Shown here: piece after piece, positions 1-60,127 of the stretch
How positions within the stretch are numbered: position 1 is the first letter of the stretch
How the letters are laid out: the number at the start of each line of letters is the position of its first letter
Assembly (NCBI GenBank): GCA_000333855.2
Contig: CM007343.1
Span: 664,044-724,170, forward strand
Length of the DNA stretch: 60,127 bases
Origin: Endotrypanum monterogeii
Taxonomy: Eukaryota; Euglenozoa; Kinetoplastea; Trypanosomatida; Trypanosomatidae
Direction: 5' to 3'
Position numbers and translations under genes: made by a program
Notes under the pieces: model-generated
Told to the model about the DNA's origin: nothing
The model's input: only the letters and a program-made list of their open reading frames with translations
Database searches by the model: none

Positions 1-32
1 ACCCTACCCACCTACAACACGACGACGACGAC

Positions 33-33
<1 letters not shown>

Positions 34-94
<61 letters not shown>
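34..94. repeat. (CA)n microsatellite, preceded by (GAC)n
   Basis: A short GAC run (21-33) passes into an uninterrupted CA dinucleotide tract of about 60 bases. It lies in the 5' flank of the first gene. The window starts just before it, so the end of any upstream gene is not visible. Confidence 0.97.
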
Positions 95-97
<3 letters not shown>

Positions 98-200
98 CGT
101 CAAAAAAAAAACAGAGGTGCCGCACGGCGTCTCCTCCTCCCTTCGTCACCCGTTTCGTCGCCTCTTGTGTTTCCTCTCTCTCTCTATATATATATATTGG

Positions 201-223
201 TGTTCTCTGTCCCGTTCTTTCAG
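201..223 (+). promoter_or_regulatory. probable trans-splice acceptor of the first gene
   Basis: A pyrimidine-rich run ends in CAG, with the AG at 222-223, 42 bases before the ATG at 266. It follows a CT run and a short TA repeat. By the trypanosomatid rule (polypyrimidine tract, then first AG) this is where the spliced leader would be added. Inferred from sequence only. Confidence 0.55.
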
Positions 224-265
224 ACGAGGCGTAGGGGGAGGGATACACTCATAGAGCCCAGCAGA

Positions 266-658
266 ATGGAGCCGATATCGTCTCCTGTGCCAGTGGACAC
301 GTACGTTGCGCCCCACGTGAATACTTCCTACAAGCGGGCGAATGGCGAGGCACCCTTTTCCCGAAACCGTGCCGCTGACAGCGAGCTCCCCTACGTAACA
401 GCGCTGATGCGCCCCCAATTTCATTGTTTCTCTGAGGACAATCTGCGTGCAATAGAGCGGCGAATGGAGTATCAAGCGCGATCTTCCATGCTTAACCAGT
501 GTATTGACAACCGTGTAAGTCGTGTCTCTGCAACCGCCCACCTCGCAGCGGAGGAGCGGAGTTGTGCGCTGCGTCGACGTGCCGCTCGACATGCCAAAGC
601 AGCCGGTGAGGTGTGTGGGAAGAGGATCCAGGAGGAATACCGTACAATGGGCATGTGA
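266..658 (+). CDS. conserved-looking small protein, N-terminal part (interrupted by in-frame TGA)
   Basis: A 130-residue frame from ATG 266 to a TGA at 656-658. The frame is open further upstream to 167, but only from a GTG, and the best splice acceptor at 223 favours ATG 266. The product is basic in its second half, with a helical Arg/Ala/Glu-rich stretch and no signal peptide or membrane segment. The same frame stays open and protein-like beyond the TGA to 898 (next entry), and the peptide patterns on the two sides look continuous (EEYRTMGM before, GLFEDDYRTIVEVL after). The gene is therefore probably about 210 residues long and broken here, either by a CGA-to-TGA change or by an assembly error. 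I do not recognise the family. Confidence 0.6.
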   Translation: MEPISSPVPVDTYVAPHVNTSYKRANGEAPFSRNRAADSELPYVTALMRPQFHCFSEDNLRAIERRMEYQARSSMLNQCIDNRVSRVSATAHLAAEERSCALRRRAARHAKAAGEVCGKRIQEEYRTMGM

Positions 659-898
659 GGCCTCTTTGAAGATGACTACCGCACAATTGTAGAAGTATTG
701 AGGGAACAGCGTATGACGCTCCTCGAATACGACGGTCCCCTGCATCCGCGCCTCCTCATTCATTCCCTCTTTGCGCAGTCGCACACGCTAGAGTCGGCGA
801 AAAAGAGGAGAGGAGGGGATCGAGGGCGGCGGCGATACACCATAGAAAGTACACCGCGGCTTGAGATGAACTGCGTGGGGAGGGGCAACAGATACTAG
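659..898 (+). pseudogene. continuation of the preceding frame after an in-frame TGA
   Basis: Directly after the TGA at 656-658 the same frame continues for 79 codons to TAG at 896-898. It has charged, helix-like composition and a basic, Gly/Arg-rich end. It could be a separate protein starting at the ATG at 713, but the close fit to the upstream peptide makes it more likely the C-terminal part of one gene. No selenocysteine insertion element could be found downstream, so UGA recoding is not supported. Confidence 0.45.
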
Positions 899-1390
899 AG
901 CATTGACTTCTTGCTCGACAAGAAAAAAATCGAAATTGTTTTCATTTTTCCTGAGAAGTTGCCATATGCAGGTGTGTATGTATGTATGTGTATTCACCAC
1001 CAGTTACATGTGCCGCACCCGATGTGCGAGGAGGGGGGGGGGAGTGTTTACTGCACCCAGCCGACGAGAAATTTGTCGCTTTTCGGATGTTCGACAGATC
1101 CACGTTATGTCAGCGCTCGAATAAAAGGGTCTGGCCCATCTGCAATGACGTTTTTTTTCTCTCTCTGATGTAGTTCCCTTTTTTTTTCTGTTTTTCACTC
1201 CCATCTTCGTGTATACTCACACGCACATTCACAACCACCTCCTATTTGCAGTAGCTCTGCCGTTTGGAGCTCGCATAAGGGCGGTCTGCGTGTTCACACA
1301 GGCACACACCCTAGTGTCCCCCCCTACTAGATCGGGGGCTGCGATATTGCGGCGCTTCTATCTTCTTCTCACGACGTGTATCGATCAGTT
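899..1390. other. intergenic, no gene seen
   Basis: Low-complexity spacer with T-rich and G-rich runs. A CT-rich run at 1356-1372 lies just ahead of the next ATG and could serve its trans-splicing, with CAG at 1386-1388 or TAG near 1328-1330 as candidate acceptors. Confidence 0.7.
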
Positions 1391-1807
1391 ATGAGTGACC
1401 CAGCTAACATCAATCACTATGACGCGCGCGCCTTCACCCGCAAAGGCGCCACGCGTCGCGTGGTGGTGCGTGAGAAGCCTCTCTTGAAGTCTCGTATGCA
1501 ACGCTTGGCAGATTACCTGCGCCCGACCACGCGTCACGGCTTCAACGTAGTCGGTGCGTTCGAATTAGGTAAGGTCATGTCCTGCATCATCTTTCCTGTT
1601 TTTATGCTTTTGTACTGGAAGCATAAGGAGAAGGAACTACCAGACAGTTGGGAGCAGCAGTTCGGCGGCCTCCAGCATCGTCAGTTCCGCGAGGATCAAC
1701 TGCCGGAGCAAGACACGGATTACTTCAGCATCATGGAGGGTTTCCAGGAACGCCGCGAGGTAGCGCTAAAGAGAAAGCAAGAGGCGCTGCAAAACAAAAT
1801 CGTCTAA
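1391..1807 (+). CDS. small single-pass membrane protein, unknown function
   Basis: A 138-residue protein. An in-frame GTG lies at 1376, but the ATG at 1391 is the natural start. The basic N-terminal third (many Arg/Lys, no acidic run) is followed by one hydrophobic segment around residues 61-77 (VMSCIIFPVFMLLYW), then a long polar, charged tail ending in a Lys/Arg/Gln-rich helix. A basic front with a single helix and a soluble tail is common in small accessory subunits of mitochondrial inner-membrane complexes in trypanosomatids, but no family signature is visible, so that role is only a guess. It lies alone between wide spacers. Confidence 0.7.
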   Translation: MSDPANINHYDARAFTRKGATRRVVVREKPLLKSRMQRLADYLRPTTRHGFNVVGAFELGKVMSCIIFPVFMLLYWKHKEKELPDSWEQQFGGLQHRQFREDQLPEQDTDYFSIMEGFQERREVALKRKQEALQNKIV

Positions 1808-3002
1808 GCATCATCTGTGCACGTATATGTATTAGCTACACAATTCGGATCCCAGTCTGCACGTGTACATATATACAAGTCTCTTTTTTTTTTTTGTGTG
1901 TGTGTGTGTGTGTTAGGTCGATTTGTGCGCTAGTCTTTTTCCGGATGAGAGGCGCCTGTTGCTGCTGTCGATGGGCAGTAGGTCTGGCGAACATATTTGG
2001 GTCGTTAGCGTTTTTGTTGTCGCTATGTTTTATTTTTCGTTTATTATTTGTTGTTTACCTGCCGTTTCAATCCTTCATTTCTGTTTGGCCGCCACACACA
2101 CACACACACACACTCTCTCTCTCTCTCTCCCGTTTTTTTTTTCTTTATATGTCTGCAGCATTCACTGGCATGACTCATCACAAAGTGCACAGGAATCATG
2201 TGCTCAAACCTACTGAGCTGAACGAAGCTGCCTGCTCTATGCATGATTGCTTTTCGTGTCTTCATGCTCCTGCGAATTATGTTTCTCAGGAAGGCAGCGC
2301 GTGGACATCAATCGAGGCTGCTGCACCACATTACTTCCTTCCTCTCGAGTCGGCATGTATGTCTGCTTGCGTGTCCAGCTGAGCACCTTTTCATTGCACT
2401 CCATCATCCGACAGGATGACCCTTTCGGCTGCTGTGCAACACAGCTTTCCGTACTCCCTCCCTCTTTTTTCTCCTTTCTGTCACTGCTGACGCGGTGCTC
2501 TGCATCTGTCTCCGGCTCTCTCCCACAAGTGTATAGTTGACACTGCAGTCGCACACTTGAAATTCGCTACCCCCGCCCCGTCTTCTCCTGGTCTGTGTTC
2601 TTGTTGGAGAATATTTACACGTCGCGTCAGAGGCAAGAGCATCTTGATCAGTCTACATACACGCCCTCACAGAGCCCTTCCGTCAGACGCGCTGTTTCTT
2701 TGCTGAACACTCACATGGGCCACAATTCGTTAAGTTTTACACGATCTATTTTATTTCTCTAGAATCCTATTGCCTCCTCCCTCCCCCCCTCCCCCTCCTC
2801 CCCCCCTGCTCCTTTCTTCCTGCCTCTCTCGTCACTGCTGCTGCTGCTACTACTACTATTTTCGTTGCTGTTGTGGCCCTTGAAGTGAGGTTCAGACACG
2901 CGTATTCCAACGGGTGGGGGATTTTTCTCTGCTGCCGCCTTCCGCTTTCGACTCCAACGCTTTTTTTTTTCCGCGTGTGAATCCCCCCTTCCTGCTAACG
3001 CA

Positions 3003-3042
<40 letters not shown>

Positions 3043-3277
3043 TACACGTAGCGGAAAGGGGCGGGTTGCAGCAGTACGTGATACACACTCTCGCAAGTAC
3101 CCCTATTCTCACATTTCCACGCCCCTTCGTGTCCACTCTGCACGCACTCAAAAAAAAAAAAAAATATATATATATAAAGTTGTGCCACAAACTCTCCAGT
3201 CTGCACTGTCACGGACGACTTGAGGGCTGGGGTCGTGCCAAAATCTTAGCACAGAAGAAGAAGGTGGGAGACTGGAG
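1808..3277. other. intergenic with several microsatellites, no gene seen
   Basis: Contains a T run with (TG)n at 1896-1913, (CA)n then (CT)n at 2093-2129, a CTG/CTA run near 2836-2860, (CA)n at 3004-3039 and a poly-A/TA run near 3150-3176. Open frames here are built from these repeats or start at non-ATG codons. This is presumably the 3' UTR of the membrane-protein gene plus the 5' flank of the RING gene. Confidence 0.7.
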
Positions 3278-3811
3278 ATGCCAAAGCGGGGTCGGGCAAC
3301 TCCAACTGACGCGTCAATCGTTGCTGAGAACGACGTTGTGGAGGTGAGCGACGTGGACAGCGACTTCGTCGAGTCCGTAGGCGCAGAAGGGATGGAGTCT
3401 CAGCTGGATCCGGTGCTGGAGGGTCAGCTCGAGGCACTGCAGGTGGACGAAGATTTTCGCGATTCCATTCGGTCGATGTCGCCCAATACTCGCCGAGATG
3501 TCGTCAATGACATCATCCGCCATCAGGAGCACACCGAGATGGAGGCGGGAATCATTCGGCGTCTTGCCGTAGGCGGCCTTGACAGCACAGTCCCACTCTT
3601 CTCGCTTGGCGCGGGAGTGCTTTCCGGAATGTTTCACACACACATGATAAGCACCCCTCGAGAAGAAAACAGCATCAATGATGACGCCGACGTGATCGAA
3701 CGCGCTGAGGAGCACAATGACGAAGATGAGGCGACCAATTCCGAAAGACATACCACTGGCGAGGAGGAGGAGGAGGAGGAGGAGGAGGAGGGAGGGGGAG
3801 GGGGAGGCTGA
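3278..3811 (+). pseudogene. RING-H2 protein, N-terminal half (frameshifted)
   Basis: From ATG 3278 this frame encodes 177 residues: an acidic N-terminus, a predicted helical middle, then a run of Glu and a run of Gly that terminates at TGA 3809-3811. The Glu/Gly run is encoded by a GAG repeat passing into GGGGGA units (3761-3807). The RING-containing frame (3717-4499) overlaps it and carries the rest of the protein in another frame. The simplest reading is one gene of about 400 residues with a one-base gain (or two-base loss) in the repeat, from real slippage or from sequencing error. Alone, this half shows no recognisable domain. Confidence 0.6.
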
Positions 3812-4499
3812 TACAAGTATCAACACGCACACTCCGTTTTATTTGTCTCATGAAACCACCGCAGACACGGACGGTATCACCAGAGGGGTGCGTCTACACC
3901 AGATAAGACGGCGACTGCAAGGCCAAGGGGACGCGCTACCGGGTTTTTTTGATATGATCGGAATCCTTGGCGGTCACAATGCATCACCGGTAAGTGGCAC
4001 CGGCGACCGAGATAGCTTTTCGCGTCAAGGTCGACACCAGGCTCGGCTCACCTTCTTCGAGGAGGGCATGATGAACGTTCACAATTTCTTGCGTGTGCTA
4101 CAGCAGGCGAATGCGATGGAATCCATGGGACTGAATCGCGACATCGACAATATGACCTACGAAGAACTACTGGAGCTCGAAGAGCGCATTGGGAATGTAA
4201 GTAAAGGCGTATCGCCAGGACTGGTGGACAGCTGCATGACAACACTGCAAAGTGAAACCGCTGATGCAGGCACATGTGCTATTTGTCAAGAGGATCTAAG
4301 TGTCACCCCCGCCACTGCCGTGACGCCGACCGCGACAGATACCGAGCCTGCAGCTTCGTCGCCCAGTGGCGCAGACCGGATCTGTGTTAAACTCCTCAAC
4401 TGCAGCCACTGCTTTCACAAACCGTGCATTAGTCAGTGGCTGGTTCACAGCAAAACATGTCCCATATGTAAGGTCGAGGTGCTGCCTACGCCCGCATGA
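3717..4499 (+). CDS. RING-H2 E3 ubiquitin ligase, C-terminal half (frameshifted)
   Basis: The frame is open from an ATG at 3717, but its first 30 or so codons (an Arg run from the GAG repeat) are the shifted reading of the tract, so the true coding part begins just after about 3808. At 4275-4469 there is a complete RING-H2 finger: CAIC, a long Thr/Ala-rich loop, CSHCFHKPC, then CPIC, giving the order C-C-C-H-H-C-C-C. RING-H2 fingers recruit ubiquitin-loaded E2 enzymes, so the protein is probably an E3 ligase. No membrane segment is seen. The ligase would be expected to be about 400 residues if joined to the upstream half. Substrate unknown. Confidence 0.75.
   Translation: MTKMRRPIPKDIPLARRRRRRRRRREGEGEADTSINTHTPFYLSHETTADTDGITRGVRLHQIRRRLQGQGDALPGFFDMIGILGGHNASPVSGTGDRDSFSRQGRHQARLTFFEEGMMNVHNFLRVLQQANAMESMGLNRDIDNMTYEELLELEERIGNVSKGVSPGLVDSCMTTLQSETADAGTCAICQEDLSVTPATAVTPTATDTEPAASSPSGADRICVKLLNCSHCFHKPCISQWLVHSKTCPICKVEVLPTPA
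3761..3807. repeat. (GAG)n / GGGGGA coding repeat at the frameshift
   Basis: A trinucleotide GAG tract followed by G-rich units inside the RING gene. This is where the two halves of that gene change frame, and it is the obvious place for replication slippage or homopolymer miscalls. Confidence 0.9.
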
Positions 4500-5535
4500 G
4501 TGACATCGATGAGCTCTTCATAGTGTGTGTATGTGTGGGGGTGTTGCTACAGCTGGCGGTAATTGGGCGGGAAGGAGGGTGTCTGTGTGTGTGTGTGTGT
4601 GTGTGTGTCTGTGTTTGTGTGCGTGGTGGCGAAGATGATGGCGTGTAGCAGATATGGGAAAGAGCGCCAGGGGGCGACACGTGGAGTAGATCTGATGTTC
4701 TTCTCTAGCTGGGATACCGAGACAAAAGGAAGGGAGGGATATATTCACTAGTCTTCTTCGGCTTAAGACCTCTATTTTTCTTTCCCCTCGATCGCAAAGC
4801 ACCTATGAAGCAAAAAGGTAGCGCAGACACCTTCGAGTGTAGACACATAAATATCTGCACGATGTGATCTTAATGCAGTGCTGCGTCTGCGTGTACCGGT
4901 GTTGATGTGTAGATGTAGGGGTTGTCCTGATGTATGCGCATGTGTGTGTTACCTATCCCTGCTGCGTTGTTTTTTTATTTTATTTTTTATGCTGATTTTT
5001 ACTAGAGGAATCTTCCAAAAAAAAAAAAATGTTGTTCTGTCATTCCCACATCTGACTGCCCAGCGCCCGGTGCGACTCTCTGCCGCGCCCCTCCCTTCCC
5101 TCCCTTCCCTCACTGCGTCACACCCACACACTCTTTTTTGATCTACTGGGGCACCCTGAGGTGCTAGTTCATCACACGGTTGACGGGCTGTGAATTCGGA
5201 TATTCTGTATGAGGCACGTAACTCCCTTGGCTGATATGATGATTTCCCCTCCAAGGAACAACAAAAGAATGACTTGTTTAGGTGCACACCCACACCCACC
5301 CACCCATACACACTCGTACACAGCCATACACCCGCAGGGGGACCTGCAGGTGGTGGTGGGGGGTCTGCACCTTCAAAGTTGTCTCTTGATTACTTCTGTT
5401 ATTTTTCCTTGCTTCCGTTTGACGTGTTTTGAAGTTGTGGAAATTTTTTTTTCCGATTCCAAAAAAAAAACATACAAGTACACACCTACGCACAGGTGGG
5501 CTGATGAAGAAAGGTGTGTGTGCGTGTAGGGAAAC
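4500..5535. other. intergenic, (TG)n and homopolymer runs, no gene seen
   Basis: Has (TG)n at 4584-4608, a T-rich run near 4970-4990, poly-A near 5018-5030, a CACCC-rich stretch at 5283-5315 and a T-run/A-run pair at 5443-5471. The T run with the downstream AG near 5477 could be the acceptor for the SNARE gene that follows. Confidence 0.7.
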
Positions 5536-6291
5536 ATGTCGAGTCTCTTGAACTCTTACGAGGTCGACTTCAATGAGACTCTGCAAGCCCTGCGAGAGGG
5601 TTGCGCCAATCTCCAGGCAGAGATCGACGCACAGTGCGCGCATGAGAAAAATCCGACGATAGTGTACCATCCACCACCTGCTACAGGTCCACTTAGCAGG
5701 GTGCAGAGGCTACAGGTGGTGCAGCAGCATCTCTCACACGGGAAAGATCTGCTTACCAGCATGACATATGAGATGACAGACCTTGAGCCTTCGGAACGGG
5801 CTGCAGCGAAGGGGAGGGTAGACATGCATAGAAAAACTTGTATTAGTTTAGATGGGAAGGTTGCGCAGCTGCGCCAGTCTTGCAGTGCGGCCGACAGAGC
5901 AGACTTACTTCGGTTTGGTGTTTGCTCTACTGGCGGCGGCACACCGGACCCTTTTTTGACCGAAGCGGATGCCAGAACCCAATCACATCGCCTTACCGCT
6001 CTTCAAACAACCCAGAAGCTGCAGAATGGCACCAACACTCTGGATAAGGCGGAAGCATATCTTGCGCAGACCAACAGCCTCGGTCGCGAGTCGCTCACAG
6101 CTCTACGCACTCAGACAGAGCAGATTGAGCACATCCACGACACCACAAACAATGTCGACGCCGAGATATCGCATGCGCGGGTGATCATCAACCAGATGCA
6201 GCGCACTGCCTTTCGGCACAAGTTGAGGCTCATCGGGATAATTTGTTCACTCGTTGTTATTATTTTTCTCTTTATTTACCTCCGTTCGTGA
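5536..6291 (+). CDS. Vti1-like Qb-SNARE, copy 1
   Basis: A 251-residue tail-anchored protein. The first 100 or so residues resemble the Vti1 N-terminal three-helix bundle (start MSSLLNSYEVDF, helical, charged). A SNARE heptad region follows at about 165-225, then a hydrophobic C-terminal anchor (IGIICSLVVIIFLFIYL) with almost no lumenal tail. At the central ionic layer the aligned residue is Gln (ALRTQTEQI). Yeast and mammalian Vti1 carry Asp there. The protein should act in endosomal or Golgi membrane fusion as one of the Q helices of a SNARE bundle. The next gene is a clear paralogue in the same orientation, so the pair arose by tandem duplication and divergence. Confidence 0.85.
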   Translation: MSSLLNSYEVDFNETLQALREGCANLQAEIDAQCAHEKNPTIVYHPPPATGPLSRVQRLQVVQQHLSHGKDLLTSMTYEMTDLEPSERAAAKGRVDMHRKTCISLDGKVAQLRQSCSAADRADLLRFGVCSTGGGTPDPFLTEADARTQSHRLTALQTTQKLQNGTNTLDKAEAYLAQTNSLGRESLTALRTQTEQIEHIHDTTNNVDAEISHARVIINQMQRTAFRHKLRLIGIICSLVVIIFLFIYLRS

Positions 6292-7381
6292 GGTGAAATG
6301 GGGACGTGCTGGGGTAACGGCATACGTTTCTCTTTTGGAGACTCCCCCTCCCCCCCTTCCCAGCTGGCGACGAGCTCGTGGCCGCCTGAGTAACAAACAC
6401 GGTCAGATCCTCGTGCATAACACAAGGAGGAGGGGGGAGGGGAGGAACAGCAATGAGAGCTCTGGTCGAGTATCCAACAAGCCCGGCGGCCACTAAAGCC
6501 ACAAAAAAAAAAAAGATGTGTACGTGTGCTTCATGGATGTATTGTTGTGCTTGCCCGTCTCCGGAGTCACGCATTCGCACTGTTTTGATCTGTACTGACA
6601 TGCCTCTGCTAAGGGAGAGCGAGATTCGCGCTTTGGCCATCAAAGAAGCTCACCCGCCATGGCTCACAACAGCAGCTGTCCCTTACCCCTGTCTCCTTAC
6701 CAGCAAGGCAGTGAAGGGCAATTGGGCATCAGCTCCTCCCCCTCTCGTATTTTTCTACACTCCAGAGGACTGAGGGGCTGTCACTCCAAAAAAAAAAAAA
6801 TCTCAATAGGTCAGTCGATGAGGCCAGCGTCCTCTCTCCTTCCCCGCTTTCTTACTTGGTTACCCCGACATTCATTTTGTCTGGGCTCATCGCCATTCTG
6901 ATTCGCTTGGCGGTCTTTGCGCCTTCACAAGCGGGGATGTGCTTTCCCTCCTCTATCGTCGACTCGATGTTCCCGCCTGCGCACCGGTCGATACCGGTGG
7001 GTGCACGTTGTTCACTTGCCACCGCAGGGTCGGGTCTCGGCAATTGCGGGTGGACGCTTTTTTTTCTTATTCACCTGGTTCCAGCTTATCCCCTTTCCCA
7101 TGGACCTCCTCCTCCTCGTACTCATATGTCAACCTTCGAACAAGCGATTTTCCGTACTGTGAGGCGCTCGACTTATTTTCGCTGGTTCGCTCAGCCGCAG
7201 TTGTGAGGGAGACGTCTCTCCGAGCTGCACACTTCTATTTGTGTCGTTGCCGTTCCATTCTCATATTTCACTTTCTTTATTTCCCTATATATATATATAT
7301 ATATATCATAATATATTATTATATTATATACTTAGACGTACATAACGCCCCCCCCCCCACACACACGCAACCGCAGTCACC
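6292..7381. other. spacer between the two SNARE genes, no gene seen
   Basis: C-rich and G-rich runs, poly-A runs near 6503 and 6787, (TA)n at 7285-7306, and a poly-C/CA stretch at about 7348-7366. The CAG at 7374-7376, six bases from the next ATG, is a possible acceptor. Open frames here are repeat-driven or lack an ATG. Confidence 0.7.
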
Positions 7382-8200
7382 ATGACGACTTTGCTTCAAA
7401 CCTACGAGGAGGAATACCGAGAAGAGGTGAAGGCCATTCAAGGTGAGTCTGAAGCGCTGCGCCAGTCGTGCGACCGCAAGGTGCCTGGGTACAAAGCGCC
7501 TCCTGCGACTGGGGCGGGAAGCCGTCTGCATCGTGGTGCTCACCTGACAACTCGTCTGGCTCATGTGCGAGAGTTGGTGAATAACATGGAATATGAGGCC
7601 AACGATTTATCTGCGGCTTACCGGCAGTCCGCTAAGGAGCGCATCGCTGAGTACCGTACGAGTGTGCGTGCCTTGGAGGAGAGTATCGCGCGTATCAAGG
7701 CGGATGCTAGCGCTGCTGATCGTCTCGACCTGCTCGGCGACGCTGAGAAGAAAAAGGTGAACGGGGATAGGAAGAATGACCTGGGCGATCTTGATGAAGC
7801 GACCAAAGCTCACCGCTTAACGATGTACGATAACACCGAAAAGGTGAAGGATGCATCTGGCCGACTTCGACAGGCGGAGCGCCTTCTGAATGACACCGAG
7901 ACGGTGGGCAGCGAGGCCCTCAAAACGTTGCGCAGCCAGACTGAGACGATGCAACATATACAAGAGACGACAATTGCTGTAGACGCGGAGGTATCAGAGG
8001 TGCGCAAGATTATTAGCGGGATGCAGAAGGCATTAATCAAGCACAAACTCGCTCTCATAGCTATCATTCTACTGCTCCTTTTCTTGATTTGTGTGGCCAT
8101 CTACGTTAGCGTAGCGAAACATCGTCGTAACTCAAATCCACCTGGATCGACAGAGACCACCGGCGACCCGATTACTTCGCTGGCACCGTCATCACTGTGA
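7382..8200 (+). CDS. Vti1-like Qb-SNARE, copy 2
   Basis: 272 residues from ATG 7382. It has the same plan as the preceding gene: N-terminal helical bundle (MTTLLQTYEEEYREEVK), a SNARE motif at about 165-225 with Gln in the ionic-layer position (TLRSQTETM), and a transmembrane anchor near 225-243 (LALIAIILLLLFLICVAIY). Unlike copy 1 it carries a polar tail of about 28 residues after the anchor, rich in Ser/Thr/Pro. Several blocks are near-identical between copies, such as PPATG near residue 40 and the AADR(A/L)DLL block. Divergence elsewhere suggests an old duplication with separate trafficking steps. A Qb-SNARE of the Vti1 class is the best call. Confidence 0.87.
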   Translation: MTTLLQTYEEEYREEVKAIQGESEALRQSCDRKVPGYKAPPATGAGSRLHRGAHLTTRLAHVRELVNNMEYEANDLSAAYRQSAKERIAEYRTSVRALEESIARIKADASAADRLDLLGDAEKKKVNGDRKNDLGDLDEATKAHRLTMYDNTEKVKDASGRLRQAERLLNDTETVGSEALKTLRSQTETMQHIQETTIAVDAEVSEVRKIISGMQKALIKHKLALIAIILLLLFLICVAIYVSVAKHRRNSNPPGSTETTGDPITSLAPSSL

Positions 8201-8381
8201 GAGGCGGGCTTATAATATATTTGTGAAGGATGCTGATGGTGGTGGTGATTGTGAAGCAGGTCCATTAGGGACAGAGGAGTATTGAGGGGCTTCGAGGGCG
8301 ACCATCACTACTATATGGCGAGTAGCACATGATCTGCATTTTTCAATGTATTTTTATAAGCGTAGTCACGAATCTGTACGC

Positions 8382-8728
8382 GTGCTGGTGAAGTCTTTGT
8401 GTCGTGTCCGCTAGTGATGGTGGTTCCGTAACCTGTCCGCCTCTTTTCTCCCGGCTCATCATCTTCCCTCCTTTTCGTGGGTCATGTTTTTATGCTTGTG
8501 TGCACATGATGTTGAACTGCTTTCGTGCTCTGTTCCACTAACAAGGGTCTTACTCATCTTGACAAACTCATGGCCAGTACTGCATTGCCCTGAAGCACTG
8601 ATTCCTTACACACCAAATGATTTTTGCCGTATTGGATTTAGTGCGTCTTCCCCCCCCCTCCCCCTGGTGCCTCGTGCTTTTCATTTATTCACGCGGGTGT
8701 TTCTTCATATGTTATAGATGTGTGTCTC

Positions 8729-8759
<31 letters not shown>

Positions 8760-8815
8760 CTGTGCACTCTGTACTCTTCATGACTGTTACGCTTGTGCTG
8801 GTGAAGTCTTTGTGT
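8382..8815 (+). repeat. 21-base direct repeat in the 3' flank of SNARE copy 2
   Basis: Two exact copies, 8382-8402 and 8795-8815, separated by about 390 bases. The flanks are similar only for a few bases. Both copies would be transcribed in the same sense as the SNARE. Function unknown. It could be a remnant of a local duplication or a shared UTR element. Confidence 0.8.
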
Positions 8816-9540
8816 TTTGTATCTATTGAGCTACTCAGAGCGTGCGATATGAACTCATTTCATTTCATTTCTTCTTCTCCCCCCAAAGTCGGAAGGGAAT
8901 ATCCAGTGCACGCACAGGAAAAGTAGCTAGCATCGATTCCGTCTCAGGACACAACCACGTCGTGCTCCAGCAGGGCTTCAACACTCGTTTTCGCTGCTAT
9001 CGATACTTTGTGTGGTACAGGGCAACGCTGTCTGAGTGGGTGGGTGGGGGTATCGGACCGGCTGAGCGTTTTCAACATCAAACATTTCCCCGCCCATAAA
9101 TGATTTATCCGGGTGTCCACCGCTTTTGGCGCAACCCCCCCTTTTTTTTTTGTACAGAGGGCCATATTGCAGTGGTGTGTCTTTATCGATGTTTGCTTCT
9201 CTGCCTCTGCCTTTCCGTCTCTACACACCACCGCTGTCTATCCCTTACGTAAGGTGCACCAGGGGGTGTCTCACTTCGGTGCCTCCTTTTATTACTGCCT
9301 GCATTCGATTCTGGCCCAACTTGCCCACTGACATTCATCTCCGCTCTCCTCCTCTTAATCATCGATACACACACACACACACATATATACACACAAGCAC
9401 ACCGTGACTGTGCTGGCGCTGGTGGAGTACACTTATTCCTCCGAGATTTACCAGAGCCTCTCTCTGAACCTTTGCCTCTCCCCTTAAAAAAAAAAAGAAT
9501 CCTTCTGGCGGCTATTTTCATTGAGTGATTTCGCAACCAC

Positions 9541-9560
9541 TGTCCTCCGCCCTACTCCAG
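9541..9560 (+). promoter_or_regulatory. probable trans-splice acceptor of the BRCT gene
   Basis: A pyrimidine-rich run ending in CCAG (AG at 9559-9560), 12 bases before ATG 9572. It supports this ATG and argues against the upstream in-frame TTG at 9521. Confidence 0.5.
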
Positions 9561-9571
9561 TAGATCGACTC

Positions 9572-12106
9572 ATGCCTTCGCTAGCGTCGGGTAATGAAAT
9601 ACACCAGCAGTCAAATAGCGTAGGGGAGCAGGTCGCAATGCTGCAAACGCTTCGCCAGAGCGTAAGAGATCAGCAGAAGGCAGCTCATCAGGCATTCGCC
9701 TCTCTTGATAAGGCTTGCTGTGCCATGGAAGCGTCCATGATGACGTCTCCTGTGCGCAACGTGAGCGACAGCGCAACATCGAATCTGGCGACATCTGAGA
9801 CCATGTTAACACTTCCGGCGTCGGTGGTGTCGTCGTCGTCCACCACGCGAGGGTTTGTACAGCTGTTGCGGTGCGTCGAGGTGTTGCATCAATTTCTCTT
9901 TACAAATGTGTACATGCATTATCGCCAGAGCGTGCTGAGTTTTATGACCGATGTGGAGCGCTCTGTTCTCGGCGGCGGGTCTGTTGATTTGTTGAGGACG
10001 ACATCCAATCTACAAGAGTCGGCCGATATAGGCGGTAGCGGTGTTCATGGGGCTGACAGCTCACATATGAACGACGAGCAGCGAGAGCTGCACCGACGGA
10101 TCACGGAGCTGCGCTACCAGCTCTCGCGTCCTGCACAGCTGCACATTGGGGGTCGCCTCTCCTCACACACCGATGGCCTCGCCAACGGGTCACCTCCGCA
10201 AGGGTGGGAGGCGATGGTGGCCGATACCTCTTTCACTCGAGACCTTTCTTTACGACAAGCAAACACGAAGTCTGATGGCCTGTCTGCAGGACTTTGGAGT
10301 TTGATGGACGCTGCGAGCTCATCTGGGGCACATATAGAGGCGTCTGCTCTGCCGCAGCAGGGCTCCTCACGCCACAGTGTGTCCCGAGTCCGACTTTTCG
10401 CGGTTTCTTCGTTGTTCCGAGAGAACGGCATCGCTGACCAGCGCGAGCTCGACACCGCAGTGGATGCACTGCAGCGTCGTTATTCCCTCCACGCCGTTCA
10501 GCTTAGCCCCTCGTCAATCCCGGAGGAGGAGGAGGAGGTGGCCTTGCGTCTGAATTGTTTTTTTCTCGTCGTTCCTCACCGTCATTTTAACAGATTTCCC
10601 ATGTCTTCTCCCTTGACTGTCACGAGCGATGAAACCGTGTTCCGACATTTGAGGCGCCTTAGAAACCAAGAGGAAGGCGAGGACTTAGCGAGGGGCACCC
10701 GCGAGGATGTCTCGGCTCTCGAGGAACTCTTCCTGCTGCTCGAGGCAGACATGCCTCCGCTCTCTGTTGTGGATCCGGTGTGGTCGTTGCCGTCCTCTAC
10801 CCCAGCGGTGGAGCGAAGCCTTCCAAGCAGTCAGGAGGTCATTGTTCAGCGTGCCGCGCTCCACCGCGACGGATGCCGGGAGCTGCGTCGGTGGAAGCGT
10901 CATCGTTCTGAAGTCGCAGCGAACCCCGCTGCACACCCCATCGCTTCAACAGCAACAGAAGGGGTTGCAGTGCCAACCCGTGTACCCACCGCTCACCCAA
11001 AGTCGACGGCGGATCTCTTCCGACCGTCTTCGCGCTTCCATGACATTGACACTGCGCGGCTGCTAGCTGGTGCGGTTGCCGACGCAGTGTGCCCAGCACT
11101 GATGTACGATGGCGTCCCTAGCCGAGACACTATTATTCGCTCCACGCAGTTCGAGGAATCGCAGTATGTGGGCATCACTCAAAATGTGTCCTTGTCGCAC
11201 TCGCCGGCTACACCATCTGACTCAGCACACGTCACCCCTGTGATGCGCCCGCAGGAAGCGACACCGAGGGCCGTCGATACTGCCGCTCCCACCACGGCGG
11301 CCGACTCGATTGCACCAAATCAGCTTGTTTTTCAGATCAGCAACTCTGTGAAGTATTTAAAGGCGGAGTTAATGGAGGCTATTACACAGCTTGGAGGGGT
11401 GGTGGAGCAGAGCTCTGGCTACAGTCAAACGTGCTGTTACCTCGTTGTGGCAGAGGGTATCACCGAGAGGACTGAGAAGTACCTTGGCGCGTGCGCTGCT
11501 ACCACGTATATTGTGCCGCCGCGTTTCGTTTTTGATTCGCAGCGCCGGGGCTATTGGCTAGTAAGCCGTGCCAAGGAGTATGACATGAATCCTCAGCGTG
11601 TCGTGGCAAACAGGCCGCACGCTACTCCGATCTTCAGCAACTGGCGAGTAGTTCTCATAACCTGCCGTTCTGCCGCTGCACGGGGCGTACTGGTGGCGCT
11701 GCTTGCAGGTGGCTGTAGGCAGGCCACCGCATTTGTGGTAGACCCGAAGCTCGATCCAGTGATGAACCCTGAAGCGCGCTTGTGCATCCACGACGAGACA
11801 AGTGCCAATGCTGAGGGAATTGTAGAGGACATCTCACCGACTAGCGAGTTGTCTTCCGCGATGCTGCAGTCCGCGACGCACATCCTCATTGAGTGCAGCA
11901 GCGTCACTGCACAGGGCTATTTTCAGATGCCGTGCTGGGTGCCTGTATGTGTACGACAGCCAGAGTACGAGGCGCGCATCTTCACATTAGAGCTGCTCTA
12001 CTTTTGTCTGTGCGCGCACCCAGAGCGCATCTTTGGTGCGGATGGTCTGTTGAGCGATGTGGAGGCGCTTACCCCTTCTTGCCGAATCGAGTCTTCCTTG
12101 ACATAA
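9572..12106 (+). CDS. large protein with C-terminal tandem BRCT domains
   Basis: 844 residues from ATG 9572. The N-terminal 200 or so residues are helical with Ser/Thr-rich linkers. The middle is polar and probably largely disordered. At about residues 580-670 there is a BRCT repeat with the expected elements: a leading hydrophobic strand, a GG turn (LGGVVEQSS), a hydrophobic strand (CYLVVAEG), the R/K-T-x-K-Y-L helix, and a W-containing end (FDSQRRGYWL). A second, more divergent BRCT-like unit follows (about 685-830), starting FSNWRVVLITC and ending near RIFTLELLYFCL. Paired BRCTs of this type (MDC1, PTIP, 53BP1) bind phosphoserine peptides in DNA-damage signalling. That function is inferred. 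The specific orthologue is not clear. Confidence 0.75.
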   Translation: MPSLASGNEIHQQSNSVGEQVAMLQTLRQSVRDQQKAAHQAFASLDKACCAMEASMMTSPVRNVSDSATSNLATSETMLTLPASVVSSSSTTRGFVQLLRCVEVLHQFLFTNVYMHYRQSVLSFMTDVERSVLGGGSVDLLRTTSNLQESADIGGSGVHGADSSHMNDEQRELHRRITELRYQLSRPAQLHIGGRLSSHTDGLANGSPPQGWEAMVADTSFTRDLSLRQANTKSDGLSAGLWSLMDAASSSGAHIEASALPQQGSSRHSVSRVRLFAVSSLFRENGIADQRELDTAVDALQRRYSLHAVQLSPSSIPEEEEEVALRLNCFFLVVPHRHFNRFPMSSPLTVTSDETVFRHLRRLRNQEEGEDLARGTREDVSALEELFLLLEADMPPLSVVDPVWSLPSSTPAVERSLPSSQEVIVQRAALHRDGCRELRRWKRHRSEVAANPAAHPIASTATEGVAVPTRVPTAHPKSTADLFRPSSRFHDIDTARLLAGAVADAVCPALMYDGVPSRDTIIRSTQFEESQYVGITQNVSLSHSPATPSDSAHVTPVMRPQEATPRAVDTAAPTTAADSIAPNQLVFQISNSVKYLKAELMEAITQLGGVVEQSSGYSQTCCYLVVAEGITERTEKYLGACAATTYIVPPRFVFDSQRRGYWLVSRAKEYDMNPQRVVANRPHATPIFSNWRVVLITCRSAAARGVLVALLAGGCRQATAFVVDPKLDPVMNPEARLCIHDETSANAEGIVEDISPTSELSSAMLQSATHILIECSSVTAQGYFQMPCWVPVCVRQPEYEARIFTLELLYFCLCAHPERIFGADGLLSDVEALTPSCRIESSLT

Positions 12107-13676
12107 CCCAATTTCTACAATCGACAGGGTCAGTGCATGCTCCTGTGTGTGTGTGTGTTTGTGTGTGTGGGTCATTCGCGCTGTTTGTTGAGAAGAAGAC
12201 AAGGTGCGTGTTGTTCAAGTCCCTCTTCTCACTCCTACTCCTTCTTCTCAACTCATTTGCATCTGTTGTGTTGAGCCTTCTCATTTCGGAAGAAACATGC
12301 TGTTATCATGTAGTGGCTTTGATCATCTCCGCTATGCGCAGATGTGGTCGACCGTCTTCTCATTCGAAATGGACGCATATAAAAACGGTGAAGCGTGACA
12401 AATCTTTTTTTGTTTTTCTTTTTCCCTCCCCATCTCTCACACGCGACGTTGACGAGCGGCATCGGCTGCATCTCAGTGAAATAAAACCGGAACGTTTCCC
12501 CCTACATTTCTTTTTTTTGTCGGGGCTATGTTGGGGGAGCATCTACAAGTCACTCCTTGGCGTTGGGTGCTGAAGAGGGTGGAGAGGGAGGGGCCATTTG
12601 CATCACGTTTGACTGATAACCGCTTTATATTTCTTCATTATGCTCGTCTGTCAAGCGCACTTGTGTTACCAAGCGCGTCAGATATATACTTTCTCTGCCC
12701 TTTATCCCAACATTCAAATCCATCGTATCATCTTTGTTGGCTTTCCCAGTGGAGAGGTGTGTGTGTGTGTGTGTGTGTGTAGGGGACACCCTCCCCATTA
12801 ACCCCTTGGTGTGTGGGTCTTGCGATCGATGGGCGTAGTGTCTTGTCGCTCCCGCTGGTATATTACAGAGGACTGATGATCCTTGGTGTCACTGCGTTGT
12901 CTCTGAGTTAATGTCCCACCCCTCTCGCAGCCATCGACCGAGAAAGGAGTGATGAAGAAAGGAGTTGTTGAGATCATTAGTCTAGGGTTCCCCCGAAAAA
13001 AAAAGTATACGCCAAGGGTTAGGTGTGGGCAGCTCAGAGGTGCTCTCGGCAGCTTCACATGTATGCTGATGCTCATCAGGCCTGCGGCATCGCCCATATT
13101 TTATTACAGAGAGTCATGATATAGTGCATTGAAGGTATTCGTTATGTCTCCCTCGCCTTCCCTCCTCCCGCTCTACGTGCTACTAATTTTAGGCAAGTGA
13201 GGGAATTGGGTATTCTTGTCCCCCTCCACAAGAAAGAAAGCAAAAAAAGGTCTGCGACGGTGTGTGTTGGCAGATCAAGGGACACCAACCATCAGTCCAC
13301 CTACGTGTTGGGAGCGCCGTCTCCCCTCTCCACCGGTGCCACGGAGCAACTTTTCACACCACGAACCGAGTACACATGATGGGTGAGGCTGCGGGGATGT
13401 TATCGCAGAGATGTCCGTTGGACGCTGTTGAACATTGGGTTCACAGCTACCCCATTTTTGATGTCCCTATCGGATTATCTCAATCCATTTCTTTTTTTTT
13501 TCTCCTCTTCAGTATCTCTTAATCACCTGGCCAGTGCTTTCGTGAAGTGTTTCTCGTACCCACTCCTTGCACAGCAGATCTCATCATTGCCCTTCTCCAG
13601 CTGCGCCTCCTCCACTTCCTCCCCTCTTCCCCGGTGTGGTTCATTCGGCGTGTCCAGCTAGTTGTGACAGCCGAGA
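12107..13676. other. intergenic, no gene seen
   Basis: TG-rich run near 12143-12170, T-rich stretches, (TG)n at 12757-12780, and a CT-rich run at 13600-13632 that could direct trans-splicing of the CSL4 gene. Open frames are low-complexity or lack supporting features. Confidence 0.7.
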
Positions 13677-14522
13677 ATGCCCGTCATCGTGCACACCGGT
13701 GATCGCGTCGCGCCCGGTGACGTCCTCTTCACATCACCTGCTGCGGTTACAACTTCTCGCGATGCCCTTGAAGGCGGTGCTGCTGAGGAGGTGCAGGTTG
13801 TGCCGGGGGAGGGTTGTGTTGTGCAGTACATAGGACGAAACAGTGTATCAGAATCCCCGTCTTCCTTGACTCCGTCGACGACAATGGAGCGCTCAGTGGT
13901 GGCCACTCGCCATGGTGTCGCGCAGTGGGATGGACGCCTTGTGTCCGTGTTCGCACTCGACTTGGCAGGCGGGGTAGAGTACGCGGCAGCGCACAGTTCA
14001 AGCGCTACGACAACCAACTCCGCAGTTCCGTCTTCACGCCCCTCCGTGCTCGGACCACGACCTGGTGACACGGTGCACCTGCGCGTTACCCGGCTGAATC
14101 GTTTGTTTGCCTTTGGTGAGATAATCGCGATCAATTGGCACTGGTGCAGTCATCACAGCCTCTTCTTGGCAGGGGCCGGCGGCGGTGGCAACAGCGGCGT
14201 CTTCAAAGGTGTTCTTCGACAGGAGGACATCCGGCCTTTCAGACCTACAAAGGATCAGCTGCTGCCGCCTCCCCCTTCGATGGCTTTCGGAGTGGGTGAT
14301 GTAGTTCTCGCCGAGGTTATCTCGCAGTCTGACGTACATCAGTACCAGCTCAGCACCATCGGTGAGGGCTTTGGTGTACTGGAAAGCATCGTAACCACCT
14401 CTGAGGCGCAATACGGCGGGCAAGAGAAATGGAAGCTGGCGCACATACCAGGCCGTCGAGACGCCATGATCGTTCGGCATACTGGAGAGGTCGTCCCACG
14501 ATGGTGCCCGCTGCTGCCGTGA
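13677..14522 (+). CDS. CSL4: exosome complex component CSL4
   Basis: 281 residues. The VVPGE motif near residue 41 opens the CSL4 N-terminal domain, here preceded by about 40 extra residues. An S1-type RNA-binding fold follows at about 128-205 (PGDTVHLRVTRLNRLFAFGE, later GVLRQEDIRPF). It ends with the typical C-terminal block (VGDVVLAEVISQSD, then YQLSTIGEGFGVLES). CSL4 is one of the three S1/KH cap subunits that sit on the six-subunit ring of the RNA exosome and help recruit RNA and the catalytic subunit for 3'-5' processing and decay in nucleus and cytoplasm. A Gly-rich insert lies inside the S1 region (GAGGGGNSG). Start ATG 13677 gives the expected beginning. Confidence 0.88.
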   Translation: MPVIVHTGDRVAPGDVLFTSPAAVTTSRDALEGGAAEEVQVVPGEGCVVQYIGRNSVSESPSSLTPSTTMERSVVATRHGVAQWDGRLVSVFALDLAGGVEYAAAHSSSATTTNSAVPSSRPSVLGPRPGDTVHLRVTRLNRLFAFGEIIAINWHWCSHHSLFLAGAGGGGNSGVFKGVLRQEDIRPFRPTKDQLLPPPPSMAFGVGDVVLAEVISQSDVHQYQLSTIGEGFGVLESIVTTSEAQYGGQEKWKLAHIPGRRDAMIVRHTGEVVPRWCPLLP

Positions 14523-16308
14523 AATAAAATAGGAGGATGCAGCAAAGTTGTTTCGTGCAGTGATGTCGCTCGTATCGTTTTTCTTTCATGCGCTTGTTGT
14601 CTTGCTGCTCCCTTGGCCTTAAGGAAGGGTTTCCCTCGAGTCTTGGGTCTTTGCTGACACACACACACACACACAGACAGACACCTGCATGATCTGCTTT
14701 GAATGTGCTCGGGTGCCTCTCGTTGCAAAGTCGACTGAGGCACCTGCAGTACGCCTACCCGTGTAATTCACTTTAAAAAAGACCTAATTTACCATTGAAT
14801 AGCAAAGGACACACACATACACACACCCTTTCTTGCCTTTATCCCCACACAGTCTGGCATTCCAGGTGCGTCCTCTGTGACGGGTTGACATCACCACGTC
14901 GCTCTGTGCAGCGGTTACGGGCCAGGGCCGACTGCATTACCTGAGCCGATTTTTCACGTTTGGCAACGAGCCAGCGCGGGAGAAGAAAAGACGGGAGTGG
15001 GTCGGCGGGTGAGGGGAATGCCACCACATGTTTGGGCTGACTTCTGCTTTCCCTCTTTTTTTTTATTTGACACCCGTTTATCGTATCATTTCTCTTCGCT
15101 CCCTACCGCCGCTGCGTCGCTGACTTGCGAGCAGGATTATCAGATGTCTGAGGCAGACGTGGGGGCCGGTGCGTCCTGTCATCAGACTTGGCGGTCAAAC
15201 AGATTTTTTTTAGTGGTGTGGGCCGCTGCTTCGGTGTGACTCGAAGAAGACTTGCGGAATGCGTGCATGTAAGCAGTGTGGGCTCAATACATGAACCGGT
15301 GATTCGCACCGCCTAATCCACACCCCAACTTGTCTCCTATTCCCACCTTTTCCCTTCTCACAATCTACACACGTGCACACTCGCGTACGGCCACATTGAG
15401 CGCTTTTTTCCTTCTCTGGCGCTCTCCACCGGCTTTTTGACGATCTTTTAAGTGATGCACTGAACACGTAGCGTTCCTCTGCCCTGATACAATGTTGTCT
15501 TCCCCCGCCGGTGGAGCGGTTATGGGGATACAGTCAGTGAACGCCTGTCTTTGCATATGTGGAGAATCCACCATTGTTTTCCCACGAGATACTCTGCTCG
15601 GAGAGGGAGAGGGGCTTGTCCTTCTGTCGCAGTTCAAAGAGGAGGGCCTAGTCAAAGGGGCTTTATGGACAGAGGAAACACTTCCGCTGTGTGCACTTGC
15701 CTAGCCTTCCCTTGACTTTGAGGGCCGAGCTGAAATCGAAGAAAGCTGCTCTGAAACACTAGCTGAGTGCTTGTATCGATCCTCAGTACCAATGAATTCA
15801 TTTTTTTTTCTCACTGCAAATACCCTCAAGCTTTTGTTTTTCTTTCTCGCTGGTGCAGGTCATGGTCTGGTGTTTGTCTGCTTTGAGGTGTGTCCGTACA
15901 GCTGTTCGCGCTTCGCTTCATCAGCGCTCTCTCTAAATATTCTTCTCCGCTGTGTGGGGTGGGCAGGCGTAGACCAGTGCTGTGCACAGAGCCAATGGAT
16001 AACTTCAAATAATTTTCTCCGGCGATCCTGGCGCCGTATTATAAGCGCTGTGGGTACGTATGAAAGTGGTCTTGTGAGCTCGCACGCGTCGTCGTCGTCG
16101 TCGGTGGTGGTGGTGGCTGGGTAAGTGCGAGGTGAGTCATACGCGAATGAGGTGTTGCGCTTTGCACAGATTTCGTTCACTACTCTGCTAGCAGAACAGT
16201 ATTTTCTCCGTCTCCGTTGCACAGCTTTGTATTCTCGACTTTTCGCGAGAGTTCAGCCTGGGCCTCAGGCTGAGGGCTCAACCGCTCTTACGTTTGTTCA
16301 TAGTCCCC

Positions 16309-16380
16309 CCCTGCCCTGCCCTGCCCTGCCCTGCCCTGCCCTGCCTTTTCACCTTGGCTATATATATATATATATATATT
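16309..16380. repeat. (CCCTG)n pentamer array with adjacent (TA)n
   Basis: About seven head-to-tail CCCTG units (16309-16345), then a short unique stretch and a TA dinucleotide run (16359-16379). Confidence 0.92.
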
Positions 16381-17211
16381 CCACTGCTTTCACTCTTCCA
16401 GTAGCTCCTCAGTGCTTTCTAGGTGATTGCACGGCTCGCTGTGCCCATTTGCATATGCTGCTGCTGTTGCTGCTGCTGCTGGGCACTGCATTCCTATTGC
16501 AGCCTCGTTTACTTTTCGTTTCCACTTCCCCTTCCCTGGGTGCCGTGATCGCGCGATCAGCGGAGTGTGTCTCGTTTCAGTACATATATGCTCAAATATA
16601 TACATATATCCATTTAGTAGCCTCTAGCTTGGCGTTCTCTCGCGGGATGCTGCTGTGAACATGCTGGCGAGAGCTGCATCGTTATTTGATGTCTGCTCCT
16701 TTGTCTCGTGTTGGGGAGGTTATTGTGTACGTGTTGCACTATTTTTATTCAAGAGGCACAGCGCACGTGTTTGGTGCTCAAATCCTTCTGGCGAGGCTGA
16801 GCCGTTTTCGCTTTGACTCCCCCTTTTTTTCTTGTTTTTTTCTGCTCTGCGTGTCGACCTGGTCGCACTCCATGCGCTCTGCGTCACGATTCGTTACCTG
16901 GCCATTTTTTCTCTCAACTCAATCTTGTGTCGCTGCTATGAAGTGCCCCCTCTTTTTTTTCCTCCTCTGCTACCACCTGCAGCAGTCTCGCTTTGACGAT
17001 GATGCCTTGCGATTAGCGGTGCCGCAGAAGGTGTGATTCGTAATGCCGAGGTGATGTATCTGACTCATCTTTTTTTTTTTTTAAGGGTTGGGTGGCTTCG
17101 CTGCCAACACTGATGCCTTCGCTGCGATCCTCTGCCGTCATCTCATGCTGCTCTGTTTTTCTCTATCCTCGCGTTATTACCTAATTTTGCCTTCCTGCCC
17201 TCCTGCCCCCA

Positions 17212-17238
17212 ACACACACACACACACACACACACACA
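17212..17238. repeat. (CA)n microsatellite
   Basis: Uninterrupted CA dinucleotides about 370 bases upstream of the TPH-domain gene. Confidence 0.95.
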
Positions 17239-17604
17239 TTTCACATGGGATGTTTTATTGTCTCACTGATCTTTGAGCATTTCCCCCCCTTTTTTTAAAA
17301 ATTTCTCCTTTGTGCGAAAGTGAGCGCACCAACCTCCGTGACACAGGATCACTCCGTTGTGCTGTTCTCCAGTTCTGTCGCTACGCGGAAACGCCAGAAA
17401 AGTGACGTGGAAGGAAAGACATCCCCAATTCAATCCCCTTTTTCTCCCTCCTCGCCACTCCAACTTGCGTCTCCCGTTAGAGACTTCTCTTTTCGTGAAC
17501 ACGTCTGTTCTAGTCTCCCATCTATCTCCCTTTAATTCACGGATTCGGATCACTCGTCCGGTATCTTCCTCTACACTCCTCGCACTGTCAAATTTGTTTG
17601 GGTC

Positions 17605-19077
17605 ATGCCGCGCAGCCATGTAGGTACGTCCTTCACGGAGGCGCGCCAGAAGCGGGAGGCGTTCATGGAGACGTTCAACGCAGAGATTGCATTGCAGGAA
17701 CACCAAAGCCGTGCAGTGGAGTGGGAAAAGCGCGGCAACGTGCGGAATGAGCAGCGGGAGGTTCTGCAGTACATGGATATCATACAGGCACAGCACAACG
17801 ATGTGCTTGTCGCTCGCCGCCGTCGCTTGGCAGAGTTGCTCACACGAGAGGGCGAGCAGCATGCAGGCATGATGACAGGTTTGCAGGAGACCGATGCACA
17901 GCGTCGTGAGCGACTCATCCGAAAGGCCCAGGAGCTTCGAGCGAAGCGGGAGGAAGCGAAACAGGCGGACATCGGTGCCCGCCATGATCGTCTATTCCGC
18001 TCGAAGATTGACTGCTTACGACAGGCGGAGAGCCGCTTGAAGGTGATGCAGGTTGCAGACGAGCGGTATGAGCAGATGGACGCCGCTGCTGAGCGCCGTC
18101 GTCAGGAGGCCGCTGAGGCTGAGCTGTACGCACAGCAGGCTTCAGAGGCGCAGCGTCTGGCGACTGAGAGACTACAACGTGATCTTGAGCATCAGTACAT
18201 GTGCAAGAAGCACATGCTTGGTGACTTGGCGGCGCAGGTAGAGGGTAACCGCATGCGAAAAGATATGGAGAAGGCGGAGGCGTCTCGCGAGAACGAAGAG
18301 TTTTACCGACTTCTACACGAGGAACAGGCAGAGGAGACCCGAAAGCGTATGCAGCGACTGGAAAACAACCGCCAGTTGGCACGTGAGATGATGGAAGTCA
18401 ACGAAGAACTGCAGCGTGCTCGCAAGCAGGAGTACGAGCAGTTAAAGAAGGAGGACAAGGAGGCGCTGGATGCGATTATGGCTTCCATCGCAGCGGAGCA
18501 GGAGGAGAAGCGGGCTGAGAAGAAGCGGCTGATCGAGGAACAACGGCAGCATTTGTTGGAGCTCAAGCTAGCTGCAGAGAACAAGGCAGACACCAAGGAC
18601 ATGGACAAGCTTTGGGCAGAGGAGAACGAGAAATATTGGCGCAAACGTGAAGTACAGTGGGAGGCGGATCAGGCCAAGCGTGACGCCCTGCTGCGAAGCA
18701 TTCTCATTGCGCGCCGTCAGCAGATCCTTGACAAACGGCAAAAAGATAAGGATGATGCAATGCTGCGCAAGCTGGAAGACGCAGAGTTCCTCGCGTCCTT
18801 ATCGAAGGACCACGAAATCGATACCATAGAGCGAGAGCGGCGCAGGGGTCTGCTAAAAGAGACACAGCGGTACCTCGAGATGCAGATTCGGCAGCGCTTG
18901 GCGGAGAAGGAGGCCACACGGGAGGCCAGGCGCACCGAGCTGACGGATCAGCAGGCTCTGGAGAAGAAATACGAGGACCGGATTGCACAGGAGATGGCAA
19001 ATCTAGAGGCTGCAAAGCCGGCCCGCTACCGGGATGTCCCACTTCTCCCTAGAAAGTCTCGAAACCAACTTTTTTAG
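17605..19077 (+). CDS. TPH-domain coiled-coil axonemal protein, CFAP53-like
   Basis: 490 residues, almost entirely charged alpha-helix (Glu, Arg, Lys, Gln, Ala), with no membrane segment and a short non-helical end (YRDVPLLPRKSRNQLF). Long uninterrupted coiled coil with repeated REEA, RRQEAAEAE and EEQRQHLLEL patterns fits the trichohyalin-plectin-homology (TPH) family found in cilia. Length and plan match CFAP53/CCDC11, which lies inside the lumen of doublet microtubules in trypanosome and other axonemes (family knowledge). Other TPH proteins have similar composition, so the exact orthologue is less sure than the class. ATG 17605 is a clean start, with a CT-rich tract about 100 bases upstream. 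Confidence 0.65.
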   Translation: MPRSHVGTSFTEARQKREAFMETFNAEIALQEHQSRAVEWEKRGNVRNEQREVLQYMDIIQAQHNDVLVARRRRLAELLTREGEQHAGMMTGLQETDAQRRERLIRKAQELRAKREEAKQADIGARHDRLFRSKIDCLRQAESRLKVMQVADERYEQMDAAAERRRQEAAEAELYAQQASEAQRLATERLQRDLEHQYMCKKHMLGDLAAQVEGNRMRKDMEKAEASRENEEFYRLLHEEQAEETRKRMQRLENNRQLAREMMEVNEELQRARKQEYEQLKKEDKEALDAIMASIAAEQEEKRAEKKRLIEEQRQHLLELKLAAENKADTKDMDKLWAEENEKYWRKREVQWEADQAKRDALLRSILIARRQQILDKRQKDKDDAMLRKLEDAEFLASLSKDHEIDTIERERRRGLLKETQRYLEMQIRQRLAEKEATREARRTELTDQQALEKKYEDRIAQEMANLEAAKPARYRDVPLLPRKSRNQLF

Positions 19078-20330
19078 AGTTGATGCATTGCGGTGGCGGC
19101 GCTGTACGCACCGACAAGGATTCTGTTCTTTGTGATATTTTCCTTGTGCATGCATTCGGGGTGGGCGGGGGTGGGGGTGGGGACTTGTAGGCACGTGCGC
19201 GCGGTTATGTGTGTGTGCACAGGGGGGGGGGGGCGCTTCGGTGGTAGAGAGGTGTCACTATTTTTGCTTCAATAGGGATGGGGTGGAGGTGAGAGGCAAA
19301 CTAGGCGGCGTGAACTTGGTGCACATCGAGCTGAGTGTGGCTCTGTACTATTCATTTTCTCTTTTGGCTAGGCCACACCACTCCTCCTTTCTACTTTTCC
19401 CTCTCTACTTCTCGGTCGGTGCACAGGAGTTAGGGGGAAGGCGCCTCATGTTCGTATCAAACACGTCGCCCTCCAGTCTTTCTTCTCGTGTAATTGTGTG
19501 CGAAGCATCTACCCCCCTTTTTTTTCTTTGTGCTGTATGTGTGATGATGTTCGCTATCTTCCGATCATTATTTTCATTGCTTCTGCTTACCACAACAGAT
19601 GGAAAAAAAAACTCACTCGAGAGTCGAACACTTATTGAGGTGAGGAAGAAAGTTGTCCGACTAGGCTTTTGCCGTCATGCCTTTGCGTGTGTTGATGTAT
19701 AGTAAGAGCTGCATAGGCTGGATTGTTGCTAAGCGGGGAAGGGGTTCCCAGCGTTTTTTTTTCCTCTTCAGATGTCTCGTATTTTGGATTAGCCCTGTAG
19801 CTCTTTGAAGTTGTGTTGTCTTCTGCTGTAGCGTATCTGTTTAACTGCCTTTTTTTTTGGTGTATATGCGTTTTGGGGAGGTGGCGCTGTGGATGTACCC
19901 ACCGAGGCGTTTTCGGTGTGCCATTGTTGACGTTAGGAGTCGCGTTGTTGTTCATGTAGACTACCTTATGACTTCTGTGTTTTTTTTTTGTCTTCTCCTC
20001 CTTTTTTTTTTCTCTGACACATGCAGACAGACACCAAATACGCAAACACACCGAAACATTAGATTTGCTGCGCGATATTTTGCATTTTATGTTCAGTTTG
20101 GCAGAGAGTGCTGATAGCTGTGGTGAGCGCGCAGCGTATAGGAGATAATTTTTATTTCCTCCAGCTCGATCCAACGTGTCGATCACTCTTTCCGTACACG
20201 AAAAAGGGGGATGTGCCGCTCCTTGGAGGTTACACTCAGTGAGAAACCCTCTGGGATCAGTGGCAAAGGGGATGTCGTGGATTTTATCTCCTCCTGATCC
20301 TTTTCTTTAGAGGATTTTCATAAAGACGAG

Positions 20331-20331
<1 letters not shown>

Positions 20332-20365
<34 letters not shown>
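20332..20365. repeat. (TA)n microsatellite
   Basis: Pure TA dinucleotide run followed within 50 bases by purine-rich G/A sequence (20400-20430). Confidence 0.95.
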
Positions 20366-20366
<1 letters not shown>

Positions 20367-20622
20367 AGTAGGGTGCAGGGAAGGCACACCATTTAGCTGG
20401 AGGGAGGGAGAGGGGGGGGGGAGGGAGCGATGCCATGCCATGCGCACGTCCTGAGCCGCATACCTTTCCTGGCCTGTTCCTCCACGCACACACACACACA
20501 CACAGGAGTGCTCAATTTTTTCACCTCGGCTCCTTGGCATCTCTTCTGCACACTTGCTCCTCGCTCTTACTTTATTCCTCTCCGCTTAATTATTCTTGCT
20601 TTCTTTATATGCTGCTTTTCAC

Positions 20623-20629
<7 letters not shown>

Positions 20630-20653
<24 letters not shown>

Positions 20654-20656
20654 CAC
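20630..20656. repeat. (CA)n microsatellite
   Basis: CA dinucleotide run upstream of the GLG1-like gene. A shorter one lies at 20487-20503. Confidence 0.95.
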
Positions 20657-20912
20657 GTGCATACATATTCCCTTTCCACCAGTGCTGCAGGTATTTTTGC
20701 GGACAAGCGACGTAACGGCTACAAAGGCTACGACAGATCCGATAAACTTTCTGCTGCTGCTGCTTCTGCTGCTGCAGCTGAACTCTTGGGGATCTACACG
20801 AGCGCCAGCTCAGGCGTCGCACACTCGTGCAAACACACCCGCTCATAGGTTTGGACGATATCTCTAGATTTCCACCCACGCCTAGGTCACCGATCGCTCG
20901 CCTGGGCTAGGG

Positions 20913-21338
20913 ATGACACGAGGAACCCGGCTGTTGGACTTGGTGGCAACTGTACTCCTCGCTTGCCTCCTGTGCATGGCGACATGCGACACGGCTGTGG
21001 GCAACGCTGGGCCTCGGATAAGCCCGGTGAGTCAGTGTCGCGATGACTTCGCCATTGTTTGCACCGGCTCCACCTCCACGAGGAGCTTGTGGGGCTGCAT
21101 GATGAAAAATATGGACCATATCACGGACGAGGTGTGTAGGAAGTATGTTATTGGATTTCGCGCGTGTACCACGGATGCGGAGAAGCGTAGCAGCTGTGTT
21201 TATCCCGCAGCCGACCACGCTACGTCTGTTCGCCGCTGCCTACGCACCATCCCCGAGGAGAAGATATCCCAGGCATGTCGTGAGTCTATTTTCTACCAAC
21301 CCATCGCTGAGCTCCTCGCTGCCAAGCGAAGGTACTGA
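20913..21338 (+). CDS. small secreted cysteine-rich protein, GLG1-repeat-like
   Basis: 141 residues from ATG 20913. A typical signal peptide occupies about residues 1-28 (basic start, then LVATVLLACLLCMA). The mature part has paired cysteines in the spacing seen in Golgi apparatus protein 1 (GLG1) Cys-rich repeats: CRDDFAIVC, GCMMKNMDHITDEVC, then ACTTDAEKRSSC and CLRTIPEEKISQAC. That is about two repeat units, against many in animal GLG1. There is no second membrane segment and no obvious GPI signal. The protein is probably lumenal or secreted. Its ligand is unknown. The repeat assignment is from pattern only. Confidence 0.65.
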   Translation: MTRGTRLLDLVATVLLACLLCMATCDTAVGNAGPRISPVSQCRDDFAIVCTGSTSTRSLWGCMMKNMDHITDEVCRKYVIGFRACTTDAEKRSSCVYPAADHATSVRRCLRTIPEEKISQACRESIFYQPIAELLAAKRRY

Positions 21339-22521
21339 GCGAATGTTGGCGTGCAAGAGGTAGAGCTACAACCGCACTGTACTAAATAACATTCTGCTAG
21401 GCGAACAGGGAAGGAGGGAGAGAGGTATCGCATCCCATTCGGCAAGGCGGTTTCTTCTCTTCCACTCAACACTTCTGACCCAAAAGATCTTTTTTTTGAA
21501 TTCTGGGGTAAAAAAAAAGTGAGGCGGTGCGTGCGTGGCAACGGCAAGTTCATGAAGTGCTTTTTTCTACTGTTTTTGGACGCGCACACACCCCCTCTGG
21601 GTTATTTCACTTCGTCCCCCCTCCCTTCCCTCGGGGCGGGGGGGGGGCAATCTTGTCTTTGGCAGATGCTGCTGTCCGTGAACAGACAGATGAGTATTTT
21701 TTGATCTTGACGCTTCCTTCCAAGATCGGTGCTTTATGCTAATATTATTGTGTATTTGCATACACGAGTACACGTGCAGTTGGATGTGCTTCTGCGTTCG
21801 TGACAAGTGTTTACTGTAGACTCCTTCACTTGACGGAAGGAGTCGCGCAGCTGAAGGAGACTGAACCGATGCGGCAGTGGCTGTTGACAACTGGAGTGCG
21901 TGACTGACCAAAGAAATTGTCTATTTGTGCCAGGAGAGAATAGTGCTCCAGCAGCCGCAGCGATTTTATCCTACACTGCTCTTCCCCTCCTCTTCTTCTG
22001 CCTTTGTCCACTCATTGCGCGAGTCTTTTACCGGAATCCCTTCGTATCCTTTTATATTCAAAATAAAAAAAAATATTTTTCATTTTTTTTTTTCGCCCCC
22101 TCTTTTTCATTGCTTCTTTGATCGGGTGTTTGCGACGTTTCTTCGTTTCGCCATCCGATATACAGAAATAAATAAATAAATACGTATATATATATATTTT
22201 TTTTTTTTCTATGCCCCTTCTCTCTGCCTCGTTACTTCCCTTCATTTTTTTTTCTTTCATTGGGTAGGATCAGTGCACACCTCTTTCTTTTCCTTGCATA
22301 TACATATTTTTAAACAGTCTTCCTGGTTCATTGACCCGGGCGGGTGTGTATAGTACTGCGCTCCCCTCAGCCCTGATTGCCACAATACCACTACCATAAC
22401 TTGCTTCTCATTGTCGACGTCACTTCGTCTTCTACGGGGTGGGAGGGGTGCACATAACAACTGTCACGTGGCGCTTCATCGCCTCATGCTTGTGCGCTTC
22501 TCAGTGCGCGTGTATGTACGA

Positions 22522-22548
22522 ATATATATATATATATATATATATATT
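22522..22548. repeat. (TA)n microsatellite
   Basis: Pure TA run in the 21.3-23.6 kb spacer. Confidence 0.95.
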
Positions 22549-23022
22549 CATCATTGCAGATGTCCCCAGGCCCCCCGGCCCTTTTTTTTTTTTGTAAACG
22601 CGTGTGTCTACTGATGTTTCTTATCCACACACTTTCCACCCCTTTTCTCACCATAGCTTTGAGGTGCTTTTCTTCGTTGTCTAGTGCACAAAACTCTTTA
22701 TTTTGATCTTTTCTCGACCCTAAGCACACTCATCAGCACATTCCCACGCGACTACCGACGGTGCCCTCGCCATCATTTGGCTTGCTCCCGAAAAGGTCGA
22801 CTTCAGCGCATTTTCGCCGCCGGCTCCTTGTTCCCTTTCGTCCCCTCTCTCCCCACCCGATTGCCCGCAGCTTTTTTTCTCTGACGCTGGGATCACACCT
22901 CAAGGGCGTAGTGGGGCAAAGAGTTATGTCTTGAGGGGGTGGGGACGTCGATGCGCTGTTGCCATGTGAGCTTCAGTCATCTGGTGCGGGCAACGATAGA
23001 CACGCTCTTCAATGACCCAGTT

Positions 23023-23024
<2 letters not shown>

Positions 23025-23054
<30 letters not shown>
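23025..23054. repeat. (TG)n microsatellite
   Basis: Pure TG run in the 21.3-23.6 kb spacer. Confidence 0.95.
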
Positions 23055-23056
<2 letters not shown>

Positions 23057-23565
23057 GATGGGCGAGGACGCCTCCACCTCGCTAGGTACTGCAGCTACCC
23101 CTCCTCACCTTTTTTATATATGTGTGTTTTCACGTGCCTAAATTTCATTCCTGCTGACTCGCCCTATATCTCCCCTCATCCTTCATATTCACATTTGCAT
23201 TCTATTTTTTCCTGATAAAAATGCTCCTCTCTTCGTTCCTCTGCCGCACGCATGGAGGTTCCCTTGACTTTTCAGACTCGCGTGGATTGAGAACCAGCGC
23301 GCATTGTCATACACACACACACACACATATATGCATATATATGCATATTGAAATATATATATATATATATATACATATACATGTATATGCAAGAAAACAA
23401 ATAGGCGCGTACTGAAAGCGGCTTTACTACATTGATCCGCTGGGGCTCGTCAGAACGGCTCATCTCGAGATTTCTTTGGGTGCGCTAATCCCCCCATACT
23501 ATCGTTTGACGTTTTCTTTCCCTATCTCCTCTGCATTCTATCGCAAGCCGTGGGGGTTGGAGACA

Positions 23566-25125
23566 ATGTCAGCTCCTACTTTTATCACCAAGAAAGATCT
23601 GTACGACTGGCTGGTGGTGCAGACCGAGGCGCTGGTTGAGGGGTTGAGCAAACGCTTCACTCCACAGGCGAACCTCGTGACCAGCCTGAGCAATGTAGCT
23701 GCGCTTTTTTTTTACGAGCTCAATCGGTTCTGCAACCCCGGCGCTGCGCTAGAGAGGCTCAAGGTCAACTGGTTCGGTTTCTACCTACTTCAGGCACCCG
23801 GGCTGCTTTCCCTGGGGCCCTTTCAAGGCCGTCCCGCGTGCGCAGAGATTCGGGTCGGAAGAGGTGTTTGCGGCACCGTGGCTGAGTCTGGTGAGTCGCT
23901 AGTGGTGCAGAACGTCCACGAGTTTGCGGGTCACATCGCGTGTGACTCGGTCTCGGAGTCAGAGATTGTGGTGCCGCTGCTTATAGAGAATGGAAGCGTC
24001 GTGGCCGTCATTGACGTGGATAGCACCGAGCTGGGTCATTTTTCGGAGGAGGACAAGGAGGGTTTGGAGCGCGTTGCCGCTGTGCTCGTGCAACACCTCG
24101 ACTTCCCCATGGCACGGGCACTCACATTGAACCCTGCGCTTGGGATACCTGGTTATACGGCGCTGGCTGGCGGTGCGAAGGCGCTTCCATTGCTCACTGA
24201 CGGCGATGAGGGTGCCCAGTCCGCTTCTGTGGTCGCAGGTAGGACGACAGTGTCAACCAGCACGACTGTGACCCACATCCCTACTGTTAAGGTGGAGATG
24301 AAGCAACCAGAGGTGATGGTGAGCCATGTGAAGGGATGGGAGTTTATTCGCACTAAATTGGACCGCATCGTTACGCAAGACGAGGCCCAGAGTCTGCAGG
24401 ACTCGTTGGGCATCTCCGCGTTGCCTGAGATCGCCTTTCATGGAGAAACGCTTTCGCTGGGCCCCAAGGAAGATCCGGGGTGCCCGTGGCTGCAGTTCAG
24501 TTTTGAGGCTTTGATGCGCAGCGCAGCGCACTACTATCAGACGGAAGAGTTCAACACGACAGTTTCTAAGCAACTCCGCATCCCAGCGTCGGCGAGCTGG
24601 GAGTCCTTTAATTTTCAGAAATACGATCCGAAGGTGGACTGGGCGTGGCGCAACGATTTTTACGGTCTCGTCCCCGAGCAGGTGAGACTTGTGGCGCGCC
24701 CAAGCGACGACGCAGACGCGCCTGGAATCAACTGGGGTCTCTTGAGGGATACGAGTCTTCCTATTTTGTTCTATGGTGATTTTGATATGATGGAGGACGA
24801 CCTGCACGATCATGGCGTGGTGACGGGAAGCGTCAAGTATCGCGTCATGGACACTGCTTTCTTTGTTCTTTTCCGTCATTTTGTGCGGGTTGACAACCAC
24901 GAGATTTGGATGCGGGAGGTTCGAGTTTTCCACGAGTTTGGCAAGACACGCTCTCCGTCTGGTATACCACACATCGTCCTGCTCGAGCAGCTGCGCCGCG
25001 TGAGTATTGCAGAGCCGGTGGATAGCGTTGACTGGAAGTCCATGTCTTCTGACGCTATCTCCGCTAAGGCTGAGGTTTTCTTCTCGCGTGAGTGGATGTT
25101 GGAGAGGGTGGCGGTCACGGCGTAG
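23566..25125 (+). CDS. free methionine-(R)-sulfoxide reductase fused to TIP41-like domain
   Basis: 519 residues from ATG 23566. Residues 1-185 are a GAF-fold free methionine-(R)-sulfoxide reductase: the three conserved cysteines are present as Cys92 (GRPAC), Cys102 (GRGVCG) and Cys126 (HIACDS), with the enzyme family's spacing of 10 and 24 residues, plus FSEEDKEGLE at the domain end. After a linker (about 186-255) comes a TIP41 domain at about 256-465: GWEF, LPEIAFHGETL, DWAWRNDFYG, ILFYGDFDMMEDDLHDHG, and YHEAGKT-like FHEFGKT. TIP41 proteins regulate PP2A-type phosphatases through TAP42 and TOR signalling. The fusion would couple repair of free oxidised methionine to phosphatase control. No stop, frameshift or intergenic signal lies between the two parts. 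Confidence 0.9.
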   Translation: MSAPTFITKKDLYDWLVVQTEALVEGLSKRFTPQANLVTSLSNVAALFFYELNRFCNPGAALERLKVNWFGFYLLQAPGLLSLGPFQGRPACAEIRVGRGVCGTVAESGESLVVQNVHEFAGHIACDSVSESEIVVPLLIENGSVVAVIDVDSTELGHFSEEDKEGLERVAAVLVQHLDFPMARALTLNPALGIPGYTALAGGAKALPLLTDGDEGAQSASVVAGRTTVSTSTTVTHIPTVKVEMKQPEVMVSHVKGWEFIRTKLDRIVTQDEAQSLQDSLGISALPEIAFHGETLSLGPKEDPGCPWLQFSFEALMRSAAHYYQTEEFNTTVSKQLRIPASASWESFNFQKYDPKVDWAWRNDFYGLVPEQVRLVARPSDDADAPGINWGLLRDTSLPILFYGDFDMMEDDLHDHGVVTGSVKYRVMDTAFFVLFRHFVRVDNHEIWMREVRVFHEFGKTRSPSGIPHIVLLEQLRRVSIAEPVDSVDWKSMSSDAISAKAEVFFSREWMLERVAVTA

Positions 25126-26275
25126 GTGACGGAGGCTGCTGGTGGGCTTCTCCTTTGGACACCTCTGTGCCGGGAAGCTCAGCGGTTGCACGCGCACGAA
25201 ATATTTAAGTGCACGTCATGCGGGGTTTGTGAAATCCCTTCCCACTTGCTCTTCCGCGTTTCGCCTTTTTTTTTCGTTGTTTTGATTTGATTTAGTGAGA
25301 GGCACCTCAGTACACTTTCTGCTGGCGGCCCTGCAGTCATTTTTGTGTGGCCTGTCGATTGGTTGTTTCATTTTCCGTTGCTCTTTTTTTTGTTGTTGTT
25401 GTTGTTGTCATGTTCTCAGCGATATCAATGTTGCGGCTTGAAGTGTGTTGTCTATTATTATTATAATTATTCCCAGTGTTGTGGTTGTCTGCTTCTATTG
25501 AGCAGTCTCTGTCGAGTGCACGTGGTCGCTTTTTTTTCATGGCAATAACATCTATTTCTTTTGCACACTCAAGTCACATCGAGACGCGCCTTCTTATCGG
25601 ATACTCCCCTTCTTTCATTGTCTACTAAAATGCGTTCACTGATCTCCAACTCTTCAGACGCCCACGGACACACAAGCACACACACACACAGACACAGACA
25701 CAGAGATACAGACATGAGGGGGGACATCATCAATTGATAATCTAGTCGAGGGAGGGAATCCGGCAATGCGCAGTGACGTTGGCGATGGGCAGAATTCATC
25801 AAGAACAGGGGTAGGTCCCTCTCTGACATGTGCTGCATTTTTTCTGAGTTAACGGATTCCTTTACCTGTCGATCCGCGTGCGTGCCTGTCTCGGGCTTGA
25901 TGTTGGGTGCAAGCCCACCCTTTTTTTTTTGTTCAGTCAAACGCTCTCCGAGGCATCCGAAACAGGGTGGTGGCGATGGGGGGTCCCCTGTCCCTCCCCC
26001 TTCTCGCTCTGCGACGGAGGCTCCTCTCTTTCATGTAATGGGCGTGTGCTTTGATGAACTCACTTCCTTTTTTTTTTGTGATTTAATGTGTGGTTTCATC
26101 TCCTCTTGCCTCTCCCCACCCACACAAACAGATCCAATAGTCGGCACATTCAGCTCGTGATGCTGTACCTGCCTTGCAGATCCGCACACATTATTATTAT
26201 TATTATTATTATTATTGATCATCTTTTCTATACAGAGCGTCCCCTGTTAACATTTGCACACTCACTCAGACAGGG
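25126..26275. other. intergenic, no gene seen
   Basis: Contains a TTG repeat at 25391-25408, CA run at 25675-25690, T runs at 25268, 25920 and 26068, and the ATT repeat at 26190-26216. AG at 26234-26235 after a T-rich run is a possible acceptor for the ANP32-like gene. Confidence 0.7.
26190..26216. repeat. (ATT)n microsatellite
   Basis: Nine or so ATT trinucleotides about 60 bases before the ANP32-like start. Confidence 0.95.
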
Positions 26276-26938
26276 ATGGAGATATTAAAAAAGACGGCTG
26301 CTTTCCGGGTTGAGAAGCAGGTCCAGGGGAGACCCATCGAGGAGGTGAAGCAGCTCTCGCTAAGCGATGTGCCGGTGCTTCCGGAGTTGTGGTCACCCTA
26401 CACGCACCTCACTCACCTTCTGCTGGTTTGCATGAAACCCAAGTTGGTGAGCCTTGACTTGCTTGGCCTCAGTCACCTTCAGGCTCTTCGACATTTGGAT
26501 GTCAGTGACAACATCATCACTGTCGCTTCACCTCCACCGACGGTCTTATCGCTCGTTCGGCTGCTCTTGCCCAACAATAAAATATCCTCTCTCGACGAGG
26601 TGAGTTGTCTGGCTCAGAGCTACCCGAGCCTGGAGATTTTGGATGTGGCGGACAACGCAGTCGACACTGCGGATAACTTCGGTTTTATCTTCGATGCGTT
26701 TCCGAAGCTGATCGCCCTCAACTCGCATACGCGCGATGGGACCGAGGTGATTGTGGAAGAGTCCGACGAGTCGAACAGCGATGAGGAATACGGGGATAGC
26801 AGCGATGGCGAGAGTAGCGATGACGAAGGGCAGACTGCATCTTGTGATTCTAGCAGCAGTGGCACTGAGGGGGACTCGGAGAGCGACGCGGAGCCATCGA
26901 CCAAACGGATGCGAACTGACTTCCAAAAGGGCTTCTAA
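26276..26938 (+). CDS. ANP32-like leucine-rich acidic nuclear protein
   Basis: 220 residues. Leucine-rich repeats fill about residues 24-150 (for instance LRHLDVSDNIIT, LVRLLLPNNKIS, LEILDVADNAVD), and the cap ends with FDAFPKLIALNSHTRDGTEV, close to the typical ANP32 C-cap. A strongly acidic Ser/Asp/Glu tail follows (about 158-205), then a short basic KRMR near the end. The ANP32 family binds histones and phosphatases and acts in chromatin, mRNA export and PP2A inhibition. Which of these applies here cannot be told. The basic end could serve as a nuclear signal. ATG 26276 is the first in-frame Met. Confidence 0.78.
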   Translation: MEILKKTAAFRVEKQVQGRPIEEVKQLSLSDVPVLPELWSPYTHLTHLLLVCMKPKLVSLDLLGLSHLQALRHLDVSDNIITVASPPPTVLSLVRLLLPNNKISSLDEVSCLAQSYPSLEILDVADNAVDTADNFGFIFDAFPKLIALNSHTRDGTEVIVEESDESNSDEEYGDSSDGESSDDEGQTASCDSSSSGTEGDSESDAEPSTKRMRTDFQKGF

Positions 26939-27092
26939 GAAAAAAAAAAAACGATCTTTAATGGTTTGATGAACGTCCATTCCTCAGAGTTTTACAGGTG
27001 TGCCTCTGGGCCCTCGTCCCAGCGTCTCCAGAAGCTTACAAATGCGTGTGCGTGAAGGTTCCGTCGCTGTGATGAGAAGCAACGAAATAACC

Positions 27093-27115
27093 CCCCCCCC
27101 TCGCGGAGGGAGGGG
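27093..27115 (+). other. GC-rich hairpin in the 3' flank of the ANP32-like gene
   Basis: CCCTC at 27098-27102 pairs with GAGGG at 27106-27110 around a GCG loop. The stem continues past one mismatch with CCCC (27093-27096) against GGGG (27112-27115). It would form in the mRNA 3' UTR. Eukaryotic Pol II does not use such hairpins as terminators, so it is not called as one. Confidence 0.6.
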
Positions 27116-27524
27116 CGTCAGCGCGCGTTTGCACCCATCAAATATGACTGAGTGTTGAATCTGTGACGCCGCGCGGAGGGGACAGGGTGTACCTTAACAA
27201 GTGCGCTGTAACCTCAGTTGTAACGCATCATCGAAAGCCTCGTCGAATTGACTGCGATGGGAGGGCATATGTCGGGTAAAATTCAGTCTCTTTTTTTTTC
27301 CTCTTTATTGCCTCTTCGTTTTTCTTTCTCAAACGGCATTGTGTGTACACCCTTGCTCACACAGGCTTTCTGCCACTAACCCTCCTAGGTATCCCTTCTG
27401 TCCATTGGACTGAAGCCGTTGGGGTTATTGATTTTATCGTCTGGTTGCAGTGCCGTTCTTCATTCCACTTTTGACGACTCAGGCCGCGCCCTCCTCCCTC
27501 CCCTTCATTTTTTTTCCCACTGAC

Positions 27525-27571
27525 TTCCCCTCTTTTTTTTTTTTTTGCCGTGCTCCTCTTTCTTCACTTAG
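27525..27571 (+). promoter_or_regulatory. probable trans-splice acceptor of the PLP-homeostasis gene
   Basis: A long T run (27533-27546) and CT-rich sequence (27550-27568) lead to the first AG at 27570-27571, about 108 bases before ATG 27679. Confidence 0.6.
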
Positions 27572-27678
27572 TCCACCGCTGACAACAGTCAGCAGACGGA
27601 CGACCATCGACGCCGTAACACGCACACAGAAACAAAACGTTTCGATTTCGCATTGGCCACCCTCTCCTGCGTCGTGCT

Positions 27679-28413
27679 ATGTCTCTCTACGACATCTCTA
27701 GCGAGCCCACTGCCGAGGTTCTGGCGCTCAACTACAAAGCAGTATGCGACACGGTGGCGCAGGAGAGTGGCGGTCGCCGAGTAACACTGGTAGCGGCGAG
27801 CAAGACTAAGTCGCCTGCTTGCCTTCTGAGTTTATATAACCTGGGTCATCGTGTGCTGGGCGAAAATTATGTTCAGGAGCTGAGTGAGAAGGCAAAGCAG
27901 TTGCCAGAAGATATTGTGTGGCATTTTATTGGCCACCTGCAGAGCAACAAGGTAAAAGAGTTGCTGGAGGGGGTGCCCAACTTGTGCGTCATTGAGACAG
28001 TCGACTCCAGCAAGTTGGCCACCAAAATACATGAGGGGTGTCAGCGGTATCGCAACGGCCAGCCACTGGAGGTGTATATTCAGGTAAACACGAGCGGCGA
28101 GGAGACGAAGAGCGGAACAGAGCCTGGCAAGGAAACCGTTGCCCTCGCCAAGCACATCGTCGAGGGGTGCCCGCTGTTGCACCTAAAGGGACTCATGACA
28201 ATAGGCATGCCCGACTACACGAGCCGGCCTGAGAATTTCGAGTGTCTCATGCGGTGCCGGGAGGAGGTGGCGCGAGCAGTGCAGTTATCTGCGGAGGATC
28301 TTGAGCTATCTATGGGTATGAGCGGTGATTATGTGAACGCTATTCACATGGGTTCCACAGTTGTGCGCGTAGGCTCCTCGATTTTTGGCCAGCGCTACTA
28401 CCCACAAAAGTAG
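27679..28413 (+). CDS. PLPBP: pyridoxal phosphate homeostasis protein (YggS/PROSC family)
   Basis: 244 residues, the usual size for the family. The PLP-binding lysine is Lys42 in LVAASKTK. Other family blocks are present: GENYVQEL, WHFIGHLQSNKVKEL, the VNTSGEETKSG strand, LKGLMTIG, and the phosphate-binding end LSMGMSGDYVNAI...GSTVVRVGSSIFGQR. The protein is a single-domain TIM barrel that binds PLP without known catalytic activity and buffers free PLP for other enzymes. A cytosolic location is likely, since no targeting sequence is seen. ATG 27679 fits the family's length. Confidence 0.93.
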   Translation: MSLYDISSEPTAEVLALNYKAVCDTVAQESGGRRVTLVAASKTKSPACLLSLYNLGHRVLGENYVQELSEKAKQLPEDIVWHFIGHLQSNKVKELLEGVPNLCVIETVDSSKLATKIHEGCQRYRNGQPLEVYIQVNTSGEETKSGTEPGKETVALAKHIVEGCPLLHLKGLMTIGMPDYTSRPENFECLMRCREEVARAVQLSAEDLELSMGMSGDYVNAIHMGSTVVRVGSSIFGQRYYPQK

Positions 28414-28465
28414 TGAAGGCAGTGATTGCTGTTATGTTGCCGTTATCCTGAATGGCATAGAAAAA

Positions 28466-28467
<2 letters not shown>

Positions 28468-28503
<36 letters not shown>
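28468..28503. repeat. (TA)n microsatellite
   Basis: Pure TA run starting 55 bases after the stop of the PLP-homeostasis gene, so probably in its 3' UTR. Confidence 0.95.
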
Positions 28504-28506
<3 letters not shown>

Positions 28507-29377
28507 TGTACATTCCAATGGTGACGCGCTTATCTCGTTGTCCCCCTTCCCTTCTTACTGCAAGCGTATGGAAAGAAGGAGTGTGGCTGTTGTTGGGGCA
28601 GGTCTCCACGCCACAGCTGTGCGAGCCATGCCGTGCGTTGCCTAGGTAGTTTCTTTGGACGCGTGCTTGTCTGTGGTTTATTTCTCGTCGAAATAGGAAC
28701 CCTGAAAAAGAAAAAAAACGAGAGTCAAGGGGTAGCCGCACGCAGATGTCCCCCCCCTCCACCCACAGACACAAAGAAAGGCAGTTGCTGGGGTTTATGG
28801 AGTTCATCTTACGAAAGGGGTAACCAGGTGTCACGGCTGGCAGCAGGTGGAGGTGCAGGTGCAGGTGCAGCAGTGGGGAGGGGGAGGGGGAGGAGTCTGA
28901 TATGCCAATCTGACTGCACAGGACCTGTGAACACTTTTGTTGTGCACGCGGGGGCCTCTTCCGCCGATGCGACTTCGCCGGTTTTTTTTAAAATTAATTT
29001 AGTTAAGTGGCGGCTACGCTGGGCTGTTGCGATGTGTTGCTGTCAATATGACGAGGAATAGTGTATTGCGCTTCTCACTTGTATTTCCCAGCTTTCTTCT
29101 GCCTTCCCCCCCCCCCTCCCCTCCCCTCCCAATCCTCGGCGCACCGGAGTGTGGGGAAGGACACGGCAACAGTCTCCCTCCCTCCCTCCCTCTTGACTCT
29201 TTTTCATTTGAATAATACCCGGAACGTGAACGCAAACAGTCGAACACAACGACTGCGCTCCTGAGCCGCGTTTCATGTGACACTGCAGTGACTGCGCCTT
29301 TGCTGCAGAGATTTCTTGCTTGACTGGCTGTGGCTTGGTGACGCTCGCACCTGCCCCCATCTGCTTACTCTGTCTTC

Positions 29378-29399
29378 CACTCAACAAATTTTTCTTTAG
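29378..29399 (+). promoter_or_regulatory. probable trans-splice acceptor of the LRRC57-like gene
   Basis: A T-rich run ends in TTTAG with the AG at 29398-29399, only six bases before ATG 29406. This would give a very short 5' UTR. Confidence 0.5.
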
Positions 29400-29405
29400 C
29401 GACAA

Positions 29406-30323
29406 ATGGGGGGATCTACCTCGAAGGATCGCTATGAGCGCGCTGCCACCACTGGCATACTGACGCTCGACCAAGGGAGCGCATCTTCTTGGCCAAGAAT
29501 CACAAAAGGGCTTAAAAAGTTGCCTGGGCTGCGCATTGTTACAATCACTCGCAACAAACTGTGCGAGCCAGTTCCAGAAGCCTTCACTTCTCTCACGCTT
29601 TGGAGCACCTTGGTCAGCTTAGACCTCTCCAACAACCGTCTTGAGTGCGCGTGCGCGCTGGGAAGCGAGGTTCCGCTATCCAAAAGACACACTGAGGAGG
29701 TGCTGTCACGAATTGCGGGTTCTCCCAGGTCCAACGCCACAGGGAATGTAACGCGGCTGCCTCTCGAGTCGCTCAACATTTCTGGAAACAATTTTCACAT
29801 GCTTCCCCCACTCCTGGCGCTGAGGTTTCCTCGGTTGCGCCGCCTCGTCTGCACCGACAACAAGAGAGCCCTGGAGATACCACTATCGTTGGCTCGGTGT
29901 ATTGGCACGAGCGACACTCTGGAGGTAGTGTCACTCCAGCGTAACCGACTGGAGACCTTTGCGATTGCCGACGATACGATAGACCAGCCGTTCCCAGGAC
30001 TTCGAGAGCTTCTTCTGGATGAGAATCACCTTTGCGGTACCGTGGACTTGGGTTTTGTAGCAGGAAAGCAAGCTCCAATGATGCCATCGCTGAAACGGAT
30101 TAGCTTAGGTGCACAGATGGGTACGAGGCCGCTCCAGTGCATCAGCGCAATCATATTTGTTCACTGTCCTGGTCTCAACTCTCTTTTCCTTCAGGGCAAC
30201 TCAAACGCAGAAGAGCTTCATGACTTACTTGCTCAGTCGGAGGCTTACCGTAGTTGGCAGGAACAACAAAAGGATGTTGTAGACAAGAAATTACACGCAG
30301 GGGGCCAAGCCGACCTCATCTAG
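29406..30323 (+). CDS. leucine-rich repeat protein, LRRC57-like, probably N-myristoylated
   Basis: 305 residues. The start MGGSTSKD is a good N-myristoylation signal (Gly2, Ser/Thr at 5-6, Lys at 7). Leucine-rich repeats run from about residue 40 to 275 (LVSLDLSNNRLE, LESLNISGNNFHMLP, LEVVSLQRNRLE, LRELLLDENHL), with a polar insert at about 80-115. Both ends resemble LRRC57 (the early RYERAATTGILTL block and the helical end YRSWQEQQKDVVDKK). LRRC57 has no firmly established role. A membrane-tethered scaffold is the likely general function. The short distance from acceptor to ATG supports this start. Confidence 0.75.
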   Translation: MGGSTSKDRYERAATTGILTLDQGSASSWPRITKGLKKLPGLRIVTITRNKLCEPVPEAFTSLTLWSTLVSLDLSNNRLECACALGSEVPLSKRHTEEVLSRIAGSPRSNATGNVTRLPLESLNISGNNFHMLPPLLALRFPRLRRLVCTDNKRALEIPLSLARCIGTSDTLEVVSLQRNRLETFAIADDTIDQPFPGLRELLLDENHLCGTVDLGFVAGKQAPMMPSLKRISLGAQMGTRPLQCISAIIFVHCPGLNSLFLQGNSNAEELHDLLAQSEAYRSWQEQQKDVVDKKLHAGGQADLI

Positions 30324-31368
30324 CAGCATACATGCATATATGGTACTTCATTTCTCCTCCCCCTCCGCACGTACATCACACTAGAGTGAAGGAATGCGGG
30401 TGCTGTTTTGTTCAGTATGTCTTGTCTTTCTGCAGCCATTCTTGCACGCTGTACGTGACAGTCGATTTTTTCGCCAAGGGTGCGTCCGCAGTTTCGGAGG
30501 ATGCACATCGGCGCCGTTGGAAATGAGTGCGCGGGCCCTCAATGCAGGTGTCGTGGAGCTTGTGCTGTCCTCACCACATTTGTGCTGATGGGAGCGTGCC
30601 TTGTCTTTTGTGGCTGAAGGCACATGGAGATGGCTTCGTGTAACGCAAGAAGAGAGAAATAAACGGAGTGGCTACCAGAAGAGGGAATTTGAGCGTCAGA
30701 GGAAAGAATGTACAGAGAGGCGCAAGGTGACGAGTCTGCAAGGGAGGGGGGGGGGAGGGGCTACTCTCTCCCCGACTTGGCTTGCAACTTCATCGATTGA
30801 AAGGCCCTCAGCTACAACAGCCAAAGAACGACGACGTGTGAAATATCCTCGTCGCTCTTGCCTCGCGAATCCACCTGGTCGTATTTTTCGGATTACATAC
30901 TCTCCAGGGAGGGCAATGGGAAGGGTGAGGGATGGGATGGGCTGCGCATCCTCCTTTTGTTTCGCGTGTAAATGTGGTTTATCTCCGCACCATTTATGAT
31001 GCGCTCTCCTCTATGAAACTGTGGAGGCGGATTCTCTATCTCCTTGCACTCTTCAAGCTATCACCTGTTCTCCATCTTTCCCTCTCTTCACGGCTACATT
31101 CGTCCGTGTGGTACCCCCCCCCAAAAAAAAAAAAACACGGGTGGCCAATATCGTCGGCTCTCTAATAATCTTCTGTAGTCGAGACAGCGCCTTCGACACA
31201 CGCATCGACTTCAGTCAAAACAAATTGTGATTACAAAACATAACAGTCGGGGGATCTATGTAGTCCTTCACTAGGTCTTCTCGCTTTTTTTTCTCATTTT
31301 GATTGGCGACTTCTCTTCGTGGGCACACTTCGGCGCGCGCGCATACTGTGCTCCCATCAGTTTCTTCG
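30324..31368. other. intergenic, no gene seen
   Basis: G run near 30749-30756, poly-C/poly-A near 31111-31135. A 132-codon frame at 30601-30999 begins with TTG, is Arg-rich and has no family resemblance. I do not call it. CAG at 31358-31360 lies eight bases before the next ATG and may be its acceptor. Confidence 0.65.
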
Positions 31369-32730
31369 ATGTCGGTTAGCAGGCACATCTGCATTTTTTT
31401 TGACTGTCGCGTGTTGGGAGATGCGAAGGGGTTCGAAAGTCTGAGGCAGCAGGTGTATTCGCAGTGTGCACACATCCTTGCTCTTTCTCACGGTCACTCG
31501 GGTAGTGATGATGCCCCGCTGTCTGCAACCGTTTTTTTGGTGAAGTGCACTCGCGTGGAGGCCTGTGTGACATTGTTTTATGCAACAAACACTGACACAC
31601 CAATGGACTCTTCGTCTGCTGACTTCGCAGATATGCTTCACCCTCTTGCGGTCGCACAGCCGGACCACTGCGTTGACGCCTGCGGTGCGGCCACATTTGG
31701 CAATCGTATGGGTTTAGTGATACCACATATTCAGCGAGCTCTCGATGAGTTCCAGGGGCACGGTCAGCTGATCCTCTTTTTCTCTCCCTTTGTTAGTCAC
31801 ACAGAGGCTACACAGAGTCTTTCGGGGCTTCGTCTTGATGCCTTGTCGAAGCAGTGGCTGCGCTGTATCTTGGTGGACTGGGAGGCTGTGTGTGTGACCG
31901 TCGGCGAGATGAGTAGCAGTGTGCGTGTGTATCGTTGCTCTCGCAGTGCACGTCAATTGCAGTCCGCGTTACAGGACAGTCTTCACTCATTTGTGCTGCC
32001 CGGCGCATGCTGTTCACGACCCCTTCGATTGCAACTGGGGTCACATTTGCTACCAGTCGCTGCATCGATTTGGCATTACGGGGCCTTCCTGAAGAGATAC
32101 CCTACTATCTGTAGTGTACCTGGATCCGAATCCATGCCGCCGGTCATGCTTGCTGCAAAGGACAGGAGGTGTCAACGCTTCACAGGGGCAATTCTTCCTC
32201 ATTCATTCCTCCGTGCAGCACCGGTGATGGAGAGGGGTTGCCAGGACAAAAGGGCTACACTGCACCTGCGGGCAGTGCTTGAGGTTGACAACATCGACGA
32301 ATCGCTCTTGTTTGGGGACACGTGGGTTCTGCAGCTGGATCCATCGGATTTCTTCCCCTCGATATTAAGCGCCTCTTCGTCATCGAATTCGTGTGCTGTG
32401 TCGGTGGTTTCCTTGTGGCACGCCTTTTCCAAAGTATTCCTTGGTGATGCACTCGTTTTTTCAGCTGGGGAGACGGGCATCGAGGCTTTCAGTGCTGCAA
32501 TGCTTCAGCATCATCACTTCGTTGCGTATTTCATGCCCGATAAAACGATGCGCATTCGCGAAATCGTGCCTCCACAGCTGCGCTTTGTGCCGCTCCCCAT
32601 GGCCCCCACGCGCGAAGGGACACAGGAGCAGGAGTTGTATCAGTATGAAATGCAGCGCCTTCGACATCAGCTGGTGTCCCATTGCGCTTCTGCCTCCTTC
32701 TCACTTGACGTCCTCCTCTCCAATGGATGA
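31369..32730 (+). CDS. protein of unknown function
   Basis: 453 residues from ATG 31369. An in-frame TTG lies upstream at 31303, but the ATG follows a CAG acceptor by eight bases. The opening (RHICIFFDCRVLG) and later hydrophobic strands (ATVFLVKC, GQLILFFSPF, LRCILVDWEAVCVTVG) alternate with helices, which recalls a Rossmann-like or vWA-like N-terminal fold with an Asp after the first strand. No MIDAS motif is complete. The second half is rich in Ser, His and Cys, with a low-complexity SASSSSNS stretch and a helical C-terminus. There are no membrane segments. I cannot name a family. The clean long frame and codon bias say that it is a real gene. Confidence 0.75.
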   Translation: MSVSRHICIFFDCRVLGDAKGFESLRQQVYSQCAHILALSHGHSGSDDAPLSATVFLVKCTRVEACVTLFYATNTDTPMDSSSADFADMLHPLAVAQPDHCVDACGAATFGNRMGLVIPHIQRALDEFQGHGQLILFFSPFVSHTEATQSLSGLRLDALSKQWLRCILVDWEAVCVTVGEMSSSVRVYRCSRSARQLQSALQDSLHSFVLPGACCSRPLRLQLGSHLLPVAASIWHYGAFLKRYPTICSVPGSESMPPVMLAAKDRRCQRFTGAILPHSFLRAAPVMERGCQDKRATLHLRAVLEVDNIDESLLFGDTWVLQLDPSDFFPSILSASSSSNSCAVSVVSLWHAFSKVFLGDALVFSAGETGIEAFSAAMLQHHHFVAYFMPDKTMRIREIVPPQLRFVPLPMAPTREGTQEQELYQYEMQRLRHQLVSHCASASFSLDVLLSNG

Positions 32731-32999
32731 GTGAGGCGAGGAGGGGGCTACCTCTTCGGTGATGGTATTACCCTCACCTCTCTCTCCCTCTGTACGATAG
32801 CTGCGTCAGCTCATCTTATGTTTTCATGTATTGGTGGTACATTTTCGTAGAAGCTTCCACCGCTGCTTCTGTGCGTCATCTGCTATTGTTTCGTTCTCAA
32901 ACCCACCGCTATGCAACTCGTTAAGTTGTACCACAGAACCGCCCAACAAAGCGCATTCATTTCCCGCTTGCGAGGATGGGGCCACTAGGGAAAAAGGTT

Positions 33000-33003
<4 letters not shown>

Positions 33004-33037
<34 letters not shown>
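33004..33037. repeat. (TG)n microsatellite
   Basis: Pure TG run in the spacer upstream of the V-ATPase gene. Confidence 0.95.
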
Positions 33038-33043
<6 letters not shown>

Positions 33044-33505
33044 ATTGGGGGCTTTGCGTTCGACCTCGTTCACCGTGCAGACAAAGCAGTACTACACTTC
33101 CCTCTCCGTCCCATCTGATGCTTTACGAAATAGTGTGTCTCCACGCGCCCACCTCTCCCTTAGCAAAACACTTGCAAGATGCACTCAGTATCGCTGAGCA
33201 GTTATAATATACATATATGTATATGTATATATGTATATATGTATATATATGTATATGTGTGTGTTTGGGGGGGGAGGGGGGAGGAATATTTTCAAGTATT
33301 GCTGACCGTTGTCTTCTACTCTTCCTCCGCCTTTTGTACTTGTCTCTGCATCGTCCACCGCACACGTCACAGTGCGTCGGGTATATCTTAGTAACATCGC
33401 AAGGTATCTTGAAAGAGTTGCAACTGCTTTTTCAGCCCCTCCCCCCCCCCTCCCCTCCTCCTCCTCCTCCCCGCATCACACATTGCGCCTCTCTCTTGTT
33501 CTTTT

Positions 33506-33513
<8 letters not shown>

Positions 33514-33556
<43 letters not shown>
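33514..33556. repeat. (TA)n microsatellite
   Basis: Pure TA run ending 47 bases before the V-ATPase start. It keeps the upstream frame open as an Ile/Tyr repeat, which explains the spurious N-terminal extension of that frame. Confidence 0.95.
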
Positions 33557-33562
<6 letters not shown>

Positions 33563-33603
33563 TTCGCTACGTTTCGCCAGACTTCTGCATTTTTGCTGTC
33601 ATC

Positions 33604-35934
33604 ATGCCTAGGGAGGCGTGCAGTGGGTTGTGGAGGTCGGAGGATATGGTGGTTCTTTCCTTCCACATGCAGCGGGAGGTGGCCCACGACGCGGTGCTTA
33701 AGCTCGGTGAGATCGGACAACTTCAGTTCCATGACTTGAACAAAGATGTCAGTGCTTTTCAGCGTGACTTCGTGCAGGATGTGCGCCGCTGCGACGATAT
33801 GGAGCGAAAGCTGCGTTTTCTGCAAGAGGAGATCGACCACGCCGGTGTTGCTACCATGGTGGAGGGCAATGCGGAAGGTGAGACGATGTCGTCACTTGAG
33901 CATAAGATCGATGAGGTGTACTCCGAAGTACTGGAGCTCAATGAGCAGTATCAGGCTCTTATCGAGGAGCGCAACCGCTCCAAGGAGCATCTTGAGGTTC
34001 TATCGCGCGACTTTGGCGGGACGACAGGCGACGGGCTAATGATGGTGACCGGTGTCCTCCCAACGGTCCGCATTCCGCTTTTTGAGCGTCTTGTGTACCG
34101 GGCCACGCGTGGCAACTCCATCACGTGCATGGATGAGATTGACACACCCTTCTACAATATCAACACAAATGAGCCCATCTACAAGAGCGTCTTTGCTGTC
34201 TACTTTTCTGCACCGCGCTTGCGCGAGAGACTCATTAAGATTGCTGAGGCAAATGCCGCAACGGTGTACAACTACGCTGAGTCCGAGCAGCAGCTGGGTC
34301 GCATGCGGGCGTTGCTCCAGCAACAGGTGGACACAATCACCCAAACTCTTCACCAGTCGGCTTACCGCCAACGGCAGGTGTTGCTTGGCATCGCGGCTTC
34401 GTGCTACGAGTGGCGCCGCGCTGTTGTGACGGAGAAGGCGGTCTTTTCGACCATGAACATGCTCAAGTTTTCGGGGTCGACAGTGATTGCGCAGGGTTGG
34501 GCGCCGGTGCGCGCGTGCGAGGCTATCCGCGTGGCGATCGCTGAGGCTGAGTACCTGAGCGGGGCGCAGGTGAGCACGATCGTTGAGGAGTTGCACACGA
34601 AGGAAAAACCGCCGTCTTACTTCAAGACAAACAAGATCACCGCCTCCTTTCAGGGCATTGTGGACAGCTACGGCATGGCCCGCTACAAGGAGGCCAATCC
34701 AGGGGTGTTCACGATCATCACTTTCCCCTATCTTTTTGGCGTCATGTACGGTGACGTGGGCCACGGAATTATTCTCACCATCTTCGCCGCCTTTTTAGTG
34801 TTCAAGGAAAAGAGTTTTGAGGGGAAGCCGTTGAACGAGATCTTCGCCATGATATTTGGAGGCCGCTACCTGCTTTTGTTGATGGGCATCTTTTCTGTAT
34901 ATATGGGACTCTTGTACAATGACATGTTTGGCTTCTCCATAGAGATCTTTGCCTCTGCTTACCGCTGGCCGCAGCTCCCTCCGGACGGCCCAGACGGGAC
35001 TGTGTACCCATCATTTCCCAATGGCCGTCCCAGCGTCAAACCAACCTCTCCAGCTGCCTTCGGCATCGATTCTGCCTGGTCAGAGACGGAGAACAAACTT
35101 GAGTTTTATAACTCAGTCAAGATGAAGTGCTCCGTGGTCATTGGTGTGGTGCAGATGATGGCCGGCGTGTTTATCTCCCTCACGAACTACATCTACTTCA
35201 ACGACAGAATGAAGGTGTGGTTCCGATTTCTGCCAGAGGCTGTGTTTCTATCCTGCACCTTCGGGTACATGTGTTTCCTTATCGTCTTGAAGTGGCTTAC
35301 TCCCTGGGAGAACACACACGAGGCCCCCTCGTTGCTGGAGACCATGACCAATTTTTTCCTAGCCCCAGGCAGCATTAGCATCCCACTGTACAGTGGGCAG
35401 GCTACCATTCAGGTGCTGCTCTTGCTCATCAGCATGGTTTGTGTGCCCTGCATGCTGTGCGTCATCCCGTACTTGGAGAAGCAGGAACATGATCGCAAGG
35501 TGCAGGAGCGGGCTGCGCACCCGCGAGCGGAGGGTGACGACGACGACGACGATGATGATTTTGATCTCAGCGAGGTCATTATCCACCAGATGATTCATAC
35601 GATTGAGTATGTGTTGGGCTGTGTGTCAAATACCGCCTCCTACCTGCGGCTGTGGGCCCTGTCTCTCGCGCACTCGCAGCTTTCCGAAGTGTTCTGGAGT
35701 TTTGCTTTCCTTTTGACACTCGGCTATGACAACGGCAGCGGCGTTTTTGTCTTTGTGGGTTTTGCCGTGTGGATGGCGGCAACAATTGGTGTGCTCCTCG
35801 GCATGGAGTCCCTCTCGGCGTTTCTCCACGCTCTCCGTCTCCATTGGGTGGAGTTCAACAATAAGTTCTACGCAGCTGACGGCCGTCCGTTTGAGCCGTT
35901 TGATCTCGCAGAGTGTCTAAGTAAGTTGGGCTGA
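33604..35934 (+). CDS. V-type H+-ATPase subunit a (V0 sector)
   Basis: 776 residues from ATG 33604. The N-terminal cytosolic half begins WRSEDMVVLSFHMQ and contains GEIGQLQFHDLN, both family hallmarks. The membrane half starts near residue 370 (FPYLFGVMYGDVGHG) and has about eight hydrophobic segments. The proton-path arginine is in TASYLRLWALSLAHSQL. An acidic run of Asp (EGDDDDDDDD) lies in the loop before it. Subunit a carries the proton half-channels and anchors V1 to V0, acidifying acidocalcisomes, endosomes and lysosomes. The frame is open upstream to 33217 through TA repeats, but the family start is at MPREACSGLWRSED, so that extension is not used. Confidence 0.95.
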   Translation: MPREACSGLWRSEDMVVLSFHMQREVAHDAVLKLGEIGQLQFHDLNKDVSAFQRDFVQDVRRCDDMERKLRFLQEEIDHAGVATMVEGNAEGETMSSLEHKIDEVYSEVLELNEQYQALIEERNRSKEHLEVLSRDFGGTTGDGLMMVTGVLPTVRIPLFERLVYRATRGNSITCMDEIDTPFYNINTNEPIYKSVFAVYFSAPRLRERLIKIAEANAATVYNYAESEQQLGRMRALLQQQVDTITQTLHQSAYRQRQVLLGIAASCYEWRRAVVTEKAVFSTMNMLKFSGSTVIAQGWAPVRACEAIRVAIAEAEYLSGAQVSTIVEELHTKEKPPSYFKTNKITASFQGIVDSYGMARYKEANPGVFTIITFPYLFGVMYGDVGHGIILTIFAAFLVFKEKSFEGKPLNEIFAMIFGGRYLLLLMGIFSVYMGLLYNDMFGFSIEIFASAYRWPQLPPDGPDGTVYPSFPNGRPSVKPTSPAAFGIDSAWSETENKLEFYNSVKMKCSVVIGVVQMMAGVFISLTNYIYFNDRMKVWFRFLPEAVFLSCTFGYMCFLIVLKWLTPWENTHEAPSLLETMTNFFLAPGSISIPLYSGQATIQVLLLLISMVCVPCMLCVIPYLEKQEHDRKVQERAAHPRAEGDDDDDDDDFDLSEVIIHQMIHTIEYVLGCVSNTASYLRLWALSLAHSQLSEVFWSFAFLLTLGYDNGSGVFVFVGFAVWMAATIGVLLGMESLSAFLHALRLHWVEFNNKFYAADGRPFEPFDLAECLSKLG

Positions 35935-37220
35935 GCTGCCTAACCGGTACCAGCGCTCGAGGGCAGTAGTAGAGGCTGGTAATGGTGATAGGGGGTAGGG
36001 TGGGTGAAGTGCATTGAAGAATAGAAAAAAAAAGATAATAGGATCTTTGTGTTCCTAGAACCCTAGTGACATCGGCGCATGGATATATGTAGAGGGGTGC
36101 CTACCAGGCGAGTGGCAGCAATGCAATATTTCCTCCGCTCGCGCTATCGTGGATTTCAAAATGCAGGTCGTGGTTTTCCCTGTCCATCGCTTTTCTCTAG
36201 CTTCATCCCGTCAGTCCTCTTTGTATCGCTGTGTTTTGTATGCCGGCCGGCTGTATCGAAATGATTGCATGGATTTTTTTCCCATTCTGTTTTACGGGTT
36301 TTCCTTAGTCTTCATGCGTTGAGGGTTATACTCATCATAGGTGGTGGCGCGCACGCGCCTTCGACTCGGTACAATCCGCATGGGCACCCTGCATACTGCC
36401 CGAGCACACTCGACACTTTTTATTCCTCGTTTTTTTCTCCTTTCTTTCCCCCCCCCCTCTTCTCAGGAAGGTCTCGTCTTGATACCGATTGTTGAAGGGC
36501 ATATTCCGAAGTTGGCGTCGTTTCGGTGAGGCGCAACGTCGTGTTGCGCTTCCTCTCCTTGTATGTGCCGGTGACTGTATGCTCATATGTGTATCGTGAG
36601 CGGAGAGGTGCGCACGCAGTAAACAGGGGTGTGTATTTCCCTTCTTTCGCTCTCCACGCACTATTTTGCTGTGATATGTAAGGCGCATTAGTTGTCAAGA
36701 AAACAAAAAAAAATATATCAAGTAGAAAATGGAAGTCGAAGGGGCCAAGTAGCACATACCCCTAAGTTGTGTATGTGTGTGTGTGTGTGGGGGGGTTATG
36801 GTGATGGTTTGTGTTGAAGTTAATGTGTGTTTGCTGATCGTTCTCGCCTGGCCGCAGCTCCGTGCTCTCTTATTCTTTCTGTTCTCTGGTGTGGGGCACT
36901 GAAAGAAGCAGGGGAATTTGGGGGTGGTGGTTGGGGGTCAGCGAGTGAACTTATGCATCCAAGGGGTGAGCAGGAGGGGGGGGGGGGGGCGGAGTCAGAA
37001 ATGGTGTCCATCATAGTCATTTCGACCTTGTATTTTGGCAGATTTGTGAGCGACTGCTTTTGAGACGTAATCCGCAGGGCACTGCGTAGGGTGGAGGGGC
37101 GGGGGGGGAGAGAGAGGGAAGGCACGGGTTTTAAGGTATACGTGTCGAAGTGTTGGTTGTCATTTTCCCTAATTGTCGTCTACACTTCCGGGCTTCTCTC
37201 TTCCCCCCCCCCCCCCCCGC

Positions 37221-37617
37221 TCGTTAGAGACATATTTGCTTGCCCCCTTTTTCTGCGCTCAAGCACCCCCTCCTTTTTTCTCTGTGGCGAGACGGGCACG
37301 GAGGTATTCTTGCCCTCATACATCCTTTTGGATTGACCTGCATGAGCATACTGGCGTTCTCTCCAGAGCTTTACTCACACTTTTCGTTTTGCGTCTCATC
37401 TCTGCTGTGTTTTTTTCTCGGAAAGTATCACCCTGGCGTTTACGAACGTGTTTGCGTGTCTCGGTGCCGCCGGCGAGCAACTTCTTGCGCGTTGTGGACA
37501 TCGGAAAGTGTCGGGGAAAAAAAATTAGCCGTATTTTCCCCTTTTTTTTCCCGCCTTCTCTCTTCACAGGGTGTAATTCTGTGCCTGTGTTGGTGTCATT
37601 ATTCAAGGAAACGAAAG
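37221..37617 (+). repeat. first copy of the 397-base duplicated block before COX10
   Basis: Matches 37732-38128 at an offset of 511 bases with a single difference seen (A at 37445, G at 37956). The block includes a full polypyrimidine tract and CAG acceptor at 37568-37569. It ends exactly at the run of Ns, so it is probably the unresolved second haplotype or an overlapping contig end, not a true tandem copy. Confidence 0.9.
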
Positions 37618-37627
37618 NNNNNNNNNN
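37618..37627. other. assembly gap (ten Ns)
   Basis: Ten N positions. Sequence after the gap starts with a TCG-rich run and poly-C before re-entering the duplicated block. True gap length is unknown. Confidence 0.99.
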
Positions 37628-37731
37628 TCCTCCTCGTGTCGTCGTCGTCGTCGTCTACGTCGTACGTAGTAGTTGGTTCGTGTTCTTACTTATCGTCTCA
37701 CTCGTCCGTCTCTTCCCCCCCCCCCCCCCCC

Positions 37732-38128
37732 TCGTTAGAGACATATTTGCTTGCCCCCTTTTTCTGCGCTCAAGCACCCCCTCCTTTTTTCTCTGTGGCG
37801 AGACGGGCACGGAGGTATTCTTGCCCTCATACATCCTTTTGGATTGACCTGCATGAGCATACTGGCGTTCTCTCCAGAGCTTTACTCACACTTTTCGTTT
37901 TGCGTCTCATCTCTGCTGTGTTTTTTTCTCGGAAAGTATCACCCTGGCGTTTACGGACGTGTTTGCGTGTCTCGGTGCCGCCGGCGAGCAACTTCTTGCG
38001 CGTTGTGGACATCGGAAAGTGTCGGGGAAAAAAAATTAGCCGTATTTTCCCCTTTTTTTTCCCGCCTTCTCTCTTCACAGGGTGTAATTCTGTGCCTGTG
38101 TTGGTGTCATTATTCAAGGAAACGAAAG
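37732..38128 (+). repeat. second copy of the 397-base duplicated block
   Basis: Joined directly to the COX10 start, so this copy is the one with a sure genomic context. See the first copy for the comparison. Confidence 0.9.
38050..38080 (+). promoter_or_regulatory. trans-splice acceptor of COX10
   Basis: A T/C-rich tract running into CTCTTCACAG, with the AG at 38079-38080, 62 bases before ATG 38143. This is one of the clearest acceptors in the window. An identical one exists in the duplicated block at 37539-37569. Confidence 0.7.
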
Positions 38129-38142
38129 CAGTTCAAAGGACA

Positions 38143-39324
38143 ATGCTGCACCTCACGGCGGCTCGGCATGTGCAGCTATTACGACTGACGCAGCGCCGGC
38201 TCCAGTCCGGCACCGTCACGGCATGCCCGTATCGCCAGGCCAAGGAGGGGGCTCCGACGGTCGTGGCGCAAGGGACGATGGAGCACTGCCCTGTAGTCGG
38301 TACAACTCCGCACATGACTTGCCCCCTAGAGGCGGGACAGTACGACCGCCGGACGCCGACCATCTCAATGATGACATTACAAATGGGCAAGTCACAGCTC
38401 TCTGCTCATGTGGCTGCCACAGCGTTAGCGGGGTATGTTATCGCGGGCGGCGTCAGCCCTCTTGTTGCGGCTGCCATCACAGCGGGGACGCTACTGCAGT
38501 CTTGCTCTGCCAACACAGCGAACCAAATAATCGAGGCACCATATGACAGCTTGATGAAGCGCACGTGCCGACGTCCTTTGCCTATGAAGTTTGTCTCACC
38601 ACAGCTAGCCTCGGCCATCTCAGGTGTAGAGCTCACGCTAGGCACTGCGTTGCTGTACTGCGTCAGCCCCACGGCAGCAGCCTTGGGCGTCATCAACTGG
38701 ATTTTATATGTTTGCATTTACACCCCATTGAAGCGTGTGTCGGCACTCAACACATGGTTCGGCTCTATTGTAGGCGGTGTGCCCCCGCTGATGGGCGGTG
38801 TTGCCGTCGCGGGTGTCATCACCCCACCGGTGTGGCTGTTGGCAACGTTCCTTTTCTTTTGGCAAATTCCACATTTTAACGGGCTCGCTTTTCACTGCCG
38901 CCGCGACTACGAAGCGGCGGGCTACAAGATGTTGGCATACTACAACCCCTGGCGCGCCTCTTTTTACGCTGTTGCCCTTTCTGTGTTGATGGCATTTCTC
39001 ACTCTCGTGTGCCCAACATTCGCGGGCATGGAGGTAGAAGGAGTCTGGTACTACCCAGTGACGGCTGCCGCCAACGCGCTCATGATCTACAAGTCGCTTC
39101 TCTTTCATAATGAGCCAGTAACTCATTGCCGTGGCTGCTTCGTCTTTTCATACGTGTATCTCAGCGTAGTCCTCGCCGCGCTCATGCTGAACCACTTGCA
39201 GCCGATGCACCTGGTACAGAGCGCCATCGACTACTTGACTGCGGAGACCCCGGAGGCGTCTGAGGCGTCCTTATCGATGGCACCCGTCGCAGATGCACAG
39301 TCTCCGTTGATAGCGCGTCTATAG
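38143..39324 (+). CDS. COX10: protoheme IX farnesyltransferase (heme O synthase, COX10)
   Basis: 393 residues from ATG 38143. A basic, Ser/Arg-rich leader of about 30-40 residues looks like a mitochondrial presequence. The UbiA-type prenyltransferase motifs are present: ANTANQIIEAPYDSLMKRT followed by RRPLP, then YTPLKRVSALNTWFGSIVGG, and WQIPHFNGLAFHCRRDY. Several hydrophobic segments give the polytopic inner-membrane topology. The enzyme adds a farnesyl group to heme B, making heme O for cytochrome c oxidase. An N-terminal region of roughly 90 residues before the first membrane helix is polar and longer than in bacteria. The first Met after the acceptor is used as the start. Confidence 0.95.
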   Translation: MLHLTAARHVQLLRLTQRRLQSGTVTACPYRQAKEGAPTVVAQGTMEHCPVVGTTPHMTCPLEAGQYDRRTPTISMMTLQMGKSQLSAHVAATALAGYVIAGGVSPLVAAAITAGTLLQSCSANTANQIIEAPYDSLMKRTCRRPLPMKFVSPQLASAISGVELTLGTALLYCVSPTAAALGVINWILYVCIYTPLKRVSALNTWFGSIVGGVPPLMGGVAVAGVITPPVWLLATFLFFWQIPHFNGLAFHCRRDYEAAGYKMLAYYNPWRASFYAVALSVLMAFLTLVCPTFAGMEVEGVWYYPVTAAANALMIYKSLLFHNEPVTHCRGCFVFSYVYLSVVLAALMLNHLQPMHLVQSAIDYLTAETPEASEASLSMAPVADAQSPLIARL

Positions 39325-39965
39325 AGTGGTTGGCGTCTAAGATCTTTTTCTTATCGACGACAAAACACTTTCAGGGAGTGTGCAAGGGCCTAACTTCCCT
39401 TTGCACTTTCGCATTGCCACATACACACGCACACACACGAACATAAATGCACACACGCACACACACACACACACACACACATAGGCACATAGGCACAGAC
39501 AGGCAACTGTGCAGTCAGATGCGATATCCGATTGCGTTGACACACTTTTTCAGCCCGCAAAGGTCCACATACCATTTGTATCATTCCTCAGAGGACGGTA
39601 TCAACACATTCGCGGATTCACATAAAAAAAAAAGTGTGGTGGTGATCGCGACATGTTGCTCTACTATCTTTCCATCTTACTTCCCAACACCACAGCAAGC
39701 CTTTGTCTGTCATGTTGATGATAATGATGATTCTTGTAGCTGTTCTCCACAAATCGTTATCGGTCACTGCCACCGAGGTACGCAAGTGTGTGGTCAACAT
39801 GTGAGATGCCTTCTGGACAGTAGAGGACTAGCAAACAGATGGAATCAGCGGCTGAGTAGCACATGATTCAGGAGACATGTGAGATGGTTTCTCCATAACC
39901 ACGCGATGCACTTTCAATCTTTTCGCAGTTGCTCGAGAACTAAGGCAGGAAGAAAAGTTGAGTGT

Positions 39966-39994
39966 CCTCCCCTCCCCTCCCCTCCCCTCCCCTC
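39966..39994. repeat. (CCCCT)n pentamer array
   Basis: About six CCCCT units on the + strand, similar in style to the CCCTG array near 16.3 kb. Confidence 0.9.
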
Positions 39995-40168
39995 GCTCTC
40001 CCCTCCCGGCTCGTCACTGTGCAGAGCATTGTAGTATAATATATAGACCACCCGAATTGTCCAACGAGCGCTAATTTCCCGTCTTTGCAGATTTTGAAAA
40101 AGAAGTATTTTACCTTCCGTTTCTTGGTCGAGCTTTTACCCCTCTTCCCTTCCTCCCCCCTTTCCACA

Positions 40169-40208
40169 GACACACACACACAGACACACACACACACACA
40201 CACACACC
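40169..40208. repeat. (CA)n microsatellite
   Basis: CA dinucleotide run with a single CAGA interruption. Confidence 0.95.
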
Positions 40209-40825
40209 GACTACAGTAGCTCTCATGCTTCGCCAGGACGAGGGGTGAAGGGGACATGTCTGCCGCGGCGCTTGAAAGGATCTTCTTTGCACCTTGGCTT
40301 TTTTTTTCTCTGCTCCGCTTCTGCGTTCGATAGGAGAGCGCGCGTAGTTGAACACGCATTCCCAGTCACACGTCTGCAGTCATTTCGACTGCCATACGCG
40401 TTGCCACCTTTATAGTGGAGGTGATGATGGCATCTGTCTTGCGGCGGTGTGCTCCGCATCCGTGTAGTGGGGGAAGTGGGAGTTTGTCTTTTTGATGTCG
40501 CGTATGTTATAAAAAAGAGTTTCCATCTAGTTCTATCATATTTTTCTAGTGATCTTCCTCCGGGAATAAGTAAAAACTGGCGTGCATGATACAGCAATTC
40601 TTTCTCTGCGTCTAGGACTCACCCCTACGTGGAGGCGTCTGTGTCTTCCGTCCTTTTCTCTCTTCTGTGTGTTTTGTTGGCGCGGAGAATAAAAAGGAGA
40701 ATATTTAATTCTAAGAAGAAAATTGAAGAGCCCCTGCTCTGAAATTGTCTGCCGCTTTTTTTTTTGTTGGTGCTCGACTGTGGGCACACACTCACACCCA
40801 CTCACCCATTCACCCACTCACCCAC

Positions 40826-40833
<8 letters not shown>

Positions 40834-40880
<47 letters not shown>
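40834..40880. repeat. (TA)n microsatellite
   Basis: The longest pure TA run in the window, followed by a TG/GA-rich stretch. Confidence 0.95.
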
Positions 40881-40883
<3 letters not shown>

Positions 40884-42123
40884 TATGTGTGTAGAGGGAG
40901 AGCGAGATAGGGAGGGATTGTGTGTGTGTGTGTGTGTACACCACCAAAATGCGCTTATTCGAAATTTTCTTTTTTTCCGTTTCAAAGACAAAGTGTATCG
41001 AGGGTACGTCAGAGGGCGCGGAAAGCGTTGTTGTGGTTGTGGTGGGAGGTATTCGCGCGCATGTGCTGGATAGTGTAGATGCATGGGGATGAAGGCTGAG
41101 ACACTATCAGCCTTCTTCCTTCCTCCTTCCCCTGTTTTACGCACCTGTCCGCTTTTCTCTCTGCATCGATTCTCGGTCATGTGGGATGACTGGCGTAGCT
41201 GAACGGATCTGCCTTGGTCATTTATGATCTCTGAATCGTTTTGATCAACGAGCAGCTGTTTTTTTTTTTTGTAGCCTCCCCCCTCCTCCTCACTTTCCCT
41301 ACATGTGTGTGTGTGTGTGTGTATGTGTAGACGTTTTTTTTTCGTTGACGTCAATTCTTATTTATGTTTGGGCACCGTTCCGTTCTCCCGTTTTGCGCTC
41401 GGGCTGCTGCAGTACGTGTGCGTGTTGCACTTTATCAGTCAACTCTGAGTGTGCGTCTAATAAATGTTGTATTTGTGTGTGAGTGTATGTCTCTCTCCGT
41501 ACGTGTGTCTCATTCTCCTGATCGCCGTATGCGAACGCGTATCGGTTTTGTCTACTGTGGATATGAGACCACCTAATGCATGTGCCGTCGTCGAATTTCG
41601 GGTATTTGTCAGCCCGCAAGGGCCAAGTCACACTTGACACATTTTTACAAAAAAAAAGGTTTTTCATCGTGAACAAGATAAGTGCGTTAGTCCTGCTCAC
41701 TACACACGACCATGACCTCCTTTTTTCTCTGCCGCTCGCCATACCTCCCCCACACCCCCTGTACATGTGATCTACCTTCACGGAAGGGCTTGAACGAATC
41801 CGGTGAGTGTGTGTGTGTGTGGTGCGCTGCCACTGGTCTTCACCGGCATCACGCATGTGCTCAACCACACTACTCCTGCGCCCTTCTGCAATGTTTTACC
41901 TCTTCCCTCCTTTCGCTTTATAACGATTTTTGGCATCTAACTTGGTCTGCCCTCTGATCTCCCTCCCCCTCCCCCTTCTGTGACATGGTAGCTGTGATAG
42001 AGAATACTCGCAATTGCGACGGGGAGGGCCCCTTGGTCACCATTCAGATTCCTGTGCGCACACCGGCTGCGTATTGGACAGTATAGACTTGGATCAAGTG
42101 GGCTGCTGCTCCACTGCAGACTC

Positions 42124-44655
42124 ATGTCCGATGACACTGTACGTAGACTACCGATCGCAGCTTCTTGGGTGCATAGTGACCTTCAAAAACTGCGATCGAG
42201 GCTGGGGAGAGCCACCGTGGCTACGCAGCTCAAAGAATTGGAGGACCATCGGCGATGTGTCGAGTCGCATCTCAATTCTGTAGAGCGAAGCACCCGTCGC
42301 CAGCGTGCTCGCATAGAGCAGCTGACCAATGAGCTCAGCAGCCTCACAGCCGAGTTGACGCCAGAGCTGGAGCTCCTAGAAGAGGGTCAGCGCATCGTCG
42401 AAGGGCTTCGAAACCAATTGTATTACCAGCAAAGTATCAACCGAGTGTACGCCTCCTACAGGGGTGAGGCGTTCAGCCCATCACCCGGGAATGGCACTGG
42501 CACAGAGGATTTGCGCTTCTCGATGTCTTGTCCAATATCGGTGCACGGTCTCTCGCTGTTCCCGAGCAGCGTTGCAAACAGAGCTCGACCTGAGGCAACT
42601 GATGTGGAAGCATTTTTGCGCCGCTGCGCTCCGCTTTTCCAGTGGAGCGAGGAGGAGGAGGCGGTAAAGCCGCCCTTCTTTTTCGATGAACCCTGTCTAA
42701 TGGAGCGTGGAGAGAATGGGACACTCTCTGTAACCGAGGAGACTGGCGGGGCCGCCGCAGGAGTCTGTCGCAACGCAGCGTGCCCGTATTGGCACCGTGA
42801 TCAACTTGCACACGTGAAGATGATTGTTATGTTTTTTCTAGACACTATGAGGTGTCATTTGGTGGCCGATGAAAATCTATGCGCTGTCACCCACGCCACT
42901 GCCCGCCTGGCGCGCCACGTGCATCACGCTGACTCCATTTCTCTAGTCTGTGCGTTGCTGTGTGAAGTGCTGCAGACATTCATATCCTCTGGCCTGAGCG
43001 TTGGGCTTCTTACCGAGAAGCAGCCTGCGTGTGCAATGATGTGCGCACCGGCCATGAGGGCGGCGGATGCAGCGGCCGCAGCGCCTTGCCGCGCGTCACT
43101 TTTGCGGCGCAGTGGGGAAATAGACGAGTGGAGGGCTGTCCAGCAGCAACAACAACAGAGTCATGACTTCACCGACTCTTCTTCGCTCACTGCAGCGGCT
43201 GCTGCTCACTTCAAAAGACATTCAAACCTCGTGTCCTGGCGCTGTATGCTAGCCACCGTTGTGGACGTGACGCAAAGGCGCTGGTTGGGGCGTCAGGGTG
43301 TAGAGCTGTTTCCCAGCTCACCGGAGTTGCATCTGCAGTACGTGCTCTCGGTACTCAGCTGTGGTGGTGGGGTCACTGAGGTGTTGGAGACTTGTCTCGC
43401 TTCTTGTCGCACTCTTTCGGCCCAGGCGGCGGCCGCTGTAGTCGCTGCTCTCGACTGCGGACAGTATGCTGAGAGCATCGCACGCCATGCAGCGTACATG
43501 CTTGCTCGAGTGTTTGTGCACGTGTCGCAGGTGGACGCGTCCGCGGCCTCGGAATTTTTGGCACCTTTTCTAAATTTGGATGGCGAGGCGGGCATGGCTG
43601 CCCTTCTTCTACCGTTGGCGCGACAGAACTTGACGCTGTTGATGGTGGCCCTACGCCGTACCGGCCACCTGCATTACGCTCAATACCTCCCTCTCACCGC
43701 CATCTCCGACATTGCTTTTGAGTTGTCTCCGCCAGATGGTGCTGACCCCCCAGCGAGCGGCCGTGACGCCCTTTATGCAGCCCTGAAGCAAGTGGCATCA
43801 TACAAACGTGACTGCTTTGACCCACAGCTTGTGGGCTGTTGTGACGCGGCTCTGCAGATAAGCGTTCTCCGAACCTTCTCTCACAAATTAGCATACATAG
43901 AGCGTGTGGTGGAGAAGACAGTGCCGGAGTCACCGCTTTCGCAGGGTGTTCTGTACGGCGAGTATGTAAATGCGGTTGCTCAGCAACAGTCGGTGTACGC
44001 TGCAGCTCTCGTCGCCGATGCGCTGGTGTGCAATGATGGGGCTTCCTGTGTACTTGCATTTCTACTGAGGGGGCGCCTCCGCATATGGCGAGCGTCCCCC
44101 TTGCCGGATGTCCAGGGTGTGTTGTCGGCTTTCTGCGCAGCCAACCATCTCTCTCTCGATGATCTCGGTGACCCGCTTCGTCTCTGGGATGCCTTCCAGG
44201 GGTCCTCTGCGTTACCCTCCCTACCTGTTGAATGGGTTTGTGCGTACGCTATCCATGTGATGCATACAAGGACTGGAGAGGATTCCCTAGAGTCGGTGTG
44301 GGCGAAAATGGACGCGCTCCCGGCGGAGTCCCTGGTCCAGGATGCAGTGGCCTCTACATTCTTTTTCCATGTGCTGCTGCAGCTCAGTGGGGAAGCACGT
44401 AACGCCATACTTTTCCGTCGCACAGTTCATCGGTGCCTCTCACTGTTTCTAGAGGCGCACCTTCTCACATGGAGTGCACTAGAAGGATCAGCAGGCGATA
44501 TGATCGGACTCCCACATTATATGAGTCTCTGCATCTACCAAGAGGTGCCTCTACTCTTGGGTCCTGGCGCTGACGACACTTTTGTTTGGCGCTGCCTTGT
44601 ACTGGAGGTGGCGGCCGGCTTGGGTGTTCTCCACCCTCTTTTGATGACCAACTAA
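42124..44655 (+). CDS. zf-C3H1-type zinc-finger protein, possible nuclear exosome adaptor
   Basis: 843 residues from ATG 42124. An N-terminal coiled coil covers about 18-105. At residues 191-224 lies a C-C-C-H set, Cys191, Cys215, Cys220 and His224, ending VCRNAACPYWHRDQL. The end of this set matches the short zinc finger of ZFC3H1/Red1 proteins (C-x4-C-x3-H), but the loop between the first two cysteines is enlarged. The remaining 600 residues are mostly helical, Ala/Leu-rich, and could be TPR/HAT-like, as in ZFC3H1. ZFC3H1 and Red1 link poly(A) RNA to the nuclear exosome with MTR4. That role here is inference from one small motif plus architecture. Confidence 0.55.
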   Translation: MSDDTVRRLPIAASWVHSDLQKLRSRLGRATVATQLKELEDHRRCVESHLNSVERSTRRQRARIEQLTNELSSLTAELTPELELLEEGQRIVEGLRNQLYYQQSINRVYASYRGEAFSPSPGNGTGTEDLRFSMSCPISVHGLSLFPSSVANRARPEATDVEAFLRRCAPLFQWSEEEEAVKPPFFFDEPCLMERGENGTLSVTEETGGAAAGVCRNAACPYWHRDQLAHVKMIVMFFLDTMRCHLVADENLCAVTHATARLARHVHHADSISLVCALLCEVLQTFISSGLSVGLLTEKQPACAMMCAPAMRAADAAAAAPCRASLLRRSGEIDEWRAVQQQQQQSHDFTDSSSLTAAAAAHFKRHSNLVSWRCMLATVVDVTQRRWLGRQGVELFPSSPELHLQYVLSVLSCGGGVTEVLETCLASCRTLSAQAAAAVVAALDCGQYAESIARHAAYMLARVFVHVSQVDASAASEFLAPFLNLDGEAGMAALLLPLARQNLTLLMVALRRTGHLHYAQYLPLTAISDIAFELSPPDGADPPASGRDALYAALKQVASYKRDCFDPQLVGCCDAALQISVLRTFSHKLAYIERVVEKTVPESPLSQGVLYGEYVNAVAQQQSVYAAALVADALVCNDGASCVLAFLLRGRLRIWRASPLPDVQGVLSAFCAANHLSLDDLGDPLRLWDAFQGSSALPSLPVEWVCAYAIHVMHTRTGEDSLESVWAKMDALPAESLVQDAVASTFFFHVLLQLSGEARNAILFRRTVHRCLSLFLEAHLLTWSALEGSAGDMIGLPHYMSLCIYQEVPLLLGPGADDTFVWRCLVLEVAAGLGVLHPLLMTN

Positions 44656-45721
44656 GTGTAGAGGGTCGTAGGCGCATGCGCATAGGCCTAAGTGAGTGTT
44701 CGACTGTAGAGGAGCGGTATCGTCGTTAGACAGTCGCACAGGCCCGCCCTCCCTTCCCCTTGACTGATCTGAGACACAAGAGATTTCTTGTTTTGTCTCG
44801 CACCACACAACCTCCCCTTTATGCTCTTTTTATGCCTCAGTGCTGTATGTGCTCACTCGCGTTCGCCGCTTCTTTATCGGCTTTTCAGACCCCATTTTTT
44901 TTTTTGGGGGTGGGGGCTAATTGCGCGCAGTTTTCCCTCAGGAATACAGGTGACGGCAGCGCATCGCACTGAGCACCTCTGATGTTCTGCGTTCATGTGA
45001 CAGTGGGTACCTGGCACAGTCTTCGTGTTTCTCCTCGACATTCCTCGAAAATGTTCTTTATCATCTCTCTTCATATCTCAACCACATCCTCTAACAATTT
45101 TTTTCTACTGGCATTTCATACGTGGTGCTAGTCTTGTGTGCTGTGGATGCGGAACGCCGTCGCTGAGTGGATTCGTTAAGGCGCAAGAACGGCAGCGCCT
45201 GCGAGTCAACGCGGCACGTCCATTGTACCGGTATTTTCCCTTCTGATCCTCAAGAAACAAGGAAAAAGGGTGTGTGGGGGAGCAGCTCAGCGTCCTAGGA
45301 GAAACGGTGCCCTGAGCGTTTTTCTTCTCGTGCCGCGGCTTTCCAGGGAGAGAGCGTGTTTGTCAAGAAGATCCTCAGCTCCTGCTTACCTGTTTGCTGT
45401 GCTTGATGTTGTTCTGTACGTCAGCCTTTCCCTCGTGACCTGCATCTCCTCTATTGACCATATTGATTTCCTAGTGTATTTGCCCTGATAAAGGCTCTGC
45501 TGTCCCCACGAAAGGAATCTCTGAGAGATTGCTGGACACAAGACTCTCCCGTGGTACACCGACAAGCGGCCGCATTTGCGTGATCCTCGCTTCCCCCCTC
45601 CCTCTTCTCTCTCCCCGTGACACTACACCTCCATCGCACACGTTTTTACATGTGATTCGCACGCCCTGCCTCGTTCCTTCTGCATCGTCTCACATCTTTT
45701 GGGGGGAGGTGCGAGGGGGTC
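44656..45721. other. intergenic, no gene seen
   Basis: T run near 44896, G-rich and C/T-rich stretches (45593-45618 is a good polypyrimidine tract). The AGs after it, including one near 45712, are candidate acceptors for the next gene. Confidence 0.7.
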
Positions 45722-48607
45722 ATGCCGCCCGATTGCGTGAGGCTTGAGAAGCCGACGGTGGTGGCCGTCTTTCCATCACATGCGGTGCTCTCCTGGCAGC
45801 AGCCACGGACTAAGTCCTTCGCTAAGCACACGGTATGGGAGTATCAGGTGGAGTACAACTGTTCCTGTAAAGCCAGACAGCAGCCGCACAGCATAACTGT
45901 CAGTGAAACGTTTGTTGGTCTCGCTATCCCGCACGAGGGTGAGACGTACTACGTGCGACTGGTAGCCAAAGCCCGGTTCGCAGGATCTACTGCTGCCCTT
46001 CTTTCCACCAAGATTGCCTTCACGGCAGTTTGCAATGTGCCCATACCCTGGTGTAGAACACCCCGAGAGCTAGTGCGCGTCTTCGATGCGCTTTACCTTT
46101 GCACGAACGCTGCGGTGGAGGACATCGTGGCACTGAGTGTTGCCCGAAGTAGTACCATTGAACACGCAGCAGTTCTTGACAGAGGGGTAGTCTGCTACAC
46201 TCTCGATGGCGATATTGCGGTCCGTGCCTATCGGATAGTCTACAACACCACTGCAATGTCTACCGGGCAGCCGAAAACCGTCTACTACTTTGTGGCGACG
46301 GCACGGCACCACAGTGGAACGCGCACTTCCGCAGCAGAGTTGCTGAGTATGATGCAACACGAGAAGGCGTCGCTCGTGTTCTGTGGGGTGGGGGATAGCG
46401 GCCGTCTCGCCCTGCGCGCTGCCCTGTTATATTTGTCATTCCTGACGACGACGTGCTCCTCGATGAGTTCGGCTGTCTTTTGCATCACCTACGGAACACC
46501 CCGCTTGATGTTAAAGGAAGGCCCACGTATGCTGGTGCACACACTCTCACTAAGCGGGCAGCTCCTGCATTTTACACAGTTGCCACTGAATAATCCCACA
46601 GCGCCGGCGGCCAATGTGGTTGCCCTGTCGCAGCGCGGCTCTGGCGCGGCTGTTGACACACCACCGCTAGGCTACTGCAAAGGATTTTACCGTAACTCAC
46701 TCTTAGGGGTTCAGTGCCGAGTAGAGGATGGAGTTGGTCTCCGCTTTTGCCCCTCATCGCCGGACCATCTGTCAACTGAGGCGGAGGAGACGGAGGTGTT
46801 TGATGTAGTGGGGCAGTTGCGCGTGCTTTCAGAGATTTTCTTTTCTTCTTCTTCAGGGTTGTTGTTGCCGTCTGTGAGCTCCATCCATTGTCGCACAGAA
46901 GGACTCCTTTTGCACGTGGTAGTGGAAGGAGTTAACGTGCACTACTCCCCTCGTGTAACCTGCGTCCCGCTGGGACAGCATTGCACTGCGCTATTTCTGC
47001 AGGTCACCGCGCACACGCCACATCGTCTCGAATGCGTTGCCTCTCTCCTGTCGTGGGTAGAGGAGTGCGCTGGGGGTGCTGAATCGACTCGCGCAGTCGT
47101 GCCAACCATATCGGTAAGCTTTTTTCTTCAAACACCCCTGGGTACGGCTTTCGCTTCAGATACGACAGACGTAACTCTCCCAGGTGATCTGCTTGAGCTG
47201 TTTCGCGCTGCGAAGCAAACTTCCATGCCGTGGAGTGTCGAGGCTGCACCTGGGCTTGTTGAGTGTGCGTTGAACCTGCTACCACTTCACGTCATGGCGA
47301 GTTCCCCCACGCCTGCGTCTACGTGTGGTGTCGATAGCGCACTGCACATTTCTCTCGTGGAGTGTTTGTGTACTCTCGCCTCTGCTGCTGAGGTTGTCCT
47401 TATGCCTCTACACGACGATACAACCCTCATGTCTAGTGGTGGTCTTCTGGCTGTCATGGGCAGTATCGCGAGCCGGCTCTCTGTTGGTTGGTCAGTTACG
47501 CAGGCCGACGCAGCCCCAAGTCTGCGCGTGCCCGAGATCGAGGCGTCCTTCCTGCGGAATGCGTTAAATGAGTGGAGGGAAGGTGGTGCCACGAGCACCG
47601 AGGCGTGGACATCTCAAAGTGCATCGTGGGCGCAGCGCCTGTTTCACGGCTTGTCGCTTCTTAACGCAAATTTGTATCGAAGGACTCTCCTCCGAATGCT
47701 CCGCGTTTTCGTTGGTAGCACACATCTCGACGAGAATTCCCCACTCGCGTGCATTGAGGCGTGTTTGTACGTTCACACCAAACACTATATCTCCCGCGCT
47801 CAACCCTCCCCAGTGCACATGGACCAGCTGCTGTGCAGCGAGCTGTCTCTCAGCAGTTTCTACGATGCAGTCTCTCGTCTTTTCAACACCGAAAAGAAAG
47901 CGAGTTCCACTGCAGCGCTGCCTCATCTGCGTGAGTCGATGCTGTTGTGGGCGCTGTGCCACTGCTTCGAGATACGACGTGAGATGGCACGAACAACGTT
48001 TTGTTGCACTGTCGGCTGCGCGGGTTGCGGTGTGTCGACACTTTCCAATTGCATCTCAGCCTTGTTGCACCGTAGGGAGATCCAGGAGGTCCCGCGTAAC
48101 GAAAAAAGCTTCCGAACCGTTCAGTGCCGTGTCGACTCGAGTCACCTACAGGCCATATACTTAGCTGCTCAGACGGGTGTGCGATGCTGTGTTTTTCTGG
48201 CCGCGGAGGCGGCAGACTTGACAGGCGTCGAGTACACCTCGATGAGCATTCGCATTCAGGAGAGCTTCATCTGCGCTGGTCAAAATCTTTTCCAGGTGGT
48301 CACCAAAGCTGATGAGCACTTGCAGAGAACTCCAGGCTTGCGTGCCGAGCTTGATGACGAGGCGGGAGTTATTGCCTTGATGTCACGGATTGGTGCAGAG
48401 GTTGCAGGTGGGTGTGCCGCGGAGGAGCACCGGTTGATGATCGCCCTCGCTCCATCGACCTCTCGTCTTGTAGAACTCATTTCCTGCACCCCTGTCGAGG
48501 GCGGGCAGTACGCACAGAGACTGCGCACTTGCTCGGAGTTGCTTCTTTTTGACTGTCTCCGGCTCGGTGTTCTTCGTGACGACATCGGCTGTGCCAAGGC
48601 AACTTAG
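45722..48607 (+). CDS. FN3-like / degenerate class 3 lipase-like / degenerate GTPase-like protein
   Basis: 961 residues in one frame. Residues about 10-100 look like a fibronectin type III beta sandwich (AVLSWQQP, YQVEYNCSCK, ETYYVRLVAKA). Residues about 115-300 recall a class 3 lipase core: a strand and turn LVFCGVGDSGRLAL where the nucleophile elbow should be (Ser226, but the last Gly is Arg), then CITYGTPRLML resembling the family's strand before the catalytic Asp. At 765-773 there is a P-loop-like GCAGCGVST where the essential Lys is Val, and TKAD at 861-864 matches a GTPase G4 motif. No G3 DxxG is clear. The catalytic residues look lost in both domains, so a scaffold role is more likely than an enzyme. 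Confidence 0.6.
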   Translation: MPPDCVRLEKPTVVAVFPSHAVLSWQQPRTKSFAKHTVWEYQVEYNCSCKARQQPHSITVSETFVGLAIPHEGETYYVRLVAKARFAGSTAALLSTKIAFTAVCNVPIPWCRTPRELVRVFDALYLCTNAAVEDIVALSVARSSTIEHAAVLDRGVVCYTLDGDIAVRAYRIVYNTTAMSTGQPKTVYYFVATARHHSGTRTSAAELLSMMQHEKASLVFCGVGDSGRLALRAALLYLSFLTTTCSSMSSAVFCITYGTPRLMLKEGPRMLVHTLSLSGQLLHFTQLPLNNPTAPAANVVALSQRGSGAAVDTPPLGYCKGFYRNSLLGVQCRVEDGVGLRFCPSSPDHLSTEAEETEVFDVVGQLRVLSEIFFSSSSGLLLPSVSSIHCRTEGLLLHVVVEGVNVHYSPRVTCVPLGQHCTALFLQVTAHTPHRLECVASLLSWVEECAGGAESTRAVVPTISVSFFLQTPLGTAFASDTTDVTLPGDLLELFRAAKQTSMPWSVEAAPGLVECALNLLPLHVMASSPTPASTCGVDSALHISLVECLCTLASAAEVVLMPLHDDTTLMSSGGLLAVMGSIASRLSVGWSVTQADAAPSLRVPEIEASFLRNALNEWREGGATSTEAWTSQSASWAQRLFHGLSLLNANLYRRTLLRMLRVFVGSTHLDENSPLACIEACLYVHTKHYISRAQPSPVHMDQLLCSELSLSSFYDAVSRLFNTEKKASSTAALPHLRESMLLWALCHCFEIRREMARTTFCCTVGCAGCGVSTLSNCISALLHRREIQEVPRNEKSFRTVQCRVDSSHLQAIYLAAQTGVRCCVFLAAEAADLTGVEYTSMSIRIQESFICAGQNLFQVVTKADEHLQRTPGLRAELDDEAGVIALMSRIGAEVAGGCAAEEHRLMIALAPSTSRLVELISCTPVEGGQYAQRLRTCSELLLFDCLRLGVLRDDIGCAKAT

Positions 48608-49675
48608 ACCTCCCTCCCCCCTCCCCCTCCTCCCCATGTGCTTTCCCTTCCCCGATGTCACTGCAACAAGCGATAGGGTGCCTTCACGTCATAGCAATGC
48701 AGCGCAATGTTGCTGTTACCATCCCCACCTGCACATTCGCCGATGTGCACGCGTGTAGAGTGTAAACGCCTTCGTCGGAGGGGAAAGAGATGTCAATTTT
48801 TTTTTTTTTTGATGTCCGCAGGGAAAGGGTCGAAGGGAGCCGCTAACCCTTGCGCGTGCATCCCTGGATGCTGTGCTCCGGCTCGCGGGTTTGATAAGAC
48901 CAGGGCATTCCCATAAGTCTTCTTGTGTCGCTAGGCTCATGTCGCACGGCAGCCGCCGCCAGATATCTGCCGTCTCGGTCGACCCTCTCCATTGCAACGA
49001 TTTTCGTCACCCAGACGATTGACAAATTTCTCGTCCTCCCCCCCTGGTAATGTTGGCGCGATACTAGGAGGACGATCGGAGGGGATGAGGGGCGGGGGTC
49101 GGGGGTCGGGGGGGGGCACTAACAAACTCTTATACCCGGATGAACACGTGCAACTATGACTCTTTTTTTTTTTTTGTGCTTCGGCGCCGCCATCCTTCTC
49201 TCCGCTAAACTTGAAATTTACAGCGCGTGCAACTTCTTTTGAAGGCGCAATGACCGAAGGCCTCGCCATTCTCCCCATCGTAATGGGTTTCTTCGTCTTC
49301 TGTGCCACGAGACCTCGAGGTACACACAGATTGATTTCCCCGGCTCCCTTTTTTTTTTTTTACTATGCATCTCTACTTCCCCTTTGACTTTGCTCTGACA
49401 CATTATAATCATTATCCTTAATCCGCGGTATTCTAATTATTTTATTGACAAAGTCTCTTCTTCCTGAGGCATCATCATACGGGCAACTTCTAGTTCGCGA
49501 CGACGCGCTTACCTGTGCTATCGAGGGATCGCCGTACTCTCTACAAGTGCCGCCCTGTGTACGCAAAGGGAGCACTGCTGTTTTTTTGTGCTCTGTGGGC
49601 ACGTGTGTGTCTCTTCTTTGTTTCCGACAAGCTTGCATGACCTGAAAAAGGTGAAGCTTAGGCGACGCTGATTAT
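48608..49675. other. intergenic, no gene seen
   Basis: C/T-rich start, T runs near 48797, 49162 and 49348, and a G-rich stretch at 49080-49115. A very short upstream frame (ATG ACC TGA at 49637-49645) precedes the AG at 49660-49661, so it is probably removed by trans-splicing. Confidence 0.65.
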
Positions 49676-52051
49676 ATGGACGTAGATCCCCGTGTAACTG
49701 CCCTACAATGGGAGGTGACCAAGGAGGCTTCTGCGTCACCCAAGACGTGGGTGGAGCTTGCCCGCATCACTGCTGCCGGGGCAGCTGGAGATCCGGTGGA
49801 GAGAGCCAACGCAGTGACGCTGGTGTATGAGCGTGCTGTGCGTGTATTTCCCTCTTCGTACAAACTTTGGATGGCTTACATTCGCTATCGTCAACTGGAC
49901 ACGGCTAGGTTGTGTGGGCCCAACGAATGGTTCCAGGCTGTGCGTGAGGTGTATGAGAGGGCACTGTCCGATCTTCCGAAGATGCCGATACTCTGGGTCA
50001 GTTACATGGAGTTCATCATCGACTTTCAAGTGCCACGTGTGACGATGGCTCGACATGCGCTCGCGCGTGGTCTGGCTGCGCTGCCGGCAACCCAGCATCA
50101 TCACCTGTGGAAGGTTGCAAAGCGCTGGTGCGCTATGCCCGTTGTTCCGAGTGCAACAACGCAGGTGGTTTGGCGGCTTTATCTTTCTTTCCAGCGCTCA
50201 CTGCAGGCAAAGAGGGATTACTTTCATGTTCTTGCCCGGAAGGGTGACTTCAACGGGTTTCTGCAGGAGTGTGTGCACCTGGGATTGCCTCAAAGCACTG
50301 ACAAGGCCACTTTGGATGAGCGTGACCAACTCTTGGGAGACTTGAGCTTCTGGGAAATCGTGCAGACAGCGTTGCGGGCAAAGGGTTGGCGCTTTTCTGG
50401 TGATATCGGCCCCTTGCGCGAGCTGGTTGCCCTTGGCAGGGTGCGGTGCGCCTCCCCGGCAGAGCTTTCGATGGCTTTTGCATCTTTTCTGTACGGTCAG
50501 GGGCACATGCAGGCGGGTCGGCAGGAGCTACGTCAGCTACTCGATGAAGCACCTGAGGCGCAGACGCTGACCACGCTTTACCACCTTGCAGTGGAGATGG
50601 AGGATCAACTCGTGGAGTCGTTTGCGGTAGACCCCGAAGTGAAGAGCCTTGATGACGTCGCGTACAACCAAGTGGTGCAACATCTCTTCGGCCCGGTAGA
50701 CCCTCTCACTCATCTCGACCGACTTGTGCGTGAGTTTCCACTGCTTCTCAATCAAGCGCAACTGAGGAACAGTCCACACAATGCTGCTCTCTGGCTGAAG
50801 CGCGTGGAGCTTGTACAAGAAGAGGTCTTCGCGGGCCGCACTACCTTTGACGATCTTGTTGCTCTCTATCGCCAGGCTGTTCAACAGTGCACTGCAGGAA
50901 TGTCGCGTGTGGACGGCGCGGCGGCGCAGCTGTTCTCGTCTTTTGCTCAGACTCTCATTCGTGGCGGAAAGCTCGAGAGCGCCATTGCGGTGCTCAGTGA
51001 GGGGGCCTGGTGTGTTTCTTTCACGAGTTCTTCGCTTAACATTCAACTCCTCGGTCTACTTGTAGAGGTGCAACTCATGTCGTGTACGTCACCCTTGTCC
51101 GTGCGGGATGCTCTGGCGGAGCGACTGACGGGCGGTTCTCGCAGTAGCGGATTGAAACGCAGCCGAAACGGACTTCTCCAGTCGAGTGCAGCCTTGCCTC
51201 ACGTTGTTGACCATCCGCACGCGTGGGTCATGTGGTGCGATCTTTGCGCAGCCTACGACGCAGCCAACGCGGCTGCTTGGCGGCGGCTTGTGGAGACACT
51301 CGCCAGCTCCCCAGCTTTCTCCGCAGAAGCGGCGTGTTACGTAGCTCACAAGGCTTACACGTGTAAACAGGAGTCCGTTGCTTTGATGATGCTGGAGAGG
51401 GCTGTCGCTGCCACACGACAGAGACCCACTGCACAGGTGTTTGTGCTGGAGCAGTATCTTTCCTTTCTGTTTGTCCGACACGGTCGACAAGTACCACTGC
51501 ATCAGTTTCGTGAGGTATTTAGACTTGTGCAGCAAGTGACTCCGGCTGCCATTCACACAACGCCCACAGCCGTCATCGATCTACATGTCAATTGCTCTTA
51601 CATGGAGGCAGCAATCGGCCTCTACGGAACAGCAGTCCGAATGATACAGGAGATCGCTTTCGTTGCAATTGTTGCCCTGAAAGGCACTCGTGAGCACCTC
51701 CGTCTCTTGCAGGCAATCCTTGAGCACTCCATCACCTTCACAGTGCAGCTCAGGGGCTACGACTCGGTGCGCACCTACTGTGGGGCGCTTGTTCAGCGTC
51801 TTGGCGACGCTGTCTTATTGCAGCGTGTTGCACTTCACTGGGCCGCGATCGAAAAGCGTTCGGGTAACACAGCACAAGCGCACCTTATTCTCGATGCATG
51901 TGGGGACAGCCAGAATCCCTCCACCGTACATGGTGATGTGTATTGGCGGCTGTGGGAGTCTCTCTGTACAAGTGTGGAAGAGTTCGAGAAGGTGGCTCGT
52001 CGTCGCCAGCAGGCAGCGATTCGCTTTGGCAAAGATAAGGCTACACATTGA
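49676..52051 (+). CDS. SYF1: pre-mRNA splicing factor SYF1 (XAB2)
   Basis: 791 residues built of HAT (half-a-TPR) repeats. The early repeats match SYF1 order and wording: VYERAVRVFPSSYKLWMAYI, VREVYERALSDLPKMPILW, ARHALARGLAALPATQHHH LW, then a block resembling VYRRFL...EFI. Later repeats include AALWLKRVELVQEEVF and VHGDVYWRLWESL. SYF1/XAB2 is a large scaffold of the NineTeen/Prp19-related complex that enters the activated spliceosome. In trypanosomatids it would serve mainly trans-splicing. Its length is close to that of other SYF1 proteins. No localisation signal is obvious. The ATG at 49676 follows an AG at 49660-49661. Confidence 0.85.
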   Translation: MDVDPRVTALQWEVTKEASASPKTWVELARITAAGAAGDPVERANAVTLVYERAVRVFPSSYKLWMAYIRYRQLDTARLCGPNEWFQAVREVYERALSDLPKMPILWVSYMEFIIDFQVPRVTMARHALARGLAALPATQHHHLWKVAKRWCAMPVVPSATTQVVWRLYLSFQRSLQAKRDYFHVLARKGDFNGFLQECVHLGLPQSTDKATLDERDQLLGDLSFWEIVQTALRAKGWRFSGDIGPLRELVALGRVRCASPAELSMAFASFLYGQGHMQAGRQELRQLLDEAPEAQTLTTLYHLAVEMEDQLVESFAVDPEVKSLDDVAYNQVVQHLFGPVDPLTHLDRLVREFPLLLNQAQLRNSPHNAALWLKRVELVQEEVFAGRTTFDDLVALYRQAVQQCTAGMSRVDGAAAQLFSSFAQTLIRGGKLESAIAVLSEGAWCVSFTSSSLNIQLLGLLVEVQLMSCTSPLSVRDALAERLTGGSRSSGLKRSRNGLLQSSAALPHVVDHPHAWVMWCDLCAAYDAANAAAWRRLVETLASSPAFSAEAACYVAHKAYTCKQESVALMMLERAVAATRQRPTAQVFVLEQYLSFLFVRHGRQVPLHQFREVFRLVQQVTPAAIHTTPTAVIDLHVNCSYMEAAIGLYGTAVRMIQEIAFVAIVALKGTREHLRLLQAILEHSITFTVQLRGYDSVRTYCGALVQRLGDAVLLQRVALHWAAIEKRSGNTAQAHLILDACGDSQNPSTVHGDVYWRLWESLCTSVEEFEKVARRRQQAAIRFGKDKATH

Positions 52052-54146
52052 TCTGCATAAAGTTGGTAGTAATGCGTGCTTGCGTGTGCTCGCACCTCTC
52101 TGACGCTTTTGTTGTTGTTCAAGTTATCCTGTGGATTCTCCGTGTAATGAGAAGGCGAAACAAATTAAAAAACAAACGTGTGTCTCTCATCCAGTCGTCT
52201 CCATCATGTACCACTGCGCCAAAGGGGGGTGGGCAGCTCTCTCCACCACTCTTTTCTTCCTTAATGTCGCATAGCTGCTCGTTCAGCCACAGCGAGCGCA
52301 TCACTGGCTCTTGTATCATTCCATGTATGTTGCCATGGTGCTATCGTTGGCGATACTTTTGGAACCTGCACACAGCGGTACCAGATGATTTGACTGCCTG
52401 TCCAACGGATGGGATGCGCCAGTGCTCGCTCTATCGGGGGTTGACCGACAGTCTGCGATTTGTCACGTTGAGCTCGGCTGTTGATTCGCTGCACCAGCGG
52501 AAAAGTGTTCTCTGTCGCTCCTTCCAATGTATCTGAAGCCTTAATGAATATTTTGAATTTTGGCGGGTGAGATGACGTCGCGCCTTCTGGACACATCAAT
52601 GGATTCGCCTCGTTTTCATTCTCTGTTTGAATTTCTCTGTAATTACGTTAATTTTTTTTGTTGTTTTCTTGCACCGTCTCTATGGTCTGTGAACAGCGCT
52701 GGATCACCGTGCCGTCAGAGCGCATCGGTTACTTTCATTACGAAGCGTATGCCGGAGTTGACGTATTTCAAACTTTTCCCCTACACACTTCTAGCACCTG
52801 CAGCGACCACGCGAGCATCAATACAGGATCTTCCCTCTCGACTACACTGCGTTTTTCGCAAACGAGCAGGGGATAACAGGAACAACAACAAAAACAGCGA
52901 TCCTTTTGTTCAATGATACTCTCCTACGCACTGTAGCTAAGATGTACAGTGCAGTCGCACTTCAAAGGGCGCTGTGACGTCGATCGATCATCATCCATGT
53001 GCAGATGCAGCGGTAAAGGTTTGTTGCACCATTGCTCGCAGATGTCATGCTGGGTGTGACGCGATGCAGCTAAGAATGCCAAATGATGTAAGCAATGAAA
53101 AAAAAAACAAAGTGAGTCGATGCACGGGAGAAAACAGATGTGGTCAGTATCATGATCTTCCGCTTTCTCCATGTGGTTGTCGTGATGAACCTTATCACTG
53201 CAGAGGGAACCCGCGTGGTGATGCCCTCGATGCAGGCAAGACGAGTGTTGCCAGTCTCCTTGCATGTGCATTTCTTTTCACTGCTCGCTCGTGCCCACCA
53301 AAAGGTGTAACACACAAAAAAAAAAAACAAAGCTGACTAGCTCGAATTCTGCATGCAGTGTCGCAGTAGACTCGGTCGATTCTATGCGCTGTAGGGTAGT
53401 AGCCAGGGGCATTAGGAACTCGGCTAACGTGCCACAAACATTTGATTGACACTGCCTCGCCCTACTACAGAAGTCATTAGGTGAAAGCCCATTCACATCG
53501 AATACCATAATTCCTGATCCGATCGAATTGAACCAAGGTTACGCTTGCGAGAATTTGAGTGTCCACGTGTTTCTACTTGGGGTTGTGGAAGCGACTGCCG
53601 AACAATAATAAGGAAATGGTGTATGAATAATGTGCAGCCCTCTGCACCGCAACTACTATGATATCTCTGTCTCTCCTCTCCTGGGCCTCCCCCTCTCCGC
53701 ATCTTCTCTCTATCAAATCCTTCGACTCAGTCTTACGCTAGGCGTTTTTTTTTTTCTGTGCTTCACAGATGTCTCGAAGTCCCCATCAGGTCTCTCTTTC
53801 ACGTGCTGCCTTGATACCCGCACTTTGCCGTGTTGCACATCGGCCTTTCTGTCGAGGGGTTTGCCACCGTAGCTTGTCTGACGCCTTCTTTGATGCTTCT
53901 TCGCAACGAAGGCTCATACGGGCTAAGCTTACATCTCTCTCTCTCTCTCTCTTTCTTTCTCTCTCTCTCGTCTTTTTTTTTTTTTTCGGGGGGCGGCGAT
54001 CACTTTCATTTGCACATCCTCCCTCCCCCTCCCCCTCCCCCTGCAGACGTGGGTGCATGTCGTACCCTTCGTCCGTTTAGGCCATTTGTTTTTATGGGGG
54101 GGCGGTGTTGATTGCACCTGTTGCTTTTCCTGTTTCGGCTAAGGCG
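52052..54146. other. 2.1-kb intergenic stretch, no gene seen
   Basis: Two non-ATG-started frames of about 120-160 codons occur at 52048-52536 and 52560-52916, without family resemblance. Poly-A runs lie near 53098 and 53315. CT repeats at 53934-53969, a T run and CCCCCT repeats (54018-54042) form the polypyrimidine region of the next gene. Confidence 0.65.
53934..54046 (+). promoter_or_regulatory. polypyrimidine region and acceptor of the 54.1-kb gene
   Basis: CT repeats, a T run and C-rich units lead to CTGCAG with the AG at 54045-54046. A transcript starting here would carry two tiny upstream frames (54057-54080 and 54094-54111) before the main ATG. A weaker tract at 54118-54140 with AG at 54142-54143 would remove both. 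Confidence 0.5.
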
Positions 54147-55145
54147 ATGTGGGCTCTGACCTCCCGGCCCATTCAGAACAAAGAGGCACTACAGATACTT
54201 GAGCGCTACAGGTGGCATCACGCCCTGCAAAGCAATCTGTGGCTCCTTCCACGACACCTGCCCCTTTTCGCTGTCCGACCCCTCTACCCCGCCCAACTGG
54301 TGCTGCCAAGCAGCAGTGTGCTTGAGTTTCCTCTCTGCGCCATTCCCTTTTCTCTATTGCCTCTATCAAGAAAACGCAAGATCCTCAGCATGCACCCGCC
54401 GCCCTTCACACCACCAGGCTCATGTTTATTTTTGGAGAGCAACGGTCTCGGGATGCAGTGGCGCCGTGCCTCTTTGTCGGAGTGCTTTGATGCAGCATTC
54501 GTGCGCAGCAGCTCTCCACTTTCCCATCAGCATCTACTGTGCGCTTCCAACAGCATTGATGGTGTGACTCTGGAGGAGGAGCTTCCAGTATTCAACGCTC
54601 AAGAAACGAACAATCCGTTCCTGGTCGACCCGCATCTAGCTCACCGCCACCTCCTCACCAACGTAGATTTCGAGCACTCCCTAGGCAGCTCGCTTACCAC
54701 CATTGCCGCACAGTTCGGTTATACATCGTTTAGCTGGGTGGAGGAAAAACAAGCTGTCGCTGAGGGGCTCCGCGTGCGTGCTGCTGCAGCACCTCATGCC
54801 GTCAGCTATGTTGAGTCCCTACAGGTTGTGCATATCTCACAGCTTCCATCCAAGAGCCAGGAGAGGCTAGTGAGTGCCATACCGCGCGCAGTTCTCATCA
54901 AAAGCATGTCGGTGTCGTTCGTATATTACGAACACCGCTGGTGCCATTACAAGTCGCTGAAGATGTTGCGGCCTCTACTTCATCGTGATGTACCATGCTG
55001 TCAAAATGCTCACATGCAGGTCTCACAGCCCCTCCTATGGATTGCTGCTGATAAAAGCACCAAGTTCTCTGGTACCGTGCTGGGGTGTGATCGTCAAGTA
55101 AACAAACTATACTACAACTCCCAGCAGTTGGATCTAGACGCGTGA
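54147..55145 (+). CDS. protein of unknown function, possibly mitochondrial
   Basis: 332 residues from ATG 54147. The frame extends 14 codons upstream but only from a GTG. The start MWALTSRPIQNKEALQILER is rich in Leu, Arg and Thr and could be a mitochondrial presequence. The next 60 residues are Leu/Pro-rich (LWLLPRHLPLFAVRPLYPAQ). The middle carries an Asn/His-rich segment and the second half alternates strands and helices, with a cysteine pair (CCQ) near residue 290. No membrane helix or family motif is clear. Trypanosomatid mitochondria have many lineage-specific ribosomal and RNA-editing proteins of this kind, which is the basis for the guess. Confidence 0.65.
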   Translation: MWALTSRPIQNKEALQILERYRWHHALQSNLWLLPRHLPLFAVRPLYPAQLVLPSSSVLEFPLCAIPFSLLPLSRKRKILSMHPPPFTPPGSCLFLESNGLGMQWRRASLSECFDAAFVRSSSPLSHQHLLCASNSIDGVTLEEELPVFNAQETNNPFLVDPHLAHRHLLTNVDFEHSLGSSLTTIAAQFGYTSFSWVEEKQAVAEGLRVRAAAAPHAVSYVESLQVVHISQLPSKSQERLVSAIPRAVLIKSMSVSFVYYEHRWCHYKSLKMLRPLLHRDVPCCQNAHMQVSQPLLWIAADKSTKFSGTVLGCDRQVNKLYYNSQQLDLDA

Positions 55146-56251
55146 TCTCTGCCTCATCTTTGATGCGCACACAAAGGCACGTAAATAATAAAAAAAAAAA
55201 CATTCAGGCCACGATATCGGATTGCCGAGGGTCAACTTCTTCCCACCGCTTTTTTTTTGTTTTCTATGGTGCACTAATTCCGGTGCCCTCGTCTCTTTTC
55301 ACGCAAGGCCTTTTGTCTTCCTTATGGGGAGCGCACCTGCGCCAATTGACTAGACTGTTGTCAGACAGGTCAGCTCTCGCGCGTTTTTTAAAAAATCTGC
55401 TTCGTGCCGCCTACGCGCGGCATGCTAGTTTTTTTTCCCTCACAGCTGCTAACTGGCACTCCGCCCTGCTATTCGGCAAAAAAAAACCTTCTTCTGCTCA
55501 CGCGTGTATACTCCTCCCAGCCCTGCCTTTCGTTCTCCATGTGGAAGTGTGAACGCCTCGAAGTTCTCCCACGCGGTGCGAAGATAAGGCATCCACAATA
55601 GGAGGCTGACAGTCGCAACGTCTCGGTTGCCAATCAGAAACCAAGGGCGACCGCCCCTACACAATGACAAAAAGTCAGTGTAACGGTACTGGGATTACTA
55701 AACCCCAATCCGACATCTCTTCTGGAGCTGCTTGCTGAGCCTGCGAGTGTTGGTGACTGATGCCCTTTAACCTGCCTTTCATGAGGCACCTCATCTTCCT
55801 CTTTTACCAGAAACTCCACCCCTCTTTGTCTATCTCAGCTTGAGCGCCTCACCTTCATAGTTCACCGGCGGAGCGCGGGTTTTCCCCCCTCCCTCCACAC
55901 CTACTGCTACTCGTTCTTTGTTTTAAATTCTCGCCCCCTCTCGAAGCAAAGCAAAACAAAAAAACAGCCAATTCTGTTTAAAGCGCCACCCCCTCGTTCG
56001 AGATTCGGCCACTCCACAACTCTACAGGGCATCAAAAAAAAAAAAATTGCCTGCTTGTGGTAGTGGCACTCCCATCCGAACCGAACTTTAAATAGGAGCG
56101 GCTAGTGACCGGTTGCGCATCCCTCGCCACCCTGCTCCTCAAGCCTGGGAAAGTAACATCGAAGTCCAGAACCAAGGATCATCCTTTATCAAAAGTCACT
56201 ACTCACACGAAAAATGACAGTGTTTTTTTCTCTTATTAGATACAAGTGCAC
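55146..56251. other. intergenic, no gene seen
   Basis: Poly-A runs (55190, 55479, 56036), C/T-rich stretches and a region near 56060-56160 that resembles part of a 5S rRNA only loosely (see rejected items). It ends with the acceptor of the BEACH gene. Confidence 0.65.
56219..56239 (+). promoter_or_regulatory. trans-splice acceptor of the BEACH gene
   Basis: A T/C-rich run ending in TTATTAG with the AG at 56238-56239, 12 bases before ATG 56252. Confidence 0.6.
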
Positions 56252-59020
56252 ATGATGCGTCGCCACCACTCTCGTTTAACGCTTTACTGGCTGACCGATA
56301 AAGAATGGTTTCTTGGCGAAATAGAATGCGTTCGAGTGTCGTCGAGGTGGACACATTTTTTGAGCAATAGAGCGGATGGTACACTCTTTTTGGCTTCAGA
56401 TCATCTCTTCTTCGATGATGGGGGTCCCACCGTAGTCGTCTTCCCACTTTCCAACGTGACGGGTTCTCAGATAGAATGCTGTGATGAGTACTTTTCGGTG
56501 AGGTTCCTTTGTGAGAGTGCGATTCAGCGAGAAGCGCTCACGCCGACACGTGAGGGGCATTCGATCCCTGGTATATGCAAACCATATCAGAACAAAGAGA
56601 AGTGGGTGTTCCATTTTGCACGCACAGCGGAGTGGGCTGTGGAGTCCATCCGTAGCCTCTTCAGTCGGCATCGCATTGATGACTTATTGTCACGGCGCGA
56701 GGTAGCTTTGCAGAGTGCCTCCTCAGCTGTCAGCTTCTGCGTGCGGCGTCAAGTGCCCATGCGCGAGCAGCGAGGCATTCTCTACATAGGTGATGCTGAC
56801 CTTGTGTTTGAGCCGCTCTTCCCTTTACCATCCCACGATGTAGTGACACTGAATCGAAACCAGTGCCGCCACACCTTTGCTCGCTGGATCATTTTTGAGG
56901 CCGTGGGACTGGATGTCTGCACGGCAGACTCACTTGATGTGGCTCCTGCGCTCTCGCTCATTTTCAAAAACCCGAGCGAAAGGGACCAGGCTGTGCACCT
57001 CATTTCCAGGCGTCTCGGTATTTCACCCTACCAGGTGTCTATCCAGGTGGTCATGGAGGCGTGGGGAAGGCGTTTCATGTCTACTTACGAGTATCTCCTT
57101 CACTTAAACAAGTGGGCTTCGCGCTGCGCGAACGATGCCTCTCAGTATCCTATTTTTCCGTGGATACTGGCTGACTACACCTCATCTGAGCTCGATATTT
57201 CGCGAGCATCGACCTTTCGCGACTTGAGCAAGCCGATCGGTGCCCTTTCCCCGTCGCGGCTTGCTCTTCTCAAGGAGCGCGCCGAGTTCTTGCGAGAGGC
57301 GGAGGAGACGGAATACCTATACTCTGCACACTATTCTTCTGCTGGAATTGTTGCCTACTATTTGGTGCGTCCTCACCCTGAGCTCCTCCTCAGTTTACAA
57401 GGTGGCAACTTAGATTTGCCGGAGCGGATCATGGAGTCGATACCGCAGCTTTGGCGTGGCGTCACCAGTAAGTCAAGCAACTTCCGTGAGCTCATTCCGC
57501 AGTTCTTCAACAGCGAGTTCTTGGCAATGTGCGGTCCTCCCCTTCTTCCGCTTGGTGTCCACGCGAATGGGTCTCCAGTGGCTGCTTACATCCAACTCCC
57601 TCCCTGGGCCGAGAGCAGTGAGGATTTTGTACGACAGCATCGGAACGCTCTGGAGAGCGAGATCGTTTCTGCATCGATCCACCTATGGATAGATCTCATT
57701 TTTGGGGTTGCACAAACTGGTGAGCGGGCCTGTGCTGCAGCCAACCTGTTCCATCCCTTCTCATACCCGCAACGCAAGAAGCAGGTGTGCGTGCCTGGCC
57801 TGCACCTTTCTGCTCACGAATATGCGAGAGAGTTCGGCAATGTACCGATTCAACTTTTTGCTGATGCACATCCGCAACGCGCGGAGCATATGCGTGTCCC
57901 TGTATCTACTGCAGAGGCCTTGGAGGCCTGTGGATGCTCAGGCGAGTCTGCTGGCGAGCAGCGCCTCTTGCGTATAATGGAGGAATTACAGTCTATGGAC
58001 GACACACTTGCTATCGCCGATACGGCAGTGAAGGGGGAGGAGGGCGCGTATGGATTGCCCACGCATGCAGCGGCTCTCAGTATTCTTTCCTCAACCTCAC
58101 TGGCCTGTCGATCATCCCACTTTATTACGCTAGGTTACACCGAAGATAAACAGCAACCGATTTCACAGATAGCAGAACTGCTGATTGTCGGCAGTGATAA
58201 GCAAACAGCAACACTCTTCGATGTCAAGACCGGTAGTCGCATTCGTTACTTTCCCGATTTTGATGGGTTCATAACTACTGCGGCTTTCCACGATGGTAAT
58301 ATGTTTGTCTTTACAGAGAACATGAGTTGTTATGTTCTCTCGCTAGCTTCAAACGCAGTCGCTCACGTTGCCACGGCAGTGACGCCGGGTCCCGTCATCC
58401 TGGCTTGTTTTACATCACAGCTTGTTGTTCTCGCGGACTCGAATGCACAGCTGTCATGCTGGACACCAAAAGGTGGGAAGTCACACCTCGTATTCGAGTC
58501 ACCGCATTCATTCACGTCCGAGGCATGTTCTCCAGTTGTGTCTATGGGTAGATCCATGGACGGTGACGTTGTTGTTGCCGCTACAGAGCAGTTCGAAGTA
58601 TTTGTATTTCATGGAGGAACGTGCTACGAATGTATACTTCAACAGGTATCTGGAGGGTCGAGGATTCTACACATCATTCCTGCGGATACAATCACGCACT
58701 TCTGGGTGTGCTTTGTCAGAGAAGCTGCCCTATACGATCTTGGTGGCCTCCCACTCAAGCACATTACCTATACTCCAGTCTCTATTATGGTGTCCCCTTG
58801 TCTCGCCCGTCAGGTTTATCCGATTTGCGTGCATCTCGACGAGAATATACCTCAAGTGTTCGAACTCTTACACACCGGTGCGCACGCCGAGCCGCTACCG
58901 TTCAGTCCGTTGCGGTCCCTGCAGACATGTTCTGCTGGAAGTCTGGTCGCTTTCGTTGGTACCGCCTTTGAGGACACTGAGCAACCTCTTGTTTTGACCC
59001 TTGCCCAGCTCACTGTTTAG
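56252..59020 (+). CDS. BEACH-WD40 protein of the FAN/NSMAF type
   Basis: 922 residues from ATG 56252 (a second Met follows at once, 56255). About residues 20-230 form the GRAM/PH-like part, beginning around FLSNRADGTLFLASDHLFF. A full BEACH domain spans about 255-540: MSTYEYLLHLNKWASR, YPIFPWILADYTSSELD, TFRDLSKPIGA, FFNSEF, and HRNALESEIVSASIHLWIDLIFG. The last 300 or so residues are beta-rich with WD40-like blades (ELLIVGSDKQTATLFDVKTG). This is the domain order and near-exact length of FAN (neutral sphingomyelinase activation-associated factor). BEACH proteins act in membrane traffic and signalling scaffolds. Whether this one touches sphingomyelinase is unknown. Confidence 0.88.
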   Translation: MMRRHHSRLTLYWLTDKEWFLGEIECVRVSSRWTHFLSNRADGTLFLASDHLFFDDGGPTVVVFPLSNVTGSQIECCDEYFSVRFLCESAIQREALTPTREGHSIPGICKPYQNKEKWVFHFARTAEWAVESIRSLFSRHRIDDLLSRREVALQSASSAVSFCVRRQVPMREQRGILYIGDADLVFEPLFPLPSHDVVTLNRNQCRHTFARWIIFEAVGLDVCTADSLDVAPALSLIFKNPSERDQAVHLISRRLGISPYQVSIQVVMEAWGRRFMSTYEYLLHLNKWASRCANDASQYPIFPWILADYTSSELDISRASTFRDLSKPIGALSPSRLALLKERAEFLREAEETEYLYSAHYSSAGIVAYYLVRPHPELLLSLQGGNLDLPERIMESIPQLWRGVTSKSSNFRELIPQFFNSEFLAMCGPPLLPLGVHANGSPVAAYIQLPPWAESSEDFVRQHRNALESEIVSASIHLWIDLIFGVAQTGERACAAANLFHPFSYPQRKKQVCVPGLHLSAHEYAREFGNVPIQLFADAHPQRAEHMRVPVSTAEALEACGCSGESAGEQRLLRIMEELQSMDDTLAIADTAVKGEEGAYGLPTHAAALSILSSTSLACRSSHFITLGYTEDKQQPISQIAELLIVGSDKQTATLFDVKTGSRIRYFPDFDGFITTAAFHDGNMFVFTENMSCYVLSLASNAVAHVATAVTPGPVILACFTSQLVVLADSNAQLSCWTPKGGKSHLVFESPHSFTSEACSPVVSMGRSMDGDVVVAATEQFEVFVFHGGTCYECILQQVSGGSRILHIIPADTITHFWVCFVREAALYDLGGLPLKHITYTPVSIMVSPCLARQVYPICVHLDENIPQVFELLHTGAHAEPLPFSPLRSLQTCSAGSLVAFVGTAFEDTEQPLVLTLAQLTV

Positions 59021-59691
59021 CTGTCTGACTGAGAAGACTGGGGCGATGTTGTCACCCAGGTTTCCTGCCCCAGTTGTTAGGCATGGTGAGATGCCCGCGG
59101 CCGATGTACGTATATGTCATGGTCTTTGTTAGCGTCAAAACTTTTTTTTTTCGCTCTTCTTATCCGATGCGCAAGAGACATAAGCCCAATAAAAGCGTAT
59201 TCGTGATCAAAAAAGTGAAAAAAACAACAAAAAAATATTCGCCCCTTCCTGCCATTCTCTCCGGCGTACACTGGCTTCTTCCGAATAACTTCTTCTGTAC
59301 TGAATGCATAAAATATGAAGACTCAAATGATCCGCGGAGGCGGTGTCGGTTGCTGTGCGAGGTCTCTTTTCCCTGATCAGACTTGATATGCTGTCTTTTT
59401 TTTTTTTTTTATGAGGTGTCGTTAAGTCACTCACTATTTCTTTGGCCGTATCCTCAATCTCTCCTTCTCCACGTCCGATCCGGGAACCGTTCTCGGGTCT
59501 CTGTGAATGGTTTTCTCTCGTCAAGGACGTATCGGTACACTTACCTTCTCGTGTTGCAGCGGGTTCCTAATACCACATCGACCTTATTTCTCACTTCTTT
59601 ACCACCCCCCCCCGCTCAGATTTCTCTCTCTCCTTTTATTTCCGGGAAAGTAAGAGTGTTTTTGCCTCCACGCTGCACCAACACGTTTCAC
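59021..59691. other. intergenic, no gene seen
   Basis: T runs near 59143 and 59400, A-rich 59210-59235, then CT-rich and C-rich tracts (59580-59640). The AGs at 59618-59619 and 59649-59650 are candidate acceptors for the last gene. Confidence 0.7.
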
Positions 59692-60127
59692 ATGTCTGCA
59701 ACGAAGTCAATTTATATCGCGGGCCCTGCGGTTTTCAACCCCGACAATGGCGAGGCCTACTACAACGAAGTTCGTGCGCTGCTCAAGGAAAGGGGTGTCA
59801 AGCCTCTCATCCCCATGGACAATATTGCCACCGGGGCGCTCGATATTCGCAACAAGAATATTGACATGATTAAGGCATGTGACGCCATCATTGCCGACCT
59901 CTCCCCGTTCCGCTCTAAAGAGTCCGATTGCGGAACCGCATTTGAGGTCGGCTACGCGGCGGCGCTGGGGAAAACGCTGCTGACATTCTCTACAGACACT
60001 CGACCGATGGTGGATAAGTACGGCGGTAGGGTGGCGGAGGGTCTTACCGTCGAGGATTTCGGACTGCCCTTCAACCTGATGCTCTACGACGGGACTCCGG
60101 TCTTTGACTCCTTTAAAGCAGCCTTTT
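59692..60127 (+). CDS. nucleoside 2-deoxyribosyltransferase, 3' end cut by window
   Basis: 145 codons are visible from ATG 59692 to the window end, with no stop. The start IYIAGPAVFNPDN carries the family's nucleoside-binding loop. The catalytic Glu is in TAFEVGYAAALGK, and ACDAIIADLSPFR is the typical second strand. The family is usually about 150-160 residues, so only a few residues should be missing. The enzyme swaps the base of 2'-deoxyribonucleosides, or hydrolyses them, in nucleoside salvage. Trypanosomatids cannot make purines and rely on salvage. The family is mostly bacterial, so ancient transfer into the kinetoplastid line is possible but not shown by this sequence. Confidence 0.93.
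   Translation, partial: MSATKSIYIAGPAVFNPDNGEAYYNEVRALLKERGVKPLIPMDNIATGALDIRNKNIDMIKACDAIIADLSPFRSKESDCGTAFEVGYAAALGKTLLTFSTDTRPMVDKYGGRVAEGLTVEDFGLPFNLMLYDGTPVFDSFKAAF

Follow-up and report, generated by a model that had tools for sequence, protein, structure and literature searches.

Gene and domain architecture

The window analyzed here, a 60,127-nucleotide stretch of the Endotrypanum monterogeii genome, carries a single forward-strand reading frame of 519 codons that translates without internal stops and joins a domain of the free methionine-(R)-sulfoxide reductase type (fRMsr, MsrC) to one of the TIP41 type (Table 1). Pfam recognizes TIP41 across residues 335-461 (E 2.1e-21; 76.6 bits against a curated cut-off of 25), and the N-terminal half matches GAF_2 (E 7e-10) and GAF (E 1.2e-9), both in excess of their curated cut-offs. 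When compared by sequence with the PDB, residues 11-178 retrieve fRMsr/YebR-type proteins (best 4.1e-34) and residues 258-461 retrieve TIPRL (2.9e-15). The reductase half agrees with the fRMsr-type GAF fold and the C-terminal half with that of TIPRL. A search of NCBIfam gave a match in one of six family proteins, with a score far under its cut-off.

Table 1. Features of the fusion gene (positions are those of the window) and tails of the candidate phosphatase partners elsewhere in the genome
Feature	Position	Strand	Basis
Probable spliced-leader acceptor, pyrimidine-rich then AG 23546, ~20 bases 5′ of ATG	23508..23547	+	sequence scan
fRMsr-TIP41 fusion, whole ORF, 519 aa + stop	23566..25125	+	translation, Pfam, relatives, AlphaFold
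fRMsr (MsrC) GAF domain, residues 8-180	23587..24105	+	Pfam, PDB by sequence, fold
Cys92 codon, presumed bacterial resolving-Cys equivalent	23839..23841	+	aligned to 1vhm, 3ksf; Cys in 53/55
Cys102 codon	23869..23871	+	Cys in 55/55; falls on Thermoplasma Cys60
Cys126 codon, nucleophile equivalent	23941..23943	+	Cys in 53/55; falls on Thermoplasma Cys84
Linker, residues 181-255, disordered core 198-243	24106..24330	+	pLDDT <50 at core; relatives' identity low
TIP41 domain, residues 256-516	24331..25113	+	
Arg453 codon, counterpart of TIPRL Arg200 holding the PP2A tail	24922..24924	+	alignment; Arg in 53/55
-YFL phosphatase tails: L007 AYFL, L009 DYFL, L011 AYFL, L012 EYFL			

The two domains are separated by a linker whose core scores a pLDDT below 50 in the AlphaFold model (24157-24294), and the overall pTM of 0.57 does not indicate a fixed arrangement of GAF and TIP41 domains. 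The initial annotation, made from the DNA letters, had named both domains in one frame and placed a linker between them; the frame, the Pfam and PDB matches and the predicted disorder agree with it on each count. The gene (its protein designated P0001) is the sole TIP41 match in the genome and the sole place similar to itself.

Three other features of the window may be recorded. A 314-codon open frame lies antisense to the TIP41 half (24253-25197, minus strand) and shows no sign of being a gene. At about 37173-38300, two overlapping open frames, unknown bases and stretches repeated in common resemble an assembly gap with duplicated flanks. This region lies ahead of a frame ending at 39324, which we take to encode a haem O synthase (COX10-like).

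Distribution and origin of the fusion

An initial protein search returned 37 sequences, 36 of which belong to the same family, including one (P0015) with a scrambled TIP41 part, while P0038 falls outside it. Among the 120 of 201 matches listed in a second search, 39 are family members, 38 of which match TIP41 in Pfam, and 18 of the 39 are new; the remaining 81 listed matches are fRMsr-type proteins with no TIP41 match. The 36 and 18 relatives together with the protein of the window form the 55-member set used throughout. Since the searches for relatives took proteins of approximately 250 to 900 residues, split genes could be missed.

At least 54 relatives thus align with the fusion, which excludes chance as its source and extends the taxon distribution well beyond E. 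monterogeii. The named genera include Leishmania, Porcisia, Novymonas, Leptomonas and Trypanosoma (T. cruzi, T. vivax, T. grayi, T. theileri, T. melophagium, T. rangeli, T. conorhini, and T. congolense) and, among the bodonids, Bodo saltans. A further member (P0056), labelled “Tbor,” is presumably Trypanoplasma borreli. Within the size range searched, the fusion is retained in all 53 members with a usable TIP41 model, across the depth of the kinetoplastids. In the two others the TIP41 part of the gene model is broken or cut short: that of P0057 (Bodo saltans) ends inside TIP41. In P0015 (Leptomonas pyrrhocoris) the model passes into unrelated sequence partway through TIP41, an effect that a frameshift in the record would produce. 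The fRMsr-TIP41 fusion is, on these alignments, real, old and kinetoplastid-wide.

A tree of GAF domains groups all 27 fusions sampled in a single clade (support 0.997) that excludes 85 other domains of the fRMsr type; these 85 were chosen by the long-protein search, a choice that bears on how descent is told from transfer. Because the 27 domains are united in this way, we surmise that the fusion probably arose once and was then kept.

Two candidate losses of the GAF domain were examined and rejected. One was suspected in T. brucei because this species was absent from the first searches for relatives; Tb927.5.1250 (“GAF domain/TIP41-like,” 64,339 Da) speaks against it, as does T. congolense (P0042), with its intact site. 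The other concerned P0054, P0055, P0058, and P0059, for which precomputed Pfam results give TIP41 only; weak GAF matches exist in all four, and all nine residues checked are kept.

Evidence for a single product

The initial annotation treated the gene as encoding a single protein, and named an acceptor in the linker as the feature that would speak for two. It is highly improbable that the halves are made as separate proteins from an internal trans-splice acceptor or start. The linker does contain 14 AG dinucleotides and, in E. monterogeii, two Met codons, and Met182, which lies at the end of the GAF domain just ahead of the linker, is Met in 29 of 53 sequences. However, the pyrimidine content preceding the linker AGs reaches at best 14 of 20 bases with runs of no more than five, as compared with 19/20 and a 12-base run at AG 23546 upstream of the ATG, in a scan that is unselective (15/20 with a run of 10 occurs in the GAF coding region, and 18/20 in that of TIP41). 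A linker Met is, moreover, absent from 19 of 37 relatives. In T. brucei, mass spectrometry of gel slices cut near 60 kDa identified Tb927.5.1250, whose predicted mass is given above; the study, on glycosyltransferases, lists the protein in passing as “GAF domain/TIP41-like family, putative” (PMC11236118). Several lines favor one full-length product: the linker acceptors are poor, no Met is conserved in the linker, and the protein in T. brucei is seen at about 60 kDa; the single-protein claim survives, and separate halves were set aside.

The reductase half

The initial annotation assigned catalytic roles to cysteines 92, 102, and 126, and these indeed align with those of E. coli YebR and S. 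aureus fRMsr. We take the E. coli cysteines to be numbered Cys84, Cys94, and Cys118, with Cys92, Cys102, and Cys126 as their respective counterparts here, and Cys92 presumably corresponds to the bacterial resolving cysteine (E. coli Cys84). The fRMsr pocket consists of a Trp, a Tyr, a Glu, and two Asp residues, all of which are present (W69, Y73, E133, D150, and D152); together with the three cysteines they are jointly intact in 52 of the 55 members. In the Thermoplasma enzyme Cys84 is the nucleophile and Cys60 is required for activity, according to the accessible text of PMC6211008. Cys126 and Cys102 were placed on these two residues from the residue ranges of the PDB sequence matches. From this conservation it is most likely that the domain reduces free Met-R-SO with Cys126 as the nucleophile; fRMsr enzymes are characterized by acting on Met-R-SO that is free rather than protein-bound.

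In its GAF fold, three cysteines and pocket the reductase half is like stand-alone fRMsr (MsrC; E. coli YebR, yeast YKL069W). It differs in that the solved fRMsr relatives are stand-alone proteins of 160-195 residues, whereas here TIP41 is attached at the C-terminus, and in that 3 of the 55 fusion proteins have a damaged site.

The TIP41 half and its candidate partners

In TIPRL, the cleft that receives the unmethylated PP2A tail involves I136, L141, I147, F150, K171, F180, L182, and R200, as described in the accessible parts of PMC4973239 and PMC5741625. The counterparts in the fusion are I388, L393, I400, Y403, K424, F433, L435, and R453, the numbers being derived by hand from the alignment. 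With F150 replaced by Tyr403, most of the cleft is kept. The two sequences with no Arg at R453 (P0015 and P0057) are the broken gene models; Leu is found at L393 in 54/55 and at L435 in 52/55, Phe at F433 in 52/55, Ile or Leu at I400 in 53/55, and Lys or Arg at K424 in 53/55. TIPRL M196 corresponds to a variable position (M449, Met in only 21/55), and, by the same hand mapping, TIPRL Asp71 and Thr138 are lost, being represented by Ala315 and Trp390. A further difference is that the solved TIPRL stands alone, as compared with Tip41 here, where an enzyme occupies the N-terminus.

The genome contains 27 metallophosphatase matches, four of which end in -YFL (Table 1), the reading frame being doubtful at six metallophosphatase loci (L023, L025, L026, L028, L032, and L033). 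There are two LCM-domain matches, one of them LCMT1-like (PDB 3iei, 3.3e-32), and TAP42 is present as two matched pieces within one open frame. One MsrA and one MsrB are also encoded. With the cleft, the -YFL tails, the LCMT1-like enzyme and TAP42 all predicted from the one genome, PP2A is a sound candidate partner. The most likely role of the TIP41 domain is to bind PP2A-type catalytic subunits by their unmethylated -YFL tails and to inactivate them together with TAP42. For the mammalian proteins, TIPRL is described as binding well only to PP2A that lacks the methyl group, and as taking unmethylated PP2A apart with alpha-4, with methylation blocking this (PMC4973239, PMC5741625).

As a separate observation, the MsrB match on contig 28 (L006, 912323-912658, plus strand) lies about 850 bases ahead of the phosphatase ending in EYFL (L012, 913507-914085, plus strand), so that a second methionine sulfoxide reductase adjoins a PP2A-type gene; adjacency means little in polycistronic genomes.

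Members with a damaged enzyme site

Three members depart from the catalytic consensus, each known from one gene model or transcript: T. rangeli (P0026; C126V, D150Y, D152S), T. conorhini (P0028; C92H, C126G, D150N, D152V), and the probable Trypanoplasma (P0056; C92S, D152H). In all three, the residues are lost inside intact fusions, and at least two separate lineages are involved.

Departures at positions nearly invariant among 53 sequences fall chiefly in the GAF half: 9/35 in GAF against 0/18 in TIP41 for T. conorhini, 6/35 against 1/18 for T. rangeli, and 4/29 against 0/18 for P0056. The median of such departures is zero, and next in order comes P0058 (3/30 against 0/18), which retains the catalytic residues checked. 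Measured on a fixed tree from the ancestor held in common with T. cruzi, the GAF path is 0.327 for T. rangeli and 0.396 for T. conorhini compared with 0.182 for T. cruzi, whereas the TIP41 paths from the same ancestor are 0.100, 0.097, and 0.113, respectively. As the GAF paths are long and those of TIP41 are not, change in T. rangeli and T. conorhini rose in the reductase half only. The terminal branch of P0056 is unbiased (GAF 0.781, TIP41 0.492), with a ratio resembling that of T. cruzi.

Identity between T. rangeli and T. conorhini is 86.4% in TIP41, 71.1% in GAF, where no gaps occur, and 51.1% in the linker, and by sequence the GAF domain of T. conorhini still matches fRMsr structures. By both measures the GAF domain is not free sequence. 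The other Trypanosoma pairs compared likewise show lower conservation in GAF than in TIP41 (for example, 67.6% and 80.2%, respectively), while the two pairs from the Leishmania side show higher (92.5% against 88.0%, and 83.8% against 77.3%). Part of the difference between the halves in T. rangeli and T. conorhini is, by these comparisons, a trait of the genus Trypanosoma.

Since catalytic sites are damaged in 3/55 members, the enzyme is not required in every lineage, and to judge from the same members catalysis seems unnecessary for TIP41. As natural controls, they also allow catalysis to be considered apart from the remainder of the protein.

An old, harmless gene fusion whose halves do their usual jobs with no cross-talk is a rather unlikely explanation. 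It accords with the long disordered linker, which is very variable in length and sequence, with the loss of catalytic residues without visible effect on TIP41, and with the joining of fRMsr domains to many other partners in other organisms. Against it stands the persistence of the fusion in every member with a usable TIP41 model, among the proteins of the size searched.

A proposed tethering of reductase and PP2A inhibitor

The reading that we prefer, and to which we would give an even chance of being right, is that two working modules, fRMsr and TIP41, are tethered on the axis that leads from methionine through SAM to PP2A methylation. Kinetoplastids would thereby hold a free methionine-(R)-sulfoxide reductase on a PP2A-tail-binding inhibitor by a flexible linker. 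The reductase half would convert free Met-R-SO to Met, Cys126 acting as the nucleophile, and would be recharged by the tryparedoxin/trypanothione system, which feeds the kinetoplastid methionine sulfoxide reductases described in the accessible text of PMC6155587. The TIP41 half would grip unmethylated -YFL tails and, with TAP42, inactivate PP2A-type subunits. The methionine recovered by the first half would pass through SAM and LCMT1 to methylation of the PP2A tail and so loosen the grip of the second. The reductase half may thus bear on the methyl mark read by TIP41 because PP2A methylation in yeast increases with methionine by way of SAM (PMC7939465, PMC13240291); this methylation link is drawn by analogy with yeast and mammals. 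TIP41 would play its role without catalysis, for in some lineages the fusion outlasted the loss of catalytic residues. Observed directly are the architecture, its conservation, the single copy in the genome, the partner genes and the lineage-specific loss, whereas enzyme activity, PP2A binding, the electron donor and an advantage of tethering, if any, are what we infer from these data.

A stronger form of coupling was proposed in the initial annotation, namely a single-protein redox or methionine sensor, in which TIP41 would hold PP2A more or less firmly according to the ligand bound by the GAF domain or the state of its thiols. GAF domains frequently serve as sensory modules, and here the pocket is kept in 52/55 members and Cys102 in all 55; furthermore, the two halves both relate to methionine and PP2A methylation. 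The architecture and the cysteines on which the proposal was built stand, but several features speak against an obligatory redox signal: the active site is damaged in 3/55 members although TIP41 is conserved, the linker is flexible (with the pTM noted above), and cysteines of the TIP41 half are not widely conserved, the best column being common to at most 14 of 53 sequences. A conserved thiol relay from GAF to TIP41 is, because of the last of these, unlikely. The sensor as a whole we regard as unlikely, and in most species it may operate by ligand binding alone. It is quite unlikely that the protein is a methionine-metabolite switch, in which binding or reduction of Met-R-SO in the fRMsr pocket would set the seizure of unmethylated PP2A by TIP41. 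Were this true, kinetoplastids would gain a direct signal from oxidised methionine to a phosphatase, which site damage would have frozen or rewired in T. rangeli, T. conorhini, and the probable Trypanoplasma.

Relation to previous annotation and significance

The initial annotation had raised the possibility that the fusion was already known in trypanosomatids, and this is the case: databases carry the label “GAF domain/TIP41-like family” (for example, Tb927.5.1250 and a protein of L. lindenbergi), and the reductase half has been called putative MsrC. The database entry is the same family and names both domains, but the GAF domain is not identified as fRMsr and no function is given. Single sources name one half or the other, as “type 2A phosphatase activator TIP41” or as “putative methionine-R-sulfoxide reductase with GAF domain.” For L. 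major, PMC3577802 describes LmjF23_1460 as a putative MsrC with 39% identity to the E. coli protein, reports that in parasites lacking MsrA one of the two MetO isomers remains low, a result credited to MsrB and/or MsrC, and mentions neither TIP41 nor PP2A. This is the same enzyme half; its chromosome number is that of contig 23, from which the window derives, and it is putatively our P0004. A search of open-licence papers found none that, judged by title, studied the fusion.

The fusion has consequently been partly annotated before, and its halves are partly known separately. The present analysis adds the interpretation of the two halves as fRMsr and TIP41, the single copy of the gene in a genome with the partners for PP2A methylation, and the damage, in particular lineages, that is confined to the enzyme half. 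As far as the literature searched extends, the linkage of nutrient and redox state to PP2A in kinetoplastids is little explored. Methionine governs, by way of SAM, the methylation that TIP41 reads; a fusion found throughout the lineage between an enzyme repairing methionine and a protein inactivating PP2A is for that reason a direct lead into this linkage.
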